Assembly (NCBI RefSeq): GCF_025245835.1
Contig: NZ_JAOBWS010000001.1
Span: forward strand, 496,001-560,000
From: Rheinheimera sp. 4Y26
GTDB taxonomy: Bacteria; Pseudomonadota; Gammaproteobacteria; Enterobacterales; Alteromonadaceae
DNA length: 64,000 nucleotides
Direction of reading: 5' to 3'
The notes below the pieces were generated by a model. That model was not told where the DNA came from, did no database searches, and worked only from the letters and a program-made list of their open reading frames with translations. Below, one piece after another: positions 1 through 64,000 of the stretch. Both the position numbers and the translations under genes were made by a program. Numbering within the stretch: the stretch's first letter is position 1; every line of letters starts with the position of its first letter.

Positions 1-91
1 CAATCCCTGCCTGCCTGCTTGTTTATTTCCTGATGGATCACAGAACGCCGTTTGTCCCGGCAAAAGCGGGCCTGTACAGCAGTTGTCAGAC

Positions 92-106
92 CTGTTTTGA
101 AAACAG
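92..106. other. 7-1-7 perfect inverted repeat upstream of the DUF4382 gene
   Basis: CTGTTTT-G-AAAACAG is a perfect odd palindrome about 80 bases before the first gene. It could be an operator or a small stem. It superficially resembles a LexA box, but CTG and CAG are 9 rather than 10 bases apart. Nothing else is recognisable in the first 150 bases. Confidence 0.3.
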
Positions 107-183
107 AATTCAGTTTCAATTCATCAGGTAAACTATAAAGTCCTAATATAGTGTTTTCCCCAAGCTGTATATCGAGGTTCTTT

Positions 184-1206
184 ATGTCTGAGCACACAAC
201 ACAAGCTGGCAAAAAGCCGGCAAATTCGCGCACATTCAACACTGTATTTACCCCTGTTTTATTAGCCGGCAGCTTGCTGACGCTGGCCGCCTGTGGTGGT
301 GGTGGATCTGACGACAGCGCGCCAGCCCTGACCACAGCCACTTTTGGTTTGCAGGTCAGTGACGCGCCGGTAGACGACGCCGCGGCTGTGGTGCTGTGTT
401 TTAATGCCATCGAGCTGGTGGGCAACGGCAGTGCCACCCAAAGGTATCTGATTGGTTCAGATGCAGTAGCCGCAGCACCGAATAATCTGTGTCAGAACGC
501 CCAGGGCAATGTGATTGCCAATAGTCGTGGTGTGGATTTATTAAAATTACCCGGTGCGATGGCAGAGTCTTTAGTGTCGGGTGCTACAGTGCCGGCCGGT
601 AATTACGGTCAGCTGCGGCTGGTGCTTAGTGAAGGCTCTTATATTCAGCTGAAAGATGGCAGCAAAAAAGCGCTATCGGTGCCTTCCAACGAGCTGAAGT
701 TACTGGGTCCAACCTTGTCGGCCGGTGGTACTTTTAGTTACACCCTGGAATTTGATTTACGCAAAGCCGTGGTGAATAACAAAGCAGGCCAGAATTATCA
801 GTTAAAACCAACAGGGCTGCGTCTGGTGGATACCAGTCAGATTGGTCATTTAACAGGGACCGTTAGTGAAACTTTATTGATCAACAATCAATGTACTGTA
901 GCACCAGCTGACAAAACCAAGCCTGTGGGTGTGGTTTATCTGTACAAAGGCGCCGACTTAGCCCCGGCCACCCTGGGGGATTACGGCGGAATTCAGGCCA
1001 ACCTGCCTTATGCCAGCGCGCCAGTGTTGTTTGACGGTGCGGCCAGCTACAACTATCAGATAGGTTTTATTGATGCCGGCACTTATACCGCTGCTTTTAG
1101 CTGCAATACGGTGGACGATCCGGAGCAAGCTGATGTCATCACGTTTCTGGCCACTAAAACCCAGGCCATCAGCGCCAATAAAACGCCTGTGGTGCTGAAT
1201 TTCTAA
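184..1206 (+). CDS. DUF4382 domain-containing lipoprotein
   Basis: Predicted outer-membrane or periplasmic lipoprotein of 340 residues. The signal peptide ends in a lipobox (LTLAAC) followed by a Gly-rich tether. The mature protein begins with TATFGLQVSDAPVDDAAAVV, matching the DUF4382 pattern (a beta strand, then SDAPVDDA, then a conserved FxxIEL segment). The ATG at 184 is chosen because GAGG sits 6 bases upstream; a GTG at 151 in frame has no good ribosome site. Cysteines in the C-terminal half may form disulfides. The family is common in marine gammaproteobacteria and has no established role; a carbohydrate- or surface-related function would be a guess. It stands alone, with a terminator shared with the convergent dolP gene. 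Confidence 0.85.
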   Translation: MSEHTTQAGKKPANSRTFNTVFTPVLLAGSLLTLAACGGGGSDDSAPALTTATFGLQVSDAPVDDAAAVVLCFNAIELVGNGSATQRYLIGSDAVAAAPNNLCQNAQGNVIANSRGVDLLKLPGAMAESLVSGATVPAGNYGQLRLVLSEGSYIQLKDGSKKALSVPSNELKLLGPTLSAGGTFSYTLEFDLRKAVVNNKAGQNYQLKPTGLRLVDTSQIGHLTGTVSETLLINNQCTVAPADKTKPVGVVYLYKGADLAPATLGDYGGIQANLPYASAPVLFDGAASYNYQIGFIDAGTYTAAFSCNTVDDPEQADVITFLATKTQAISANKTPVVLNF

Positions 1207-1260
1207 CTGAAGCTATTGCGAAAGGCTCGTCAAAAAAGCCAGTCTGATAACAGCACAAAT

Positions 1261-1290
1261 AAAAAACCGCCGTTGGGCGGTTTTTTATTC
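1261..1290. terminator. Bidirectional rho-independent terminator
   Basis: AAAAAACCGCC-GTTG-GGCGGTTTTTT: a GC stem flanked by an A-run and a T-run, between the convergent DUF4382 and dolP genes, so it can serve both strands. Confidence 0.85.
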
Positions 1291-1306
1291 AGCTATAACG
1301 CCGCAG

Positions 1307-1894
1307 TTAGTTATAACTGGTTTCAAAAGCTTTAATCACCCGCGACACGCCATTGACATGGCGGGCAATTTCAACGGCTTTGTCGGCTTCACTGCTGCTG
1401 ACCAGACCCATTAAAAACACTTCGCCGTTTTCAGTGACAACCTTGATATTCAGTGCGCTGACTTCTTTGTCACCGACCAGCAGGCTTTTTACTCTGGTGG
1501 TGATCCAGCTGTCGCGGCTGCGGGTGGTAAAAGAAATGGGGTTACCCACCCGGATCTGGTTTTGCACATCTTTCACTCCCTGAATGGGCTGCACCAGCGA
1601 GGTGGCCAGCTCAACTAAGTCCTGGCTTGGCGCCTGACCGGTGAGCAGCAAAATACCGTTGTAGCTGTTCACGTTGATTTGTGCACGTTCTTCCAGCGTT
1701 TTGTTTGCTTCAAGTGCCCGCTCGGCTTTGACCACTATGCTGCTGTCGTCAATTTGTGAGCCCAGAGTGCGGCGGTCAGACGCTGAAGTCACGGCAGAAG
1801 CACCACCAGCCACCACTGCGGCGGCACAGGCTTGTAACAGCAGCGTCAGACTGACAATTGCAGTCAGTTTCAGCAGAGGTTTTACATCAGACAT
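1307..1894 (-). CDS. dolP: Dual BON-domain outer-membrane lipoprotein DolP (YraP)
   Basis: Lipoprotein with lipobox LLQAC and two BON domains (roughly residues 50-118 and 129-190), the architecture of E. coli DolP/YraP, which binds anionic phospholipids at the outer membrane and division site and supports envelope integrity. Three in-frame ATGs occur at 1900, 1897 and 1894; the strong AAGGAG touches the first, so the third (195 residues) gives the best spacing. It is the last gene of lpoA-yraN-diaA-dolP, the same order as yraM-yraN-yraO-yraP in E. coli, which makes the assignment firm. The gap to diaA is only 14 bases. Confidence 0.92.
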   Translation of the reverse strand: MSDVKPLLKLTAIVSLTLLLQACAAAVVAGGASAVTSASDRRTLGSQIDDSSIVVKAERALEANKTLEERAQINVNSYNGILLLTGQAPSQDLVELATSLVQPIQGVKDVQNQIRVGNPISFTTRSRDSWITTRVKSLLVGDKEVSALNIKVVTENGEVFLMGLVSSSEADKAVEIARHVNGVSRVIKAFETSYN

Positions 1895-1908
1895 CATCAT
1901 CTCCTTGG

Positions 1909-2493
1909 TTATTCGTCGTCTTGTTGCGGGAACAAGGTGTTGTCTATCAGTTCACAGACACAATGTAATAAAAAGGCGTAACACTCAAAAATACGTGCAG
2001 GGCGGTGCGCCGGTACTCTGAGCTCAACATCGGTATTGCCGAGTAATCCCGACAGCTCGCCGTTGTTGTCGACAGTTAAGGCAATCACCGTCATATCTTT
2101 GGTCAGCGCCGCTTCCACTGCTTTGATCAGGTTGTGTTCGTGCCCCGTTAAAGACAACACCAATAAAATATCGCCATCCTGACCCAAAGCCCGCACCTGT
2201 CGCGCCAGATAATCCTGATGCTGGTTGTCGCTTTGCAGGCCGGACAGTTCGGTTTGCAGCGCTAAAGCCGGCAGGCAAGGGCGCTCGGTTTCAAATTGAT
2301 CCAACAGCAGCTGGGAAAAATGGCTGGCCAGCGCCCTGGCTGCACCTTCACCACAACACAATACTTTGCGATCGCTGACCAGCGCCTGAACTATAGTCAG
2401 GGCTGCGGCTTCAATAGGCTCAGCCAGCGCTTCGCCTGTGGCTATCATGGTCTGGATATTCTCGGTAAACAGCTGCCGGATGTGTTCTTGCAT
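1909..2493 (-). CDS. diaA: DnaA initiator-associating protein DiaA (SIS domain)
   Basis: Single SIS-domain protein of 194 residues, close to the 196 of E. coli DiaA. In E. coli the tetramer binds DnaA and promotes assembly of initiation complexes at oriC. The phosphosugar-isomerase fold is seen in CCGEGAARALASHFSQLL and the second half ILLVLSLTGHEHNLIKAVEAA. The paralogue GmhA (sedoheptulose-7-phosphate isomerase) is similar, but the position between yraN and dolP identifies DiaA. Cytoplasmic; probably cotranscribed from the lpoA promoter. Confidence 0.92.
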   Translation of the reverse strand: MQEHIRQLFTENIQTMIATGEALAEPIEAAALTIVQALVSDRKVLCCGEGAARALASHFSQLLLDQFETERPCLPALALQTELSGLQSDNQHQDYLARQVRALGQDGDILLVLSLTGHEHNLIKAVEAALTKDMTVIALTVDNNGELSGLLGNTDVELRVPAHRPARIFECYAFLLHCVCELIDNTLFPQQDDE

Positions 2494-2516
2494 GCGCGAT
2501 GGTCCTGCCTTGTTCG

Positions 2517-2864
2517 TTAAAATGCGTTTTTAATCCATTCGATTTGGTAGGGGCTGTCACCGCTAATAGCTACCACATCAAAACGGCAGTCCGCCTGTTT
2601 TTGCTGTTGCTGTAAAAACCAGGCGGCGGTTTGCCTGAGTTTTTGTTGTTTACTTAAGGTGACTGCGGCGGCGGCGCCACCAAAGCTGTTGTTTTGCCGG
2701 TATTTTACTTCAACAAACACCCATTGTTTTTGTTGCTGGCAGACTAAATCCAGTTCACCAAAACGACAACTGACATTGCGCGCCAACAGCGTTAGCCCTT
2801 GCTGCTGCAGGTAATTCAGGGCTAAGTCTTCAAAAAAAGCACCTTTGGAGTTGCCACCCTGCAT
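2517..2864 (-). CDS. yraN: YraN/UPF0102 family endonuclease-like protein
   Basis: 115-residue protein of the UPF0102 family with a restriction-endonuclease-like fold. The signature is visible: GAFFEDLALNYL near the N terminus, then FGELDLV and VFVEVKYR, which supply the acidic residues and Lys of a PD-(D/E)XK-type site. The physiological role is not settled; links to DNA recombination have been proposed for the family. It lies 14 bases downstream of lpoA and 23 bases upstream of diaA in the conserved order. Confidence 0.9.
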   Translation of the reverse strand: MQGGNSKGAFFEDLALNYLQQQGLTLLARNVSCRFGELDLVCQQQKQWVFVEVKYRQNNSFGGAAAAVTLSKQQKLRQTAAWFLQQQQKQADCRFDVVAISGDSPYQIEWIKNAF

Positions 2865-2878
2865 CTGGCTATTGTCCT

Positions 2879-4810
2879 TTAGTTGTTTTTTGCCGCGTCC
2901 AGCGCCGTTAATTTGCCTTTACCATAACGGGCGACCGTTAATTGCCGCTGAATATTCTGGTCTTTGCCAAGGCGCAAACTGCCGGTCAGGCCGTGGTGCA
3001 GCATGGCCGGAAACTGCTGTTGTTGTTTCAGCCGGCCAATCAGCGCCATAGCGTCATAACCCATGGCAAACAGCCGTTGTGAGGTTTCATCCTGCTCGGC
3101 AAAAAGTTGTTCATACTCGGCGCGCAGCGGCAGCTGTGGCTGTTGCGGCACCAGCCAGGGTATTTCAGTTAAGGTCATGCCGGCTAAATCACGGATATCG
3201 GTGCGATCGATGGCCAGACTGTGGCTGCGTGAACTGGCATAAATAGGTAAGGCCGGTGCTGTCGGGCTGACGCTGACATCAATAAAAGGTTTAAACAACC
3301 GGGTTTGGGTTGGGTCGGCCAGCAGATAAATCGCGTCCACATCCTGTCTGCTGTGCATTTCAGCATTGACAGTGCTACCGGCATATTTACTGATTTCATT
3401 GACCCGCTCTGTGCTGGCGGCTGTTTCTAAAAAGGTGGTGATGAGGCTGCGCAGCTCATCCTGAGTGTTAAAACTGTAACTTTCTACTTTGTCGCCGTTT
3501 TTTTCCTGCCACAGCTGCTGGAAATGCTGCGCCATGCGCTGGTTAATCGGGCTGCGGGCGCTGATCAGCACCGGATGCTGATAATGGCGCTGCTGGAATA
3601 ACTCCACCATTTGCGCCGCTTCATCTTCGGCACTTAAGGCAAAATAAAACTGGTCAGGGTTTGGCTGGTTATTATCCTGTTTGCTGTTTAAAAACAGCGT
3701 AGGCCAGCGCCAGTTGGGCAGCGTTTGCAGTTTATCCACATCTTCTCTGAGCAGCGGACCAACCACAAAATCAACCTGAGTTGTTTCCAGTGCGGCCAGA
3801 ATTTGTTCCGCGCTCTGGTTGCTGTCGATAAAATGCAGGCTGCGCGCCGGGGTCTGGGTGCTGGCGGCGACCATCCCCAGCTGCACTGCTTCACCCAGGG
3901 TTTTTAAATTGCCGGATAAAGGCAAAATCACCCCCAGGCGGGCTGGCTGATAAGCCGGTGTGCTGGCAAGTTCAGTAATGGCTTTGGGTAAAGCTGACAA
4001 CTCTGGCATGCCCGGATGGCGTTGTTGCCAATCGTCCAGAGCCTGTTGCATGGCTTGTTGCTGACCGGCAAAGGTGACGGCAATTTCCACCAGATTTAAC
4101 CAGGCAACAGCGCGGGGCCGGGCGTTTTTGGCAAGCACACTGCGCTGCTGCGGGCTTAACTGCACCAGATTTTGCCAGAGCAAATTTTGCAGTTCTGCGT
4201 CGGCACCGGCATTGCCGGCCAGTTCATCCTGGGCAAACAACCAGCGTAACGCACTGAGTAACTGTTTGTTGTCAGATAAAAAATTGGCAGCCAGTAGGGT
4301 AAATTCAGTGCGATCCGCAGGCGCAACGTCTGTTAGCGCATTCTGTTCCAACAATAATTCAGCGGCGGCAAATTGCTGATTCACCAGATAACTTTGCAGC
4401 AAAGGCAGCATATTTTGCTGACGGATCTGGCCATAAGCAGACAAGCGTAAGTTGTGGCTAATGGCCAGGCTGCGCTCTGGTTTTAGCTTTTCTTCCAGCA
4501 GGGTTTTGGCTTCCTGCAGCAAGTCGCGTTGTTGTTGTTCAAAAGCATCAGCGGCGATAGCTGTCACTGGTTGTTCCACCTGCTGATAACTGACTTCAGC
4601 GGCGTTTGGGTCCAGTTTAAAAACTTCGGCCTCTGCTTCGGGCTTTTCCGGCGCAGCAACAGTGGTTTTGGTCACTGTAGCAGGCTCAGGGGCGGGCGCC
4701 GGCGTTTGGCTGCAACCGGCCAGAATAACCACAGCACCCAGCACAGGCGCAATGGCCGGGCCAAATGCCGAATGAACAGAACACCAAAGTGGGAATTTGC
4801 TGGATTTCAC
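2879..4810 (-). CDS. lpoA: Outer-membrane lipoprotein LpoA, activator of PBP1a
   Basis: 643-residue lipoprotein with lipobox ILAGC followed by a Pro/Ala/Glu-rich linker. The N-terminal half (to about residue 285) is helical and TPR-like; from about residue 287 (ARLGVILPLSGNLKTLGEAV) it has a type I periplasmic-binding-protein fold. In E. coli LpoA spans the periplasm and stimulates transpeptidation by PBP1a. The start is a GTG at 4810 with only a weak upstream ribosome site, so an alternative start is possible, but the signal peptide requires roughly this N terminus. It heads the yraN-diaA-dolP operon and is divergent from rsmI across a 143-base gap. Confidence 0.92.
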   Translation of the reverse strand: MKSSKFPLWCSVHSAFGPAIAPVLGAVVILAGCSQTPAPAPEPATVTKTTVAAPEKPEAEAEVFKLDPNAAEVSYQQVEQPVTAIAADAFEQQQRDLLQEAKTLLEEKLKPERSLAISHNLRLSAYGQIRQQNMLPLLQSYLVNQQFAAAELLLEQNALTDVAPADRTEFTLLAANFLSDNKQLLSALRWLFAQDELAGNAGADAELQNLLWQNLVQLSPQQRSVLAKNARPRAVAWLNLVEIAVTFAGQQQAMQQALDDWQQRHPGMPELSALPKAITELASTPAYQPARLGVILPLSGNLKTLGEAVQLGMVAASTQTPARSLHFIDSNQSAEQILAALETTQVDFVVGPLLREDVDKLQTLPNWRWPTLFLNSKQDNNQPNPDQFYFALSAEDEAAQMVELFQQRHYQHPVLISARSPINQRMAQHFQQLWQEKNGDKVESYSFNTQDELRSLITTFLETAASTERVNEISKYAGSTVNAEMHSRQDVDAIYLLADPTQTRLFKPFIDVSVSPTAPALPIYASSRSHSLAIDRTDIRDLAGMTLTEIPWLVPQQPQLPLRAEYEQLFAEQDETSQRLFAMGYDAMALIGRLKQQQQFPAMLHHGLTGSLRLGKDQNIQRQLTVARYGKGKLTALDAAKNN

Positions 4811-4953
4811 AATGCACAGTTACAATAGCCGACGAATGGCTGTCATCTTATACCATTTCTGTGACCGGATCACGCCAGCCCCGGGGCTGAGTTGTTGTTC
4901 TGGCTGATTTTTTGCCGCGGGCCCCTTGCCTTGCCAGACAAAGGAAAAACCTT

Positions 4954-5820
4954 ATGACTTCTGCCCACCCAAGCCCGGCTGCCGGAACTTTGTATATTGT
5001 GGCCACCCCTATTGGCAACCTGGACGATATCAGCCAGCGTGCGCTGAAAACCTTAACTGCGGTGGCCTGGGTAGCGGCTGAAGACACCCGCCATAGTGGT
5101 AAGTTACTGAGCCATTTTAATATTTCGGCGCGTTTTCTGTCGTTGCACGACCATAACGAAAAACAACGGGCCGCCAGTTTGCTGCAAAAACTGCAGGCCG
5201 GTGACGATGTGGCGCTGGTGTCTGACGCCGGTACACCACTGATTTCTGACCCGGGTTACAGCCTGGTGCGGTTATGCCGCGACGCCGGCGTGCGGATAGT
5301 GCCTGTTCCTGGCCCCTGCGCTTTAATTGCCGCTTTATGTTGTGCCGGTTTGCCCACTGACAAATTTCATTTTATCGGCTTTTTACCAGCCAAATCCGGT
5401 CAGCGCCAACAGGTACTAAAAGACATTCCGCCTGCGGTGGGCACTGTGATTTGTTATGAGGCGGCGCGCCGCGTCAAAGACACTCTGGCCGACGTGGCTG
5501 CTGTGTATGGTGAAGAGCGCGAGCTGGTGCTGGCCAAAGAGCTGAGTAAAACTTTTGAACATTTTTGCCATGGCACTGCGGCCAGTATCACCGCCTGGCT
5601 GGAAGAGGATCCGCAGCGTTGTCAGGGGGAAATGGTGCTGATGATAGCGCCGCCTGCCACCAAAGCCGACGATGATATCAACGCTGTGGCGCAGCAAACC
5701 TTAAAGCTGCTGATGGCGGAATTACCGCTGAAAAAAGCGGCAGCCTTAACGGCAGAAATTCATGGTGAAAAGAAAAACGCCTTATATAAGCTGGGGTTAA
5801 GCTGGGGCGCTTCGGAATAA
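4954..5820 (+). CDS. rsmI: 16S rRNA (cytidine1402-2'-O)-methyltransferase RsmI
   Basis: SAM-dependent tetrapyrrole-methylase-fold enzyme that 2'-O-methylates C1402 in the ribosomal P site. Diagnostic segments are LYIVATPIGNLDDIS near residue 12, AEDTRHSGKLL, SDAGTPLISDPGY near residue 90, and VPVPGPCALIAAL. The ATG at 4954 (288 residues) is preceded by AAGGA 8 bases upstream; a TTG 42 bases earlier is in frame but poorly placed. Divergence from lpoA is the E. coli arrangement. RsmH, which adds the N4-methyl to the same nucleotide, is also in this window. Confidence 0.95.
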   Translation: MTSAHPSPAAGTLYIVATPIGNLDDISQRALKTLTAVAWVAAEDTRHSGKLLSHFNISARFLSLHDHNEKQRAASLLQKLQAGDDVALVSDAGTPLISDPGYSLVRLCRDAGVRIVPVPGPCALIAALCCAGLPTDKFHFIGFLPAKSGQRQQVLKDIPPAVGTVICYEAARRVKDTLADVAAVYGEERELVLAKELSKTFEHFCHGTAASITAWLEEDPQRCQGEMVLMIAPPATKADDDINAVAQQTLKLLMAELPLKKAAALTAEIHGEKKNALYKLGLSWGASE

Positions 5821-5875
5821 ATTTATATCGAAGCAGCTGCTACTCTGTTGGCAGTTTCAAGGATACAGGCAAGGC

Positions 5876-6844
5876 TTAATTTGGTTTTTTGTCTGGCGAG
5901 GCAGTGTCTGGCGGCGCTGCCAACAGTTGTTGGATGCGTTGCAGATGCGCCTGCGCGTAATCAGGAACCAGCTTTTTTTGTACCCGGCTGAATTGTATTC
6001 TGGCTTCTGCCTGTTGTGCGCTGCGCCATAAAGCCTCAGCCTGGTGCAGAATGGCCAGATTGTGCAGCAGGCTATATCCCTGCGTCAGATACAATTGTTC
6101 GGCCTGCTGCAGGTGCGGCAGGGTGTCACGCCATTGACCAATGTTTGCCAGGCTGCGCGCCAAATTATAATGGGCTTCGGCTATTCGGGCCTGTTGCTTA
6201 AAACCGCTGATTGCCTTCAGTGCTTTTTGCCGATAGGCCACCGACTCGTGCAGCAGATTGAGTCTGTGACTGTAATGCCCCAGATTGTTATACAACTCGT
6301 ATAAAAACACCGGATCTTTGCTCTTACGGTACTGTTGTTCCAATGCTTTTAACGCGGCATAACCCTGTTCGTCATTGCCTGTGGTGTACATCTGTACATT
6401 CAGCAGCAGCACCATGGTGAAAGGATTAAAATCTGCCTGATGTAAATCAGCGAGCAGGGTGGTTGCCTGTTGCAGGAAATACGCTGATGCCTGGGTATTT
6501 TTTCGTGCATAGAGCAGCTTTGCTAAATAGATATAAAGCCGGGCGCGAAAATGGGCCGGGCCCTTTTCTGTCAGCTGTTTATCTGCAACCAGCTGGCTGG
6601 TCAGGGCAAATAACTCTTGATCTTTTTGCAGTTCAAACAGGCTGTCGAGTTTGTACAACGTCAGTTCATACCAGGGCAAACTACCTTTTGGGGTGCTGGC
6701 GAGTTTGGGCTCTAACGCATCCAGACAAGGCTGGCCTGAGATCTGGCAGATTTGCTGTATTGACGCAGGCTCTGCAGCTGCAGGCAGCGGAGTATTGATG
6801 AGGGCGATCAACAGCACAGCACCAGGTAACAACAGCAACCTCAT
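5876..6844 (-). CDS. Secreted tetratricopeptide-repeat protein, function unknown
   Basis: 322-residue protein with an N-terminal signal peptide (MRLLLLPGAVLLIALINTPL...AAAEP), therefore probably periplasmic. The rest is helical with several TPR-like pairs; YELYNNLGHYSHRLNLLHES and EAHYNLARSLANIGQW show the tandem pattern. Two Cys residues soon after the signal peptide (ICQISGQPC) could form a disulfide. TPR arrays of this type often precede GGDEF or kinase domains, but no such domain is present. The start at 6844 has AGGTGG 7 bases upstream. No operon partner is evident. Confidence 0.7.
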   Translation of the reverse strand: MRLLLLPGAVLLIALINTPLPAAAEPASIQQICQISGQPCLDALEPKLASTPKGSLPWYELTLYKLDSLFELQKDQELFALTSQLVADKQLTEKGPAHFRARLYIYLAKLLYARKNTQASAYFLQQATTLLADLHQADFNPFTMVLLLNVQMYTTGNDEQGYAALKALEQQYRKSKDPVFLYELYNNLGHYSHRLNLLHESVAYRQKALKAISGFKQQARIAEAHYNLARSLANIGQWRDTLPHLQQAEQLYLTQGYSLLHNLAILHQAEALWRSAQQAEARIQFSRVQKKLVPDYAQAHLQRIQQLLAAPPDTASPDKKPN

Positions 6845-6904
6845 AACGTCACCACCTGAAATCAACGATAGTCAGATTGCATCATGCCAGCAATTGGGCA
6901 AAAA

Positions 6905-8511
<1,607 letters not shown>

Positions 8512-8703
8512 CAAAAGCACCCCGTTTAAAAAAATGGCGCGAAGTTTGGCAAAAAGCGGCGGCAGAGGTTTTGATCAGGCGCAAACTTTGTTGCATTGGC
8601 TGGCATTCAACAGCGGGTAAAGGCTGATTGGGGTTGTTATGGCTGCACCACTACAGTGCATAGATGACAGTTGTTGCGCTGCCCTGGCGCAGCATCCTCG
8701 TTG

Positions 8704-8717
8704 TGAATACGTATTCA
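8704..8717. promoter_or_regulatory. Palindromic operator candidate (LacI-family type) before the glucan locus
   Basis: TGAATACGTATTCA is a perfect 14-bp palindrome with a CG centre, the usual shape of LacI/MalR-family operators. It lies 116 bases before the TonB-receptor start, in a 321-base intergenic region (8512-8832) that otherwise holds only AT-rich sequence near 8740-8775. Binding by a maltodextrin regulator is inference; no regulator gene is in the window. Confidence 0.55.
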
Positions 8718-8832
8718 TGTTGTTTCTGGTGCAAGCACTGGTTAATTAATAGGCTGGGTAAATAAAAAAAATGAAATGGCTCAGGATGATGCAGTAACAG
8801 TCCCCGCCATTAGGATTAGACAAAACGGGGAC

Positions 8833-11769
8833 ATGAATATGTCAGAGTTTAAACGAAGTGCCTTGATGCTGGCGCTGGCTGCGGCCGGTGTCTGCCCCTG
8901 GTTGGCTAGCGCCGACACCACAGCTTTGCAGCAAAACAGCAATCAACCGGCACAGACGCCAACCGCAGTTGAAAGCAGCAGCAAAAAAACCGACAAAGAA
9001 CAAATTGAAGTGATTGAGGTGCGCAGTTTTGCCGGCAGCCTGATTCAATCGCTGAACGTTAAGCGTTTTAACGACACAGTGTCTGAAACCATTTCGGCCG
9101 ACGACTTAGGCGCTTTGCCTGATGTGTCTATGGCGGATGCGTTAACGCGTTTACCCGGTGTGTCGGCGGTACGAACCGGCGGCCAGGCCTCGGAAATTAA
9201 TATCCGCGGTATGGAAGGCGGTTTTGTGTTTTCTACCCTCAATGGCCGCGAGCAGGTGTCGACCAGCGGTAAACGTAATATCGAGTTTGACCAATATCCT
9301 TCTGAGTTAATTAACTCGGCCGCCGTATATAAATCACCCAAAGCTTCGCTCATTGAAGGGGGGGTGGCAGGTTCGGTTGAGCTGCAAACGGCCAGCCCAT
9401 TAAAAGCGGCCGAACAGCATAACTTTGTGGTCAATGCCCGTGGCAGTTTTAACGACAGGGCCGATGAAGTGTCGGACGCCACTGAGATGGGCGACAGATT
9501 TAGTTTTTCTTATCAGGGCAAATACCTCGACGACACTTTAGGTTTGTCTTTGGGTTATGCCCGCTTGTTCCAGCCCAGCGTGTCCACCCAGTTTGTTGGT
9601 TTTAACTACAACAATGAAAAAGATGTTGATGGCGTAAAGGGCGACAGCACACCGGCTGAACTCATTAGTGAAGGTTTTGAAATGCAGCACCGCGGCGGTG
9701 AAGAAACCCGCAACGGTTATGTGGCTGCACTGGAGTGGGCGCCGGATGAAAAGCTCACCATCAAAGCCGATGCTTTTATTTCTAAGTTTGACACCAAAGC
9801 TTTTGCCCGCGGTTTTCGCGCCAAGTTTGAAAGCAGCGGCGCCATTATTGATAACGCCATTATTAAAGACAATCTGATGATTGGCGGCACCATCAAAAGG
9901 GCCAGCGATGGCAACACCCGTGTTGAAATGGTTAATGACGACAACACCGACTTTGACGAAGTGCGCAGTTATGGTTTTAACACCGACTATCAGCTGACTG
10001 ATGATTTATCGGTGAACCTGGATATCGCCCATTCATCGTCCAGCAGTAACTTCAGAAACGGTTTGCTCTGGTCGCTGGCGTCCACCGACGCCAATGCGGC
10101 TAAGCCGGTGGTGGATCCTAATGTGTCTATTACCTATCTGCTGAACGGGCTGGATCTGCCCAGCATAGGTATTAATCAGGCGGCATCCTTTACTGACATT
10201 AATAAAATGCTGGTCAGTAAATATGGTATTTACCCAACGCTGAATACCGATGAAGTAGATGCTTATCGCCTTGATTTTACTTATAAAATTGAAAATCCTG
10301 TCATCAGTTCACTCGAGGCCGGCCTGCGTTATTCCGAGCGTGATTACACTAATGATCGCCAGGTGTTTGAGTTTGGTGCCGACAATATGTTTTTGGCCAG
10401 CGAAGCGCCGCTGCGTCTGACCCAAGACATGGTCAAAGTGGTGAATTTTAAAGGTGACTTTGCCGCTTTCCCAAGCTACCTCGCCATCGACTTAAATAAA
10501 GCGCTGGCCGCCTGGTTCCCGAACGGCATTCCACAGCCAAAACAAACCTGGGGTAATGGTTATGCCGGTCTTGCCAATCCGGTGCCGGGCGGTAAGTCCA
10601 CGCCATGGAGTGTGTTTGAAAGTGGTGATGTGTATGAAGACGTCACCGCCGCTTACCTGATGGCCAATATCGACACTGAAGTTTTTGGCCTGCCGCTGAC
10701 CGGTAACCTGGGGGTGCGGATGGTGGAAACCAAACAACAAGCCACCAACTTAACTTATGTCGATGGCGATGCCAGCCAGGGCGCGCAATATATTACCGAC
10801 GAAGCAGGTTTAGTGTCAGACGATTATGCACCTTCCATTGTGGGCATGAAGTACCGCGATTATTTACCTCAGCTCAACCTGAACCTGGCACTGACCGACA
10901 ATGACCAGCTGCGTTTTGCCGCGGCCAAAGTGATGTCGCGCCCGCCGATTAACCAGTTATCGGCTGTCACTACTTTTACCATTGGCAGTAATGGCGATGT
11001 GTCGGGCAGTGCGACTAAAAGCCCGTTTTTAAAGCCGTTTTATGCCGAGCAGTTTGATCTGTCGTACGAGCGTTATTTTGAAGACTCCAGCGGCGCTTTG
11101 GTGGCTGCGGTGTTTTACAAAAACATTAAATCTTTTATTCAGCAAGACACTATCACCGACTTTGATTTTGCTGCGGCCGGTTTCCCGCTGCCTGCTTATG
11201 TGCCAGGCACTGAACCTGGCAACCCAGACGGTTTACCGCCGCGCACACCGAATCCGATTGGCGATTATTCCACTGCAGTCAACAACGACGAAGGTGGTTA
11301 TATCCGTGGGGCAGAGCTTGCTTACACCCAGGTATTTAAGTTTTTGCCTGAGTTCTGGCAGGGGCTGGGCCTGAGCGCCAGTTATTCCTATACCGAAAGT
11401 GAAATTTCCACTGAGGTGCAAAACGGCCGGCAAAGTTTTAAAGCCGACTTAAAAGGCTTGTCACCCAATGTGTTTACCGTCACCGCCTTTTTTGAATATG
11501 AAGGTTTTGAAACCCGCTTAAGTACAAGATTCCGCGATGATTTTGTGTCGGATCAGTCGGCGCTGCAGGATCAGGAAATCCGTTATGAAGCAGAAATGGT
11601 GATGGATTATCAGGCCTCCTATCAGGTGACAGAACAACTGGGGCTGTTGTTCCAGGTGAATAACCTGCTGGACGAACCAACCAAAAGTTACTGGGGTGAT
11701 ACCGCCTACACCGGCACTATCCAGTTTTTTGGCCGCCAGTATTACCTGGGCGCCACTTACAGTTTTTAA
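8833..11769 (+). CDS. TonB-dependent receptor, maltodextrin/alpha-glucan uptake type
   Basis: Outer-membrane 22-strand barrel receptor of about 978 residues. A signal peptide is followed by an acidic linker with a TonB-box-like IEVIEV, then the plug (VSETISADDLGALPDVSMAD, LTRLPGVSAVR, INIRGM) and a long barrel ending in the aromatic YLGATYSF. The plug wording fits the TonB-Xanth-Caul group of receptors (TIGR01782 type) that import oligosaccharides. The ATG at 8833 (or 8839) follows ACGGGGA; an in-frame start at 8776 would precede the signal peptide awkwardly. The pullulanase gene 60 bases downstream indicates that the substrate is a branched alpha-glucan or maltodextrin (inference). Confidence 0.9.
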   Translation: MNMSEFKRSALMLALAAAGVCPWLASADTTALQQNSNQPAQTPTAVESSSKKTDKEQIEVIEVRSFAGSLIQSLNVKRFNDTVSETISADDLGALPDVSMADALTRLPGVSAVRTGGQASEINIRGMEGGFVFSTLNGREQVSTSGKRNIEFDQYPSELINSAAVYKSPKASLIEGGVAGSVELQTASPLKAAEQHNFVVNARGSFNDRADEVSDATEMGDRFSFSYQGKYLDDTLGLSLGYARLFQPSVSTQFVGFNYNNEKDVDGVKGDSTPAELISEGFEMQHRGGEETRNGYVAALEWAPDEKLTIKADAFISKFDTKAFARGFRAKFESSGAIIDNAIIKDNLMIGGTIKRASDGNTRVEMVNDDNTDFDEVRSYGFNTDYQLTDDLSVNLDIAHSSSSSNFRNGLLWSLASTDANAAKPVVDPNVSITYLLNGLDLPSIGINQAASFTDINKMLVSKYGIYPTLNTDEVDAYRLDFTYKIENPVISSLEAGLRYSERDYTNDRQVFEFGADNMFLASEAPLRLTQDMVKVVNFKGDFAAFPSYLAIDLNKALAAWFPNGIPQPKQTWGNGYAGLANPVPGGKSTPWSVFESGDVYEDVTAAYLMANIDTEVFGLPLTGNLGVRMVETKQQATNLTYVDGDASQGAQYITDEAGLVSDDYAPSIVGMKYRDYLPQLNLNLALTDNDQLRFAAAKVMSRPPINQLSAVTTFTIGSNGDVSGSATKSPFLKPFYAEQFDLSYERYFEDSSGALVAAVFYKNIKSFIQQDTITDFDFAAAGFPLPAYVPGTEPGNPDGLPPRTPNPIGDYSTAVNNDEGGYIRGAELAYTQVFKFLPEFWQGLGLSASYSYTESEISTEVQNGRQSFKADLKGLSPNVFTVTAFFEYEGFETRLSTRFRDDFVSDQSALQDQEIRYEAEMVMDYQASYQVTEQLGLLFQVNNLLDEPTKSYWGDTAYTGTIQFFGRQYYLGATYSF

Positions 11770-11783
11770 GGCTGGCTGTTGCT

Positions 11784-11802
11784 GCGGGGCAAAAGCCCCC
11801 GC
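11784..11802 (+). other. Intercistronic GC-rich hairpin
   Basis: GCGGGGC-AAAA-GCCCCCGC in the 60-base gap between the receptor and pullulanase genes, without a T-run. It is more likely an mRNA-stabilising or attenuating stem than a terminator. Confidence 0.5.
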
Positions 11803-11829
11803 CTAAACCGAATACACGGAGTGAGCAAA

Positions 11830-14800
11830 ATGAATAAAATGTTGTTAGTCAATCTGGCCAGCCTGGGCCTGACTGCCATGCTGCTGAGCGGCTGTGGTGG
11901 CACAGGTTCAGATACAGCGCCGGCCCAGTTATTATTAAGCTGTAATGTGCCGCAGGTGCCCAATGCCCAGGGCACAGCCTGTGTCGATCCACAACCGCTG
12001 AAATGTCCGGCGCCACAGTTCCCAGATGCGCGTAACGAAAAATGTATTATTGGTTATAACCCCAAGTTACCTGAGCCTGTGCTCTATGCAGGACAAAATC
12101 AGGCCCTGGTGTTTTTTAATAAAAAAGGTGGTTATGACGGTTACCGCCTGCACACCTGGAATAACGAAACCTGCGACGCTTATACCACCGACTCTTTAGC
12201 AAAATCCTGGGACAATGGCCTGGAAATCAGTGGCATCGACCCTGTATACGGCGCTTATTGGCTGCTGAATTTAAAACCCGGTGTGAAAGGTAAAGCAGGT
12301 GCCTGCGGTAACTTTATTATTCACGTTGGCACTGACGACGCCGGCAAGGCGCTGGGTGCCAACGACGCCAAAATGGATTTAGGGCCAAAACAACCGGAAA
12401 AACTGGTTGCCATGAGCTGGACCTTTAACGCCAATGCCTCGGTGTATATTTACCCGATAGATTCATTGGGCGTGCAGATTGCCGACAATGCCGCCCACTG
12501 GCTGGATCGCAGCACTCTGGTGTGGAATGGGGATACCGCCGGCGTTAGTAAATTTAAATTGCATCACAGTGCAGCGGCTGATTTAGCCATCGACAGTGAC
12601 ACTTTAACCATCAAGGGTGAAGCAGTGGAGCTGACGCCTTCAGCCTTAACCGACGGCCAAAAGGCGCTGGTGCCACATCTGGCCAACTGGCCGGCTTACA
12701 AAACCAATGTCAGCGCTGATCAAGCCAAAACCATGGTGAAAAATCAGCTGGTACTGGCTTCTTACGACTCGGCCAATAAACTGATTGGCGCCTCTTATGT
12801 GCAGGCAGCCAAAGTGCTGGATGATTTATACACCAGCGCCGCCAATGACGCTGATGAGGCAACTTTGGGGGTGGTGTATGATGGGAGTAACATCAAAACC
12901 TCAGTCTGGGCACCAACAGCACGCAGCCTGAAGTTAAAAGTGTATAACGCCGCCAAAGCCTTAACCGCTACCCATGCCATGACTTTCGACAGCAATACCG
13001 GTATCTGGTCATACAGCGGCGCTGCCGCCAGCTTAAACCGCGCTTTTTACCGCTTTGAAGTAGAGGTCTACCATCCGCTCACGAAAAAAGTTGAAGTGAT
13101 TGAAGCGACCGACCCCTATTCGGTCAATACCGCCACCAATGGCCGTTTCAGCCAGTTTGTGAACCTTTCCGATGCCGACACTAAACCAGCGGCCTGGGAT
13201 AACCATGAAGTCCCATCTGCCGGCAACCCTGAAGATATCGTGATTTATGAAGGTCATATCCGCGACTTCAGCGCCCGCGATACTTCAGTCTCTGCGGCCA
13301 ACCGCGGTAAATATCTGGCTTTTACCGAAACCGACTCAGCGCCGGTGCAGCATTTAAAACGTTTAGCTGACAGTGGTTTAACCCACTTTCATCTACTGCC
13401 GGCCACAGATATGGCAACAGTCAATGAAGACGCCAGCAAAAGGGTGGATTTAACCTCCACCGTGGCTGAGCTTTGCAAAATCAACAGCAAAGCAGCGGTC
13501 TGCTTGGAAAATGGCGCCAGCAAACTGGAAGATATTTTTAAAAGTTATCAAAGTTCGGGTGAAAACGCCCAGGCTTTAGCCGACGCCATGCGCCCAAGCG
13601 ACAGCTTTAACTGGGGTTACGACCCACATCATTTTAATGTGCCTGAAGGCTCTTATGCCTCCAGCCCTGAAGGTGTGGCCCGTATTAAAGAAATGCGCGC
13701 GATGAACCAGGCGCTGCACGGCCTTGGCCTTAGGGTAGTGCTGGACGTGGTGTACAACCACACCAGTTCGTCGGGTCTTTTTGATAACTCAGTGTTCGAC
13801 AAATTAGTGCCGGGTTATTTCCACCGTTATAACGCTGTGACAGGCGCGATGGAACGTTCTACCTGCTGTGAAAACACCGCCACTGAACACAAAATGATGC
13901 AGAAGTTTGTTGCTGATTCTTTAGTGCTGCTTGCCAAAGAATATAAGTTTGACGGCTTTCGCTTTGACATCATGGGCCATCATCCAAAAGATGCCATTTT
14001 AGCAGCGCGCGAAGCGGTGAAAGCCGTGGATGCCGACAGCTATTTTTATGGTGAAGGCTGGAATTTTGGTGAAGTGGCCAACGATGCCCGTTTTGTGCAG
14101 GCGCGCCAGGCCAATCTGGCCGGTACTGAAGTGGGCACTTTTAACGACAGGCTGCGTGACTCAGTGCGTGGTGCAGCGCTTTTTAGCAACAACGCTGATG
14201 TGGGCAAACTGCAACAACAAAACTATATCGAAATTGGCTTAGCCGGCACCTTAAAAGACTTTGTATTAAAAGACTATCAGGGCAATACAGGCACAGCTGG
14301 TGGTGTGATCTGGAATGGTCAGCCAGCAGGTTATGCTGCTGATCCGGCTGACATTATTAACTATGTGTCCAAACACGATAATGAGTCCTTATGGGATAAA
14401 CTGCAGCTGGAGCTGGACGCAGATATCAACATCGACAACAGGGTGCGTATTCATAATATGGCGCTGGCGATTCCGATGTTGAGTCAGGGCATTCCATTCC
14501 TGCAAATGGGCGATGACTTACTGCGCTCTAAATCACTGGACCGTAACAGTTATGACGCCGGCGACTGGTTTAACTTTGTTGATTTCAGCAAACAAAGCAA
14601 CAACTGGAACGTGGGTTTACCGCTGGCGCAAGACAACAAAGCCAACTGGACCCGTATTGCGCAGGTAGCCAATAACCCCAATACCACGGCTTATCCGGAA
14701 CATATCGCTTTGGCATCTGATGTATTTGCCGAGTTTTTGCAAATCCGCAAAAGCAGCCCGCTGTTCCGTTTAACCACGGGCGCTGATGTGATGGCGCGGG

Positions 14801-15810
14801 TGGGTTTTCACAATATTGGTAAAAACCTGACCCAGGGCCTGATTGTGATGAGCATTGACGACGGCACTGGCCTGACGGATTTAGACCCTGCCCATGATGC
14901 CCTGGTGGTGGTGCTGAACGGCACAGCAACGGAGAAAACCCATAAAGTGCCTACAGCTCAGGGTTTTGTGCTGCACAGCGTGCAACAAAATTCAGCGGAC
15001 TCAAAGGTGCAGGACAGCCGCTTTAATACCGTAGGCAACGACGGTGAATTTGTGGTGCCGGCTTACACAGCCGCAGTTTTTGTGAAGCCACAACAAGGGG
15101 CGCAGGGCACTGGCCTTAAAGCCGATGCCACTATGGGCGCGCCTGATATTGCGCCTTATGGCTTAACCACTGTCTTTGTACGTGGTGGCATGAATGGCTG
15201 GGGTGAAGTGGATGCCTTTAGTTATGAAGGTTCAGGGGTTTACACTGCACGGGTGACTGTATCAGCCGGAACCCATGAGTTTAAAGTGGCTTCAGCGGAC
15301 TGGTCGACGGTCGACTTTGGTGCCAAATCAGGCGAACAAGAGGTGCAGTTTGGTGTGGCACAAACCTTAAACCGCTCTGGCGCGAACCTCAAAGCCAACT
15401 TTAATGCCGGTACCTATGTGTTTACACTGGACGCCAGTGAGCCAACAGCACCAGTGCTGATGGTCAGTGAATATGTGCCTTATGGCAGTACCAAAGTGTA
15501 TTTACGCGGTAGCCTCAATGGCTGGAGTGAAAACAATCCGTTTAACTATGCCGGTAACAACAGCTACACAGTGACTGTAAATCTGGCGGCCAGTAACTAC
15601 GAGTTTAAAGTGGCTTCCGCCGACTGGTCGACCGTTGATTTTGGCGCCGCTGCCGGTGATGGCGTGGATGTAGTGTTAGGTGCAGCAAAACCGCTGGGCC
15701 GCAGTGGTGCTAACTTAAAACTGGCACTTGCCGAGGCTGGCAATTATCAGTTTAGCGTCAATGCCAGCGACGCAGCAGCGCCGGTATTGACTGTGACTAA
15801 ACAGCCATAA
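11830..15810 (+). CDS. Lipoprotein pullulanase (GH13), debranching alpha-1,6-glucosidase
   Basis: 1326-residue lipoprotein (lipobox MLLSGC, Cys22). Order: a Cys-rich linker, a CBM41/PUD-like domain from about residue 85 (YDGYRLHTW), a second N-terminal beta domain, CBM48 near 346-440, the GH13 barrel, and a C-terminal amylase-type domain. The type I pullulanase signature is NWGYDPHHFNVPEG. Catalytic regions are DVVYNH (639 on), GFRFDIMGH with nucleophile Asp713, YGEGWNFGE with acid Glu742, and SKHDNES with Asp850. Two tandem beta repeats at the end (FVRGGMNGW and YLRGSLNGW) look like extra starch-binding modules. Start at 11830 with CGGAG 8 bases upstream. Likely surface-anchored, feeding the adjacent TonB receptor. 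Confidence 0.93.
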   Translation: MNKMLLVNLASLGLTAMLLSGCGGTGSDTAPAQLLLSCNVPQVPNAQGTACVDPQPLKCPAPQFPDARNEKCIIGYNPKLPEPVLYAGQNQALVFFNKKGGYDGYRLHTWNNETCDAYTTDSLAKSWDNGLEISGIDPVYGAYWLLNLKPGVKGKAGACGNFIIHVGTDDAGKALGANDAKMDLGPKQPEKLVAMSWTFNANASVYIYPIDSLGVQIADNAAHWLDRSTLVWNGDTAGVSKFKLHHSAAADLAIDSDTLTIKGEAVELTPSALTDGQKALVPHLANWPAYKTNVSADQAKTMVKNQLVLASYDSANKLIGASYVQAAKVLDDLYTSAANDADEATLGVVYDGSNIKTSVWAPTARSLKLKVYNAAKALTATHAMTFDSNTGIWSYSGAAASLNRAFYRFEVEVYHPLTKKVEVIEATDPYSVNTATNGRFSQFVNLSDADTKPAAWDNHEVPSAGNPEDIVIYEGHIRDFSARDTSVSAANRGKYLAFTETDSAPVQHLKRLADSGLTHFHLLPATDMATVNEDASKRVDLTSTVAELCKINSKAAVCLENGASKLEDIFKSYQSSGENAQALADAMRPSDSFNWGYDPHHFNVPEGSYASSPEGVARIKEMRAMNQALHGLGLRVVLDVVYNHTSSSGLFDNSVFDKLVPGYFHRYNAVTGAMERSTCCENTATEHKMMQKFVADSLVLLAKEYKFDGFRFDIMGHHPKDAILAAREAVKAVDADSYFYGEGWNFGEVANDARFVQARQANLAGTEVGTFNDRLRDSVRGAALFSNNADVGKLQQQNYIEIGLAGTLKDFVLKDYQGNTGTAGGVIWNGQPAGYAADPADIINYVSKHDNESLWDKLQLELDADINIDNRVRIHNMALAIPMLSQGIPFLQMGDDLLRSKSLDRNSYDAGDWFNFVDFSKQSNNWNVGLPLAQDNKANWTRIAQVANNPNTTAYPEHIALASDVFAEFLQIRKSSPLFRLTTGADVMARVGFHNIGKNLTQGLIVMSIDDGTGLTDLDPAHDALVVVLNGTATEKTHKVPTAQGFVLHSVQQNSADSKVQDSRFNTVGNDGEFVVPAYTAAVFVKPQQGAQGTGLKADATMGAPDIAPYGLTTVFVRGGMNGWGEVDAFSYEGSGVYTARVTVSAGTHEFKVASADWSTVDFGAKSGEQEVQFGVAQTLNRSGANLKANFNAGTYVFTLDASEPTAPVLMVSEYVPYGSTKVYLRGSLNGWSENNPFNYAGNNSYTVTVNLAASNYEFKVASADWSTVDFGAAAGDGVDVVLGAAKPLGRSGANLKLALAEAGNYQFSVNASDAAAPVLTVTKQP

Positions 15811-15830
15811 CGCGCTTTGCGCAAAAAACA

Positions 15831-15860
15831 AAGGCCGGCTTGATTGCCGGCCTTTTTGTT
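15831..15860 (+). terminator. Rho-independent terminator after pullulanase
   Basis: AAGGCCGGC-TTGATT-GCCGGCCTT followed by TTTGTTT, 20 bases past the pullulanase stop codon. The A-run on the other side could also serve the convergent DUF3718 gene. Confidence 0.88.
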
Positions 15861-15916
15861 TGATGTTTAACATCAGCTTAAGCTGTAGTTGGCTCATAAG
15901 AACCTGAGTGGGTGTT

Positions 15917-16252
15917 TTAGTTTGGTGCGGCGATATCTTTGATATCCACATGGCCTTCACCTTTGCGATCATAGGGGGCCAGCATTTTTGCCACTTTAAA
16001 AGATTGTTCTGCCCGGGCAAAACTAATCAGCGGCATACCATTACAAACCACTTTATCCACTGCGGTCTGAATTTTGATCCTGTTTTCTTTCAGGGCGTTT
16101 TTCAGGCCAAGTCTGTCATCCTGACGGGTTTCGGTGCAAACTTTCACCAAAGCGTTGTAGCCAAAAGGTTGTTGCTCAGTCTGACCTGCGCCAGCCTGGA
16201 AGGCAAAACACGCAACCACCAGAGCTGTAGCTAACGAGAATCTTGCTTTCAT
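15917..16252 (-). CDS. DUF3718-type small secreted protein (copy 1)
   Basis: 111-residue protein with a signal peptide (MKARFSLATALVVACFAFQ...AGAG). The mature part carries VCTETRQDDRLGLKNAL, then KVVCNGMPLISFA, two Cys that could pair. The same spacing of Cys, DD, Asn and CN..LI.FA appears in the protein at 31733-32107, so these are paralogues. The pattern fits DUF3718, a family of small gammaproteobacterial periplasmic proteins of unknown role; the family name is from memory of its motif. Confidence 0.7.
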   Translation of the reverse strand: MKARFSLATALVVACFAFQAGAGQTEQQPFGYNALVKVCTETRQDDRLGLKNALKENRIKIQTAVDKVVCNGMPLISFARAEQSFKVAKMLAPYDRKGEGHVDIKDIAAPN

Positions 16253-16438
16253 CTGCGTTTCCTCTGAGTGATGTGATCCCTGCTGATCACGACTGCAGTG
16301 TGGCAGAGCCGGCGTTTGGAAACAGGCTGGTTGTGACTAATGGGTGAAGTTTTGAGCCTAAGGGACAAGCGGCAGAAAATCAGTGACGGACGTCACTACA
16401 GAGGGATTTTAGTCGTCACTTTTCACTATCCGACCGGG

Positions 16439-16945
16439 TTAAATCGACTGACCACAATATTGCAGGGAAAAGCTACCGTCTTGTCTGAGCTGAATAATCC
16501 GGCCCTGCTGACCGCCGGTGTCGCTGTGACAAAAGCGGATCTGATGTTTGCTGGCAAAAGCCTGTACTGCGGCCAGATTCTGCTGGCCTACGGCAAAATA
16601 ATCCCGTTCACCACTGATGCTGGCGCCGCCAAATAAACGCCATTGCCATTGCCAGTGCCGCGCCGGTGCCAGCTGCGTTACTGCACGGTACAGCACCGGC
16701 AGACTCTGGTCGGCAAATCGATAATCGGCCGTCAGCTGGCCCCGGCCAGATGGCAACACCAGATGGCAAATGGCCAGATGACCACTTTGGCTGTGGCTGG
16801 CGCATACCGCCACACAAGAGCCGAGCAGGGTTTGGATCAAAGGATAACCGGCCCCGACATACAACTCACCGGGTTGCAGATAAAGTTTGCCAGGGCGTGA
16901 CCAGGCGCTATTGGCAAAATCTTTGTCGGACGGCGCTGAAGACAT
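16439..16945 (-). CDS. cheD: CheD-like chemoreceptor glutamine deamidase
   Basis: About 168 residues. The CheD catalytic motif is clear: LLGSCVAVCASHSQSGH with the nucleophilic Cys, then CHLVLPSGRG with the His, and a C-terminal HSDTGGQQGRIIQL matching the family end motif. CheD deamidates specific Gln residues of chemoreceptors and in some bacteria interacts with CheC. The start at 16945 (MSSAPSDKDF) is chosen since the upstream extension is Cys/aromatic-rich and unlike CheD; its ribosome site is weak. No other chemotaxis gene is close; the nearest same-strand gene is the LytTR regulator 219 bases upstream. Confidence 0.82.
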   Translation of the reverse strand: MSSAPSDKDFANSAWSRPGKLYLQPGELYVGAGYPLIQTLLGSCVAVCASHSQSGHLAICHLVLPSGRGQLTADYRFADQSLPVLYRAVTQLAPARHWQWQWRLFGGASISGERDYFAVGQQNLAAVQAFASKHQIRFCHSDTGGQQGRIIQLRQDGSFSLQYCGQSI

Positions 16946-17164
16946 CTTGGTACTGCTTTGTTTGCTGTTGTTGATGCAGGTGTAGCAGTGAAGCCGGTAA
17001 AAAAACGTACAAAAATGTACAGCGGCGCAGGAAGAATGCGCCACTGATAGTGGAAATGTATTTTAAAACAAATGGTTAGGTGCTGGTGCCGCTGCGGTTT
17101 ATTTTTCAGCCGACGACAGATTTGGCTTTATGTCTGAGCATCTGTGCCGGCAGCAATAAAATCA

Positions 17165-17890
17165 CTAAATTAAATAGTCGCGTAATAATGACTGCAGCTC
17201 ACGTTTAAAACGGCGCGACACCGGCACCAGACTATGGTCGGTCAGTTCCAGCAAATAGACCCCGCGCTGCAAACTCAGCTGTTTCAGATGGTGCAGATTC
17301 ACCAGCGTCGAGCGGTGAATTTGCACAAAACATTTGGGTAGTCTGGGCAAAATAGCTTTGAGGGTATCGCGCACCACGTGATTGCCGTCCGTGGTGTGAA
17401 TACACAGATAATTGCCGGCTGATTGGATCATCAGCACACCGGGTTCATCCAGGCTCAGCATCGAATGGCCATTGTGAAACTTCAGTTTGGCCGGGTAGGG
17501 GCTGTAACTTTGTTCCGGCTGCTGGCGCAGCAAACTGTGTGCATTCATTAAAGTGCGCGCCAGATGCAGCCGGCTGACCGGTTTTAATAAAAAATTAAAG
17601 GCATAACTTTCCACCGCGTGATATGCGTCCTGCTCCCTATGGCTTTGGGCTATCAGCAGCGGTGGCTGATAAGGGGTTTTGTCACTGAACAGCAGCTGCT
17701 CGTCGGGTAAACCCGGCAAATGCATATCCAGAAAGATTAAGTCGGGTGGTTCTTTACACTGCTGCTGCAGTTCGTCGTAGTCGTGACAACAGCTTTGCAG
17801 CTGCAAATTGGGGTAATAACTTAACAGACCTAACAAGTGACGGCAGGATTGCAGATCACTGTCGGCGACCATCAATTTTAGCGTCGGCAT
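17165..17890 (-). CDS. LytTR-type response regulator
   Basis: 241 residues: an N-terminal receiver domain (VADSDLQSCRHLLGLL, phosphoacceptor Asp in LIFLDMHLPG, Lys in LLKPVSR) and a C-terminal LytTR DNA-binding domain (IQSAGNYLCIHTTDGNHVVR, FVQIHRSTLVNLHHLKQL). The start at 17890 has GGAG 6 bases upstream. No sensor kinase is adjacent, so it is an orphan here; a second LytTR regulator sits with its kinase at 36.8-38.7 kb. It may be cotranscribed with cheD downstream (219-base gap), a combination I would not have predicted. Confidence 0.87.
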   Translation of the reverse strand: MPTLKLMVADSDLQSCRHLLGLLSYYPNLQLQSCCHDYDELQQQCKEPPDLIFLDMHLPGLPDEQLLFSDKTPYQPPLLIAQSHREQDAYHAVESYAFNFLLKPVSRLHLARTLMNAHSLLRQQPEQSYSPYPAKLKFHNGHSMLSLDEPGVLMIQSAGNYLCIHTTDGNHVVRDTLKAILPRLPKCFVQIHRSTLVNLHHLKQLSLQRGVYLLELTDHSLVPVSRRFKRELQSLLRDYLI

Positions 17891-18168
17891 TCCTTGCTCC
17901 AGCTCCGGTTTCAGGTGCCTCAGTATAGGCAATGGCCTTTGGCAGCCCCAAGACACATACCGCTAAAAATCATTCGGTAACAATAAGTTAAACTGACTTG
18001 TTTGGGTTATATTTCTGTGATTTTCTTGCACCGGCAAACTCAGATTTTATGAAAATCGCTAACGCTGATACTGTTCTGCTTACAAATTTTCACATTTTAG
18101 GGAAGCCCTTACATTGTGCTGGCACTGCAGTGCTGTCAACTTAAGCGGCCAGTTGGCAGAGGCAGCAT
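17891..18168. other. Intergenic region before the LytTR regulator
   Basis: AT-rich in 17960-18100 and presumably holds the regulator promoter on the minus strand. GTGCTGGCACTGCAGTGC near 18117-18134 contains short overlapping palindromes. No gene or firm site is seen. Confidence 0.4.
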
Positions 18169-18197
18169 AAAAAAAAGCCGGTGCAGGCACCGGCTTT
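18169..18197 (-). terminator. Rho-independent terminator of the Dcp-like gene
   Basis: Read on the minus strand: GCCGGTGC-CT-GCACCGGC followed by at least eight T. It is 39 bases past the stop codon of the M3 peptidase gene. Confidence 0.85.
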
Positions 18198-18235
18198 ATT
18201 CAGTCAGCATACAAGATGGCGGGTTTTGTGTGCTG

Positions 18236-20425
18236 TTAGTTCACTGCGGTTTTTAAACCGCGGCGGATCAGCAGCGCATCTGTGGTTGGCTCCTGACCAC
18301 GGAAGTTTTTATAAGCTTCCATTGGTGGCAGGGTGTTGCCAACAGATAAAATGTGTTTACGGAAGTTCACGCCGTTTTCCAGTTTCAGGCCACCCTGCGA
18401 CTGCACAAAAGCGTAAGCGTCTGCTGCCAGAATTTCTGACCACATATAAGCGTAATAACCGGCTGAATAACCGCCGCCAATAGAGTGGCTGAAGTAGGTT
18501 GATTTATAACGTGGTGGCACTGCAGCAATGTCTACACCGTGTTTTTTCAGTGCGTCTTGCTCAAATTTTTCCACGTCAGGAATTTCAGTGCCTGGTTTTA
18601 ACGCATGCCATTCCATATCCACTAAAGCGGCCGCCATATATTCCAGAGTGTCAAAACCCTGGTTAAAGCTGCGTGACTTCATAATTTTTGCCAGCAGTTC
18701 AGCCGGAATGGCTTCACCGGTTTTGTAGTGTTTGGCGTAGTTGGCAATCACTTCAGGATAAGCTGCCCAGTCTTCCTGGAAGGTTGACGGGAATTCAACA
18801 AAGTCACGTGACACTGAAGTGCCGGCCAGCGTTGGGTATTTTACTTTAGAGAAAATACCGTGCAGGCCGTGGCCTAATTCGTGGAACATGGTCGTGACAT
18901 TGTCATAGCTCACCAGCGTTGGTTCACCGGCCGGGCCTTTTGGAATGTTCATCACGTTCACAACCACAGGCTTGGTGCCGGCTAAGTCGCTTTGATCCAC
19001 AAAAGAGCTCATCCAGGCGCCACCACGTTTGCCGTCACGGGCAAAATAGTCAGCGTAGAAAATAGCAATGCTGCTGCCGTCGGCGTCAAACACTTCATAA
19101 GCTTCTACATCCGGGTGGTAAACCGGTAAGTCAGGGCGTTTTTTGAAGCTAATGCCAAAGAGTTTGTTCATGGTGAAGAACACACCGTCGTGCAGTACAC
19201 GGTTAAACTCAAAGTATTGTTTTACTTCGTTTTCGTCTAAGTCGTATTTGGCTTTACGGACTTTTTCAGCATAGAACTCCCAGTCCCATGGCTGCAGCTC
19301 AAAATCACCGCCAGTAGTTTTGATCATTTCCTGAATGGCAGCAGCTTCGAGCTTGGTGTTGGCAACCACAGCCGGCACCATGCTACCCAGCATATCCATG
19401 ACCGCCTGAGGTTTTTTCGCCATGGCTTTTTCCAGCTGGTAATCGGCCCAGCTGTCAAAACCTAACAGTTGCGCACGTTCAGCACGGATTTGCGCCAGAC
19501 GAGCCACCAGAGGGCGGTTGTCGGTTTCACCTTTGGTGCCGCGATAGGCTGAAGCTTCCCAGATTTGCTGACGCAGTTCACGGTTTTCCAGCACTGCTAA
19601 AGCAGGCTGGCGGGTGGTGTTGGTCAGTGCAATCACATACTTACCTTCCTGACCACGGGCTTTAGCGCCTTCAGCAGCAGCCTGAATTTCAGCTTCTGAA
19701 AAACCAGCCAGTTTGGCTTTGTCATCAACAAAGACTGCGATGTCTTTGGTGATTTTTAACAGGTTCTGGCTGAACTGGTTGGTCAGTTTGGAATGTTCTT
19801 CGTTTAAAGCGCGGATCTTGGTTTTTTGCTCGTCAGTTAAAAGCGCACCGGCACGCACAAAACGGTCGTAATACACTTCAGTTAAACGTAATGACTCAGC
19901 ATCCAGATTCAGGTTGGCGCGGTTGTCATAAATGGCTTTAACACGGGCAAACAGCGCCGGATTTAAGTTAATGTTGTCGCCGTGTGCCGCCAGTTTCGGT
20001 GCCATTTCTGATTGAATTTTCAGAATGTCCGGGTTGCTGATAGTGCCGGTCATATTAAAAAACACTGAGCTGGCGCGGTCTAACAGTGCACCACTTTGCT
20101 CCATGGCCACAATGGTATTTTCAAAAGTGGCAGCTTCAGGGTTATTGGCAATTTTTTCAATTTCAGCAGCGTGTTCGGCAATGCCTTGTTCCATCGCTGG
20201 CTGATAATGTTCAACCTTAATTTTGTCAAATTCAGGTGCCTGATATTGCAGTGAACTTGGTTGTAACAGCGGGTTGCTGGCTGTGACAGCGGCTGTTTTA
20301 TCAGCTGCTGCAGCAGGGGCTGCACTTTGAGCTTGTTGTTCAGCTTGCGCAGGGGCTTTATTGTCAGTACAGGCGCTTAACGCCAGCACTGCTGCAACTG
20401 TGGTTGCAACCATGGTCTTTTTCAT
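18236..20425 (-). CDS. M3 family metallopeptidase lipoprotein, Dcp-like peptidyl-dipeptidase
   Basis: 729-residue zinc peptidase with a lipobox (LALSAC) followed by an Ala/Gln-rich tether, so probably exported, unlike soluble E. coli Dcp. The zinc site is H515-E-L-G-H519 in FHELGHGLHG; GTSVSRDFVEFPSTFQEDWA is the Dcp-branch version of the substrate-loop motif. Dcp enzymes release dipeptides from peptide C termini. The start at 20425 (MKKTMVATT) has AAGGA about 7 bases upstream; the longer in-frame extension lacks a signal. Divergent from a GNAT gene and the paralogue prlC. Confidence 0.92.
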   Translation of the reverse strand: MKKTMVATTVAAVLALSACTDNKAPAQAEQQAQSAAPAAAADKTAAVTASNPLLQPSSLQYQAPEFDKIKVEHYQPAMEQGIAEHAAEIEKIANNPEAATFENTIVAMEQSGALLDRASSVFFNMTGTISNPDILKIQSEMAPKLAAHGDNINLNPALFARVKAIYDNRANLNLDAESLRLTEVYYDRFVRAGALLTDEQKTKIRALNEEHSKLTNQFSQNLLKITKDIAVFVDDKAKLAGFSEAEIQAAAEGAKARGQEGKYVIALTNTTRQPALAVLENRELRQQIWEASAYRGTKGETDNRPLVARLAQIRAERAQLLGFDSWADYQLEKAMAKKPQAVMDMLGSMVPAVVANTKLEAAAIQEMIKTTGGDFELQPWDWEFYAEKVRKAKYDLDENEVKQYFEFNRVLHDGVFFTMNKLFGISFKKRPDLPVYHPDVEAYEVFDADGSSIAIFYADYFARDGKRGGAWMSSFVDQSDLAGTKPVVVNVMNIPKGPAGEPTLVSYDNVTTMFHELGHGLHGIFSKVKYPTLAGTSVSRDFVEFPSTFQEDWAAYPEVIANYAKHYKTGEAIPAELLAKIMKSRSFNQGFDTLEYMAAALVDMEWHALKPGTEIPDVEKFEQDALKKHGVDIAAVPPRYKSTYFSHSIGGGYSAGYYAYMWSEILAADAYAFVQSQGGLKLENGVNFRKHILSVGNTLPPMEAYKNFRGQEPTTDALLIRRGLKTAVN

Positions 20426-20788
20426 CTTGTGTTCCTTGGAATTCAGGGTGAGCTGTTGTTGCCGGATGGCAAATAAACGTTCCGAGTATGCCAAAGAGCG
20501 GGCTGCTGTCACGCAGTTTTTCAGCCAAAAGCCGCTACTTTGCGTTAAATAACAGCGCAGATGCTGCAAAAGCTGAATTTTGTCAGCCATACTGGGGGCA
20601 GCCGGTGCAGAAAACTGACAGCAAAACGCCGCTTATTTGCCTTTGTTTTCAGTTCATTAACATCGTTGGCCAGCGCCTGTTGTGACAACAAGCGGGCTCT
20701 GGCGGGCAAGAGCCTTACTCTGCATGTCTGGCCTGCAATACAAACCCCACACCACAGCTGTGACTATAGCCAAATCAAGAGGACAGTT
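20426..20788. other. Divergent intergenic region between the Dcp-like and GNAT genes
   Basis: 363 bases that must hold two divergent promoters. I see no convincing coding sequence, strong hairpin or operator. An open frame continuing upstream from the GNAT gene exists but has no start with a ribosome site before 20789. Confidence 0.5.
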
Positions 20789-21226
20789 ATGTACAGTATG
20801 ACCGAAGTACCCTTGAGCGATCCTGCCTTACTTGCGCTGTTTAAGGCGTTATCTGATGCCCTGGGTCACACTGCGCAGGAAGATCCACAACAACTGTTGA
20901 TGAATGGTGCCGATGTGCTGGTGGCTGTGCTGGCCTGGCATGACGGTAAGGCGGTGGGCTGTGGTTTGTTACTGAAATTTAATGACAGCACTGCCGAAAT
21001 TAAACGTATGTATTCGCGCCAACCCGGCGTTGGCACTGCTGTGCTGGCTTATCTGGAAAACTATGCCCGTCAGCATGGTTTTCAAAAACTGGTGGGCGCA
21101 GCACGTATTATCAACAGCAAAGCGGTCAACTTTTACCTGCATAAAGGTTTTAAAAAGTGCGCCAGTTATGGCAAATACAAATACAGCTCGCAGTCGATTT
21201 GTATGGAAAAACAGCTTGGCTCGTGA
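20789..21226 (+). CDS. GNAT family N-acetyltransferase
   Basis: 145 residues. The acetyl-CoA-binding motif is visible as EIKRMYSRQPGVGTAVLAYL (RxxGxG/A type), followed by the beta5/alpha4 segment AARIINSKAVNFYLHKGFKK typical of small GNAT enzymes. The substrate is unknown. ATG at 20789 with AGAGGA upstream. It lies 155 bases before prlC on the same strand. Confidence 0.87.
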   Translation: MYSMTEVPLSDPALLALFKALSDALGHTAQEDPQQLLMNGADVLVAVLAWHDGKAVGCGLLLKFNDSTAEIKRMYSRQPGVGTAVLAYLENYARQHGFQKLVGAARIINSKAVNFYLHKGFKKCASYGKYKYSSQSICMEKQLGS

Positions 21227-21381
21227 CTGTTCACATCGGCACTGGCCGGCGGATTTTTCCCGGCCAGTGGCTGGGTCCCTGTTATTTTCTGTTTTTGCTG
21301 CTTGAGAAAATCTGCACCCACCCATAACTCAGGTTATTATCCTGTTTATCTTTTTTGCATGTCGCAACACCCGGGGTTTTT

Positions 21382-23433
21382 ATGGACAATCTGTTATTTA
21401 ATTTCACGGCGTTACCGCCTTTTTCCAAAATCAGTGCTGATATGGTGTTGCCTGCGGTGGAAAAGGCGTTAGCCGAATGCCGCGTTGCGGTAGAGCAGGC
21501 GGTGCAAAGCCGTCCGGTCAGCTGGCAGTCGCTGATTGAAGCTACCGAAGCGAGTTCCGATCATTTAAGCAGCCTTTGGTCGCCGGTATCGCATTTAAAC
21601 TCAGTGGTTTCTTCAGCAGAGCTGCGTGAAGCTTATGAAAGTTGCCTGCCACTGTTGTCTGATTTCAGCACCTGGCTGGGGCAACATGAAGGTTTATATC
21701 AGGCCTATCTGGAGCTGAGTCAAAGCGCTGAATATCAGACGCTGAGCAGCGCCCAGCAAAAAGTGATTCAAAACGCGCTGCGTGATTTTAAATTGTCGGG
21801 TATTGGCTTGTCGGATGCCAAAAAGCAGCGTTATGGTGAAATTCAAAGCCGGTTATCTGATTTATCTTCTACCTTCTCCAACCATTGTTTAGATGCCACC
21901 CAGGCCTGGTTTAAGCAGGTGACAGACGAAAACCTGCTGGCCGGTTTGCCTGAAGATGCCAAACTTGCCGCCGCAGAAGCAGCGCAAAGCCGCGAGCTGG
22001 ACGGTTATGTGTTTACGCTGGAATTCCCAAGTTATATCGCGGTGATGACCTACGCCGATAACGCTTCGCTTCGCGAAGAAATGTACCGTGCTTATTGCAC
22101 CCGCGCTTCAGATCAAGGCCCAACCGCCGGTCAGTTTGACAACAGCGCCATTATTGAAGAAACGCTGGCGCTAAAACACGAGCTGGCCACTTTGCTTGAT
22201 TTTAACAACGCCGCTGAAGAGTCGCTGGCCACCAAAATGGCTGAAAGCCCGGCCCAGGTGCTGGAGTTTTTATCTGATTTAGCCAAACGTGCCAAACCTC
22301 AGGCCAAACAGGATTTAGCCGAGCTGCAGGCTTTTGCCAGTGCTGAGCATGGCCAGAGCAGCTTAAACGCCTGGGACATTACCTATTATTCGGAAAAACT
22401 GAAAATGGCCAAATACGCCATTTCTGACGAGGTATTAAGGCCGTATTTCCCTGAGCCTAAGGTGCTGAGCGGTTTATTTACCGTGCTGAATAAACTTTTT
22501 GGCGTGACAGTAGAACAGCAGCAAGGGGTGGATGTGTGGCACCCTGATGTGAAGTTTTACCGCATTCTGGACGCCAAAGGTGAGCTTAGAGGCAGTTTTT
22601 ACCTGGATTTATACGCCCGCGCCAAAAAACGCGGTGGTGCCTGGATGGACGTATGTCAGGACAGGTTATGGCGTGCCGATGGCAGCCTGCAACACCCTGT
22701 GGCTTATCTCACCTGTAACTTTAATAAACCAGTTGGCGGAAAACCTGCGCTTTTTACCCATGATGAAGTGGTGACTTTATTCCACGAATTTGGTCATGGC
22801 CTGCACCATATGCTGAGCAAAGTAGACGCCAGCGCAGTGGCCGGTATTCATGGTGTGCCATGGGACGCGGTAGAGCTGCCAAGCCAGTTTATGGAAAACT
22901 GGTGCTGGGCGCCTGAAGCTTTGCAGGTGATTTCCGGCCATTATGAAACGGGCGAGCCATTGCCACAGCAGCTGCTGGATAAAATGCTGGCGGCGAAAAA
23001 CTTCCAGAGCGCGATGTTTTTAGTGCGTCAGCTGGAGTTTGCTTTGTTTGATTTCCGCTTACACGCTGAATATCAGCCTGAGCTGGGTGGCCGGGTGCAG
23101 CAAATGCTGGATGAAGTGCGTGCTGAAGTGTCGGTGATAGTGCCGCCGCGTTTTAACCGCTTCCAACACAGTTTCAGCCATATTTTTGCCGGTGGTTATG
23201 GCGCCGGTTATTACAGCTATTTATGGGCTGAAGTATTGTCAGCCGACGCTTTTAGCCGCTTTGAAGAGGAAGGTGTATTTAACGCAAAAACCGGTGCCGA
23301 CTTCCTGGCCTGTATTTTAGAGCGTGGTGGCAGCGCCGAGCCAATGGAGCTGTTTAAAGCGTTCCGCGGCCGCGAACCGTCCAATGCAGCGTTATTACGC
23401 CATATGGGTATCAACGCCGGAGCCGCCGCCTGA
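21382..23433 (+). CDS. prlC: Oligopeptidase A (M3 family)
   Basis: 683-residue cytoplasmic zinc oligopeptidase, matching the 680 of E. coli PrlC/OpdA, which degrades free signal peptides and other short peptides. Zinc site H468-E-F-G-H472 in FHEFGHGLHHML; GIHGVPWDAVELPSQFMENW is the PrlC-branch loop. There is no signal peptide. The start at 21382 (MDNLLFNFTALP) follows GGGGT. The next gene begins in the TGA stop (TGATG), so they are translationally coupled. rsmJ follows two genes later, as it follows prlC in E. coli. Confidence 0.95.
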   Translation: MDNLLFNFTALPPFSKISADMVLPAVEKALAECRVAVEQAVQSRPVSWQSLIEATEASSDHLSSLWSPVSHLNSVVSSAELREAYESCLPLLSDFSTWLGQHEGLYQAYLELSQSAEYQTLSSAQQKVIQNALRDFKLSGIGLSDAKKQRYGEIQSRLSDLSSTFSNHCLDATQAWFKQVTDENLLAGLPEDAKLAAAEAAQSRELDGYVFTLEFPSYIAVMTYADNASLREEMYRAYCTRASDQGPTAGQFDNSAIIEETLALKHELATLLDFNNAAEESLATKMAESPAQVLEFLSDLAKRAKPQAKQDLAELQAFASAEHGQSSLNAWDITYYSEKLKMAKYAISDEVLRPYFPEPKVLSGLFTVLNKLFGVTVEQQQGVDVWHPDVKFYRILDAKGELRGSFYLDLYARAKKRGGAWMDVCQDRLWRADGSLQHPVAYLTCNFNKPVGGKPALFTHDEVVTLFHEFGHGLHHMLSKVDASAVAGIHGVPWDAVELPSQFMENWCWAPEALQVISGHYETGEPLPQQLLDKMLAAKNFQSAMFLVRQLEFALFDFRLHAEYQPELGGRVQQMLDEVRAEVSVIVPPRFNRFQHSFSHIFAGGYGAGYYSYLWAEVLSADAFSRFEEEGVFNAKTGADFLACILERGGSAEPMELFKAFRGREPSNAALLRHMGINAGAAA

Positions 23434-23972
23434 TGCGCGGCGCAGGCTCCAAGGGTGGTGCAGCAAAGCGGCCGCTGCTTTTGGCAACAATCTTTGTTGC
23501 AACACTGGCTGGCTGCAGCCCCAAACCGCAACAGGCGGGGGTTACGCCTGCTGCTGACAGCAGTCAGGTGTCTGCAGCTCAGGTTGCACCAGAGCCACAA
23601 ACACCAGCATCAGCCGGGGTAGTAATGAATAAAGAGCAACAACTGCCAGCAGCAGTGAGCAGAAACGAACTGCAGGCCATGTATCAGGACATTGTGCAGC
23701 TGGTGGGCAGCGCCAAAGCCAGCTCAGTGGCGCAGTGCCGGGTGGTGGGGCTTGGCGCCAAACCTTGTGGCGGGCCGCAGTCTTATCTGGTGTATTCGGC
23801 TGAACAAGGCAACGAAACTGAACTGCTGGCCAGGGTGGCACGTTATAACCAGCTGGTACAACAGCATAATCAGCAGCTTGGACTGATTTCTGACTGTGCA
23901 GTGGTGCCAAAACCCGGTGTGGTGCTGGTGGAAGGTGTCTGCCAGGCTGGCCCGCCTGGTGATTTAATGTAA
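23433..23972 (+). CDS. Small lipoprotein of unknown function
   Basis: 179 residues: a basic N terminus, a hydrophobic stretch and lipobox LAGC, then a low-complexity Ala/Gln/Pro region and a compact C-terminal half with four Cys (QCRVVG, KPCGGP, SDCAVV, GVCQAG) that could form two disulfides. I do not recognise the family. It overlaps prlC by one base. Downstream, after a short hairpin, comes the Tag-like/rsmJ pair. Confidence 0.75.
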   Translation: MRGAGSKGGAAKRPLLLATIFVATLAGCSPKPQQAGVTPAADSSQVSAAQVAPEPQTPASAGVVMNKEQQLPAAVSRNELQAMYQDIVQLVGSAKASSVAQCRVVGLGAKPCGGPQSYLVYSAEQGNETELLARVARYNQLVQQHNQQLGLISDCAVVPKPGVVLVEGVCQAGPPGDLM

Positions 23973-24045
23973 CAGGCTTATGTAACCGCCTGATGTTACA
24001 GGCGAATATCAGCGCCTGATAAAAAGCAAATGAAGTAACACCAGG

Positions 24046-24068
24046 CTCAGCCAAAGCGGCTGAGTTTT
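24046..24068 (+). terminator. Weak terminator-like hairpin
   Basis: CTCAGCC-AAAGC-GGCTGAG followed by only four T. It sits between the lipoprotein gene and the ribosome site of the next gene, and may reduce rather than stop readthrough. Confidence 0.5.
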
Positions 24069-24089
24069 GGCTTTAAAAAGGAAGGGCCC

Positions 24090-24824
24090 ATGGCCAAAGT
24101 GGAAACAGTGTCGCAGATTTATCAGCGGGCACTTGAACGCAAAGGTGGTGAAGCGCAGCTGCAGTTATTATTGGGGCAACAGCCGCTCAGTACTGCAACA
24201 CTGCTGCAATACCAGGACAGCGACTGGCTGGCCGCTTTTACCAAAAAAGTATTTCAAAGTGGTTTTGTCTGGCGGGTAGTCGAGCAAAAATGGCCGGGTT
24301 TTTGTGACGTTTTTTTTGATTTTTCCATCGAAAAAATGCTGCTGATGAGCGACGAAATGCTGGCGGCCAAAGCGCAGGACCCACGGATTATCCGAAACGG
24401 CAGTAAAGTGCTTACCATCAGACACAATGCGCTGATGATTAACGATTTAGCCCGCGAGCACGGCAGTTTTGCTGCGCTGGTCGCGCAGTGGCCAACAGAC
24501 AATATTATTGGCCTGTGGCAGCTGTTAAAGCAGCGTGGTGCCAGGCTGGGTGGCAACACCGGCCCTTATGCGCTGCGCGCTATGGGCAAAGACACCTTTT
24601 TATTAAGCCAGGATGTGGAAGCTTATTTACGCGCTTATCAGGTGATTGATGGGGGTTTAACCAGCAAAAGCAATCTGCAAAAAATTCAGGCGCAGTTTAA
24701 TCAGTGGCAACAAGAATCGGGTTTTAGCCTGACCACTTTAAGCCGCCTGGTGGCGCTCAGTAGCGGTGACAATTATCTGGGGCTCACTGGCGCCGGTGCT
24801 GCTGACATGGCGGACAACGCATGA
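24090..24824 (+). CDS. DNA-3-methyladenine glycosylase I (Tag)-like protein
   Basis: 244 residues, cytoplasmic. The order of motifs follows Tag: [19 protein letters not shown], then [20 protein letters not shown], then [18 protein letters not shown] and [21 protein letters not shown]. It lacks the N-terminal Cys and the C-terminal His/Cys that bind zinc in E. coli Tag, so it is a zinc-free Tag-like branch whose glycosylase activity is uncertain. Strong AAGGAAGG ribosome site. Its stop overlaps the rsmJ start (ATGA). Confidence 0.75.
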
Positions 24825-25585
24825 CAATACAGCCTGAACATCAGTTACTGGCAACAGAAAATCTGCCGGCAGAAATCCAAAATGCCGCCGCCGGTTTTGG
24901 CATCAGCCTGGCGACGTCTGTGACAGGCTGGCATTTAGTCTGGACCGGCGAAGCGCTGGTGCTGCGTAGCACCGAACTTGCCAAACAAGGTGACATTCTG
25001 GTGGATTTTGCCAGTGGCGCTGCCACTTACCGGCGCAAGTTTGGTGGTGGTAAAAGTGAAGCTATTGCCAAAGCTGTTGGCCTGAGTAAAAAAGCCGGTT
25101 TAACAGTGATAGACGCCACTGCCGGCCTTGGCCGCGACGCACTGGTGCTGGCAAGTTTGGGCGCTCAGGTGACTTTAGTGGAGCGTAACCCTTCGGTGGC
25201 GCTGTTGTTGTGGGACGGTTTACGCCGTGCCCGGCTCGACCCTGAAGTGTGCGACTGGTTGCCACCACGGATGCTGCTGGTATTTCAAAGTGCGGCCGAG
25301 GCGCTGCAAACTTTGCCAGCGCCCGATGTGGTGTATCTGGATCCGATGTTTCCGGCGCGGGAAAAATCTGCTGCGGTAAAAAAAGAAATGCGCGCTTTTC
25401 ATGATGTGGTGGGCAGCGATCCCGACGCCGACCCTTTACTGGCTCTGGCTTTAAACCTGGCGCAGAAAAGAGTGGTGGTCAAAAGGCCGGGTTATGCTGA
25501 GTTTCTGGCCGGACAAAAACCCAGTATGAGTATTGAAGGTAAAAACAACAGATTTGATGTGTATGTAAAAGCGGCGCTGGATTAA
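24821..25585 (+). CDS. rsmJ: 16S rRNA (guanine1516-N2)-methyltransferase RsmJ
   Basis: 254-residue SAM methyltransferase. Signatures are [19 protein letters not shown], the SAM loop [37 protein letters not shown], and the catalytic-type [20 protein letters not shown]. It methylates G1516 in the 3' domain of 16S rRNA. It is translationally coupled to the Tag-like gene by a 4-base overlap and linked to prlC as in enterobacteria. Confidence 0.94.
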
Positions 25586-25738
25586 AGCAGCGCGACGCTG
25601 ATAACAGCAGATCACAGCGAAGCGTGGTTTTTGTGAATGCAGGCAGATGCAGGCACATGTAAATACGGCGCTTTGGGTTATAAACAACGATGATTTCAGC
25701 ACGACTTATTCATCATTTCAGCACAATAGGAGCAACCC

Positions 25739-26230
25739 ATGATTAAAGTGGGCGATAAATTACCGGAAGTCAGCTTCCAGCGACTAACCGACAATGGTGT
25801 GGTGACTTTAACCACCAAAGAAGTGTTCAGCGGCGAAACCGTGGTGTTATTTGCACTGCCGGGCGCCTTTACCCCAACCTGCAGCGCAGCGCATTTACCC
25901 GGTTTTATTGAGCTGGCCGAGCAGTTTTTTCAGGCCGGTGTAGACCGTATTATCTGCACTGCGGTGAACGATGCTTATGTGCTGGACGCCTGGGGCAAAC
26001 AGCAAAACGCCGGTGACATTCTGTTTTTAGCCGATGGTGCCGGCCGTTTTGCCACCGCCTGTGGTTTGGCAACCGACAGCGGCGACTTCGGCGGCCTGCG
26101 TTCATTGCGCTACGCCATGATAGTGGAAGACGGTGTGGTGCAGCTGTTAAACGTCGACGCGCCCAAGACCTTTGAGCTGACCAAGGCGGAAGTGCTGCTG
26201 GAGGCAGTGAAGCAGCGCTCTGCCTCTTAA
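25739..26230 (+). CDS. Peroxiredoxin (Prx5/AHP1 type)
   Basis: 163 residues with the peroxidatic Cys in PGAFTPTCSAAHLPGF, diagnostic for the Prx5 class, and a second Cys (ATACGLA) further on. Reduces hydroperoxides using glutathione/glutaredoxin or thioredoxin. No fused glutaredoxin domain is present. Start ATG with AGGAG upstream. Monocistronic, with a terminator about 60 bases past the stop. Confidence 0.92.
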   Translation: MIKVGDKLPEVSFQRLTDNGVVTLTTKEVFSGETVVLFALPGAFTPTCSAAHLPGFIELAEQFFQAGVDRIICTAVNDAYVLDAWGKQQNAGDILFLADGAGRFATACGLATDSGDFGGLRSLRYAMIVEDGVVQLLNVDAPKTFELTKAEVLLEAVKQRSAS

Positions 26231-26286
26231 TTGCCAGCCTGCTTTGAGCGGGTGGCTTTTGGCCTTTTGGTTTTCATCTGAAAATT

Positions 26287-26320
26287 AAGGCGTACTTGTT
26301 ATAGGCGGTGCGCCTTTTTT
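26287..26320 (+). terminator. Terminator after peroxiredoxin
   Basis: AAGGCGTAC ... GTGCGCCTT followed by a T-run: a 9-bp stem with one G-T pair and a 12-base loop. Confidence 0.7.
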
Positions 26321-26470
26321 GTTTTTGGTGTTTTGGCACTCTGCAATTTGGGGCGTAGTCGCAGCGGGCAGTACGTCGGATGGCGTCTTGTATTGCACAT
26401 TCAAGACGGTCTGGTTGATGCCTGAAGTATTTTGTTTTCAGCTTGCAGCTGATGGTGCTATTGAAGCGGA

Positions 26471-26680
26471 GACTCGCCTCCGCGGGCGAGTCACTTTTTG
26501 TATCGACAAAAAGTGACGCAAAAAACGACCCCGAGATCGCTCGAAAGCCTGTTGTTTTGACTCGCTTTTGAGGCGCCGCCAAAACTCGACGGCTGCTAGC
26601 GTCAGCCGTCTCAAACAGTTGTCGGCTTAAAACCTCAAAACCGGCCAAAACAACTGCTCGCTAAACGGGGAGGGAAAGCA
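26471..26680. repeat. Palindrome-rich noncoding element, probably a dispersed repeat
   Basis: Contains GACTCGCC...GGCGAGTC (26471-26492) running directly into a perfect 12-bp stem with a 4-base loop, GTCACTTTTTGT-ATCG-ACAAAAAGTGAC (26490-26517), then a GC-mixed stretch to about 26680. The intergenic space from 26231 to 26806 has no credible gene. The compact, overlapping hairpins at the edge of an accessory region suggest a dispersed repeat; other copies cannot be checked here. Confidence 0.5.
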
Positions 26681-26806
26681 CTGGCTGGGAGATGAGTATT
26701 GTTCTAACTAGCTAGCTGCACTTTACGGCTCGTTTTGTAATTTATTTGTTGCAAATTAACTGTGCGGGTTTATCCACGCTTTCACACTCACAAAAAAACG
26801 CTGCAG

Positions 26807-26921
26807 TTATAACCACTTGTCGTCAATCATATTTCTGTGTAGTTTTGAAGCATATTGGAACGAAATAAGGGATAAACCACGATTTAAAGCGTGGTTTATC
26901 CCGTTGATTAAGTTGTTATAA
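26807..26921. other. Candidate attC-like recombination site (first of the array)
   Basis: TTATAACCACTT at 26807 is nearly complementary to AAGTTGTTATAA ending at 26921, the expected pairing of the R''/L'' and L'/R' arms of an attC site, with about 115 bases overall. R' (GTTATAA) departs from the GTTRRRY consensus. It immediately precedes the first cassette-like gene. Confidence 0.4.
26869..26902. repeat. Perfect 13-bp inverted repeat
   Basis: GGGATAAACCACG-ATTTAAAG-CGTGGTTTATCCC. The symmetry is exact. It lies inside the candidate attC site, where a folded inner stem would be expected, but it could be a separate operator or terminator-like stem. Confidence 0.75.
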
Positions 26922-26933
26922 GCCAAGGAAGAC

Positions 26934-27230
26934 ATGAGCCATTGTCGCCACTGTGAAGAAGTCAACCAAAGCTTTCGCATCGAAAATCCAGGGGATTTAT
27001 CGAAAGCAATAAGGGTTGTTTCTGACAACCTCGAAGACGGAACAATTATTCAAGATGTTCCTGAGATGGGTGGTTTTACTTCAGTTCAATTTCGAGATTT
27101 AGCTAAGGGCGAACTTTGGGATGATATTGTTGAGTACAACTTCATATGCCCAGAGTGCAAGCAGAAATATTGTCTTCGAGCAGAAACCTATCATGGTAGT
27201 GGTGGAAGCTGGTCTCCAAGGTCGAGCTAA
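26934..27230 (+). CDS. Cassette-type gene 1: small zinc-ribbon-like hypothetical protein
   Basis: 98 residues, no signal peptide. Two CxxC pairs, CRHC near the N terminus and CPEC near residue 78, could hold one zinc ion. Strong AAGGAAG ribosome site 13 bases after the preceding GTTATAA. No homologue recognised. The stop codon lies 4 bases before the next attC-like site, as in integron cassettes. Its composition is more AT-rich than the flanking genes. Confidence 0.7.
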   Translation: MSHCRHCEEVNQSFRIENPGDLSKAIRVVSDNLEDGTIIQDVPEMGGFTSVQFRDLAKGELWDDIVEYNFICPECKQKYCLRAETYHGSGGSWSPRSS

Positions 27231-27234
27231 TGGC

Positions 27235-27334
27235 TTATAACAAGTTGCTCAAGTACACTCCGGCCGCAAAAAAGCGCGGCCTCCGCGGGACAACCTACAC
27301 TACGTTTCGGTTGCCCCTTAGCAAAGCGTTAGGT
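27235..27334. other. attC-like site 1
   Basis: Starts TTATAACAAGTTGCTCAAG and ends AGCAAAGCGTTAGGT; the final GTTAGGT fits the R' core GTTRRRY in all but the third R/Y position. A central GGCCGC...GCGGCC stem occupies the middle. Length about 100 bases and start sequence resemble the VCR-type sites of Vibrio/Alteromonadales integrons. The next gene starts 9 bases later. Confidence 0.75.
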
Positions 27335-27342
27335 GATCGCAG

Positions 27343-27741
27343 ATGTTTTCTCCGTATTTTCTAACTGATGAAAATTTGGGTTTGTACCCTGAAGTCGATG
27401 TACGAACAGATGCAAGTGGTGTTGTTATAAAGCTAGCATTCCACTCGCAGGTAATAGAAGTGCTCTTCCGCCATGTGATTGCATTCTATTGTGTTGAAGA
27501 AAGTAATTACGAGTTGTCGCCGCTACCGGGTATGTCTAGTGAAGTTGACTTTGTATCGCTGGGAAAGGGGGCAAAAGAATCTCCAATTTGGAAGTCTTCA
27601 GCCAATTACAGGCGCAGTTTTTATGCTCATCTTGATTCATATCTTGCAGATGCATCATTAGAATCATATTTAATTTTTGGTGCCGATTACGTGGTTTTGG
27701 TTGAGTCAATCGGTTTGGTAGATGTTAAGGTGGCAACTTAA
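27343..27741 (+). CDS. Cassette-type gene 2: hypothetical protein
   Basis: 132 residues, soluble, no signal peptide, no recognised domain. The first residues (MFSPYFLTDENLGLYPEVDV) start 9 bases after the GTTAGGT core, typical of cassette genes that carry almost no leader. Weak ribosome site. The stop codon is 3 bases before the next R'' core. Confidence 0.65.
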   Translation: MFSPYFLTDENLGLYPEVDVRTDASGVVIKLAFHSQVIEVLFRHVIAFYCVEESNYELSPLPGMSSEVDFVSLGKGAKESPIWKSSANYRRSFYAHLDSYLADASLESYLIFGADYVVLVESIGLVDVKVAT

Positions 27742-27743
27742 GC

Positions 27744-27819
27744 ACCTAACTATCCGCGTCATTCGGGGCCTGCGGCCCCTACGACGCTCACAAGTTCGCG
27801 CGCATGCGGGGCGTTAGCC
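27744..27819. other. attC-like site 2
   Basis: Begins with ACCTAAC, a perfect RYYYAAC core, and ends GGCGTTAGCC. In between is GGGGCC-TGC-GGCCCC, a perfect 6-bp stem. Total 76 bases. This is the clearest attC in the array. Confidence 0.8.
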
Positions 27820-27838
27820 AGCAAGAACAAGGAACGTC

Positions 27839-28165
27839 GTGCAATATTTTAATAGCCCCAGATACTTACCGTTTTTGCTGTTGATGAGTCTCAGTATGTG
27901 GTGCTATTTGGCTTTAATTGGTGCTTTGGGTGACTCACGAGCAACTGATCATAGCCTTACATCAGACGAAATGTATTGGTGGGAAATAGTATGGCTTTAC
28001 ATCACTGTGGGGAGCTTATTTTATATTGTGGTTTGCTCAGTCGTTCATTGCTTCAAGAATTTAAGCATGTTTGTTGCTCTAATAATTCTATTCGTCTGGC
28101 CTACAGCTTACCTATATGCGCTTTATCATCTGTACAAGATTTCAATAGGGTCTAAATATGGCTAA
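27839..28165 (+). CDS. Cassette-type gene 3: small multi-pass membrane protein
   Basis: 108 residues with three hydrophobic segments (FLLLMSLSMWCYLALIGAL; IVWLYITVGSLFYIVVCSVV; MFVALIILFVWPTAYLYAL). GTG start with AAGGA about 6 bases upstream. Family not recognised. The stop codon TAA is embedded in the GGCTAAC core of the next attC-like site. Confidence 0.7.
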   Translation: MQYFNSPRYLPFLLLMSLSMWCYLALIGALGDSRATDHSLTSDEMYWWEIVWLYITVGSLFYIVVCSVVHCFKNLSMFVALIILFVWPTAYLYALYHLYKISIGSKYG

Positions 28166-28238
28166 CAAACGCCAGCACAACGCGTCTGTGGCCGCTTTAC
28201 TCGCAACAAGTTGCTCGCCCGTGTGGCGGGCGTTATGT
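28160..28238. other. attC-like site 3
   Basis: Begins GGCTAACAAACGCC and ends GGCGGGCGTTATGT; GGCTAAC and GTTATGT are the two outer cores, and the adjacent AACGCC/GGCGGGCGTT arms are complementary. 79 bases. Confidence 0.75.
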
Positions 28239-28251
28239 ATAGGAGCATTAA

Positions 28252-28710
28252 TTGAAAAATCTAATGGAACTTTATAAAGGATTTTTGTGGGGGGTAGGTT
28301 TTTCTCTTGCGGCTGGGCTTATATTTTCAGTGCTAGTATCCAGGTTTGCTGCATCTATAGAATATGGTTACAAAAATCGCTTGCAGGAATTATCTTCAAA
28401 ACAATTGACGTTGCTCGCAGATTCTTTAGGTTTGGAAATAGTCAAAACCTCAATTGAATCTAAAAAAATTATTTTTGCTACAAAGCATATAAATTTGAAT
28501 GATTCTTCTTTTATCCATACTACGTACAACATTTCATTGAGCCTTTTTAACAAATCCGGAGAGTTTATTTCAAAGTGTGAGTCTGAGTTCCCTGATGAAA
28601 AATCAACTGAGAAAGACATTTATACAGTGATTGAATGCCCAATAATATTTGGGGAGGCTAATGAATTTGATCATGCAAAAATTGCGATCACACGACAACA
28701 AAGGACATAA
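28252..28710 (+). CDS. Cassette-type gene 4: single-pass membrane-anchored hypothetical protein
   Basis: 152 residues with one N-terminal transmembrane segment (GFLWGVGFSLAAGLIFSVLV) and a soluble, Lys/Ser-rich outer domain of unknown family, containing two Cys (ISKCESEF, VIECPIIF). The TTG start is supported by AGGAG exactly 6 bases upstream. Markedly AT-rich. ACATAAC overlaps its stop codon, the position of another R'' core, but no complete attC follows, so the array may be truncated here. Confidence 0.7.
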   Translation: MKNLMELYKGFLWGVGFSLAAGLIFSVLVSRFAASIEYGYKNRLQELSSKQLTLLADSLGLEIVKTSIESKKIIFATKHINLNDSSFIHTTYNISLSLFNKSGEFISKCESEFPDEKSTEKDIYTVIECPIIFGEANEFDHAKIAITRQQRT

Positions 28711-28726
28711 CAAATAAAGCTTAATA

Positions 28727-28893
28727 GGGGGCAGGTTTTGTGTTTTACCCTCATGCTAATTAGTTTATTTTTGCAGTCAGGTGCGCTGAAGTTTAGATTC
28801 TGAGGCTATGAGAGCTAAACAAAACGCAAGATCTGCCCCTGATCACTGCAGAGGCTATTAGAGCTAGGCAAAACACAAGACCTGACACTGATC
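28727..28893. repeat. REP-like element: inverted arms plus 43-bp imperfect direct repeat
   Basis: A left arm at 28727-28746 (GGGGGCAGGTTTTGTGTTTT) is inverted relative to two right arms at 28821-28839 and 28870-28889. The right arms lie inside two imperfect direct repeats of 43 bases (28802-28844 and 28851-28893) that both begin GAGGCTAT and end TGATC. Arms of this GGGGCAGGT...AAAAC kind are seen near REP-associated transposases in other gammaproteobacteria; no transposase is present here. Confidence 0.65.
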
Positions 28894-28917
28894 GCTATTA
28901 AATTGCTCAGGAGTGGT

Positions 28918-29646
28918 ATGGAAAACCTCGGTATTGTGCAGTTCTGGACTTTTCTCAGCGGTGTCATTGTCATTATTCTGCTGCCAGGGCCCAATAGTTT
29001 GTTTGTGCTCAAAACCAGCATCAGCCGGGGGGCTCAGGCGGCCTGGCAAGCAGTTGCTGCTGTGCTGATTGGTGATGCGGTGCTGATTTTATTGGCTTAT
29101 CTGGGCGTGGCTTCGTTGTTACTGGCATCCCCTGAACTGTTTCGCTGGGTGCGGTATTTAGGTGCTGCTTATTTGTTGTATCTGGGCGTGCAGATTTTAT
29201 TAAGCCTGCGCCAGCATAAGAGCAGCACCGCAGCAAAAAGCACGCAAACGAGAACGCAAGGCATTGCAGAAGGAACAGCAGAAGGCAGTACAGAAGACCA
29301 TGCAGCAGGCAGCATAGAAGAAAGCGCAGAAGTGCGCAGCACAAAAAAGACCGGTTCGGTGTTTCGTAAGTCTTTGCTTTTGAGCCTGACCAACCCCAAA
29401 GCCATTTTGTTTTACCTGTCGTTTTTTATTCAGTTTATCGACTACAGCTATCAGCCGGCCTGGTTGCCTTATCTGATGCTGGCGCTGGTATTGGAGCTGG
29501 TTAGCCTCTGTTATCTGACTGTGCTGATTTATGCCGGCCGGGCTATTGCCGGATTTTTTGGTCATCAACCCAAAGTGGCGATGGCGGGTAATCTGCTGCT
29601 TGGGCTGTTATTCAACGCTTTTGCCGTCCGGCTGGTATGGGCCTGA
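28918..29646 (+). CDS. leuE: LeuE-like amino-acid exporter (LysE/RhtB family)
   Basis: 242-residue inner-membrane exporter. LLPGPNSLFVLKTSISRG, AAVLIGDAVLILLAYLGVAS, RYLGAAYLLYLG and LSLTNPKAILFYLSFFIQFI follow E. coli LeuE closely, so leucine or related amino-acid efflux is likely. Unusual is a hydrophilic loop of about 45 residues (29215-29355) rich in Thr/Ala/Glu/Ser between the third helix and the LTNPKA motif, longer than in LeuE. ATG at 28918 with AGGAG 5 bases upstream. It begins 24 bases past the REP-like element. Confidence 0.85.
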   Translation: MENLGIVQFWTFLSGVIVIILLPGPNSLFVLKTSISRGAQAAWQAVAAVLIGDAVLILLAYLGVASLLLASPELFRWVRYLGAAYLLYLGVQILLSLRQHKSSTAAKSTQTRTQGIAEGTAEGSTEDHAAGSIEESAEVRSTKKTGSVFRKSLLLSLTNPKAILFYLSFFIQFIDYSYQPAWLPYLMLALVLELVSLCYLTVLIYAGRAIAGFFGHQPKVAMAGNLLLGLLFNAFAVRLVWA

Positions 29647-29830
29647 TGTAAGGGCTGTATCGGTGTCGTTTTTTGCATGCGTCACTCGCCGCTCTGAAAT
29701 AACCCAGGCTGCCTTTTGGGTGCTTTTGTGCCTATCCCAAATTTTCCACCACTGGTCACGGCTGGTGCTGGCGTTTTCGTGTTGTTGATTAGTCTGGCTT
29801 ACAACAGCTTCAAAAGAGCAAGGAAGCATC

Positions 29831-30298
29831 ATGCAAAAATTTATGGGGTTATTATCAGGCTTGGCTTGTGTGCTGTTTTTGGGCTTCTGTTGTGGTGCTG
29901 CAGCGCAGCCTGCGGATGCCCGGGTTCTCGATGCTGAAGAACTTAAAGCCAAAGTTGTGGCCATCACCGACGCACAAAATAAAGTGATGCTGAAAGGTTC
30001 CAGCCAGGCTGATGTGGATGCGCTTTTTGCTATGTATCACGCCGACTTTGTGTATCAGCACCAGGTGTATGGCGGTGAATATTCCAGAGAAAAACTGTAC
30101 GCCAATACGCTTAGGCTGCAGGCGATGGGCAAATACAACCTGACGGCGCCACGTTATCAGATCCAAGCACAAATACCGGGTTATAACGCCGTGGCGGTAC
30201 AGCGGATGGAAATGCAGCAGGGTGCGGTACACCATCATTTAGCAGTGTTTGAATTTCGGGGTGATAAAGTCAGCCGCATCATCGAGTATTGGCAATAA
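29831..30298 (+). CDS. Secreted NTF2-like (SnoaL-type) protein
   Basis: 155 residues with a signal peptide ending near GAAAQPADA. The mature part has the NTF2-like pattern of a long helix, then DVDALFAMYHADFVYQH, and alternating strands ending AVFEFRGDKVSRIIEYW. Such domains bind small ligands or act as minor enzymes; no catalytic residue can be assigned. Good AGGA ribosome site. The 184 bases upstream hold no recognisable element. Confidence 0.72.
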   Translation: MQKFMGLLSGLACVLFLGFCCGAAAQPADARVLDAEELKAKVVAITDAQNKVMLKGSSQADVDALFAMYHADFVYQHQVYGGEYSREKLYANTLRLQAMGKYNLTAPRYQIQAQIPGYNAVAVQRMEMQQGAVHHHLAVFEFRGDKVSRIIEYWQ

Positions 30299-30497
30299 AC
30301 AGCGAATACAAGCAGCCATAACAAAGGCAGATGCAAACGGCCTGGCGGAACAAAAAAGTGCAGTATCAGTTTTCTTGTTGTGACCAGCTTTTGCCTACAG
30401 CAGATACATACCTGATTTTTTAACCTTTTTTATCACCTGGCTCACGCCCTTTTGTGCAGCGGTTTTGCAGTCCGCTGCTTTTTTCTTTAGAACTTCG

Positions 30498-31409
30498 TTA
30501 ATTGTTGCCCGACAAAGCAGCCTCTAGCCAATCCAGATAAAACCAGCTGCTGCTAAATATGGTGTAGTTGCCGCTGCGGGTGGCATGCCAGGCATCGGCG
30601 CTGTGATTGTTCAATACAGCTACATCATCAGTTTGTGTGCAGCTTTGGCCAAAGCTTGCCACGCCAAGATGGTAATAGTTGCCCTGATAAAACCCCAATA
30701 ATGGTGCGCCGCTGTCAGCAACACAGTTGTTGTTATCGCCGCGGGCAAAACCAAGGCACAGCATTGAGGGCAGTACCGCGCCCTGATAAGCCGTTGGCCC
30801 GTTGCAGTTTATGTGAGCCTGCAGCGGCAAACTTTGTTGCAATAACTGCTCAGCCGCTTCACCTCTGGCATTCAAGGCGCCCCAGCTGGCGCTTTTCAGG
30901 TAAACACCGGGGTAAACCAGTTGCGCCATCACCCGGGCGTTTGGCAGTTGCAGTGGCCGAAACTGCGCTGGGGCAGCGCCTGCAAGTTGCAACAAGGCAA
31001 TGTCGTGTTGATGGCTGTGGTATTGATAAAGTGGATGACGCAGAATTTTTTGAATGCTGATAAGGCTGTGCTCTGACATGATCTGCTCACTGCCCAGCCG
31101 CACCTGTGCACCCGCCTGGTGATGTGCCACACAACGGGCTGAGGTGAGTACCCAGTCGGGTTTTATCAGCGCGCCACTGCAATAATGGCCACCTCCCAGC
31201 TGCACCGACACCATAAAACTAAATTCCTCTGCCGCTACCTCTGTGCCTGTTGCTATCAGCGGCAACGGATAAAGCTGAGCCAGGTTTTGTGCCGGCGCTT
31301 CAGGCTCAGGCTCAGAGGCCGCCAAAGCAGGGCCTGGAGAAGCCATAAACAGCGTGGCGACAAAAACAGCTATTGTCGCTGCAATCTGAAGTGTGATGGC
31401 TGGCCGCAT
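30498..31409 (-). CDS. Trypsin-like (S1) secreted protein with catalytic His replaced by Arg
   Basis: 303 residues with a signal peptide ending ...ALAASEP. The chymotrypsin fold is clear: GGGHYCSGALIKPDWVLTSA, HDIALLQL with Asp136, NCVADSGAPLL with Ser233, and LGVASFGQSC. Where the family has AAHC, this has SARC, so the catalytic His is Arg92 (codon CGT, one transition from a His codon). GDSGGP is also altered to ADSGAP. Probably a pseudo-protease or a binding protein; two His residues follow four residues later but would be out of register. The ribosome site is weak. Confidence 0.82.
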   Translation of the reverse strand: MRPAITLQIAATIAVFVATLFMASPGPALAASEPEPEAPAQNLAQLYPLPLIATGTEVAAEEFSFMVSVQLGGGHYCSGALIKPDWVLTSARCVAHHQAGAQVRLGSEQIMSEHSLISIQKILRHPLYQYHSHQHDIALLQLAGAAPAQFRPLQLPNARVMAQLVYPGVYLKSASWGALNARGEAAEQLLQQSLPLQAHINCNGPTAYQGAVLPSMLCLGFARGDNNNCVADSGAPLLGFYQGNYYHLGVASFGQSCTQTDDVAVLNNHSADAWHATRSGNYTIFSSSWFYLDWLEAALSGNN

Positions 31410-31732
31410 CTTTGCCGCTCCGCTTTGCTAACAGACTGAAGTTGCATGGGGTTTTGTTAGCCTTACAGCGGTTTCGCTCTGGCGCCAGCGCAGATGGATG
31501 ATGTCAGAAAAATATCAATAAATTGTCAGCGTCAGGTTTTTTAGTGTGGCATTTGCAACATATTTGTATGCATAAAACAGCGACAAGAATAAAAAACCAG
31601 CAATCAAATCAATTCGATAGCGAATTTGCCATCTGCCAGCTTGCCTTTGTGTCATAAACGCCAATACTTGGCATGAGCCGGCTCACAACAGAGGCCGGGG
31701 GAGAAAATTTTTCAAGTCTGGATGAGGTTGTT
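31410..31732. other. Divergent intergenic region, AT-rich
   Basis: 323 bases between the S1-like and DUF3718 genes. The stretch 31500-31640 is AT-rich and likely contains both promoters. No gene, strong hairpin or operator is seen. Confidence 0.45.
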
Positions 31733-32107
31733 ATGAAGAAAACTGTAACTGTAGTGGCGCTTGCGGTAACTATGCTGGCTTTTAGCGCACCTTCGGCGCT
31801 GGCGAATGATCAGTGGGCGACTTCTATATGTGAATATACCAAGGCGGATGATAAAAACCGCATCCGTAAGCTGTTAAGCGATAACAAACTGAACGTACGT
31901 AAAATTTATGACAGCGTGCAGTGCAATAACGAATCTCTGATTAAATTTGCCATGCGCAGTGACGCTTATGAAGTGGGTTCCTTTTTTGTCAAACAGATGC
32001 CGGCTAAAGCGCTGGTGGCAGAAGATTTAGAGGCCTGGGCCGGTGCTAATGGTTTGGCTTCTTCATCATTAATTAACGATATTAAAGCCCGGATTGGTCA
32101 GGATTAA
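31733..32107 (+). CDS. DUF3718-type small secreted protein (copy 2)
   Basis: 124 residues with a signal peptide (MKKTVTVVALAVTMLAF...ALAND). ICEYTKADDKNRIRKLL and SVQCNNESLIKFA align with the copy at 15917-16252, including both Cys residues, but this copy has a longer C-terminal helical tail. Start at 31733 with GAGG upstream; the in-frame extension from 31673 would bury the signal peptide. Role unknown. Confidence 0.75.
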   Translation: MKKTVTVVALAVTMLAFSAPSALANDQWATSICEYTKADDKNRIRKLLSDNKLNVRKIYDSVQCNNESLIKFAMRSDAYEVGSFFVKQMPAKALVAEDLEAWAGANGLASSSLINDIKARIGQD

Positions 32108-32131
32108 TCACTGTCCAAACAGGGGAAAAAC

Positions 32132-32160
32132 AAAGGGCGGTTAAGACCGCCCTTTTTGCT
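32132..32160 (+). terminator. Terminator after DUF3718 copy 2
   Basis: AAAGGGCGGT-TAAG-ACCGCCC followed by TTTTT, 25 bases past the stop. It may also serve the convergent ggt gene. Confidence 0.85.
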
Positions 32161-32216
32161 GTTTGTCAGTCAGCTATTTGCTCAGTTGGCTGTTTATTAC
32201 AGCTGAAAAAAGCCGC

Positions 32217-33956
32217 TTAATAACCTGCCGCCTGCCCATCTTTACGCGACTCTGACGCACCATAATACACGCCGGTTTTTGGGTCTTTCATAATTGCCTG
32301 ATAACCACCATAACCGCCAAAACCATAACGGATGTCGTGGCCTTTTTGCTGCAGTTGCTGAATGGTCTGATAAGGCACGCCACGCTCTACTTCAGTGTAA
32401 CCGCCGTTTTCCAGATACATCTGGCTGCCATCTGTAGGTTCAGTATTGCCAAGGTGCTGCCAACGGGCGGCGTCGCCGGCTTCCTGCAGGTTCATACCGT
32501 AATCAATCATATTCACCACAATCTGCACATGGCCCTGAGGCTGCATAGCGCCGCCCATCACACCAAAGCTGACATAAGGTTTGCCATCTTTCGTAATAAA
32601 AGCCGGAATAATGGTGTTAAAAGCACGTTTACCAGGCGCAAAAGCGTTGGCGTGTTTAGGGTCCAGCGAAAACATCTGGCCACGGTCCTGGAAACCAAAA
32701 CCTAAACCAGGCACCACCACACCAGAACCCATACCACGGTAATTTGACTGGATCAGCGACACCATATTGCCGTCTTTATCGGCTGTGGTCATATAAATGG
32801 TATCGCCTTCATACAGGTTGGGGTTACCTGCGTCCACCCGCTGCGCCGCTTTGTCGGTTATCAGCTTGGCGCGCTCCTTGCCATAAGCTTCAGAAATCAG
32901 GCCTTTGACCGGCACCTTGTGAAAATCCTGATCGGCATAAAATTTCGCCCTGTCTTCAAAGGCCAGTTTTTTTGCTTCAATTAAGGTGTGCAGGCTTTCT
33001 GCGCTGTTATAACCCATGGATTTTAAATCGAAATTTTTTAAAATTTGCAGCATCTGCAAAGCGGCAATACCCTGACCATTAGGTGGAATTTCCCAGACAT
33101 CAAAACCGCGGTAATTGACGGATACCGGCTCTACCCATTCAGATTTATGCGAGGCTAAATCTTCATAACGCAGATAACCGCCTTCTTTTTTCATAAAAGC
33201 GTCAATTTTCCGGGCGATTTCACCCTGATAAAAAGCGTCGCGGCCATCTTTGGCCAGAATTTTTAAGGTATTGGCAAGGCCTGGGTTTTTAAAAATATCG
33301 CCTTTTTTTGGTGCTTCGCCATTAATGGTAAAAGTGCCTTTAAAATCACCGGGTTGCGGCGACAATCTCGGCACCGATGCCCCCCAGTAATAGGCAATCA
33401 ATTCAGACACCGGAAAACCCTGCTCGGCGTATTGAATGGCAGGAGCCAGAATTTTATCCATTGGCAATTTGCCAAATTTGCCATGTAGGCTAAACCAGCC
33501 ATCCACAGCACCAGGCACGCTAATGGGCAACATGCCATAAGGAGGAATATCGGTGCGGCCGAGTTTTTTTACTTCAGCCTGCATTTTTTCCAGCGTCATG
33601 CCTTTGGGTGAACGGCCTGAACCATTGAGGCCAAACAGCTTTTTGTCTTTGGCCGACCAGACAATGGCGTATAAGTCACCGCCGATGCCGTTACCTGTGG
33701 GTTCCATTAAACCCAAAGCAGCGTTGGCGGCAATAGCGGCGTCTATGGCGTTGCCCCCTTGTTTCATAATATCCAGCGCAATCTGAGTGGCCAGCGGCTG
33801 ACTGGTGGCGGCCATGGCATGGGGGGCTATCACTTCAGAGCGACTGGCAAAATCATGGCCTGTAACCCTGTCATAGCTATATGCCGGACTGATGGCGAGG
33901 CTCAATACCGAAATCACAAAAACAGGTTTTAACAACACAACAGGTTTCGAAAACAT
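32217..33956 (-). CDS. ggt: Gamma-glutamyltransferase family protein
   Basis: 579-residue periplasmic Ntn-hydrolase precursor with a signal peptide ending SPAYS. Family landmarks are VIAPHAMAATSQPLATQIAL, NAIDAAIAANAALGLMEPTG, GIGGDLYAIVW, PGAVDGW and LEDRAKFYADQ-like FEDRAKFYADQDF. The predicted autocleavage nucleophile is Thr386 in GDTIYMTTADKDGN; the usual TTH is TIY here, as in the YwrD-like branch rather than E. coli Ggt. It probably hydrolyses glutathione or gamma-glutamyl peptides, but an acylase role is possible. GGAG lies 7 bases before the ATG. Confidence 0.88.
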   Translation of the reverse strand: MFSKPVVLLKPVFVISVLSLAISPAYSYDRVTGHDFASRSEVIAPHAMAATSQPLATQIALDIMKQGGNAIDAAIAANAALGLMEPTGNGIGGDLYAIVWSAKDKKLFGLNGSGRSPKGMTLEKMQAEVKKLGRTDIPPYGMLPISVPGAVDGWFSLHGKFGKLPMDKILAPAIQYAEQGFPVSELIAYYWGASVPRLSPQPGDFKGTFTINGEAPKKGDIFKNPGLANTLKILAKDGRDAFYQGEIARKIDAFMKKEGGYLRYEDLASHKSEWVEPVSVNYRGFDVWEIPPNGQGIAALQMLQILKNFDLKSMGYNSAESLHTLIEAKKLAFEDRAKFYADQDFHKVPVKGLISEAYGKERAKLITDKAAQRVDAGNPNLYEGDTIYMTTADKDGNMVSLIQSNYRGMGSGVVVPGLGFGFQDRGQMFSLDPKHANAFAPGKRAFNTIIPAFITKDGKPYVSFGVMGGAMQPQGHVQIVVNMIDYGMNLQEAGDAARWQHLGNTEPTDGSQMYLENGGYTEVERGVPYQTIQQLQQKGHDIRYGFGGYGGYQAIMKDPKTGVYYGASESRKDGQAAGY

Positions 33957-34128
33957 GACGGGCTCCGCTGATTTTTTGAGCCTAGAGCTTACTTTAGTGA
34001 TCGCTAAATTCCATCAACAAACGACCAACGCACCAGTTCCGCCGATGGCCGGTGCGCTACGCCCAAGCGCTGTATCTGGTTTTCATGGCATGATAATTTT
34101 TTAAATAGCAAAGCGCGCAGGAGTTGCA

Positions 34129-35871
34129 ATGGCCGTTGTTCAACCGCACCAGATCACACCTCATCCCTTTTGTTTGCCACAGAAAAAAACCGGTTTTGGC
34201 CTGAGCCTGCTGGCACTGGCTCTTGCTGGTTGCAGCAGCACCATGGCGCTGGATCCGGTGATTGGCGACACCGGCCAGCCGTTATCACAACTGGCGCAAA
34301 AAGCCGACGTTAAAAGATATGCCCTTGATTTAGAGATATTTCCTGACGAGCAAAAAATTGCAGGTGTGGGTGAAACTGAATTTGTATTGGTTGCGCCAAG
34401 CGACAAAGTGGAGCTCAAACTCGACAGCCGTTTTGACATCAGCAAGATTGAGGTGAACGGTAAAACAGCGCAATACCAACGTCAGGGTGGGGTACTGACT
34501 ATTGCGCTTGGTGCAGAGCAGCCCTCAGGCGCCACAGCCAAAGTGGCGGTGTATTACAGCGGCAAACCTCATGTGGCAAAAAATGCACCCTGGGCCGGTG
34601 GTTCGGTCTGGAGCAAAACCGCCAAAGGCGAGCATTTTATTGCCACCGCAGTGCAGGGCGAAGGTTGTGATTTATTCTGGCCCTGTAAAGATCATTTCAG
34701 CGACAAAGCCGACCGCATGCAGATAAAGCTGACAGTGCCTAAAGGCTTAAGCGCAGTGACCAATGGCGTACTACAAAAAATCGACGAGTTACCCGGCAAT
34801 AAACAGCGTTTTGACTGGTTATTATCGGTGCCGGCCAGCGATTACAATATTGCGCTGAATATTGGTCCTTACAGCCGTATTTCTGAGACTTATCAAAGCA
34901 TTAACGGCGCTACTGTGCCTATTGAATTCTGGGCGCTGAGCGACAATGCCGATAAAGCCAAAACATTGATAAAAGATGATGTGCGTGCGCAGCTGGCTTT
35001 TTATGAACGCCGGTTGGGGCCCTATCCCTGGGGTGACCAAAAAATGGGGGTGGTGGAAACGCCGCATCTGGGGATGGAACATCAAACCGTCAACGCTTAT
35101 GGCAAAGGGTATAAACGCGACGAATATGGTTTTGACTGGCTGTTGCACCATGAACTGGCGCACGAATGGTTTGGCAACCTGATGACCCACGAAAAGCTGA
35201 ACGACGCCTGGTTACACGAAGGTTTTGGTCTTTATATGCAGCCCGCTTACGCGCTGGAAAAACTCGGTAGCGCTGCGTATTCCTATCAAATGTATAAGTC
35301 TTATTTAGGTTTATTAAACTGCGAGCCTGTGGTGCGAAGCGGCGTGGTGACCTCAGATCAGGCTTTTAACCCGGATATTTATGGCAAAGGCGGTTGGGTG
35401 CTGCATAGCCTGCGCAATCTGATTGGTGAAGAGGCGTTCTGGCAGGCCACCCGCGAGCTGCTGTATGGCACAGCAGATACGGCAAAGTTGCAGTACCCGA
35501 TAAAACCACGTTATCGCAATACCAAAGAATTTATCAGCATAGTCAACCGCATCACAGGTCAGGATTATCAGTGGTTATTTGATGTGTATTTATATGAAGC
35601 GGCTTTGCCTGAGCTGAAACAGCAACAAAATGGCGATGCCGTGACTTTTAGCTGGTTAAGCCCCAATAAAAAACCTTTCCCTATGCCGGTTGAAATTAGC
35701 ATTAATGGCCAAACGCAGCTGCTGGATTTTAGCAAAGGTGCTGTGACTGTTGCGCTTAAAAGCACAGATCAGCTGTTGATTGACCCGCAGATGAAAGTGC
35801 TACGCCAACTGCCGCTGATTGGTTTATGTGAAGAAAACCGCGCCAAAGTTAAAAATAAAAGGGCGGAATAA
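34129..35871 (+). CDS. M1 family metallopeptidase lipoprotein
   Basis: 580 residues with a long basic N terminus, a hydrophobic stretch and lipobox LALAGC. An N-terminal beta domain (KRYALDLEIFPDEQKIAGVG) precedes the catalytic part: substrate motif GMEHQTVNAYG replaces GAMEN, and the zinc site is H341-E-L-A-H345 with Glu364 in WLHEGFG, exactly the family spacing. Likely an aminopeptidase acting outside the cytoplasm. It lacks the long C-terminal helical domain of PepN. Good CAGGAG ribosome site. Divergent from ggt. Confidence 0.9.
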   Translation: MAVVQPHQITPHPFCLPQKKTGFGLSLLALALAGCSSTMALDPVIGDTGQPLSQLAQKADVKRYALDLEIFPDEQKIAGVGETEFVLVAPSDKVELKLDSRFDISKIEVNGKTAQYQRQGGVLTIALGAEQPSGATAKVAVYYSGKPHVAKNAPWAGGSVWSKTAKGEHFIATAVQGEGCDLFWPCKDHFSDKADRMQIKLTVPKGLSAVTNGVLQKIDELPGNKQRFDWLLSVPASDYNIALNIGPYSRISETYQSINGATVPIEFWALSDNADKAKTLIKDDVRAQLAFYERRLGPYPWGDQKMGVVETPHLGMEHQTVNAYGKGYKRDEYGFDWLLHHELAHEWFGNLMTHEKLNDAWLHEGFGLYMQPAYALEKLGSAAYSYQMYKSYLGLLNCEPVVRSGVVTSDQAFNPDIYGKGGWVLHSLRNLIGEEAFWQATRELLYGTADTAKLQYPIKPRYRNTKEFISIVNRITGQDYQWLFDVYLYEAALPELKQQQNGDAVTFSWLSPNKKPFPMPVEISINGQTQLLDFSKGAVTVALKSTDQLLIDPQMKVLRQLPLIGLCEENRAKVKNKRAE

Positions 35872-35919
35872 CAGCTGTTTTAGCAGCTGACCTAAATCAG
35901 CCAGTCACAGCTCGTTCAG

Positions 35920-35950
35920 ATAAAGCGCTGCCTTTGCGGCGCTTTATTGC
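35920..35950 (+). terminator. Terminator-like hairpin after the M1 peptidase
   Basis: ATAAAGCGC ... GCGCTTTAT, a 9-bp perfect stem with a 10-base loop but an interrupted T-run. Confidence 0.55.
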
Positions 35951-36069
35951 TTATTTTCCTCCGCTAAAAAGCAGTTTTCCGCTGCTGTTCGTTTTTGCCT
36001 GCCCGGCACAGCGCCCGCTTTGTAATCTGAGTTCCAGACAACTGAAACACAGACAAATGGGGCTTTAAC

Positions 36070-36819
36070 ATGAATAACAACAATCAAAACAGTAGTTTTA
36101 AAACAACTCATCTGCAAACCGCCATCAATCTGGTGCTGGGTTTTGCTGTGGTGGCGCTTGGAGTGCAAACCCAAATTCTGCAAAAAGACACAACCTCTGT
36201 GCGAGAGCTGAATGTTGAGCGGCTGAATGTCATGGAGCCAACAGGGCATCCGCGGCTGGTGCTGGCCAATACCGCCCATGCGCCCAAAGCCATTAAACAA
36301 GGCAAAGTGGTGTTTGACCCGGGTCAGCGCCCCGGCATGATTTTTTATAACGACGAAGGCACTGAAAATGGCGGGCTGATTTTCCGTGGTAAAAAAGTCG
36401 GCGACAAAATTGAGCATGGCCTGCATTTGTCGTTTGACCGTTATAACCAGGATCAGGTGGTGGCGCTGCAGCATATTGAGCAGGATGGCATGCTGATCGC
36501 AGGTTTAAATATTGTCGATCGGCCGCAACTGGATTTTGATCTTTATATGCAGCTGGCGCTGGCGGCAGAACAAGGCGATAAGGCCGCTATTGCCAGGCTC
36601 GAAACGCTGGATGTCAATAAAGACGGCTCCATTCATGGTGCGCGCCGCGCTTTTTATGGCACCCTTAATAACAAAGCCATGTTGCAACTCAATGATCCAT
36701 CAGGTAAAAAACGGATTGAAATGGCAGTGAATGCCAAAGGCGAACCTCAGCTGGTGTTTTATGATGCCAAAGGCCAAGAGATGTTACGTTTACCTGAGCA
36801 GAAGGAACTGAAACCATGA
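36070..36819 (+). CDS. Membrane-anchored protein of unknown function linked to a two-component system
   Basis: 249 residues with one N-terminal signal anchor (TAINLVLGFAVVALGVQTQIL) and a periplasmic beta-rich domain. Short motifs repeat: VERLNVMEPTGHPRLVLAN, PGMIFYNDEGTENGGLIFRG and later NDPSGKKRIEMAVNAKGEPQ, which look like related strand-turn units. No family name recognised. Its stop overlaps the start of the sensor kinase (ATGA), so it may modulate or feed a signal to that kinase (inference). Confidence 0.65.
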   Translation: MNNNNQNSSFKTTHLQTAINLVLGFAVVALGVQTQILQKDTTSVRELNVERLNVMEPTGHPRLVLANTAHAPKAIKQGKVVFDPGQRPGMIFYNDEGTENGGLIFRGKKVGDKIEHGLHLSFDRYNQDQVVALQHIEQDGMLIAGLNIVDRPQLDFDLYMQLALAAEQGDKAAIARLETLDVNKDGSIHGARRAFYGTLNNKAMLQLNDPSGKKRIEMAVNAKGEPQLVFYDAKGQEMLRLPEQKELKP

Positions 36820-37862
36820 CCATGGCCGCATCTGTACCCGCACAGCCGGCAGCCCCGTTCTGGCTGCGGCTTGGCAAACCTGTGGTAGGTATGCTGCTGT
36901 TTGCCCATTTGTTCTGGTTATATGTGGCGCTGTTGCAAACAGCGCCCGGTGAAGCGCTGCATTATTATTTTGACGCACCAATCTGGCTGACGCTGCAGGG
37001 GCTGCTGGCGCTGGCACTGACCCGCTGGTTGCAGCGGCGTTTGCCAAAAAGGGCAAACAAAAGTGTGCACTATCTGCAAACTTTATTGCTGGGCACACTG
37101 CTGTTTGTTGTGCTGATGACCCTGCTGCAACAAGGCATAGAGCAGTTACAGGGTTATCCTTTTTCCGCAACTTTGCTTTTGAAAAACATGCTGATGTACG
37201 CGCTGTTGCAGTTATTGGTTGGCGGTTTTGTGTTGTTACTCGAGGCGCTGAAAGAGCAGCGCCAGCAGGCGGAAATGTTGCTGATGGCCGAAAAAAATGC
37301 GGCTGAGCAGCAACTGCAGCTGTTACAACAACAAATGGATCCGCATTTTTTATTCAATAACCTCAATGTGTTGTCGGCGCTTATTCATAAAAACCCCGAT
37401 GAAGCTGAAGATTTTTTAGCAAAATTTACTGCTATTTACCGTTATCAGTTGCAGCAGCAGGCCACGCCGCTGGTGACGCTGGCACAGGAGCTGGCTTTTG
37501 CGAAGGATTATCTCTTGCTGTTAAATCAGCGTTTTGCCAACAGTTATTTGCTGGAGATTGAGCTTGCAGGTTTTAGTCCTGAACAACAGCTGGTATTGGC
37601 GGGGGCTCTGCAGCTGGCACTGGAGAATGTGGTGAAACACAACGAAGCAAGCCCGCAGCAGCCGCTGCACATTCAGATCCGCACCGAAGGCGACTGGTTA
37701 ACTGTCCGCAACACATTAAGGCCAAAGTTATACGCACCTGAATCCACTGGCCTTGGGCTGAAAAACTTACAACAACGTGCCCTGGTGTTATTTAAACGGG
37801 ATATTCAGGTGACACAACAACAAGGTGAGTTTTGTCTGGCCTTACCGCTGAGTGCTTTATAA
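36816..37862 (+). CDS. LytS/YehU-family sensor histidine kinase
   Basis: 348 residues: four predicted transmembrane helices in the first 150 residues, a coiled coil of Gln/Glu/Leu, then the His_kinase domain with phosphoacceptor His177 in QQQMDPHFLFNNLN. The N box is ENVVKHN and the G box STGLGLKNLQQR. No periplasmic sensor domain of size is present, so sensing may be in the membrane or through the upstream anchored protein. Translation is coupled to that protein; the cognate LytTR regulator follows. Confidence 0.9.
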   Translation: MTMAASVPAQPAAPFWLRLGKPVVGMLLFAHLFWLYVALLQTAPGEALHYYFDAPIWLTLQGLLALALTRWLQRRLPKRANKSVHYLQTLLLGTLLFVVLMTLLQQGIEQLQGYPFSATLLLKNMLMYALLQLLVGGFVLLLEALKEQRQQAEMLLMAEKNAAEQQLQLLQQQMDPHFLFNNLNVLSALIHKNPDEAEDFLAKFTAIYRYQLQQQATPLVTLAQELAFAKDYLLLLNQRFANSYLLEIELAGFSPEQQLVLAGALQLALENVVKHNEASPQQPLHIQIRTEGDWLTVRNTLRPKLYAPESTGLGLKNLQQRALVLFKRDIQVTQQQGEFCLALPLSAL

Positions 37863-37927
37863 ACAAAGACACAAAGACACAAGGGCACTGGTAAAACACA
37901 GTATAAAGCACTGATAAGGTGACGGTT

Positions 37928-38737
37928 TTGCAACAAGAATTGCTGAAAGTATTGCTGATAGAAGACGAACCTCTTGCTGCCGAAAAGCTGGCCGGTTTTA
38001 TTCAAAGGTACCAGCCAGCGGCTGAAATAGTGGCGGTATTAACCTCAGTGGCCGAAGTGCTGGCCTTTTTTGAGCAGGACGAGCTGCCGCTGTTACAGCT
38101 GATTTTTGCCGATATTGAACTTAGAGACGGCGCGGTATTTAAAGCTTTGGCGCAGCTCGATTTGCCTTGCCCTGTTATTTTTACCACTTCTTATGATCAG
38201 TATGGCGTGCAGGCATTTTCGCATCAGGCTGTAGGTTATTTACTGAAACCTTTTACTTATAAAGTGTTTAGCGACACCATGGAAAAACTGACGCAGCTAA
38301 AAAACAAGCTGCTGGCGCAGGCACAGATGCCAGCAGCGTCTGCGGCAATAACACTGGCAGCAGCACAGGCTTTACCAACCACACCACCGCAGCCTGGTTA
38401 TCGTCAGCGGTTTTTATTAAAGCAGGGCCAGGGGCTGAAGTTACTGGAAGCGGCCAATATCAGTTGTATCCGCGCTGTCAAAGGCATTTTGCTGGCGCAG
38501 GATGAAAAGGGCCAAAGCCTGATGCTCAGTGAAAACAACGTGCAGCAGCTGGCCGAAAGCCTAGATCCAAGCCGGTTTTTTCAGCTTAATCGCAGTGACA
38601 TTATCCAGATTAACTTTATTGAGCGGCTGGAGCCTTATGGCAAAGAAAATCTGGCGGTGTATCTGCGCGGCCAGACCGAGCCTTTAATAAGCAGCAAAAC
38701 CCGCACAGCATTACTTCGTAAGTGGCTGAATAGCTAG
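37928..38737 (+). CDS. LytTR-type response regulator, partner of the LytS-like kinase
   Basis: About 269 residues: receiver domain (LLIEDEPLAAEKL, phosphoacceptor Asp in LIFADIEL, Lys in LLKPFTYK), an Ala-rich linker, and a LytTR domain (LLEAANISCIRAVKGILL, FFQLNRSDIINFIERL-like end). The in-frame GTG at 37919 overlaps the AAGGTG ribosome site, so the TTG at 37928 with 6-base spacing is preferred. The leader holds short ACAAAGAC repeats at 37862-37883. Confidence 0.87.
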   Translation: MQQELLKVLLIEDEPLAAEKLAGFIQRYQPAAEIVAVLTSVAEVLAFFEQDELPLLQLIFADIELRDGAVFKALAQLDLPCPVIFTTSYDQYGVQAFSHQAVGYLLKPFTYKVFSDTMEKLTQLKNKLLAQAQMPAASAAITLAAAQALPTTPPQPGYRQRFLLKQGQGLKLLEAANISCIRAVKGILLAQDEKGQSLMLSENNVQQLAESLDPSRFFQLNRSDIIQINFIERLEPYGKENLAVYLRGQTEPLISSKTRTALLRKWLNS

Positions 38738-38797
38738 ACAAAAAGCCCGCCAGTTGCAGGCAGGAAAGCTTTTACTGGCCACAAACCCGAATTGGCG

Positions 38798-38803
38798 TAT
38801 AAT
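38798..38803 (+). promoter_or_regulatory. -10 element of rnpB
   Basis: A consensus TATAAT ends 7 bases before the RNA start and is followed by a GC-rich discriminator (GCGCGCC), the arrangement of growth-regulated stable-RNA promoters. The -35 (CTGGCC at 38775, 17-base spacer) is poor. Confidence 0.65.
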
Positions 38804-38810
38804 GCGCGCC

Positions 38811-39178
<368 letters not shown>

Positions 39179-39183
39179 ATTTA

Positions 39184-39256
39184 GCAGGCAGCAGGTCAAT
39201 GATCTGCTGCCTGGATTTAATAAAAAAACCGGCATCTTTGGATGCCGGTTTTTTTA
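39184..39256 (+). terminator. Two tandem hairpins ending rnpB
   Basis: CAGGCAGCAG...CTGCTGCCTG (39185-39213) is followed by AACCGGCATC-TTTG-GATGCCGGTT flanked by A- and T-runs (39222-39256). The second is a strong bidirectional terminator that also faces the convergent protease gene. Confidence 0.9.
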
Positions 39257-39346
39257 TGCCCTGAAAGCTGTGATGGTTCTGAACTGGCAGGAACAGCTTG
39301 TTGTCTGAACCTGCCGATTTTGGCGTTAAAACAGTGTCTTGCTTTG

Positions 39347-42300
39347 TTATGTATGGCTTTGTTGTGCTTTGCCTTGCAGGCGGTACTGCCTGCGATAACA
39401 CCAGATTGCGGCCAGGCTCAGCACACTCAAGCCCATACTGCCACCACCGCCGCCACCGTCGTTGCTGTTTGCTCCGCCACCGGAAGAACCATCGCCGGAT
39501 TTTTTATCTGAAACCGTCGGGTTGGTGCCAGCCTGAAATTCCTGCAACGCGCTAAAACCATCCTGATCTTTATCCGATGTGGCATCAGCAGCATCCAGCG
39601 GGTTTAAGTTGTATTGCACTTCATAACCGTCAGGCATGCCGTCGCCGTCAGTGTCGGCCAGAGTTGGGTTGGTTTTATATTTAAATTCATGAAGGTTGCT
39701 CAGGCTGTCCAGATCCAAATCTGTGTTGGCATCCGCTATATCCAGAGGGTTTAAGTTGTACTTCACTTCATAACCATCGCCCATGCCATCCTTGTCAGTG
39801 TCGGCAGATTTTGGGTTGGTGCGCAGTTTAAACTCGTCCAGGTTGCTCAGGCTGTCCTGATCCAAATCTGTGTTGGCATCCGCGATATCCAACGGGTTTA
39901 AGCTGTACTTCACTTCAAAACCATCGGTCATAGTGTCGCCGTCGGTATCAGCTTTGGCGGGCTGCGTTTTGTGAATAAACTCTTGCAGATTGCTCAGTTC
40001 ATCCTGATCCGGATCCAGCTGTGCATCGCTACTGTCCAGAGGGTTCAGCCCGTGTTGATGCTCAAATCCATCATGGATGCCATCCTGGTCTGAGTCTGCC
40101 CGATCCGGGAATGTTGTGAGTGTTAATTCCTGTAAATTGGTTAATCCGTCATTATCCAGATCACTATCTCGATCATCTTTATATAAATCAAGTCGGTAGC
40201 GCAGCTCGTCGATGTCATCCATGCCATCATTGTCGTCATCATTATCCTGAAAATCTGCAGTGCCATCCTGGTCGTGATCAAGTGCGAGTGCGGTTTCGGA
40301 CTTGGGACCTACAATGGCTGCGTTGTGAAACACCGATTCCAGGCTATTGCCATTTTTGTGTGTTGCTATGTATCTGACCGATGCCAGAGCGGCGTTGTCC
40401 GGCAGTTCAAATTCACCACGATAAACCGGTAATGTGTTTGTATCTGGTGTGGTGAGCTGCATGCCCAGTGGTCGCCATCTGCCGTGATAATAAATCTCGG
40501 CACTGACTGCTTCGACGTTATCGCTAGCCAATTCAAAAAAACCTTTGCCCTGGCTGATTTGTTGTGTGGGTTGCTGGTTAGCTCCTATCCGCACCTGATG
40601 TATAGATAAATCGTTATAGCGGTTGGCGGCAAAGGTTGTCAGGCGACTAAATGAAGGGGTGGGCTGATTCAGCAGCGCAGTGGTGTATTTGAGTTCAACA
40701 TCATAGCGTGTGCAGTTCTTGTCAAAAGTAAAGGATGCTGCTGTGGACAGTTTTATTTCACCAGCGTTTTGGTCGCAGCGAAGCAGCGCCGAGTACTCAG
40801 CCGGATATTGGGGTGTAGACTCATGTTTGATGCGGTTGCCATAAATATCCCAATACTGGCCAGCTCGAACCTCAAAGCTGGCAGGATTGACATGAGCCCA
40901 ATAACGTACCCAATGTGGCATCAGGGTCAGAGTTTGCTGTCCTGCCGGATTATTGGTGTAGTTTTTAAGTTCCTGCACAGATGAGCCGTATTGGCTGTAT
41001 AAAGAAACTTGAGATGCCCCTTTTTCGCCATAAAAACGCCAGTTATCACTATAAACAGAATTCATAAAATCGTTGGCCGTTATGGAAATAGAAAATTGAC
41101 CTACGCCATAATCAGGCTTAAACGATGGTGCTGTGCCATAAATGCTTACTTTTGCTGGATTATTTGCTGCAATTTCAGCAATCCGATAGCCAAAACCTAC
41201 AGTGCCGTGCCTGTCTTCAGGAAGAAGATCATCGCTTTTTAAACCACGCAAAATGCCGTAACTGAAGGCAATATATTGGGTAAAGTCGGCTGCTGCTATT
41301 TGCGTCACCAGGCGGTTTTGTGTGGTGGCGTCTAACTGGATTTCTGTATTGTTATTTATTTCGCTAAAACGTTGTGTCCAGCTGTAAATCTGAACGTCGT
41401 CAGCTGCAGCTCGTTTGTCTTGCCAAAAAGCGGTCATGGCGAGTTGGAATTTATCTGGAATGGCTGAAATAAACAGGGATTGTGTTCCAATCAGCGTTGG
41501 TCCGGGCGCATTGCCCCAGCTCGACTGACCAAGCACACCATACATCTTCAGGAAATATACCGGTTTGGATTGATGCCGGATTTCCAGCGAATGTAAGCCC
41601 CCCTTCAAAGCGTCGGGCGGAACAGCATGACCTTCCCGGTCTTTCACCGATGTCAGATTAATTTGATGGCTGGCCAGCGCTGGATCAATCAGCAGTGTTT
41701 GTGGTTGGTTAATCAGTTGCGGTTCCTGCAGCACAATACGGGTTTCGTCGCCGATCAAAAATCTGGCAATCACATCATAACTACCGGCGACCATACGAAG
41801 CACAGTATTGCCCCAGGCGCTGTTGTTATAAACTTTTTTACCTTTTTCGTTATAGATCTGCAGCTGCTCAATAAAATACGGGCTGCTGATTTTGACCTGA
41901 TGGTAAGCCAAAAAAGCCATTGGCAAACGATAAGTTCTTTGTTCACTGCGGATACTGAGTGACAGATCCTCAAGCACAGTGTTATTGGCAGGTTGTTGAT
42001 AAATTGTGGTGTTTACACTCAGCTGCAACTGAATTTCCAGACGGGCACCACCGGCAATAGTGACAGTGCCTGACGGGGTCATGGTTAAACTGACCCCTGC
42101 AGGTAACTCAGGTTGTTCCAGTGTGACTGTGGTGCTGCTGGCCGAGGTATTTTGTACAACCAATGTTTTTTGCTGTTGCCACAAGGATTGGCTGGCATCG
42201 AGTTTGCCAAAAGAAATGGATTGTGGACTCAGGATCAGGCTGGCGCTGGCTGCAGCCAATACATCTAAACGTCCACTGCCTTGTAGCAGGATACTTTGTT

Positions 42301-43603
42301 GTAAATCTTTGCTGTTATTAACCAGCAGCGATTTAATTGTATCCGGTGTGCGGTTGTAATCCTGTTGTTTTAATAAAGCTGCCGCGCCTGCTACATGAGG
42401 AGCGGCCATGGATGTACCGCTTTTCTCCTCAAACAAACCATTAGGCACGGTTGAATTGATATAGCTGCCGGGAGCTGCTAAATCAGGTTTCAGGACCAGG
42501 TCGCGATCCCCTGGCCCTCTGGAGCTAAAATCGGCGATATTGTCTGCAAAATCACTGGCAGCTACCGTAATTGCCAGTTCGGCGTTACCCGGAGTGCCCA
42601 ATGCATCATAGGCTTCACCATCGTTGCCGGCGGCAACTACCACGACGATGCCGGCCTTACTTGCATTATTGGCGGCAATAGTTAAAGGGTCGTCCGAGCT
42701 GCCTGGCCCACCTAAACTTAAGTTCACTATATCCAGCGCATCTTTGGTCAGTGGGTTTTGGTCCGGATCGGCCGAACGTTCTAACGCCTGAATCACAAAG
42801 CTGGTTGGGCAATAATAGTTACAAACCTGATATGCATATAAAGTGGCTTCCGGTGCCACCCCTTTTACAGTGCCATTACCGGCAATAATACCGGCCACAT
42901 GAGTGCCATGGCCGTCGGTGTCGACGGGGTCAGCGTCGTTATTGTAAAAATCATAACCACCGGCTACTTTGCAGTCCTCACCAAAACAACCGCCTAAATC
43001 CGGGTGGTTGTAGTCGATACCGGTATCCAAAACACCTACTCTGACACCTTTGCCGGAAAGTGTGCTGCCGTTGTTATCTTTCAGTGCCCAGGCTTTGTCA
43101 GCCTGGATCAGTGGAATAGACCTGTTGCGGTATAACTTCAGTTCACGGTCGGCATGTACTTTTTTAACCTGGGGCAAAGCGGCAATCCGGGCAATGTCAG
43201 CCGGATTGGCCGACACTATCATGCTATTGAGCAGCAGGCTGGTGCTGGCATGCACGTCGCTTATCAGCTGGTCCTGCAACAGTTGTTGTGACAGTTGTTG
43301 TTGTTCTGCTTTGACCTGATTTTCTGCCTGCAGCAATAAAGGCGCTGCTATTTGCCGGATGCCGGATAAATTGTTGTGTTGTAAGCGGGGTAATACGGCG
43401 TTGCCTTGCAATTCAATAATATATTTTTCTGTGCCATTGGCAGCAGTGCGGGTCAATTCAGGTTGAATACTGCCATCTGGTTTTTGGATGAGCCGGTAGC
43501 TGTGGTGATTGGCGCCGGTGATATCTGCTGAGTCTGGCAGCTCGCTGCCATGGGCTGATGTGATAGCCAGCATGACACTGAACGATAAATAACGAATGAA
43601 CAC
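39347..43603 (-). CDS. Secreted subtilisin-like (S8) protease with TSP3 repeats and GlyGly-CTERM anchor
   Basis: 1418 residues. Signal peptide, an I9-like propeptide, then the S8 domain with Asp193 (VGVLDTGIDYNHPDLGG), His232 (DGHGTHVAGIIAG) and Ser398 (SGTSMAAPHVAGAAALL), a long beta-sandwich middle, and 49-residue thrombospondin type 3 calcium-binding repeats (ADTDGDGMPDGYEV...YNLNPLD). The end is a Gly-rich run, a hydrophobic helix and a basic tail (CYRRQYR), a GlyGly-CTERM signal processed by rhombosortase after type II secretion. The start is a GTG at 43603 with AAGGAG 6 bases upstream; the ATG 54 bases earlier would hide the signal peptide. Confidence 0.9.
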   Translation of the reverse strand: MFIRYLSFSVMLAITSAHGSELPDSADITGANHHSYRLIQKPDGSIQPELTRTAANGTEKYIIELQGNAVLPRLQHNNLSGIRQIAAPLLLQAENQVKAEQQQLSQQLLQDQLISDVHASTSLLLNSMIVSANPADIARIAALPQVKKVHADRELKLYRNRSIPLIQADKAWALKDNNGSTLSGKGVRVGVLDTGIDYNHPDLGGCFGEDCKVAGGYDFYNNDADPVDTDGHGTHVAGIIAGNGTVKGVAPEATLYAYQVCNYYCPTSFVIQALERSADPDQNPLTKDALDIVNLSLGGPGSSDDPLTIAANNASKAGIVVVVAAGNDGEAYDALGTPGNAELAITVAASDFADNIADFSSRGPGDRDLVLKPDLAAPGSYINSTVPNGLFEEKSGTSMAAPHVAGAAALLKQQDYNRTPDTIKSLLVNNSKDLQQSILLQGSGRLDVLAAASASLILSPQSISFGKLDASQSLWQQQKTLVVQNTSASSTTVTLEQPELPAGVSLTMTPSGTVTIAGGARLEIQLQLSVNTTIYQQPANNTVLEDLSLSIRSEQRTYRLPMAFLAYHQVKISSPYFIEQLQIYNEKGKKVYNNSAWGNTVLRMVAGSYDVIARFLIGDETRIVLQEPQLINQPQTLLIDPALASHQINLTSVKDREGHAVPPDALKGGLHSLEIRHQSKPVYFLKMYGVLGQSSWGNAPGPTLIGTQSLFISAIPDKFQLAMTAFWQDKRAAADDVQIYSWTQRFSEINNNTEIQLDATTQNRLVTQIAAADFTQYIAFSYGILRGLKSDDLLPEDRHGTVGFGYRIAEIAANNPAKVSIYGTAPSFKPDYGVGQFSISITANDFMNSVYSDNWRFYGEKGASQVSLYSQYGSSVQELKNYTNNPAGQQTLTLMPHWVRYWAHVNPASFEVRAGQYWDIYGNRIKHESTPQYPAEYSALLRCDQNAGEIKLSTAASFTFDKNCTRYDVELKYTTALLNQPTPSFSRLTTFAANRYNDLSIHQVRIGANQQPTQQISQGKGFFELASDNVEAVSAEIYYHGRWRPLGMQLTTPDTNTLPVYRGEFELPDNAALASVRYIATHKNGNSLESVFHNAAIVGPKSETALALDHDQDGTADFQDNDDDNDGMDDIDELRYRLDLYKDDRDSDLDNDGLTNLQELTLTTFPDRADSDQDGIHDGFEHQHGLNPLDSSDAQLDPDQDELSNLQEFIHKTQPAKADTDGDTMTDGFEVKYSLNPLDIADANTDLDQDSLSNLDEFKLRTNPKSADTDKDGMGDGYEVKYNLNPLDIADANTDLDLDSLSNLHEFKYKTNPTLADTDGDGMPDGYEVQYNLNPLDAADATSDKDQDGFSALQEFQAGTNPTVSDKKSGDGSSGGGANSNDGGGGGGSMGLSVLSLAAIWCYRRQYRLQGKAQQSHT
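39555..40145 (-). repeat. 147-bp tandem repeats encoding TSP3 units
   Basis: The segment GGGTTTAAG and its neighbours recur at 147-base intervals (for example 39747 and 39894), encoding 49-residue calcium-binding units. The two central units are strongly similar at DNA level, suggesting recent duplication or homogenisation. Confidence 0.8.
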
Positions 43604-43970
43604 CTGATGCTCCTTGCGTGGGTGGATGGTGCTGCTGTGGTGCTTGGGGTAAGCCAAAAAGAGTCGATGCTAACTGACGAGGCCAATTTGGTAAATCAGT
43701 TAAGTAACAAAATTTTTACTCAATACTTGCTTTTGTCCGGCAAGTACCCATTCAGAGCTTGTTATTGATTAAAAGCTGTGTGGCAGGGCGCACCAGCCGC
43801 CGTTTTTATGGCCTTGTTATGGACTTGTTTAAACGCCGATTTTTTGCACAAAAGCCTTGGCCTGGTGCAATATTTTCCACAATGCAGATGTACCTTTGTT
43901 GCAGACTGTGCTGTTATTAGGGCTCATCTTATGGTGATTTTTGGTTTGCCCAGCCTGAGGCATAAAATCT
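43604..43970. other. Divergent intergenic region
   Basis: 367 bases between the S8 protease and the binding-protein-like gene. It contains a perfect 7-bp stem, TACTTGC...GCAAGTA (43724-43746), in an AT-rich stretch, possibly an operator. No gene is evident. Confidence 0.4.
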
Positions 43971-44852
43971 ATGTTACTGAAAGCTCACTTATTTTTGCTG
44001 ATGTTTTGTTCTGGAATCTGCAGCGCTGCTGAGCTTTCTATGGTCTGGCTGGCCGACAACGATCTGCAGGCCAGCAACACACATAAAAAGCTGGCGGTGG
44101 ATGTCAATGGCTCGACCTTGCAGGTGCTGCGTCAGGGCTTGCCCGAGCTTGCAGTGAAAACCCTGGTGGTGAATACCCCCAGAGCCATGGCGTTGTTAAA
44201 GTCGGAGCCCAATGCCTGCGCCGGCAATAAAATTTTATCTGCTGACAGGTTGCAGCACGCAGTGGCCAGTCAGTTACCTCAGGTGGTTTTTCCGGGGTTC
44301 AGGCTTTTTGCCTTAAAAGATTCTGCCACAGCCGGCCTGCTGACTGAGCTGAAAAACGCCGAAGGTAAAGTGAGTGTGTCAGAGCTGCTTGAGCAAAATC
44401 ACAGCGCGCGTTTTGCCGTCGTAGGTGGACGTAAATACGGTGCGGCTTTGGATGCACTGATGCGCGATCCCAGATATCGGCAGCGTTTTTGGCAACGCCA
44501 TGCCAGCGATCTGGCCGGCGGTGTCATCCAGATGTTGCAAAGTGGCCGGGTTGAACTGTTGATTGAATATCCGAATGTGGTGCAGCACAACTTACTGAAT
44601 CAACCCAAAAAGCAACATGGCACAGCAGAACTGTTCAGCCTGCCGCTGGCCGAGTCGCCGGAAGTGTTATTGGGCCATATCTTATGTGCCAAAACGCCAC
44701 AGGGACAACAACTGCTGGCGTTACTGGAGCAGCAACTGGCGCTGGCAAGCCAGACCGAAGCTTATTTACAGGCGCATTTACAATGGTTTGATCCATCTTC
44801 CCATGCTGAAGTCAGGCGGCTTTATAACCAGGTATATGGCACCCATTTTTAA
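43971..44852 (+). CDS. Periplasmic substrate-binding-like protein (TIGR02285-like)
   Basis: 293 residues with a signal peptide ending ICSAAEL. The mature protein follows the type II binding-protein layout: an N-terminal lobe, VVNTPRAMALLKSEPNACAG, then LSADRLQHAVASQLPQVVFP and a C-terminal lobe with GRVELLIEYPNVV. This pattern fits the TIGR02285 group of unassigned extracellular solute-binding-like proteins; the family name is by motif resemblance. No transporter genes are adjacent, so it may be a sensor or scavenger. The ribosome site is weak. Confidence 0.65.
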   Translation: MLLKAHLFLLMFCSGICSAAELSMVWLADNDLQASNTHKKLAVDVNGSTLQVLRQGLPELAVKTLVVNTPRAMALLKSEPNACAGNKILSADRLQHAVASQLPQVVFPGFRLFALKDSATAGLLTELKNAEGKVSVSELLEQNHSARFAVVGGRKYGAALDALMRDPRYRQRFWQRHASDLAGGVIQMLQSGRVELLIEYPNVVQHNLLNQPKKQHGTAELFSLPLAESPEVLLGHILCAKTPQGQQLLALLEQQLALASQTEAYLQAHLQWFDPSSHAEVRRLYNQVYGTHF

Positions 44853-45059
44853 GCGGCGCCGACTGTTGATTTGGCGATTTTTCCCGCCGTTACTCTCTGC
44901 GTAAAAATGACCTCTTTACGATAAAACGCCAGGCGCGGACGACCAATTACCGCTCGTCACAATTGGTTGCAATTTATCTTCCGCTTGTCCCAACCTTTAC
45001 TGGGAATTCAACGACAACTGCATATACTCCGGCCATTCGCTTTCTGGAACCACTTAGTG

Positions 45060-48000
45060 ATGAACCTGACCCGTGCCAGTTGTAAAAACCCGGCCGCCAC
45101 TGTCGTGGTGGTTATTCTGATCCTGTTATTTGGTTTGCTGGCCATGGCAAAACTGCCGGTGCAGTTGCTGCCTGATTTAGACAGACCACAAATATTTATT
45201 AACAATGGCTGGCGGGCAGCAGCACCGCAGGAAATGGAAGCCACCATTATTGAGCCGCAGGAAAACACCTTACGTAATGTGCCTGGTGTGGTGGAAATCC
45301 AGAGTAATGTTGGCCCTGGTTTTGGCTCTATTGCCCTCACCTTTGAAGTGGGGCAGGACATGCAGCGCGCTATGCTGGATGTGATCAACGCGCTGAATCA
45401 GGCGCCGCCAAGACCCAGAGAAGCGGCCGAGCCGGTGATCAACGTAGGCAGTGGCCGCGGTAATGTGGCTTCTATTCTGATCAAACAAATGGCACCCGAT
45501 GCGCCGGATGACTTCAGCCCTTATTTAAAACTGATCCGCGATAACGTTGGCCCCAGATTGCGGGCTATTTCCGGTGTATCCAATGTAGAGCTGGCGTCTG
45601 ACTTGCCCAAAGAGCTGCATATCACTTTTGACCCTTACAAAATGGCCGCCCTTGGCATCAGCATTGAACAGATTCAGCAAAGTATTAACCGCAGCAGCAA
45701 TGTGTCCGGTGGTTTTGCTGAAGTAGGGCGTCGCCAGTACACAGTGCGTTTTGAAGGCCAGTTTGATGCACAAAGTTATGGCCGGATGATTATTTCCTAC
45801 AACCAGGGCCGGCCTGTGTATCTGGCAGAAATTGCCCAGGTGGAAGTGGGTTACCCTGAAGTGCCGGGTTTTACCAAAAGAAATGGTTTACCTGCTTATT
45901 ATCTGACGCTGGAACGTGGCGAAAACTCCAACACTGTGGCCATTCTGGATGAAGTGAATAAGGCCATTACCGAGCTAAACCGCGATGTGCTCGCCGCCAA
46001 AGGGCTGGAAATGGAGCTCAGTTTTGACGCATCAGTGCATATCCGCCGCGCTATTGCGCTGGTGAACTCGAATTTATGGCTGGGGGTGGCGCTGAGTTTA
46101 CTGATCCTGTTTGCGTTTTTACGCGGGGTTAAAGCCACCCTGCTGATTGGCCTGAGCATACCGATTTGTTTGCTGGTGGCTTTTATGATGTTGCAGGCTT
46201 TTGGCCGCAGTTTAAATGTGGTGTCGCTGGCCGGTCTGGCCTTTGCCGTTGGCATGGTGCTGGATGCATCCATCATAGTGCAGGAAAACATAGTGCGGTT
46301 GCAGCAGCAAGGCATGGCATTGCTGCAGGCGATTAAAAAAGGCACGGCTCAGGTTAAAGGAGCGTTATTTGCCTCCACTGTCACTACAGTGGCCATTTTC
46401 CTGCCGGTGCTTTTTATGCAAGGGGTGGAAGGTCAGTTGTTTTATGATTTGGCGCTGACGCTGGCGGTGGCAGTGTCCGCTTCGATGCTGGTGGCGCTGA
46501 CGGTGATCCCGGTGGCCTCTATGTTGTGGTTTAAACGGCTGGATGCCAAACCAGATCCGTTATTGCCGCTATGGCAATGGCTCAGTGACAAAGTGATTTT
46601 ATGCACTGGCTCTTTCAAAAAAGCACTGGGCTGGACCTTGCTGCTGGTGCCGGGCAGTTTATTGCTGATTTATCTGCTGCTGCCCAAAGCCGACTTTTTA
46701 CCTCAGGCCAATTCAGACGGTATTTTTACCGGTTTTAGCCTGCCACCCGGTGGCAATATCAAAGTGTTGGAGCAGGAAATTGGCCAGCTGTTGGTGCAAA
46801 GGTTAAAACCTTATTATCAGGACAAAAAATATCCGGCCATTAAAGGCTATAACATGTCGATGTTTCCGGCTTTTAACGTGTTGTTTATCTACCCGGAAGA
46901 CCCCCGTGCTGTTGACGATATGCTCACTTTATTGCGCACCGAAATTTTAAAAGACTTGCCCGACACTACCTCTTTTAGCTTCCGGGCTTCCTTGCTGAAC
47001 TTTGGTTTTAATTCGGGTCGTGAGTTGTATCTTGATTTTCAGGGCCCTGACAGCGAATTGCTGATGCAACAAGCGGCCGCTGCTATGGCGCTGGTGCAGG
47101 ACAAAATTCCGGGTGCCAATGTGCAGGCACAACCTGGTCTGGCGCAAAATCAGCCGGAACTGAAAATTTTGCCCGATGAAATGAATATTGCCAAAGCCGG
47201 TGTCGACCGTTTTACCGTGGCCAATGCGGTGCGTGCCATGACAGACGGTGTGTATGTTGGCGAGCAGTTTGACGGCAACGAACGGATGGATATTATTCTG
47301 CGCGCTATTCCCTGGACCACACCCGAGCAACTGCAGGCGATGCCGCTTTACACCAGTCAGGCCGGGGTGCAAACCATAGGTCAGCTCACCAGTTTGCAAC
47401 GTACAGTGGGGCCAACCAATTTGCTTCGGGTAAACGGCCTTCGTACTGTCAGTTTACAAATCAGCCCGCCGGCCGACATGGCGCTGTCTGATGTGATGGC
47501 CACTTTGCAGCAGGACATAGTGCTGCCGCTGCGCCAGCAGCTGGGTGATGACTTAACCATTGGCTTTCGGGGTAGTGCCGACAGGCTGCAGGCTGCGATC
47601 AGCACTATGGCGCTGAACTTTACTATTGCGGTGTTTATCCTGTTTTTGCTGATGGCGGCCTTGTTTAAATCCGTCAAAGCCAGTTTGCTGGTGGTGCTGA
47701 CCATGCCGATGTCGTTATTAGGTGGCGTGGTTGCATTAAAACTGTTGAATTTGGTTACCTTTCAGGCGCTGGATTTACTGACGATGATAGGTTTTATCAT
47801 TCTGCTGGGGTTAGTGGTCAACAACGCTATTTTGCTGGTGGAACAATACCGCGACAGCCAGGCCAGTGGCTTCACCCCGGCCCAGGCCATTCGTGAGGCG
47901 GTGCAAGTGCGGGCCAGACCTATTTATATGAGCACCCTGACCAGTATTTTTGGCATGTTGCCACTGATGCTGGTGCCAGGTGTTGGCAGTGAAATTTACC

Positions 48001-48149
48001 GGGGGCTTGCCACTGTGATAGTGGGCGGCATGACCTTTAGTGCCATCTTTACCTTAATTCTGATGCCTGCGCTGCTGTATTTAAGCAGCTGGCAGCGCAG
48101 CAGCACCCCAGTTACTGCAACAGGAGCGATGCAACATGTTTGTGAATAA
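45060..48149 (+). CDS. RND-family efflux permease (HAE1/AcrB-like)
   Basis: 1029-residue inner-membrane proton-driven exporter. It begins MNLTRASCKNPAATVVVVIL with helix 1, then two large periplasmic loops (after helices 1 and 7) and twelve helices in all. Conserved segments include VAFMMLQAFGRSLNVVSLAG, FAVGMVLDASIIVQENIVR and, in the second half, GFIILLGLVVNNAILLVEQY with the GMLPLMLVPG helix; the proton-relay acid in VGMVLDAS is present. An in-frame start 93 bases upstream is possible but adds an atypical N terminus. The adaptor gene follows, overlapping by 14 bases. No outer-membrane channel gene is adjacent. Confidence 0.92.
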   Translation: MNLTRASCKNPAATVVVVILILLFGLLAMAKLPVQLLPDLDRPQIFINNGWRAAAPQEMEATIIEPQENTLRNVPGVVEIQSNVGPGFGSIALTFEVGQDMQRAMLDVINALNQAPPRPREAAEPVINVGSGRGNVASILIKQMAPDAPDDFSPYLKLIRDNVGPRLRAISGVSNVELASDLPKELHITFDPYKMAALGISIEQIQQSINRSSNVSGGFAEVGRRQYTVRFEGQFDAQSYGRMIISYNQGRPVYLAEIAQVEVGYPEVPGFTKRNGLPAYYLTLERGENSNTVAILDEVNKAITELNRDVLAAKGLEMELSFDASVHIRRAIALVNSNLWLGVALSLLILFAFLRGVKATLLIGLSIPICLLVAFMMLQAFGRSLNVVSLAGLAFAVGMVLDASIIVQENIVRLQQQGMALLQAIKKGTAQVKGALFASTVTTVAIFLPVLFMQGVEGQLFYDLALTLAVAVSASMLVALTVIPVASMLWFKRLDAKPDPLLPLWQWLSDKVILCTGSFKKALGWTLLLVPGSLLLIYLLLPKADFLPQANSDGIFTGFSLPPGGNIKVLEQEIGQLLVQRLKPYYQDKKYPAIKGYNMSMFPAFNVLFIYPEDPRAVDDMLTLLRTEILKDLPDTTSFSFRASLLNFGFNSGRELYLDFQGPDSELLMQQAAAAMALVQDKIPGANVQAQPGLAQNQPELKILPDEMNIAKAGVDRFTVANAVRAMTDGVYVGEQFDGNERMDIILRAIPWTTPEQLQAMPLYTSQAGVQTIGQLTSLQRTVGPTNLLRVNGLRTVSLQISPPADMALSDVMATLQQDIVLPLRQQLGDDLTIGFRGSADRLQAAISTMALNFTIAVFILFLLMAALFKSVKASLLVVLTMPMSLLGGVVALKLLNLVTFQALDLLTMIGFIILLGLVVNNAILLVEQYRDSQASGFTPAQAIREAVQVRARPIYMSTLTSIFGMLPLMLVPGVGSEIYRGLATVIVGGMTFSAIFTLILMPALLYLSSWQRSSTPVTATGAMQHVCE

Positions 48150-49311
48150 CCGGACCTTGTCCAACAGCAAAGCGCGGCCACAAGGTTTAAGCCGCAACTG
48201 GCATATCAGGCTCTTTGGCATGTTATTGCTGGCCGGTGGTTTTGCCGGTTCACTGCAGGCCAATGAAACAGCGGCAAAAGTGGTCAGTGTGGCGCCGGTG
48301 CAAAGCCAGATGATCAGCCCGCAAATGATGGTGTCGGGTCAGGTGTACAGCCGTTATCAGTCGAACTTAAGTGCCGGCGTGGATGGCCGGCTGGAATGGA
48401 TAGCCGAAGCAGGGCAACAGGTGGCGCAAGGGGATGTGCTGGCCAAGCTGGACCCCACGCCTTTAACTCTGCGCAAAAACGAGCTGCAGGCACAGCTGAA
48501 AAGATCACAAATTAATGCGGCCAGGCTGGATAAAGAGCTGGCGCGGTTAACAACACTGGTGGCCAAACAGCTGATTTCGCAAACTCAGTTGGATCAAGTG
48601 CAGGCAGACCGTGATTTGGCGCTGGCCGATGTGGAGCTCAACCGTGCTTCGCTGGCGCAGGTGCAGGATCAACTAAACCGGGCAGTGGTGACAGCACCTT
48701 TTGCCGGTGTGGTTAGTCAGCGTCATCATCAAAAAGGTGAAGAAGTCAGTCGCAGCGAAACTTTATTGCAACTGGTGAGCCTGACCGATCTGGAAGTGCG
48801 GGTCTTTGCCCCTTTAGCTTATGCCGCTTTTATTCAGCCGGGCCAGCAATTACAGGTGTATCAGCAGCAAGGGCAAACGCAGTTGCAGTTAAGTTCAGTG
48901 ATCCCGGTGTCTGACGTACGTTCCCAAACTTTTGAAGCCAGACTGGCGGTAACTGCGGCCGATGCCAACAACTTTTCGGTGGGCCAGCTGGTCAGCGTGG
49001 CCTTGCCAACCGCCAGTGCCAGCTTAAGCACTGTGGTGCATCGTGATGCTTTGGTGCTGGGTAAACAACAACATGCGGTATTTTTGGTGCAAGAAACCAA
49101 AGAAGGTGGCCCACAGGTCAAACGGCTGACGGTGGAGCTGGGTCAGGGCCAGGGCGAATGGTTACAGGTCAAGGCTGCAGTGAAACCCGGTGACCAGCTG
49201 GTGGTGCGTGGTGCCGACACCCTCAAAGATGGTGACAAAGTGCGGGTACTCAGTGAAGCCGAATTTGCGCTGGCAAAAAGCAAAACCCCGACTGACACTG
49301 TGGCTTTGTAA
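48136..49311 (+). CDS. RND efflux periplasmic adaptor (membrane fusion protein)
   Basis: 391 residues. An N-terminal hydrophobic segment near residues 26-42 anchors or exports it; then biotinyl-lipoyl half-motif GRLEWIAEAGQQVAQGDVLAKLDP, an alpha-helical hairpin (LTLRKNELQAQLKRSQINAA...), the second lipoyl half AVVTAPFAGVVSQRHHQKGEEV, a beta-barrel and a membrane-proximal domain. It bridges the pump with an outer-membrane channel of the TolC type. Being downstream of the pump gene is the reverse of the usual order. Confidence 0.9.
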   Translation: MFVNNRTLSNSKARPQGLSRNWHIRLFGMLLLAGGFAGSLQANETAAKVVSVAPVQSQMISPQMMVSGQVYSRYQSNLSAGVDGRLEWIAEAGQQVAQGDVLAKLDPTPLTLRKNELQAQLKRSQINAARLDKELARLTTLVAKQLISQTQLDQVQADRDLALADVELNRASLAQVQDQLNRAVVTAPFAGVVSQRHHQKGEEVSRSETLLQLVSLTDLEVRVFAPLAYAAFIQPGQQLQVYQQQGQTQLQLSSVIPVSDVRSQTFEARLAVTAADANNFSVGQLVSVALPTASASLSTVVHRDALVLGKQQHAVFLVQETKEGGPQVKRLTVELGQGQGEWLQVKAAVKPGDQLVVRGADTLKDGDKVRVLSEAEFALAKSKTPTDTVAL

Positions 49312-49323
49312 AAAAGCCACAGT
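49297..49323. other. 11-bp perfect hairpin containing the adaptor stop codon
   Basis: ACTGTGGCTTT-GTAAA-AAAGCCACAGT. The TAA stop lies in the loop. It sits between convergent genes and may act as a transcription or RNA-end signal on either strand, although the T-run is short. Confidence 0.65.
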
Positions 49324-49332
49324 CATTATTTA

Positions 49333-50493
49333 TTAAAGATTCTGAGGCTGTTCAAGGTTCGGTGTTGTGATGGCGGTGCCTATGGCATCAGGTTCTGATG
49401 CAAATGAACTAAAAGCCAGTTGCAGCGCTGAGCTGGCCTGTACACAGCAGCTTAAGATCTCATGCTCCGCCACGCTAAACTCCGGCGCCAGCACGGTTTT
49501 GCACTGACCCGACTTTAAGGTCAGCCGGCATTGGCCGCAGGAGCCACCGCGACAGTCATAAGGCACAGCGATGCCAGAACCAAGCAGGGCGTCTAACACT
49601 GAAGGGTAACCCGCACTCTGGGCGCTTCGACCTTCCAATTCAATGAGATGATTTTCTGTGCTTTGTGCTGCTTTAAAAAGCTCGTAATAACAATGTTTTA
49701 CACCAGAAGCCTGCAGTTGCTGCGAAAGTTCGCTGACCATTTTTGCATTGGCACAAAGATAAAATTCTGCATTTGCCGCCGTATGTGCCAGCAATAAAGG
49801 TGCATCAATGCGGCCCCGCCGTCCTTGCCAATCTGCGCTGGCCTGGCTTAACACAGGTATAAAATCCAGGCCGGGCAAGCGGCGCAGCATAGGCCACAAG
49901 GCTAAATCTGCTTCGGTTCTGGCCTGCAACCACAATTGCACAGCCCGTCGTTGGCGCAGCAGCTGCCATAACATCGCCAGTAGTGGCGTAATGCCAATAC
50001 CACCTGCCACCAGCACCACAGGGCGTTGTGCTTGTGGCCAGAGCCTGGCTTTGAGCCTGCTCAACAAGGATTGGTGCAAGATAAAGTGCCCTTTGGGAGC
50101 ACTACATAGCAGACGATCGCCAACCCTAAGATCTGACCACAAGGCCCGGCTTAACCGCCCGTCCGGTTCTGCTTTCACCGCCAACTGATAATAACGCCGC
50201 TGACTGCAGTCGCTTGTGATTGAATAAGCCCGGCTGACTTTATTGCCTTTTAGATCTGGGGCTTGCAGCAACAAATGCTGGCCGGCTTTGGCTTTGGGCA
50301 ACAGTTTTCCTTGAGGGTGGCGCAACCAGATTTTGACAATCTTGCCCTGACGCCGCAGCCGGTATACCTGTAACTGCTGGCGGTATTGTGCCTGTTGTTG
50401 CCGTTGGCGGCGAAGCCAGGAGTGCAGCAGACTGTAACTTAAATAACAGCTTAATAAGACAATACACAGATATAACGGCAGTTGGGCAGGCAT
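49333..50493 (-). CDS. Membrane-anchored ferredoxin-type flavoreductase with C-terminal 2Fe-2S domain
   Basis: 386 residues: an N-terminal transmembrane segment (LYLCIVLLSCYLSYSLLHSW), an FAD domain (RAYSITSDCSQRRYYQLAVK), an NAD(P)H domain (VVLVAGGIGITPLLAMLWQL) and a C-terminal plant-type ferredoxin domain (YDCRGGSCGQCRL with a fourth Cys in ILSCCVQ). The order matches Hcr/vanillate-demethylase-type reductases. The electron acceptor is unknown. A Fur box 56 bases upstream suggests induction in low iron, so a role in ferric reduction or siderophore iron release is inferred. Confidence 0.82.
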   Translation of the reverse strand: MPAQLPLYLCIVLLSCYLSYSLLHSWLRRQRQQQAQYRQQLQVYRLRRQGKIVKIWLRHPQGKLLPKAKAGQHLLLQAPDLKGNKVSRAYSITSDCSQRRYYQLAVKAEPDGRLSRALWSDLRVGDRLLCSAPKGHFILHQSLLSRLKARLWPQAQRPVVLVAGGIGITPLLAMLWQLLRQRRAVQLWLQARTEADLALWPMLRRLPGLDFIPVLSQASADWQGRRGRIDAPLLLAHTAANAEFYLCANAKMVSELSQQLQASGVKHCYYELFKAAQSTENHLIELEGRSAQSAGYPSVLDALLGSGIAVPYDCRGGSCGQCRLTLKSGQCKTVLAPEFSVAEHEILSCCVQASSALQLAFSSFASEPDAIGTAITTPNLEQPQNL

Positions 50494-50548
50494 AAGGATC
50501 CCCAGAAAAATACCGGGTTATTTTATCTGATAGCGGCAATATTGCAAT

Positions 50549-50563
50549 TGAGAATTGTTATCA
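50549..50563. promoter_or_regulatory. Fur box
   Basis: TGAGAATTGTTATCA matches 12 of 14 defined positions of the 7-1-7 Fur consensus TGATAATNATTATCA. It lies 56 bases upstream of the flavoreductase ATG, where a promoter would be. Confidence 0.7.
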
Positions 50564-50572
50564 TCTTTTGGT

Positions 50573-50588
50573 GTGAGTGCTTACTCAC
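50573..50588. promoter_or_regulatory. Inverted repeat next to the Fur box
   Basis: GTGAGT-GCTT-ACTCAC, a perfect 6-bp inverted repeat 10 bases beyond the Fur box. It could be an operator for a second regulator; no binding protein can be named. Confidence 0.45.
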
Positions 50589-51212
50589 TCTGTACGCTCT
50601 GATTTGATTGGTTTTTAGCGTCTGGTTTTGGATTAATGCGCTTTGCGCTCACCGCATTTTTAGATAATCACAACATGCATTCATCACAGAGCTCAGCTGA
50701 TCCCAGAGATTGACAACAACACTCTTTGTGTTGAGTTACCACTGTGTAGTTCTGCAGTTGCCAGGGATGTGGATCTTCGCAGCGGACAACTGCGGGATCT
50801 GCGGTTTTGTCTAAACACAATACTGTCTTGGGCAGCATCTGAAAACTTCAACGCAATCTTATTGATTTAATTAAATTTATTGATCCGGATTTGATCGTCG
50901 ATCTGCATAATCAGCGCGCTGAATCAGTTGGCATAAAGCTTTGCCGCTAGTCGCTCAGCCTGTCCTCCTGGCGCATCAGCTCTGTAATTTTAGCCTGAGG
51001 CTTCACCCCGGCTTTGCTGTTTTGCCGATACCGCCCGTCGGATCCAACAGCTGATTTTCTGCGGCTGATTGCGGCTCTGATCAATCGGGTTACGCGAGAC
51101 TTTTCTCGTGCTGATCGCCAATCTGCACCACTTTTTCCCACTTTTTTTGTCAGTTCAGCGCTAAGCCGCGTCGTTATTGGATCTTTATCGATCACTGAAG
51201 TGGGGTTTTACC

Positions 51213-51240
51213 TTGACAATGCTGAATTCTGCGCCATAAA
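51213..51240 (+). promoter_or_regulatory. Candidate mraZ promoter
   Basis: A perfect TTGACA at 51213 with CATAAA 16 bases downstream (51235-51240). Transcription would start just before the MraZ boxes. Confidence 0.5.
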
Positions 51241-51250
51241 CTGTATCATT

Positions 51251-51274
51251 GTGGAGATTAGTGGGTAATTGTGG
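51251..51274 (+). promoter_or_regulatory. MraZ operator, three GTGG boxes at 10-bp period
   Basis: GTGG occurs at 51251, 51261 and 51271, exactly 10 bases apart, with a fourth at 51302. In E. coli MraZ represses its own operon by binding such direct repeats (TGGGN boxes with about 5-base spacers) near the promoter. Confidence 0.8.
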
Positions 51275-51312
51275 ATCTTTTCAGGATCTAATTACAACAA
51301 AGTGGGATCAAC

Positions 51313-51783
51313 ATGTTTCGTGGATCATTTGCTCTGAGCCTGGATGACAAAGGCCGGTTGACGCTGCCAACGCGTTACCGCGATAGCCTTTTGTCTGAAA
51401 ACGGCGGTGCGCTGATCTGCACTATCGATCACAAAGATCCCTGCCTGCTGCTGTACCCGCTGTCTGAGTGGGAAGAAATTGAAGAAAAGCTGAAAAAGCT
51501 GTCGAGCTTTAATCCACAGGAACAACGTCTGAAACGGTTGTTATTGGGCCATGCCACAGACTGTGACATGGACAAAAACGGCCGCATTTTATTACCCGCC
51601 ACCTTGCGTGAACATGCCCATTTAACCAAAAGCCTGCGTTTGGTAGGCCAGCTGAATAAATTTGAAATTTGGGATGAAGAAACCTGGCACCGCCGGGTGG
51701 CCGAAGACATGGCAGTTGAGCAGGAAATGGCAATTGCCGGTGATGCTGAACTGTCAGAACGATTACAGGATTTGTCATTGTGA
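51313..51783 (+). CDS. mraZ: Transcriptional regulator MraZ
   Basis: 156 residues with the two tandem AbrB-like MraZ half-domains: [20 protein letters not shown] at the start and [20 protein letters not shown] from about residue 77. Ring-forming DNA-binding protein and repressor of its own operon. The predicted operator lies 40-60 bases upstream. Its stop overlaps the GTG start of rsmH (GTGA). Confidence 0.96.
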
Positions 51784-52724
51784 GCAATCAGCAAGCCCAT
51801 ATTTCCGTCTTGCTGCATGAAGCAATTGACGGTCTGAACATTCAAGCCGATGGCATCTATCTGGATGGCACTTTTGGCAGGGGAGGGCACAGCAGTGTCA
51901 TCCTGAGCAAATTGTCGGATAAAGGCCGGTTATATGCGATAGACCGTGACCCACAAGCCATTGCTGCTGCAGAAAAGTTTGCAGATGACAAACGTTTTCA
52001 TATCAGCCACACCGCTTTTTCTGAACTGGCTGCTGTGGCCGAGCAACAAGGCATCAGCGGTCAGGTTGACGGTATTTTGCTGGATTTAGGGGTGTCGTCA
52101 CCACAGCTGGATGATGCCGACCGTGGTTTTAGCTTTATGCGTGATGGTCCACTGGATATGCGGATGGATCCAACGTCCGGTATTTCCGCCGCTGACTGGC
52201 TGGCTAAAGCCGATGTGGAAGACATTACTTTTGTGCTGCGTGAGTACGGCGAAGAAAAATTCGCCTGGAAAATCGCCAACGCTATTGTCAATAGCCGCGA
52301 CACTCAACCGTTAAAACGCACCAGCGAGCTGGCTGCTTTGATAGCAGCCACAGCGCCGAAAAGTTTTAAAGAGAAAAAACACCCGGCAACCCGCAGTTTT
52401 CAGGCTATCCGCATTTATATCAACAGCGAGCTGGAGCAGGTAAAAACTGCGCTGGACGCTGCGCTTGCGGTATTAAAACCAGGTGGACGCCTGGCGGTCA
52501 TCAGTTTCCATTCGCTGGAAGACAGGTTAGTAAAACAATTTATGCGTCAGCACAGCAAACCGGCACCTGTGCCTAAAGGTTTGCCGCTGACTGAAGATCA
52601 GCTGCGTCAGCATTTGCCGCTGAAACTGATTGGCAAAGCCATTATGCCTTCTGATGCCGAACTGGCTGTGAATCCAAGAGCACGCAGTGCCGTGCTGCGT
52701 ATTGCGGAGAAACAGGCCAAATGA
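51780..52724 (+). CDS. rsmH: 16S rRNA (cytosine1402-N4)-methyltransferase RsmH
   Basis: 314 residues, GTG start. [46 protein letters not shown] and [20 protein letters not shown] are the RsmH/MraW signatures. It N4-methylates C1402, the nucleotide also 2'-O-methylated by RsmI. Second gene of the dcw cluster; overlaps ftsL by 4 bases. Confidence 0.97.
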
Positions 52725-53029
52725 GCAGCATCAAATTAAACAAACTGATAGTGCAGGATATTGCCAACCACAAACTGGTGCTGGTGATGTTAGTGCTCTG
52801 CATAGGTTCGGCGCTGGCTGTGGTGGAATTTACTCACCTGAACCGTCAGCTGACCATCAATCAGGACAAGTTATTTCAACAACGTGATGCGCTGGAAATG
52901 GAATGGCGCAATTTACTGGTAGAACAGCGGGCTTTGTCTGAACACAGCCGGGTTGAAGAGCTGGCACAACAGCAGCTCCAGATGGTTCGACCATTGGGTC
53001 AGCAGGATATAGTGGTAAACGAACCATGA
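52721..53029 (+). CDS. ftsL: Cell division protein FtsL
   Basis: 102 residues: a short cytoplasmic end, one transmembrane helix ([19 protein letters not shown]) and a periplasmic coiled coil with heptad Leu/Gln ([20 protein letters not shown]). The divisome FtsQLB complex member that helps activate FtsWI. Recognised by position between rsmH and ftsI, and by architecture. ATGA overlaps at both ends. Confidence 0.93.
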
Positions 53030-54768
53030 GCAGAACAGTCAAACAAGCCAAAAACCGCAAACACCCGACAGTGATCAGCTGGCGTTTTGCTTTTGTGGTG
53101 TTGTCCTTGTCAGCGGTATTTTTTGGCCTGGTGGCCCGTGCTGCTTATTTACAGGTCATTGACCCCGACATGCTGGTAGAGCAAGGCGATCGCCGCTCGT
53201 TACGGGTGAAGTCGGACGAAGTGCTGCGTGGCATGATTTTAGACCGTAACGGCGAAGAGCTGGCGGTCAGTGTGCCGGTTGAATCTGTGTATGCCGATTC
53301 TAAAGTGATTATGCAGGCCAATGCTAAAAACGACAGCCGCCGCTGGCATGCCTTAGCGGAAATGCTGCAGTTAAAACCGGAAGAGCTGACGCAAAAAATC
53401 GCCACAGATCCGAAAAAACGTTATGTCTATCTGCAGCGCCATGCCAGTCCGGCTACTGTGGATTACATCCGCAAATTAAAAATCCCTGGCATCTACTTTA
53501 AGCAGGAATCACGGCGTTATTACCCGTCCGGTGAAGTAGCAGCCCATATTCTTGGTTTTACCAACGTGGACGATCATGGTGTGGAAGGTGTTGAGCGCCA
53601 GTTTGACCAGCTGCTTAAAGGCACAGCCGGCCGTAAAGTGATTCGTAAAGACGCCAAAGGCCGTGAAATTGAAGTGCTGGAGCAAACAGACGCCACAGCG
53701 TCACGCAATTTGCAGCTCAGTATCGATCAGCGCATTCAGGCGGTGGCTTACCGTGAACTGAAAAAAGCTGTGCTGACCTTTGGCGCCACTTCAGGCTCAG
53801 TGGTGGTGGTGGATGTACACACAGGCGAAGTGCTGGCCATGGTGAACAGCCCTTCTTACAACCCAAACAACAGAAAAGGCACGGCGATCCACAAATTCCG
53901 TAACCGCGCCATTACCGACACTTTTGAACCAGGTTCAACAGTGAAACCTTTACCTGTTCTGGCGGCGCTGGAAAATGGCACTGCTGATTTGAATACCATC
54001 ATCCCAACAGGTTATGGCCCTATTATGGTCGGCGGCGGCAGAGTGCAGGATGTGACAGGCAATGGCGACCTGGACTTAAAAGGCATTATCCGCCGTTCCA
54101 GTAACATTGGTGTGACCCGTCTGGCGCTGAATATGCCTCACGAAGACTTATTAAAAATGTATTACAACATGGGGCTGGGTGAAGACACTGGCTTAGGTTT
54201 GCTGGGTGAAAGTGCTGGTCAGCTGCGCGAACGCGCCCGTTGGTCTGAGCATGAAAGAGCCACTTTATCTTTTGGTTATGGTCTGTCTGTCACTGCAGTG
54301 CAGCTGGCACGGATTTATGCTGCCATAGGCAACGGTGGTGTAGTACGTCCTTTAACCATTTTAAAAACCGACAATCCACCACCGGGTGAGCGGGTGATTG
54401 CCGAACACAATGCCGACGCTATGGTGGAAATGTTAGAAGCAGTGACCGAAAAACGCGGTACAGCCACCCGTGCCAAGGTGCCTGGCTACCGCGTAGGTGG
54501 TAAAACAGGTACAGCGAAAAAGGCCATTGCCGGGGGTTATGGTGATGACTATATCGGTTCTTTTGCCGGCATAGGCCCTATTTCGCAACCCAGGTTGGCT
54601 TGTGTGGTGATTATTAATGAACCCAGCGGGGATTATTACGGTGGTGGCGAGGTGGCGGCACCTGTCTTTAGTGCCGTGATGGGAGCAGCGATGCAGCTGC
54701 TCAACTTGCCGCCGGATGGCAATGACAGTCGCATCACTAAAGTGGCCGGAGGTCCAGATGCAGGTTAA
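53026..54768 (+). CDS. ftsI: Septal peptidoglycan transpeptidase FtsI (PBP3)
   Basis: 580 residues: cytoplasmic N terminus, one membrane helix (FAFVVLSLSAVFFGLVARAA), a pedestal domain, and the transpeptidase with S304-T-V-K307, S358-S-N360 and K493-T-G495. It crosslinks septal peptidoglycan with FtsW, and is a target of beta-lactams. Its last 11 bases overlap murE. Confidence 0.96.
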   Translation: MSRTVKQAKNRKHPTVISWRFAFVVLSLSAVFFGLVARAAYLQVIDPDMLVEQGDRRSLRVKSDEVLRGMILDRNGEELAVSVPVESVYADSKVIMQANAKNDSRRWHALAEMLQLKPEELTQKIATDPKKRYVYLQRHASPATVDYIRKLKIPGIYFKQESRRYYPSGEVAAHILGFTNVDDHGVEGVERQFDQLLKGTAGRKVIRKDAKGREIEVLEQTDATASRNLQLSIDQRIQAVAYRELKKAVLTFGATSGSVVVVDVHTGEVLAMVNSPSYNPNNRKGTAIHKFRNRAITDTFEPGSTVKPLPVLAALENGTADLNTIIPTGYGPIMVGGGRVQDVTGNGDLDLKGIIRRSSNIGVTRLALNMPHEDLLKMYYNMGLGEDTGLGLLGESAGQLRERARWSEHERATLSFGYGLSVTAVQLARIYAAIGNGGVVRPLTILKTDNPPPGERVIAEHNADAMVEMLEAVTEKRGTATRAKVPGYRVGGKTGTAKKAIAGGYGDDYIGSFAGIGPISQPRLACVVIINEPSGDYYGGGEVAAPVFSAVMGAAMQLLNLPPDGNDSRITKVAGGPDAG

Positions 54769-56272
54769 CCGGCTCGAACAATGGTTATCTCCCTTTAAAG
54801 CGACTGTCGAAGGACAGTCGCTTTGTGCGTTAGAAAACAGGCCACAAATTGCGGCCATGGCAAACTTGTGTGTCAGCAGCCAGCAGGTGAAAGCCGGTGA
54901 TGTGTTTCTGGCCATTGCTGGTGTGTCCGGTCATGGCAACAGATTTATTGAAACTGCACTGTTACAAGGCGCTGCGCTGGTGCTGACAGACGTACTGCTG
55001 CCAGAGCAGGCGCAGTTACAGCAGGACGCACGGGTATTGTTATGGCCTGATCTGATGGCGCAGTTGCCGGCAGTGGTCAGCGCTTTTTATCAGCACAGTG
55101 CAGCACAGCTTGAACTGGTGGGCATCACAGGCACCAACGGTAAATCCAGCACCGCTATTTTTGTCAATCAGTTAAACCGCTTGCTGGGTGAAAAAGCCGC
55201 AGTGATTGGCACTTTGGGTTATGGTGAGTTTCCGGCCTTTACGCCACTGCAGAATACAACACCACATCTGGTTGATTTACATCGTATTTTTAACGGTTTT
55301 GTTCAGTCTGGCTGCAAAGTGGCGGCAATGGAAGTGTCGTCGCATGCCTTAGTGCAACAGCGCGTGGCCGGGCTCAAATTTGCGGTGGCTGTGTATACCA
55401 ACTTAAGCCGGGATCATCTGGATTATCACGGCACTATGCAGGACTATTTTGCCGCCAAAGCCTTGTTGTTTACACCAGAGCTTGCCAAAGCCGCAGTGAT
55501 TAATGTCAGTGACGACTATGGCAAACAGCTGGTGGCACAAACAGCATTACCGGCGCTGGTGTACGGCAAGCTGGCGGACTGCACCGGTTTTACCCGCTAT
55601 CTGGCTTATGACGCACTGCAGGCCGATGGTCATGGTTTTCGCTGCACTTTGCACAGTCATCTGGGGCAGTATCAACTGCACATTCCGCTCTTGGCCGAAT
55701 TTAACGTACAAAATGTGTTGGCTGCTATGGGCGCGCTGGTGCTTTTGGGTCATGCCTTGCCGGATATCATCGACGCTGTAGCCAGGTTATTGCCGGTGCC
55801 GGGCCGGATGGAGCAGTGGCAGTTCCCACAGGAAGTGACATTGGTGGTGGATTACGCTCATACCCCCGATGCGCTGCAACAAAGTTTAGTGGCACTGCGC
55901 CAGCAATGCCGCGGCCATTTATGGTGTGTGTTTGGTTGTGGTGGTGACAGAGACAAAGGTAAACGACCTTTAATGGGACAAATCGCCGAACAATACGCAG
56001 ATCATGTTATCATTACCGCCGACAATCCCCGCACTGAAGCTGTGTTAGATATCTGCAATGATATTGCCGCCGGTATGGTGACCGGTGCCAACTGCCAAAT
56101 TGAAACTGACCGCGAATCTGCCATTAAACTGGCACTGATTGAAGCTCATCAAGGCGATATGATCCTGGTGGCCGGCAAAGGCCATGAGGCTTACCAGATC
56201 ATTGGCACCCAGGTGCGGGATTACGACGAACGTAAATTTATCAGTAGTTTATTGGCGGAGATGTGCCGATGA
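54758..56272 (+). CDS. murE: UDP-MurNAc-tripeptide ligase MurE (meso-diaminopimelate adding)
   Basis: 504 residues. ATP loop GITGTNGKSSTAIFVNQL, carbamylated-Lys region DYHGTMQDYFAAKALLF, and ADNPRTEA, whose DNPR motif marks meso-diaminopimelate specificity and so a Gram-negative stem peptide. The ATG at 54758 has CGGAGG 6 bases upstream; the in-frame start at 54716 lies deeper within ftsI and has no ribosome site. Overlaps murF by 4 bases. Confidence 0.96.
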   Translation: MQVNRLEQWLSPFKATVEGQSLCALENRPQIAAMANLCVSSQQVKAGDVFLAIAGVSGHGNRFIETALLQGAALVLTDVLLPEQAQLQQDARVLLWPDLMAQLPAVVSAFYQHSAAQLELVGITGTNGKSSTAIFVNQLNRLLGEKAAVIGTLGYGEFPAFTPLQNTTPHLVDLHRIFNGFVQSGCKVAAMEVSSHALVQQRVAGLKFAVAVYTNLSRDHLDYHGTMQDYFAAKALLFTPELAKAAVINVSDDYGKQLVAQTALPALVYGKLADCTGFTRYLAYDALQADGHGFRCTLHSHLGQYQLHIPLLAEFNVQNVLAAMGALVLLGHALPDIIDAVARLLPVPGRMEQWQFPQEVTLVVDYAHTPDALQQSLVALRQQCRGHLWCVFGCGGDRDKGKRPLMGQIAEQYADHVIITADNPRTEAVLDICNDIAAGMVTGANCQIETDRESAIKLALIEAHQGDMILVAGKGHEAYQIIGTQVRDYDERKFISSLLAEMCR

Positions 56273-57648
56273 TCAGCTTAACAATGTCTGAAATTGCCAG
56301 CGCCACTCAGGGGCGTCTGGTCGGTGCTGATATCAGCATCAAACAGGTCAGTACCGACAGCCGCAACATTAGTGCGGGTGACTTATTTATTGCGCTTAAA
56401 GGCCCGAACTTTGATGGCCATCAGTTTATCAGCGACGTAGTGCAAAAAGGTGCTGTCGCCGTGGTGGTGGAACAAGCCCAGGCCGGCTGTACTGTGCCTC
56501 AACTGGTGGTGGCTGATACCAAACTGGCGCTGGGCGCGCTTGGCGCACTGGTTAAAGCAAAATTATCTTTAAAATCAGTGGCTGTGACCGGCAGTGTTGG
56601 CAAAACCACAGTCAAAGAAATGATGGCGGCTATTTTGTCGCGTATTGGCAATGTACTGGCTACCGCCGGCAATTTTAATAATGAAATTGGTGTGCCTTTA
56701 ACTTTGCTGCGTTTAGAGCCCCAGCATAACTATGCCGTGATGGAGCTCGGTGCCAATCATCTGGGTGAAATTGCCTATACCACCTCTTTGGTGAAACCCG
56801 ATGTGGCGATGATCACCAATGTCGGCGCAGCCCATCTGGAAGGTTTTGGCGATTTATTTGGTGTGGCCCGTGCCAAAGGCGAAATTTACACAGGTTTAAG
56901 CGAGCAGGGCCTTGCCATTGTGCCGCTCGACAGTGAATTCCACAGTTATTGGTTACAGCGTTTAACCCATCTGCGGGTGCAGACATTCAGTGCTGAGCAA
57001 GTTGCTGATTTTCATGCTGAAAACATAGTGCTCGACAGCAATGGTTGTGCCGGCTTTACCATGCATACGCCCTATGGCCAGTGTTTTATTCAGCTGGTAT
57101 TGCCTGGCCGTCACAATGTGGCCAACGCACTGGCCGCCGCTGCTGCCACTTTGGGTTTAGGCGCCAGCCTGACCGACGTACAGCTGGGTTTAGCAGCGAT
57201 GAAGCCGGTAAAAGGCCGCATTAATGTCAATCAGCCGCGTGAAGGCCTGCGTATTATCGACGATACCTACAACGCCAATTCAGAGTCGGTGAAAGCCGCC
57301 ACTGATTTACTGGCTTCTTATGCCGGTACCCGCATTTTAGTGCTGGGTGATATGGGTGAACTTGGCCCTGATGCCCGTCTGTACCATGAAGAAGTGGGCG
57401 CTTATGCCAAACAGGCCGGCATTAATCACTTATTTACGCTTGGTGTGCTGTCGCAAAATGCCAGTGAATTATTCCATGCCCAGGGTGCACATTTCAGCTC
57501 GCGTTCACAGCTGGTGGCTAAACTGGCGCCGTTTTTAACAGGCACAGCGGAAGTGTCCATTCTGGTGAAAGGCTCGCGCAGTGCCCGGATGGAATTGGTT
57601 GTGCAGGACTTGCTAGAAAGATGTCAGCAGGAGACAGACGCATGTTAG
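56269..57648 (+). CDS. murF: UDP-MurNAc-tripeptide D-alanyl-D-alanine ligase MurF
   Basis: 459 residues. [20 protein letters not shown] loop [36 protein letters not shown] and the C-terminal [20 protein letters not shown] are MurF signatures. It adds D-Ala-D-Ala, which must come from a Ddl encoded elsewhere. The ATG at 56269 overlaps the murE stop (ATGA) with GGAG 8 bases upstream; a GTG at 56263 is less likely. Confidence 0.96.
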
Positions 57649-58724
57649 TGTGGTTAGCCGAATTTCTTACCCAATATGTGAATGCATTTAACGTATTCAG
57701 TTATCTGACATTCCGCTCCATTTTGGGCGTGTTAACCGCCTTACTGCTGAGCCTGTATTTTGGCCCCAAGCTGATTGCCGCTTTGCAAAAACTGCAGATT
57801 GGCCAGACAGTGCGTGATGACGGCCCCCAAAGCCATTTCTCGAAAAAAGGCACGCCAACTATGGGCGGTTTGCTGATTTTAGGCTCCATCGCTATCAGCA
57901 CTTTGCTCTGGGCAGACTTATCCAATAAATACGTTTGGGTGGTGTTGTTTGTGCTGGTCAGCTACGGCTGGATTGGTTTTATTGATGACTACCGCAAAGT
58001 CATTCGTAAAGACCCAAAAGGCCTTATCGCGCGCTGGAAATATTTCTGGCAATCGGTGTTTGCTATTGCCACTGCATTTTTCCTGTATGCCACAGCAGAA
58101 AGACCGGCTGAAACCAGTCTGGTGGTGCCTTTTATCAAAGATGTGCTGCCACAGCTCGGTTTGTTCTTCTTAGTCACCACTTATTTTGTCATGGTGGGTT
58201 TTAGTAACGCGGTGAACCTGACCGATGGTTTAGATGGCCTTGCCATAGTGCCAACTATTATGGTGGCTATGGCCTTTGCCATTATTGCTTATGTCAGCGG
58301 CAACGTGGTGTTTGCCAACTATCTGCATATTCCGCATCTGCCGCTCACTTCCGAACTGGTGGTGGTGTGCGCCAGTATTATTGGCGCAGGCTTGGGCTTT
58401 CTCTGGTTTAACACTTATCCGGCTCAGGTCTTTATGGGCGACGTGGGTTCTTTAGCGCTGGGCGCCATTTTGGGTGTGATAGCTGTGCTGGTGCGTCAGG
58501 AAATAGTGCTGATCATCATGGGTGGCATTTTTGTTATTGAAACCATGTCAGTGATTTTGCAGGTGGGCTCTTACAAACTGCGTGGTCAGCGGATTTTCCG
58601 CATGGCGCCTATTCACCACCATTATGAACTCAAAGGCTGGCCAGAGCCGCGTGTGATAGTCCGGTTCTGGATCTTGTCGATTATTTTTGTGTTGATTGGT
58701 CTTGCGACCTTAAAACTGCGTTAA
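57642..58724 (+). CDS. mraY: Phospho-N-acetylmuramoyl-pentapeptide transferase MraY
   Basis: 360 residues, the length of E. coli MraY, with ten membrane helices. It moves phospho-MurNAc-pentapeptide to undecaprenyl phosphate (lipid I). Motifs: [38 protein letters not shown] and [19 protein letters not shown]. The ATG at 57642 follows CAGGAG and overlaps murF by 7 bases; the in-frame ATG at 57621 lacks a good site. Confidence 0.97.
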
Positions 58725-58737
58725 GCGGGTGAAATGA

Positions 58738-60081
58738 ATGAATAAATTGTTTCAGGGCAAAAAAGTGGCTGTGCTTGGACTGGGTGTTTCCGGCCTTGCT
58801 ACTGTGCGCTTTTTGCTGAAACAAGGGGTAAAACCCACGCTGATGGATACCCGGCTTAAAGTCAGTGGTTTGGATGCCATAGCGCCGGAAAAAGTTGACG
58901 GTATTTATCTGGGCGAATTAGACGCCAACCGGCTGGCTCAAATGGATGTGATTCTGGTCAGTCCTGGCCTTGATACCAATCATCCGGCGATTCGTTTTGC
59001 CCAAAAGCAAGGCACTGTGCTGATGGGCGATGTGGAGCTGTTTGCGCTTTGCCTGAATGCACAGGCAAAGCCGCCTGCAGTGGTGGGGATTACCGGCTCC
59101 AATGGTAAATCAACAGTCACCACCTTAGTGGCCCATATGCTCAGCTGCAGCGGTATTAAAGCCATAGCTGCCGGCAATATTGGGCTCGCGGTATTGGATG
59201 CACTACAGGAAAACGAGGTGCAGGTGTATGTGCTGGAGCTGTCGAGTTTTCAGCTCGACACCACCTATAGCCTGAAGCTTAAAGCGGCCTGCAATTTAAA
59301 TGTCACTGAAGATCATTTAGACCGTCACGGTACTATGGCCGCTTATGCCGCCGCCAAACAACGCATTTATCAGCATGCAGAGCTTGCGGTGTACAACGCC
59401 GATGATGTGCTGACCAAACCTGTGCAACAGGTGCCGGCAGAAATCGCGATTAGCCTCAATGGCGGTGATTATGCTGTGGTGCAGCATCAGGGAGAGAGCT
59501 GGTTGCAGGTGGCTGGTGCACCTTTGTTAAAACTGGCCGAGATGTCGCTTGTTGGCCGGCATAACCAGTTTAATGCCTTGTCGGCTGCTGCTGTGGCGCT
59601 GGCCGCAGGTGCCAGCCGTGAAGGTTTAGTGCAGGCATTAAAAACCTATCAAAGCCTGCCACACCGCTGTGCTTTGGTGGCAAACCATAACGGCGTGCGC
59701 TTTATCAATGACTCCAAAGCCACCAATGTCGGCGCAACCCTGGCTGCTATTGCCGGTTTACGTGCTGAAGTTTCCGGCAAACTGATTTTAATTGCCGGTG
59801 GTGATGGCAAAGGGGCTGACTTTACTGAGTTAGCTTCGGTGTTACAGCAACAGGTTGATCTGCTCATCACCCTGGGCAAAGACGGCCCGGCCATTGCCGC
59901 TTTAGTGCCTGGGGCTGTGCAGGTGGCGGATTTAACCGCCGCAGTTAAATATGCGGCTGCCCATGCCACTTCGGGCGATCTGGTGTTGTTGTCACCGGCC
60001 TGTGCCAGTCTGGATATGTTTAAAAACTATGAAGAGCGTGGCCGCTTGTTTAGCGACGCTGTGCAGAAGGTGCTGGCATGA
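58738..60081 (+). CDS. murD: UDP-MurNAc-L-alanine D-glutamate ligase MurD
   Basis: 447 residues. VLGLGVSGLATVRFLL at the N terminus, ATP loop GITGSNGKSTVTTLVAHML, NVTEDHLDRHGTMAAYAAAK with the carbamylated Lys region, and NDSKATNVGATLAAI. It adds D-Glu to the stem peptide. The 13-base gap from mraY is the largest spacing in mraZ-ftsW. The stop overlaps ftsW (ATGA). Confidence 0.96.
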   Translation: MNKLFQGKKVAVLGLGVSGLATVRFLLKQGVKPTLMDTRLKVSGLDAIAPEKVDGIYLGELDANRLAQMDVILVSPGLDTNHPAIRFAQKQGTVLMGDVELFALCLNAQAKPPAVVGITGSNGKSTVTTLVAHMLSCSGIKAIAAGNIGLAVLDALQENEVQVYVLELSSFQLDTTYSLKLKAACNLNVTEDHLDRHGTMAAYAAAKQRIYQHAELAVYNADDVLTKPVQQVPAEIAISLNGGDYAVVQHQGESWLQVAGAPLLKLAEMSLVGRHNQFNALSAAAVALAAGASREGLVQALKTYQSLPHRCALVANHNGVRFINDSKATNVGATLAAIAGLRAEVSGKLILIAGGDGKGADFTELASVLQQQVDLLITLGKDGPAIAALVPGAVQVADLTAAVKYAAAHATSGDLVLLSPACASLDMFKNYEERGRLFSDAVQKVLA

Positions 60082-61277
60082 AACAACTGGCACTGAACTG
60101 GATGAATAAGGCCACAGATGATCTGGCGAGCTGGTGGCAGGCTGAAGATGGCGCCAGCTATGACAGATTTTTCTTTACGCTGATGATTTTGTTGTTGTGT
60201 GTTGGTTTTGTCATGGTTACCAGCGCTTCAGTCCCTGTGGCTGAGCGTTTGTTTGATAACCCGATGCATTACAGCATCCGGCATTTAATCTACGTGATGA
60301 TAGGTTTATGTCTGGCCTATGTGGTGCTGAATGTACCTATTGCCTGGTGGCATAACACCAACTTATTGTTGCTGGTGTTTGGCTTGCTTGGTTTGCTGGC
60401 TGTCTTGGCGGTAGGTCGTAATGTCAACGGCAGTACCCGCTGGTTATATCTGGGGCCTATTGGTATTCAAACAGCCGAGCCTGCCAAATTATTCTTTTTT
60501 GTGTATTTATCCAGCTATCTGGTACGCCGCCATGACGAAGTACGGGAAAACTTAAAAGGCTTTTTAAAACCGCTGATCATCCTGTTTGTGTTTGCGGTGC
60601 TACTGCTGATGCAGCCTGATTTGGGCACAGTGATTGTGATGTTTGGCACCGCTGTGGTGCTGTTGTTTTTGGCTGGCGCCAAGTTATGGCAGTTCTTCGG
60701 TCTGATTTTAACCGGCTTAATGTCGATAGCTGTACTGATTGTGTACAGCGAATATCGTTGGCGCCGCGTGACGTCCTTCCTCGACCCCTGGGCCGATCCT
60801 TTTGGCAGCGGCTATCAGCTGACGCAATCTTTAATGGCCTTTGGCCGTGGCGGCTGGACAGGGCAGGGCCTGGGTAACTCAGTACAAAAACTGGAATATC
60901 TGCCTGAAGCCCACACCGACTTTATTCTGGCGGTGATTGCCGAAGAAGCCGGTTTACTCGGTGTACTGGCGGTGATGAGTCTGCTGTTTTTATTGTTGGT
61001 GCGCGCCTTATGGATAGGCAAAAGGGCATTGCAAAAAGGCTTAAGTTTTCATGGTTTTCTCGCTTATGCGCTGGCGGTGTGGATTGGCTGTCAAACCTTC
61101 GTCAACGTGGGTGTAGCCACAGGTGTGTTACCGACCAAAGGTTTAACCTTGCCTTTTGTCAGCTCAGGCGGCAGTAGCCTGATTATGATGCTGATAGCTG
61201 CGGCCATTATTCTGCGGATAGATTTTGAAGTACGCCTCAAGGGCAAACACGCCATAGCCGGAGGTCCGCATGATTAA
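60078..61277 (+). CDS. ftsW: Septal peptidoglycan glycosyltransferase FtsW
   Basis: 399-residue SEDS protein with about ten membrane helices. RWLYLGPIGIQTAEPAKLFF, LLLMQPDLGTVIVM and VATGVLPTKGLTLPFVSSGG are SEDS motifs; the catalytic Asp region is in the loop AFGRGGWTGQGLGNSVQKLEY onward (LPEAHTDFI). Polymerises septal glycan with FtsI. Overlaps murG by 8 bases. Confidence 0.96.
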   Translation: MKQLALNWMNKATDDLASWWQAEDGASYDRFFFTLMILLLCVGFVMVTSASVPVAERLFDNPMHYSIRHLIYVMIGLCLAYVVLNVPIAWWHNTNLLLLVFGLLGLLAVLAVGRNVNGSTRWLYLGPIGIQTAEPAKLFFFVYLSSYLVRRHDEVRENLKGFLKPLIILFVFAVLLLMQPDLGTVIVMFGTAVVLLFLAGAKLWQFFGLILTGLMSIAVLIVYSEYRWRRVTSFLDPWADPFGSGYQLTQSLMAFGRGGWTGQGLGNSVQKLEYLPEAHTDFILAVIAEEAGLLGVLAVMSLLFLLLVRALWIGKRALQKGLSFHGFLAYALAVWIGCQTFVNVGVATGVLPTKGLTLPFVSSGGSSLIMMLIAAAIILRIDFEVRLKGKHAIAGGPHD

Positions 61278-62355
61278 TACCATGCCGACAGTGCTGATTA
61301 TGGCCGGTGGTACCGGCGGTCATATATTTCCGGCCCAGGCCGTGGCAAAACAGCTGCAGGCGCAAGGTTTTAGCATTCACTGGTTAGGCACCGCCGATCG
61401 GATGGAGGCAAAGCTGGTGCCTACTTTTGGTTTTCCGTTTTATGCCATTGAAGTGGCGGGCCTGCGTGGCAAAAACTGGCGCACTTTGCTCAAAGCACCG
61501 CTGATGTTATGGCGTTCCATCCGCCAGGCCAGACAAGTGATCAAACAGGTAAAACCGCAGCTGGTGCTGGGCTTTGGCGGATATGCCAGTGGTCCTGGCG
61601 GGCTGGCGGCAAAACTGCAGGGCATTCCGCTTGTGATCCACGAGCAAAATGCGGTGGCGGGCACCACCAACAAGCTGCTGGCAAAAATTGCCAAAGCCGT
61701 GATGGTGGCCTTTCCCAGTGCCTTTCGTGGTCAGAAAAACCGCTATGTGTTGGGAAATCCGGTACGAAAAGAGCTGATTGCAGTAAAAACTGAGAATAAT
61801 TTCAGTAAAGGCTTAAATATTTTGATCGTCGGTGGTAGTTTAGGCGCTAAAGCGCTGAATGATATTTTACCGGCGCAGCTGAAGCAGGTCGCGGCTTCCG
61901 GGCCTGTTCAGGTCCGGCATCAGACTGGTCAGGCGATGTTAACAGAAGTGCAACAAGCCTATGCCGATGCCCCTGAAAATTTAAGCGTACAAGTCACTGC
62001 TTTTATTGACAATATGGCTGATGCCTATAACTGGGCCGACTTAGTGATTTGCCGGGCCGGTGCTTTAACCGTCAGTGAAGTGGCTTGTGCCGGTGTGGCA
62101 GCAGTGTTTGTACCGCTGCCTTCAGCTATTGATGACCATCAGACGGCAAATGCCAATTGGCTGGTGGAGCAGGGTGCGGCTTTATTATGGCCGCAACGTG
62201 ATTTAAACAATAAAAATTTAGTGTCGCTGCTGCAAAGCTGGCAAAAAGATAAAACGCCGCTTGCACACATGGCACATCAGGCACGTGCTTGTGCCATCGA
62301 CGATGCGACTGATCAGGTCGTTGCAGTTTGTCGACTCGTGATAGGTATGAAATAA
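61270..62355 (+). CDS. murG: UDP-GlcNAc transferase MurG (lipid II synthase)
   Basis: 361-residue GT28 enzyme at the inner leaflet. [52 protein letters not shown] and the donor-site [20 protein letters not shown] are diagnostic. The ribosome site GCCGGAGGTCC is identical to the one before murE. It begins inside ftsW. Confidence 0.97.
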
Positions 62356-62356
62356 C

Positions 62357-63814
62357 ATGAATACAATAACCAGGCCCCAGGAAAAAATTGCCATGCGCCG
62401 TGTTGAGCGCATCCACTTTGTTGGTATTGGCGGGGCTGGCATGGGCGGCATTGCCGAAGTGCTGCTAAACGAAGGTTACAAAGTCTCAGGCTCAGATTTA
62501 GGCCCTAATGCGGTGGTTGACCGCTTGACATCGCTGGGGGCTGAAATTTGTTTTGGCCATGCCGCTGAAAATATCAAAGGTGCTTCAGTGGTGGTGGTGT
62601 CCAGCGCTATTAAAGCCGACAATCCTGAAGTGGCCGCAGCGCTGGAGCAACGTATTCCGGTGGTGCGTCGCGCCCAGATGCTGGCCGAGCTGATGCGTTT
62701 TCGTCATGGTATTGCCATTGCCGGCACCCACGGTAAAACCACCACCACCAGTCTGGTGGCTTCTATTTTTGCCGAAGCCAAAGCAGATCCAACTTTTGTT
62801 ATCGGCGGTTTACTCAATTCTGCCGGTACCAATGCCCGTTTAGGTTCAGGCCGGTATTTAATTGCTGAAGCGGACGAAAGTGACGCTTCTTTCCTGCATT
62901 TACAGCCGATGGCCGCCATCATCACCAATATCGAACCTGATCATATGGAAACTTATCAGGGCGATTTTGACAAAATGAAGGCGACTTACCTCGAATTTTG
63001 TCACAACCTGCCGTTTTACGGTGTCGCCGTGGTTTGTATCGATGACCCTGTGGTGCGTGAACTTATCCCTGCGATTGGCCGCACTGTGCTGACTTACGGT
63101 TTTAGCGATGACGCCGACTACCGCGTCAGCGACTTTAGCCAGTCCGGTACCCAAAGCCGTTTTGTCATTACTGACCCAACCGGCAACAGCAGAGCTGTCA
63201 CATTAAATCTGGCCGGACGACACAATGCGCTGAACGCGACCGCCGCTTTTGCTATAGCCACAGACGAAGGGGTTGATGAAGCTGCAGTATTGGCAGCTTT
63301 TGCCAAATTTGAAGGCATAGGCCGGCGTTTTCAGCAATATGGTGAATTTGATACTGGTCGCGGCAAGGTATTGCTGGTGGATGATTATGGTCATCACCCA
63401 ACTGAAGTTGCGGCCACAGTGGCGGCGGTACGTAATGCCTGGCCAGGCCGGCGTCTGGTGATGGCTTATCAGCCGCACCGTTATACCCGCACCCGCGACT
63501 TATACGAAGATTTTGCCAGGGTATTGTCCACAGTTGACACTCTGTTGCTGCTCGAAGTGTACAGCGCAGGTGAAGCACCTATTACCGGGGCTGACAGCCG
63601 CAGTTTATGCCGCAGCATCAGAGCCCGTGGTCAGCTGGACCCTATTTATGTGGCACAGCCTGGCGACTTAGCCGGAGCTCTGGCTGATGTACTGCAGGAC
63701 GGTGATGTGTTGTTAACTCAGGGCGCCGGCAATATAGGTGCACTGGCCAAACAGCTGGCAGCGGCACAGCTGCAAATCAGTCAGCTGAAGGCTGAAGCTT
63801 TGCATGAACACTAA
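62357..63814 (+). CDS. murC: UDP-N-acetylmuramate L-alanine ligase MurC
   Basis: 485 residues. [23 protein letters not shown] loop [33 protein letters not shown] and the C-terminal [19 protein letters not shown] are MurC signatures. It adds L-Ala to UDP-MurNAc. The start could also be the Met at 62393 (MRRVERIHF), which is closer to the E. coli start; ribosome sites do not decide it. Confidence 0.96.
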
Positions 63815-63842
63815 ACAAAAACATTAAGGCAGGCGGATTCTG

Positions 63843-64000
63843 ATGACAGTGCTTCGCAGCAAACAAAAAACACCATACACCCCGGCTTTTGTTGGTGGTG
63901 TGTTGTTTTTTTTGCTGTCACTGGCATTGGTGCTCTGGTTTGCCAGTCGTGTTGTGGTCTGGGTGCAGGACCAGCAAAATGCACCAATCCGGCAAGTGAA
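63843..64000 (+). CDS. ftsQ: Cell division protein FtsQ, N-terminal fragment cut by window end
   Basis: 52 residues are visible: a short basic cytoplasmic end, one transmembrane helix (VGGVLFFLLSLALVLWFASR) and the start of the periplasmic POTRA region, WVQDQQNAPIRQV, matching the WMxDxxxxPL pattern of FtsQ. Position after murC supports it. Ddl, which separates murC and ftsQ in E. coli, is absent. Confidence 0.85.
   Translation, partial: MTVLRSKQKTPYTPAFVGGVLFFLLSLALVLWFASRVVVWVQDQQNAPIRQV

Follow-up and report, generated by a model that had tools for sequence, protein, structure and literature searches.

CALINs, i.e., clusters of attC sites with their cassettes and no integrase gene (intI) nearby, number 2961 against 2760 complete integrons in the counts given by one survey (PMC9024848), and the passages of PMC8618304 on their origins name off-target insertion, intI loss and rearrangement, dispersed attI copies not being among the origins listed there. 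In Alteromonas, attC cassettes in two further chromosomal regions without an integrase were reported to be expressed, and new cassettes are said to enter these regions less often; attI goes unmentioned in the passages that treat them (PMC4119200), whereas the Rheinheimera platform described below was identified as an attI and traced over genera. The CALINs at conserved, recurrent loci in Xanthomonas (PMC12444791) and the scattered CALINs and single attC in Shewanella (PMC9229058) are likewise intI-less cassettes away from intI, and dispersed attI is not described in the sections presenting them. Recombination away from an integrase's own attI is documented for IntI1, whose secondary attI-like sites are said to be frequent across genomes; as characterised in the relevant part of that work, they are short degenerate cores (PMC10127599), whereas we found a ~200-nt attI homologue in many copies. 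In class 1 and 2 integrons, Delta-attI-type cassettes carry a displaced attI that is still recombined by IntI1, but there, according to the portion of the paper describing them, an attI piece of mostly 14-18 nt replaces a cassette's attC (PMC12901181), whereas here a ~200-nt attI region heads a chromosomal array elsewhere. IntegronFinder provides no attI detection outside class 1, as stated in the survey's account of it (PMC9024848), so dispersed attI copies would have been missed. In the open-access papers searched, which include few subscription papers and no preprints, we saw no account of chromosomal arrays headed by an orphan or multi-copy attI.

The locus considered here lies in a 64-kb window (contig C11, 496001-560000; positions given without a contig are those of the window) of a Rheinheimera genome of 4.08 Mb in 33 contigs. 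Formally it is a CALIN, being a cluster of attC sites (three, where at least two are required) with cassettes and no nearby intI. It differs from the CALINs above in having its own attI, in sharing its genome with eight other attI-headed arrays, one of them linked to intI, and in the presence of an open intI in that genome.

The array extends over 26915-28711 and comprises four gene cassettes, with no intI gene among them (Table 1). The four plus-strand ORFs encode 98, 132, 108 and 152 aa, and the G+C content of the cassettes (0.43-0.34) is set against 0.50-0.52 in the flanks, which confirms the four small AT-rich plus-strand genes reported in the earlier note; the repeats that it placed on either side of the array were found as well. 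The R' and R'' boxes agree in all four cassettes (over 11, 8, 8 and 7 nt), while R'/R'' matches of equal length 200-600 nt downstream were found for 1, 12, 12 and 50, respectively, of the 1241 plus-strand GTT of the window, the four cassette GTT included. With R' and a complementary R'' in every case, all four ORFs lie within cassettes, and the proposed gene-cassette organisation is upheld. None of the four ORFs matched a Pfam or NCBIfam family over the cut-off, PADLOC returned nothing for them at E<=1, and PHROGs matches appeared only at E 0.02 or worse; the CxxC pairs of the first ORF we take to resemble a zinc ribbon. An Rfam scan of the whole window at gathering scores returned RNase P alone.

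Table 1. Features of the array and its surroundings, with the cassette-bearing platforms of the genome
Feature	Position	Strand	Remarks
Left part of dispersed element	26430..26693	+	~264-nt intergenic repeat, starts TTTTCAGCTTGCAGCTG, ends ~ACGGGGAGG; boundaries from alignment of copies
attI-like site (orphan attI)	26736..26918	+	crossover G26915|T26916; attI homology and multiple alignment
Hairpin within attI-like site	26869..26902	.	inverted repeat, 17-nt arms; arms visible by eye in other copies, with changes
Cassette 1	26916..27328	+	R' GTTATAAGCCA at 26915, R'' at 27231-27241, match over 11 nt
ORF of cassette 1	26934..27230	+	98 aa, CxxC pairs; all family matches below cut-off
attC of cassette 1	27235..27334	+	R1 23.8 bits, E 3.3e-3; L box (TTGCT) has one extrahelical base, as read by eye
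Cassette 2	27329..27813	+	R'/R'' match over 8 nt
ORF of cassette 2	27343..27741	+	132 aa, no family
attC of cassette 2	27744..27819	+	R1 45.6 bits, E 6.5e-9
Cassette 3	27814..28232	+	R'/R'' match over 8 nt
ORF of cassette 3	27839..28165	+	108 aa, hydrophobic
attC of cassette 3	28160..28238	+	R1 68.5 bits, E 6.9e-15
Cassette 4	28233..28711	+	R'/R'' match over 7 nt; R'' (28705-28711) kept, rest of attC lost
ORF of cassette 4	28252..28710	+	152 aa from a TTG start; hydrophobic N-terminal stretch, judged by eye
Inverted repeats CAGGTTTTGTGTTTTACC / GGCAAAACACAAGACCTG	28732..28890	.	downstream of broken attC of cassette 4; presumably REP-like
Type-1 platforms	C30, C33, C11:302k, C11:864k		attI type of own intI
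Type-2 platforms	window, C31, C27, C11:236k, C11:812k		window type

For the attC sites, a covariance model (R1) was built from seven attC of the intI-linked integron on C30, independently of the window. It is specific to this family and recovers nine of the eleven C30 sites read by eye, seven of these nine being its own training set. The covariance check proposed in the earlier note came out positive for the attC of cassettes 1, 2 and 3, with no further match up to E 10 in the 64-kb window; the weakest of the three (27235-27334) has E 0.1 in the genome-wide search. The claim of attC sites between the genes therefore stands for these three, and fails for the first proposed site (26807-26921) and for the end of cassette 4, behind which R1 detected no full attC; cassette 4 has kept its R'' box and lost the remaining attC. 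The arms of the first site do pair, and it folds far better than shuffled sequences (z -5.9), but R1 gives no match there, the outer pairing involves this cassette alone, and the left arm is conserved whichever cassette comes next. Its TTATAAC was likewise rejected as an R'' box, as it belongs to a dispersed element conserved irrespective of the next cassette. The three true attC gave no signal when simply folded (z from -0.28 to -1.63, both strands considered), so folding alone cannot identify these attC; a home-made arm-pairing scan was unspecific and was replaced by the covariance model.

That dispersed element, ~490 nt long, ends at the first proposed site, and its last ~190 nt are homologous, up to the crossover G|TT, to the attI beside intI in sister Rheinheimera. 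The earlier note saw no attI in the window, which is wrong: 26736-26918 is an attI homologue. It shares 66% identity across 188 nt with the attI adjoining intI in G016 (E 2e-14, the database being a small set of fetched loci), has ~89-nt matches to those of G010 and G021, and is thus homologous to the site that separates intI from the first cassette. Eleven aligned copies (five in this genome, four in G008 and two in G018) agree, small changes apart, as far as TTGATTAAGTTG|TTA and diverge from the crossover base on; all end at the same base, the G|TTRRRY insertion point, with different cassettes behind them, one copy (L046) having the core ATT instead of GTT. An R1 attC follows ten of the eleven, the nearest ~0.2-1.7 kb on, and the eleventh is cut by a contig end at 62 nt. 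A promoter scan found no consensus promoter in the attI-like site. The left repeat of the element occurs in many copies across the genus at roughly 70-95% identity, with a recurrent start among the aligned copies; it is also found alone, it was not found at the orphan attI of G021 and G016, and one copy (C30:211302-211559) adjoins the 3' end of intI. The array therefore begins, as judged from sequence homology, at an apparent attI without an adjoining intI. No intI lies between repeat and attI as it would in a complete integron, and the left boundary is an attI homologue, unlike that of an off-target attG insertion, which is neither attI nor attC.

A genome-wide search for intI, as the earlier note advised, returned one integron integrase over the cut-off (TIGR02249, 469.6 bits), an open frame of 324 aa on another contig (C30:211621-212565); within the window tblastn of IntI gave chance-level matches only (E 8 or worse), so the window indeed has no intI. 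The intI-linked array on C30 has about eleven cassettes as read by eye. Genome-wide, R1 (150 of 834 first-look candidates scored) detected at least 27 attC, each of the 27 having upstream, on its own strand, an attI copy identified by R2 or R3 (the attI models described below): seven on C30, eleven on C33, three in the window, two at C11:863-864k and one each at C11:237k, C27, C31 and C11:302k. A weak attC (19.9 bits) marks a ninth platform at C11:812070, which brings the cassette-bearing attI copies to nine, one of them intI-linked (C30), and two diverged attI copies (C8:13218 and C11:242112) have no attC behind them. The description as a CALIN without an integrase accordingly survives as a definition, with clustered attC and no neighbouring intI, but not as an account of the locus: an open intI lies elsewhere in the genome, alongside eight other arrays headed by attI, so that "without an integrase" and "no attI" misdescribe the organisation.

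We consider the window array to be probably a satellite integron, seated on a dispersed attI copy and filled in trans by the single IntI. The attI region (~200 nt) would be present as several dispersed copies without intI, at which cassettes are loaded. The IntI encoded on C30, being diffusible, would place circular cassettes into the G|TT of every attI copy that it recognises and excise cassettes at attC, so that one integrase could serve nine cassette-bearing platforms. The attI copies may have spread within a ~500-nt unit (repeat plus attI), perhaps via recombination between repeats. This reading has its direct basis in the homology to attI, the boundary at the crossover base, the attC arrays behind the copies, the cassettes differing between orthologous loci, the cassettes shared between intI-linked and satellite arrays and the open IntI frame; that IntI acts in trans at orphan attI, and that attI disperses with the repeat, we infer from sequence. 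Recognition of the window copy by the resident IntI is uncertain: in the alignment, the window attI (type 2) resembles the attI of R. texasensis (G021) and G016 more than it does that of the resident intI (type 1), so that cross-recognition or a lost second integrase must be assumed for it. The three type-1 satellites of the same genome are free of that problem.

Two attI models were run across 22 Rheinheimera genomes. R2, a model of orphan attI ends, has matches in seven of them and recovers the attI of the intI-bearing integrons in G016, G010 and G021 (E 1e-9 to 3e-6 per genome). It also adds five orphan copies in G021 and two in G016, each of the seven with attC behind. Fifteen type-2 sense matches lay outside its training set, nine of them followed by attC, two cut by a contig end and four followed by none (two of the four in this genome). 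R3, trained on ten intI-adjacent attI only, gave 133 matches, some partial, in 20 of the 22 genomes, including four type-1 matches in this genome, the main one among them, and eight and ten in the single-contig genomes G002 and G019, respectively. By coordinates, 13 of the 133 lie beside intI (three of these genes with in-frame TGA) and one beside a truncated intI; the matches thus appear to lie mostly away from intI.

Forty of the 47 R3 matches in G001, G002, G007, G017 and G019 were fetched, the 40 leaving out two intI-linked ones, two others viewed separately (L173 and L182) and three weak ones of G017. Eleven of the 40 loci have attC detected by R1, 19 in total with E<=0.5 and 14 of these below 0.01, every one of the 19 downstream and on the same strand. 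The other 29 type-1 copies showed no R1 attC, and two of the 11 had weak ones only; among the attC-less copies, the contig ends soon after in L206 and L223, and others have a changed or unrecognisable core. As R1 is family-specific, the missing attC partly reflect insensitivity; solo attI relics clearly exist. G019 and G001 have attI copies and attC with no IntI over the cut-off. The orphan copies have a recurrent left end near -206, where the LexA-like box of type-1 intI loci starts; this CTG-N10-CAG box, which we take to be LexA-like, is kept in just nine of 26 orphan copies and is thus not a constant part of orphan attI. Dispersed repeats of ~300 nt, common to groups of orphans, lie upstream, with 26430-26693 as the window's equivalent. 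The R'/R'' heptamers at orphan attI agreed in 13 of 34 sites (of the 40, five had no recognisable core and L206, at a contig end, was omitted) against 5.2 +- 2.1 (maximum 13) for dealt-out heptamers, a weak control, given how similar many R' boxes are to one another and given a pattern-based choice of the core that was wrong at some sites (L204 for one).

In 38 of the 39 loci that matched, out of 45 given, homology to the intI locus reaches no further than the intI start (about -223 to -226 from the core), so there are no intI remnants there, which argues against a history in which each orphan array descends from an old, complete integron, whether copied or acquired, had its intI deleted and now holds immobile cassettes differing by history. 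The one exception, G007:C1, where a truncated intI of about the first 39 codons remains beside attI and three cassettes, is what such a history would leave; the many attI copies without detected cassettes, the last cassette of the window without its attC, and the position of the repeat, which lies left of orphan attI and sits 3' of intI in two integrons with open intI, also speak for it.

The cassettes themselves point the other way. At three orphan-attI loci orthologous between this genome and G008, flanks are 84-96% identical and no inter-array match of at least 60 nt was found. The window locus recurs with the same attI copy and flank in G008 (87%) and G018 (79%), and no match of at least 60 nt to the window cassettes was found in their arrays at that locus, that of G008 being split over two contigs and so partly unseen; a 108-aa ORF in the G008 array (L062:642-968) resembles the ORF of cassette 3 by eye, at the protein level only. 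The arrays likewise differ from those of G008 at the C27 locus (flanks 91% and 96%) and at the C11:236k locus (3' flank 84%, 5' flank, on another contig, 93%). The comparison with relatives that the earlier note suggested thus revealed that close relatives have different cassettes at this locus; such differences could also arise if larger old arrays had lost cassettes differentially. A copy of cassette 2 (95%) was found without the window's flanks at G017:C2:70223-70718, behind an attI copy at G017:C2:71414, and none of cassettes 1, 3 and 4 was seen in other surroundings among the matches listed. Cassettes are also shared between intI-linked and satellite arrays at 84-96% identity: those of the intI-linked array of this genome occur at an R. 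texasensis (G021) orphan attI (92.5% over 637 nt) and at the window's locus in G008 (84-91%), and those of satellite C33 occur in the intI-linked array of G008 (96% over 1013 nt). Sharing of up to 96% across species, like the differing contents of orthologous loci, counts against immobile remnants, and we regard that history as unlikely.

An ordinary CALIN formed by off-target insertion at a chance attG-like site has precedent, as one of the origins named in the passages of PMC8618304, and the genome has an open intI to carry it out; but the left boundary is a ~190-nt attI homologue and no arbitrary G|TT, and all of the at least 27 listed attC sit behind attI copies, which contradicts this origin for the window locus and makes it very improbable. 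That the conserved ~200 nt are a dispersed promoter or repeat preceding cassettes by chance, and no recombination site, is hardly credible: they adjoin dispersed repeats, and for many of the copies no attC can be detected, but a model trained on intI-adjacent attI detects them, and conservation stops at G|TT, the sequence beyond differing in each copy and starting, in the window, with the cassette's R' box.

Returning to satellite arrays on dispersed attI, a Pseudoalteromonas attI region gave 40 matches, intI-linked ones included, in nine of 12 Pseudoalteromonas genomes; save for the self-match, they end at query 220-233, around the core. Most of 20 fetched loci reach CACTATTAAATTG|TTA or a close variant, with divergence after it, and seven of the 20 have R1 attC (11 at E<=1, five of them below 0.01). 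These attC all lie downstream on the attI strand, and of the seven loci one (L241) is intI-linked. The Pseudoalteromonas pattern thus looks like that of Rheinheimera, so far as sequence can tell. In 15 Alteromonas genomes, extra partial attI copies were listed; matches at query 209-301, past the attI end, look like attC repeats and were disregarded. Whether the integrons of Alteromonadales would be distributed systems, with one IntI and many dispersed attI platforms, attI and the intergenic repeat forming a multiplying element, seems to us about evenly balanced.

Several origins have already been proposed for CALINs. If the distributed reading is true, many CALINs would be attI-headed satellites missed by standard software. 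One integrase may load genes at many places in the genome, and if the attI copies act as platforms, a genome could load, store and express cassettes at many chromosomal positions.

The left repeat, the first part of the dispersed element upstream of the window's attI-like site, occupies 26430-26693 of the window and is an abundant intergenic repeat; two genomes have a further copy beside the 3' end of their intI (in Rheinheimera sp. 4Y26, at 211302-211559 of contig C30). On the other side of the array, REP-like inverted repeats follow immediately 3' of the broken attC of cassette 4 (28732-28890), and at the same locus in the relative G008 a short attC is followed by only ~40 nt before a LysE-type gene.

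Two orthologous attI-like relics with an altered core were found in the window's own genome (L087:4719-4829, contig C8) and in G008 (L088:4505-4615, contig C34), and no attC was found behind either of them. In three Rheinheimera genomes, intI carries one in-frame TGA in roughly the same region of the gene, and in G007 (L173:1858-2091, contig C1) it is shortened to approximately the first 39 codons, with attI and three cassettes still adjoining. The first of these cassettes shares 91% identity with the cassette at the orphan attI on contig C27 of the window's genome; its ORF resembles an acetyltransferase.

Features in or near the window and Rheinheimera intI genes with an in-frame TGA
Feature	Location	Remark
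RNase P RNA, class A	window 38812-39176	ordinary
Phage-type integrase, 411 aa	G000:C11:485051-485479	~11 kb upstream of window position 1
intI	G009:C15:32767-33783	one in-frame TGA
intI	G005:C60:162014-163030	one in-frame TGA
intI	G014:C41:44015-45031	one in-frame TGA

Directly after the core, an identical sequence, GTTGAACTAAGCCGC..., is present at several attI copies, namely L077:1390-2169 (G017), L206, L026 (G020) and L238 (Pseudoalteromonas G026). In G017 and G026, it is immediately followed by a tyrosine recombinase ORF with 27-31% identity to IntI. Together, this sequence and the ORF perhaps constitute a mobile element that targets attI for insertion.
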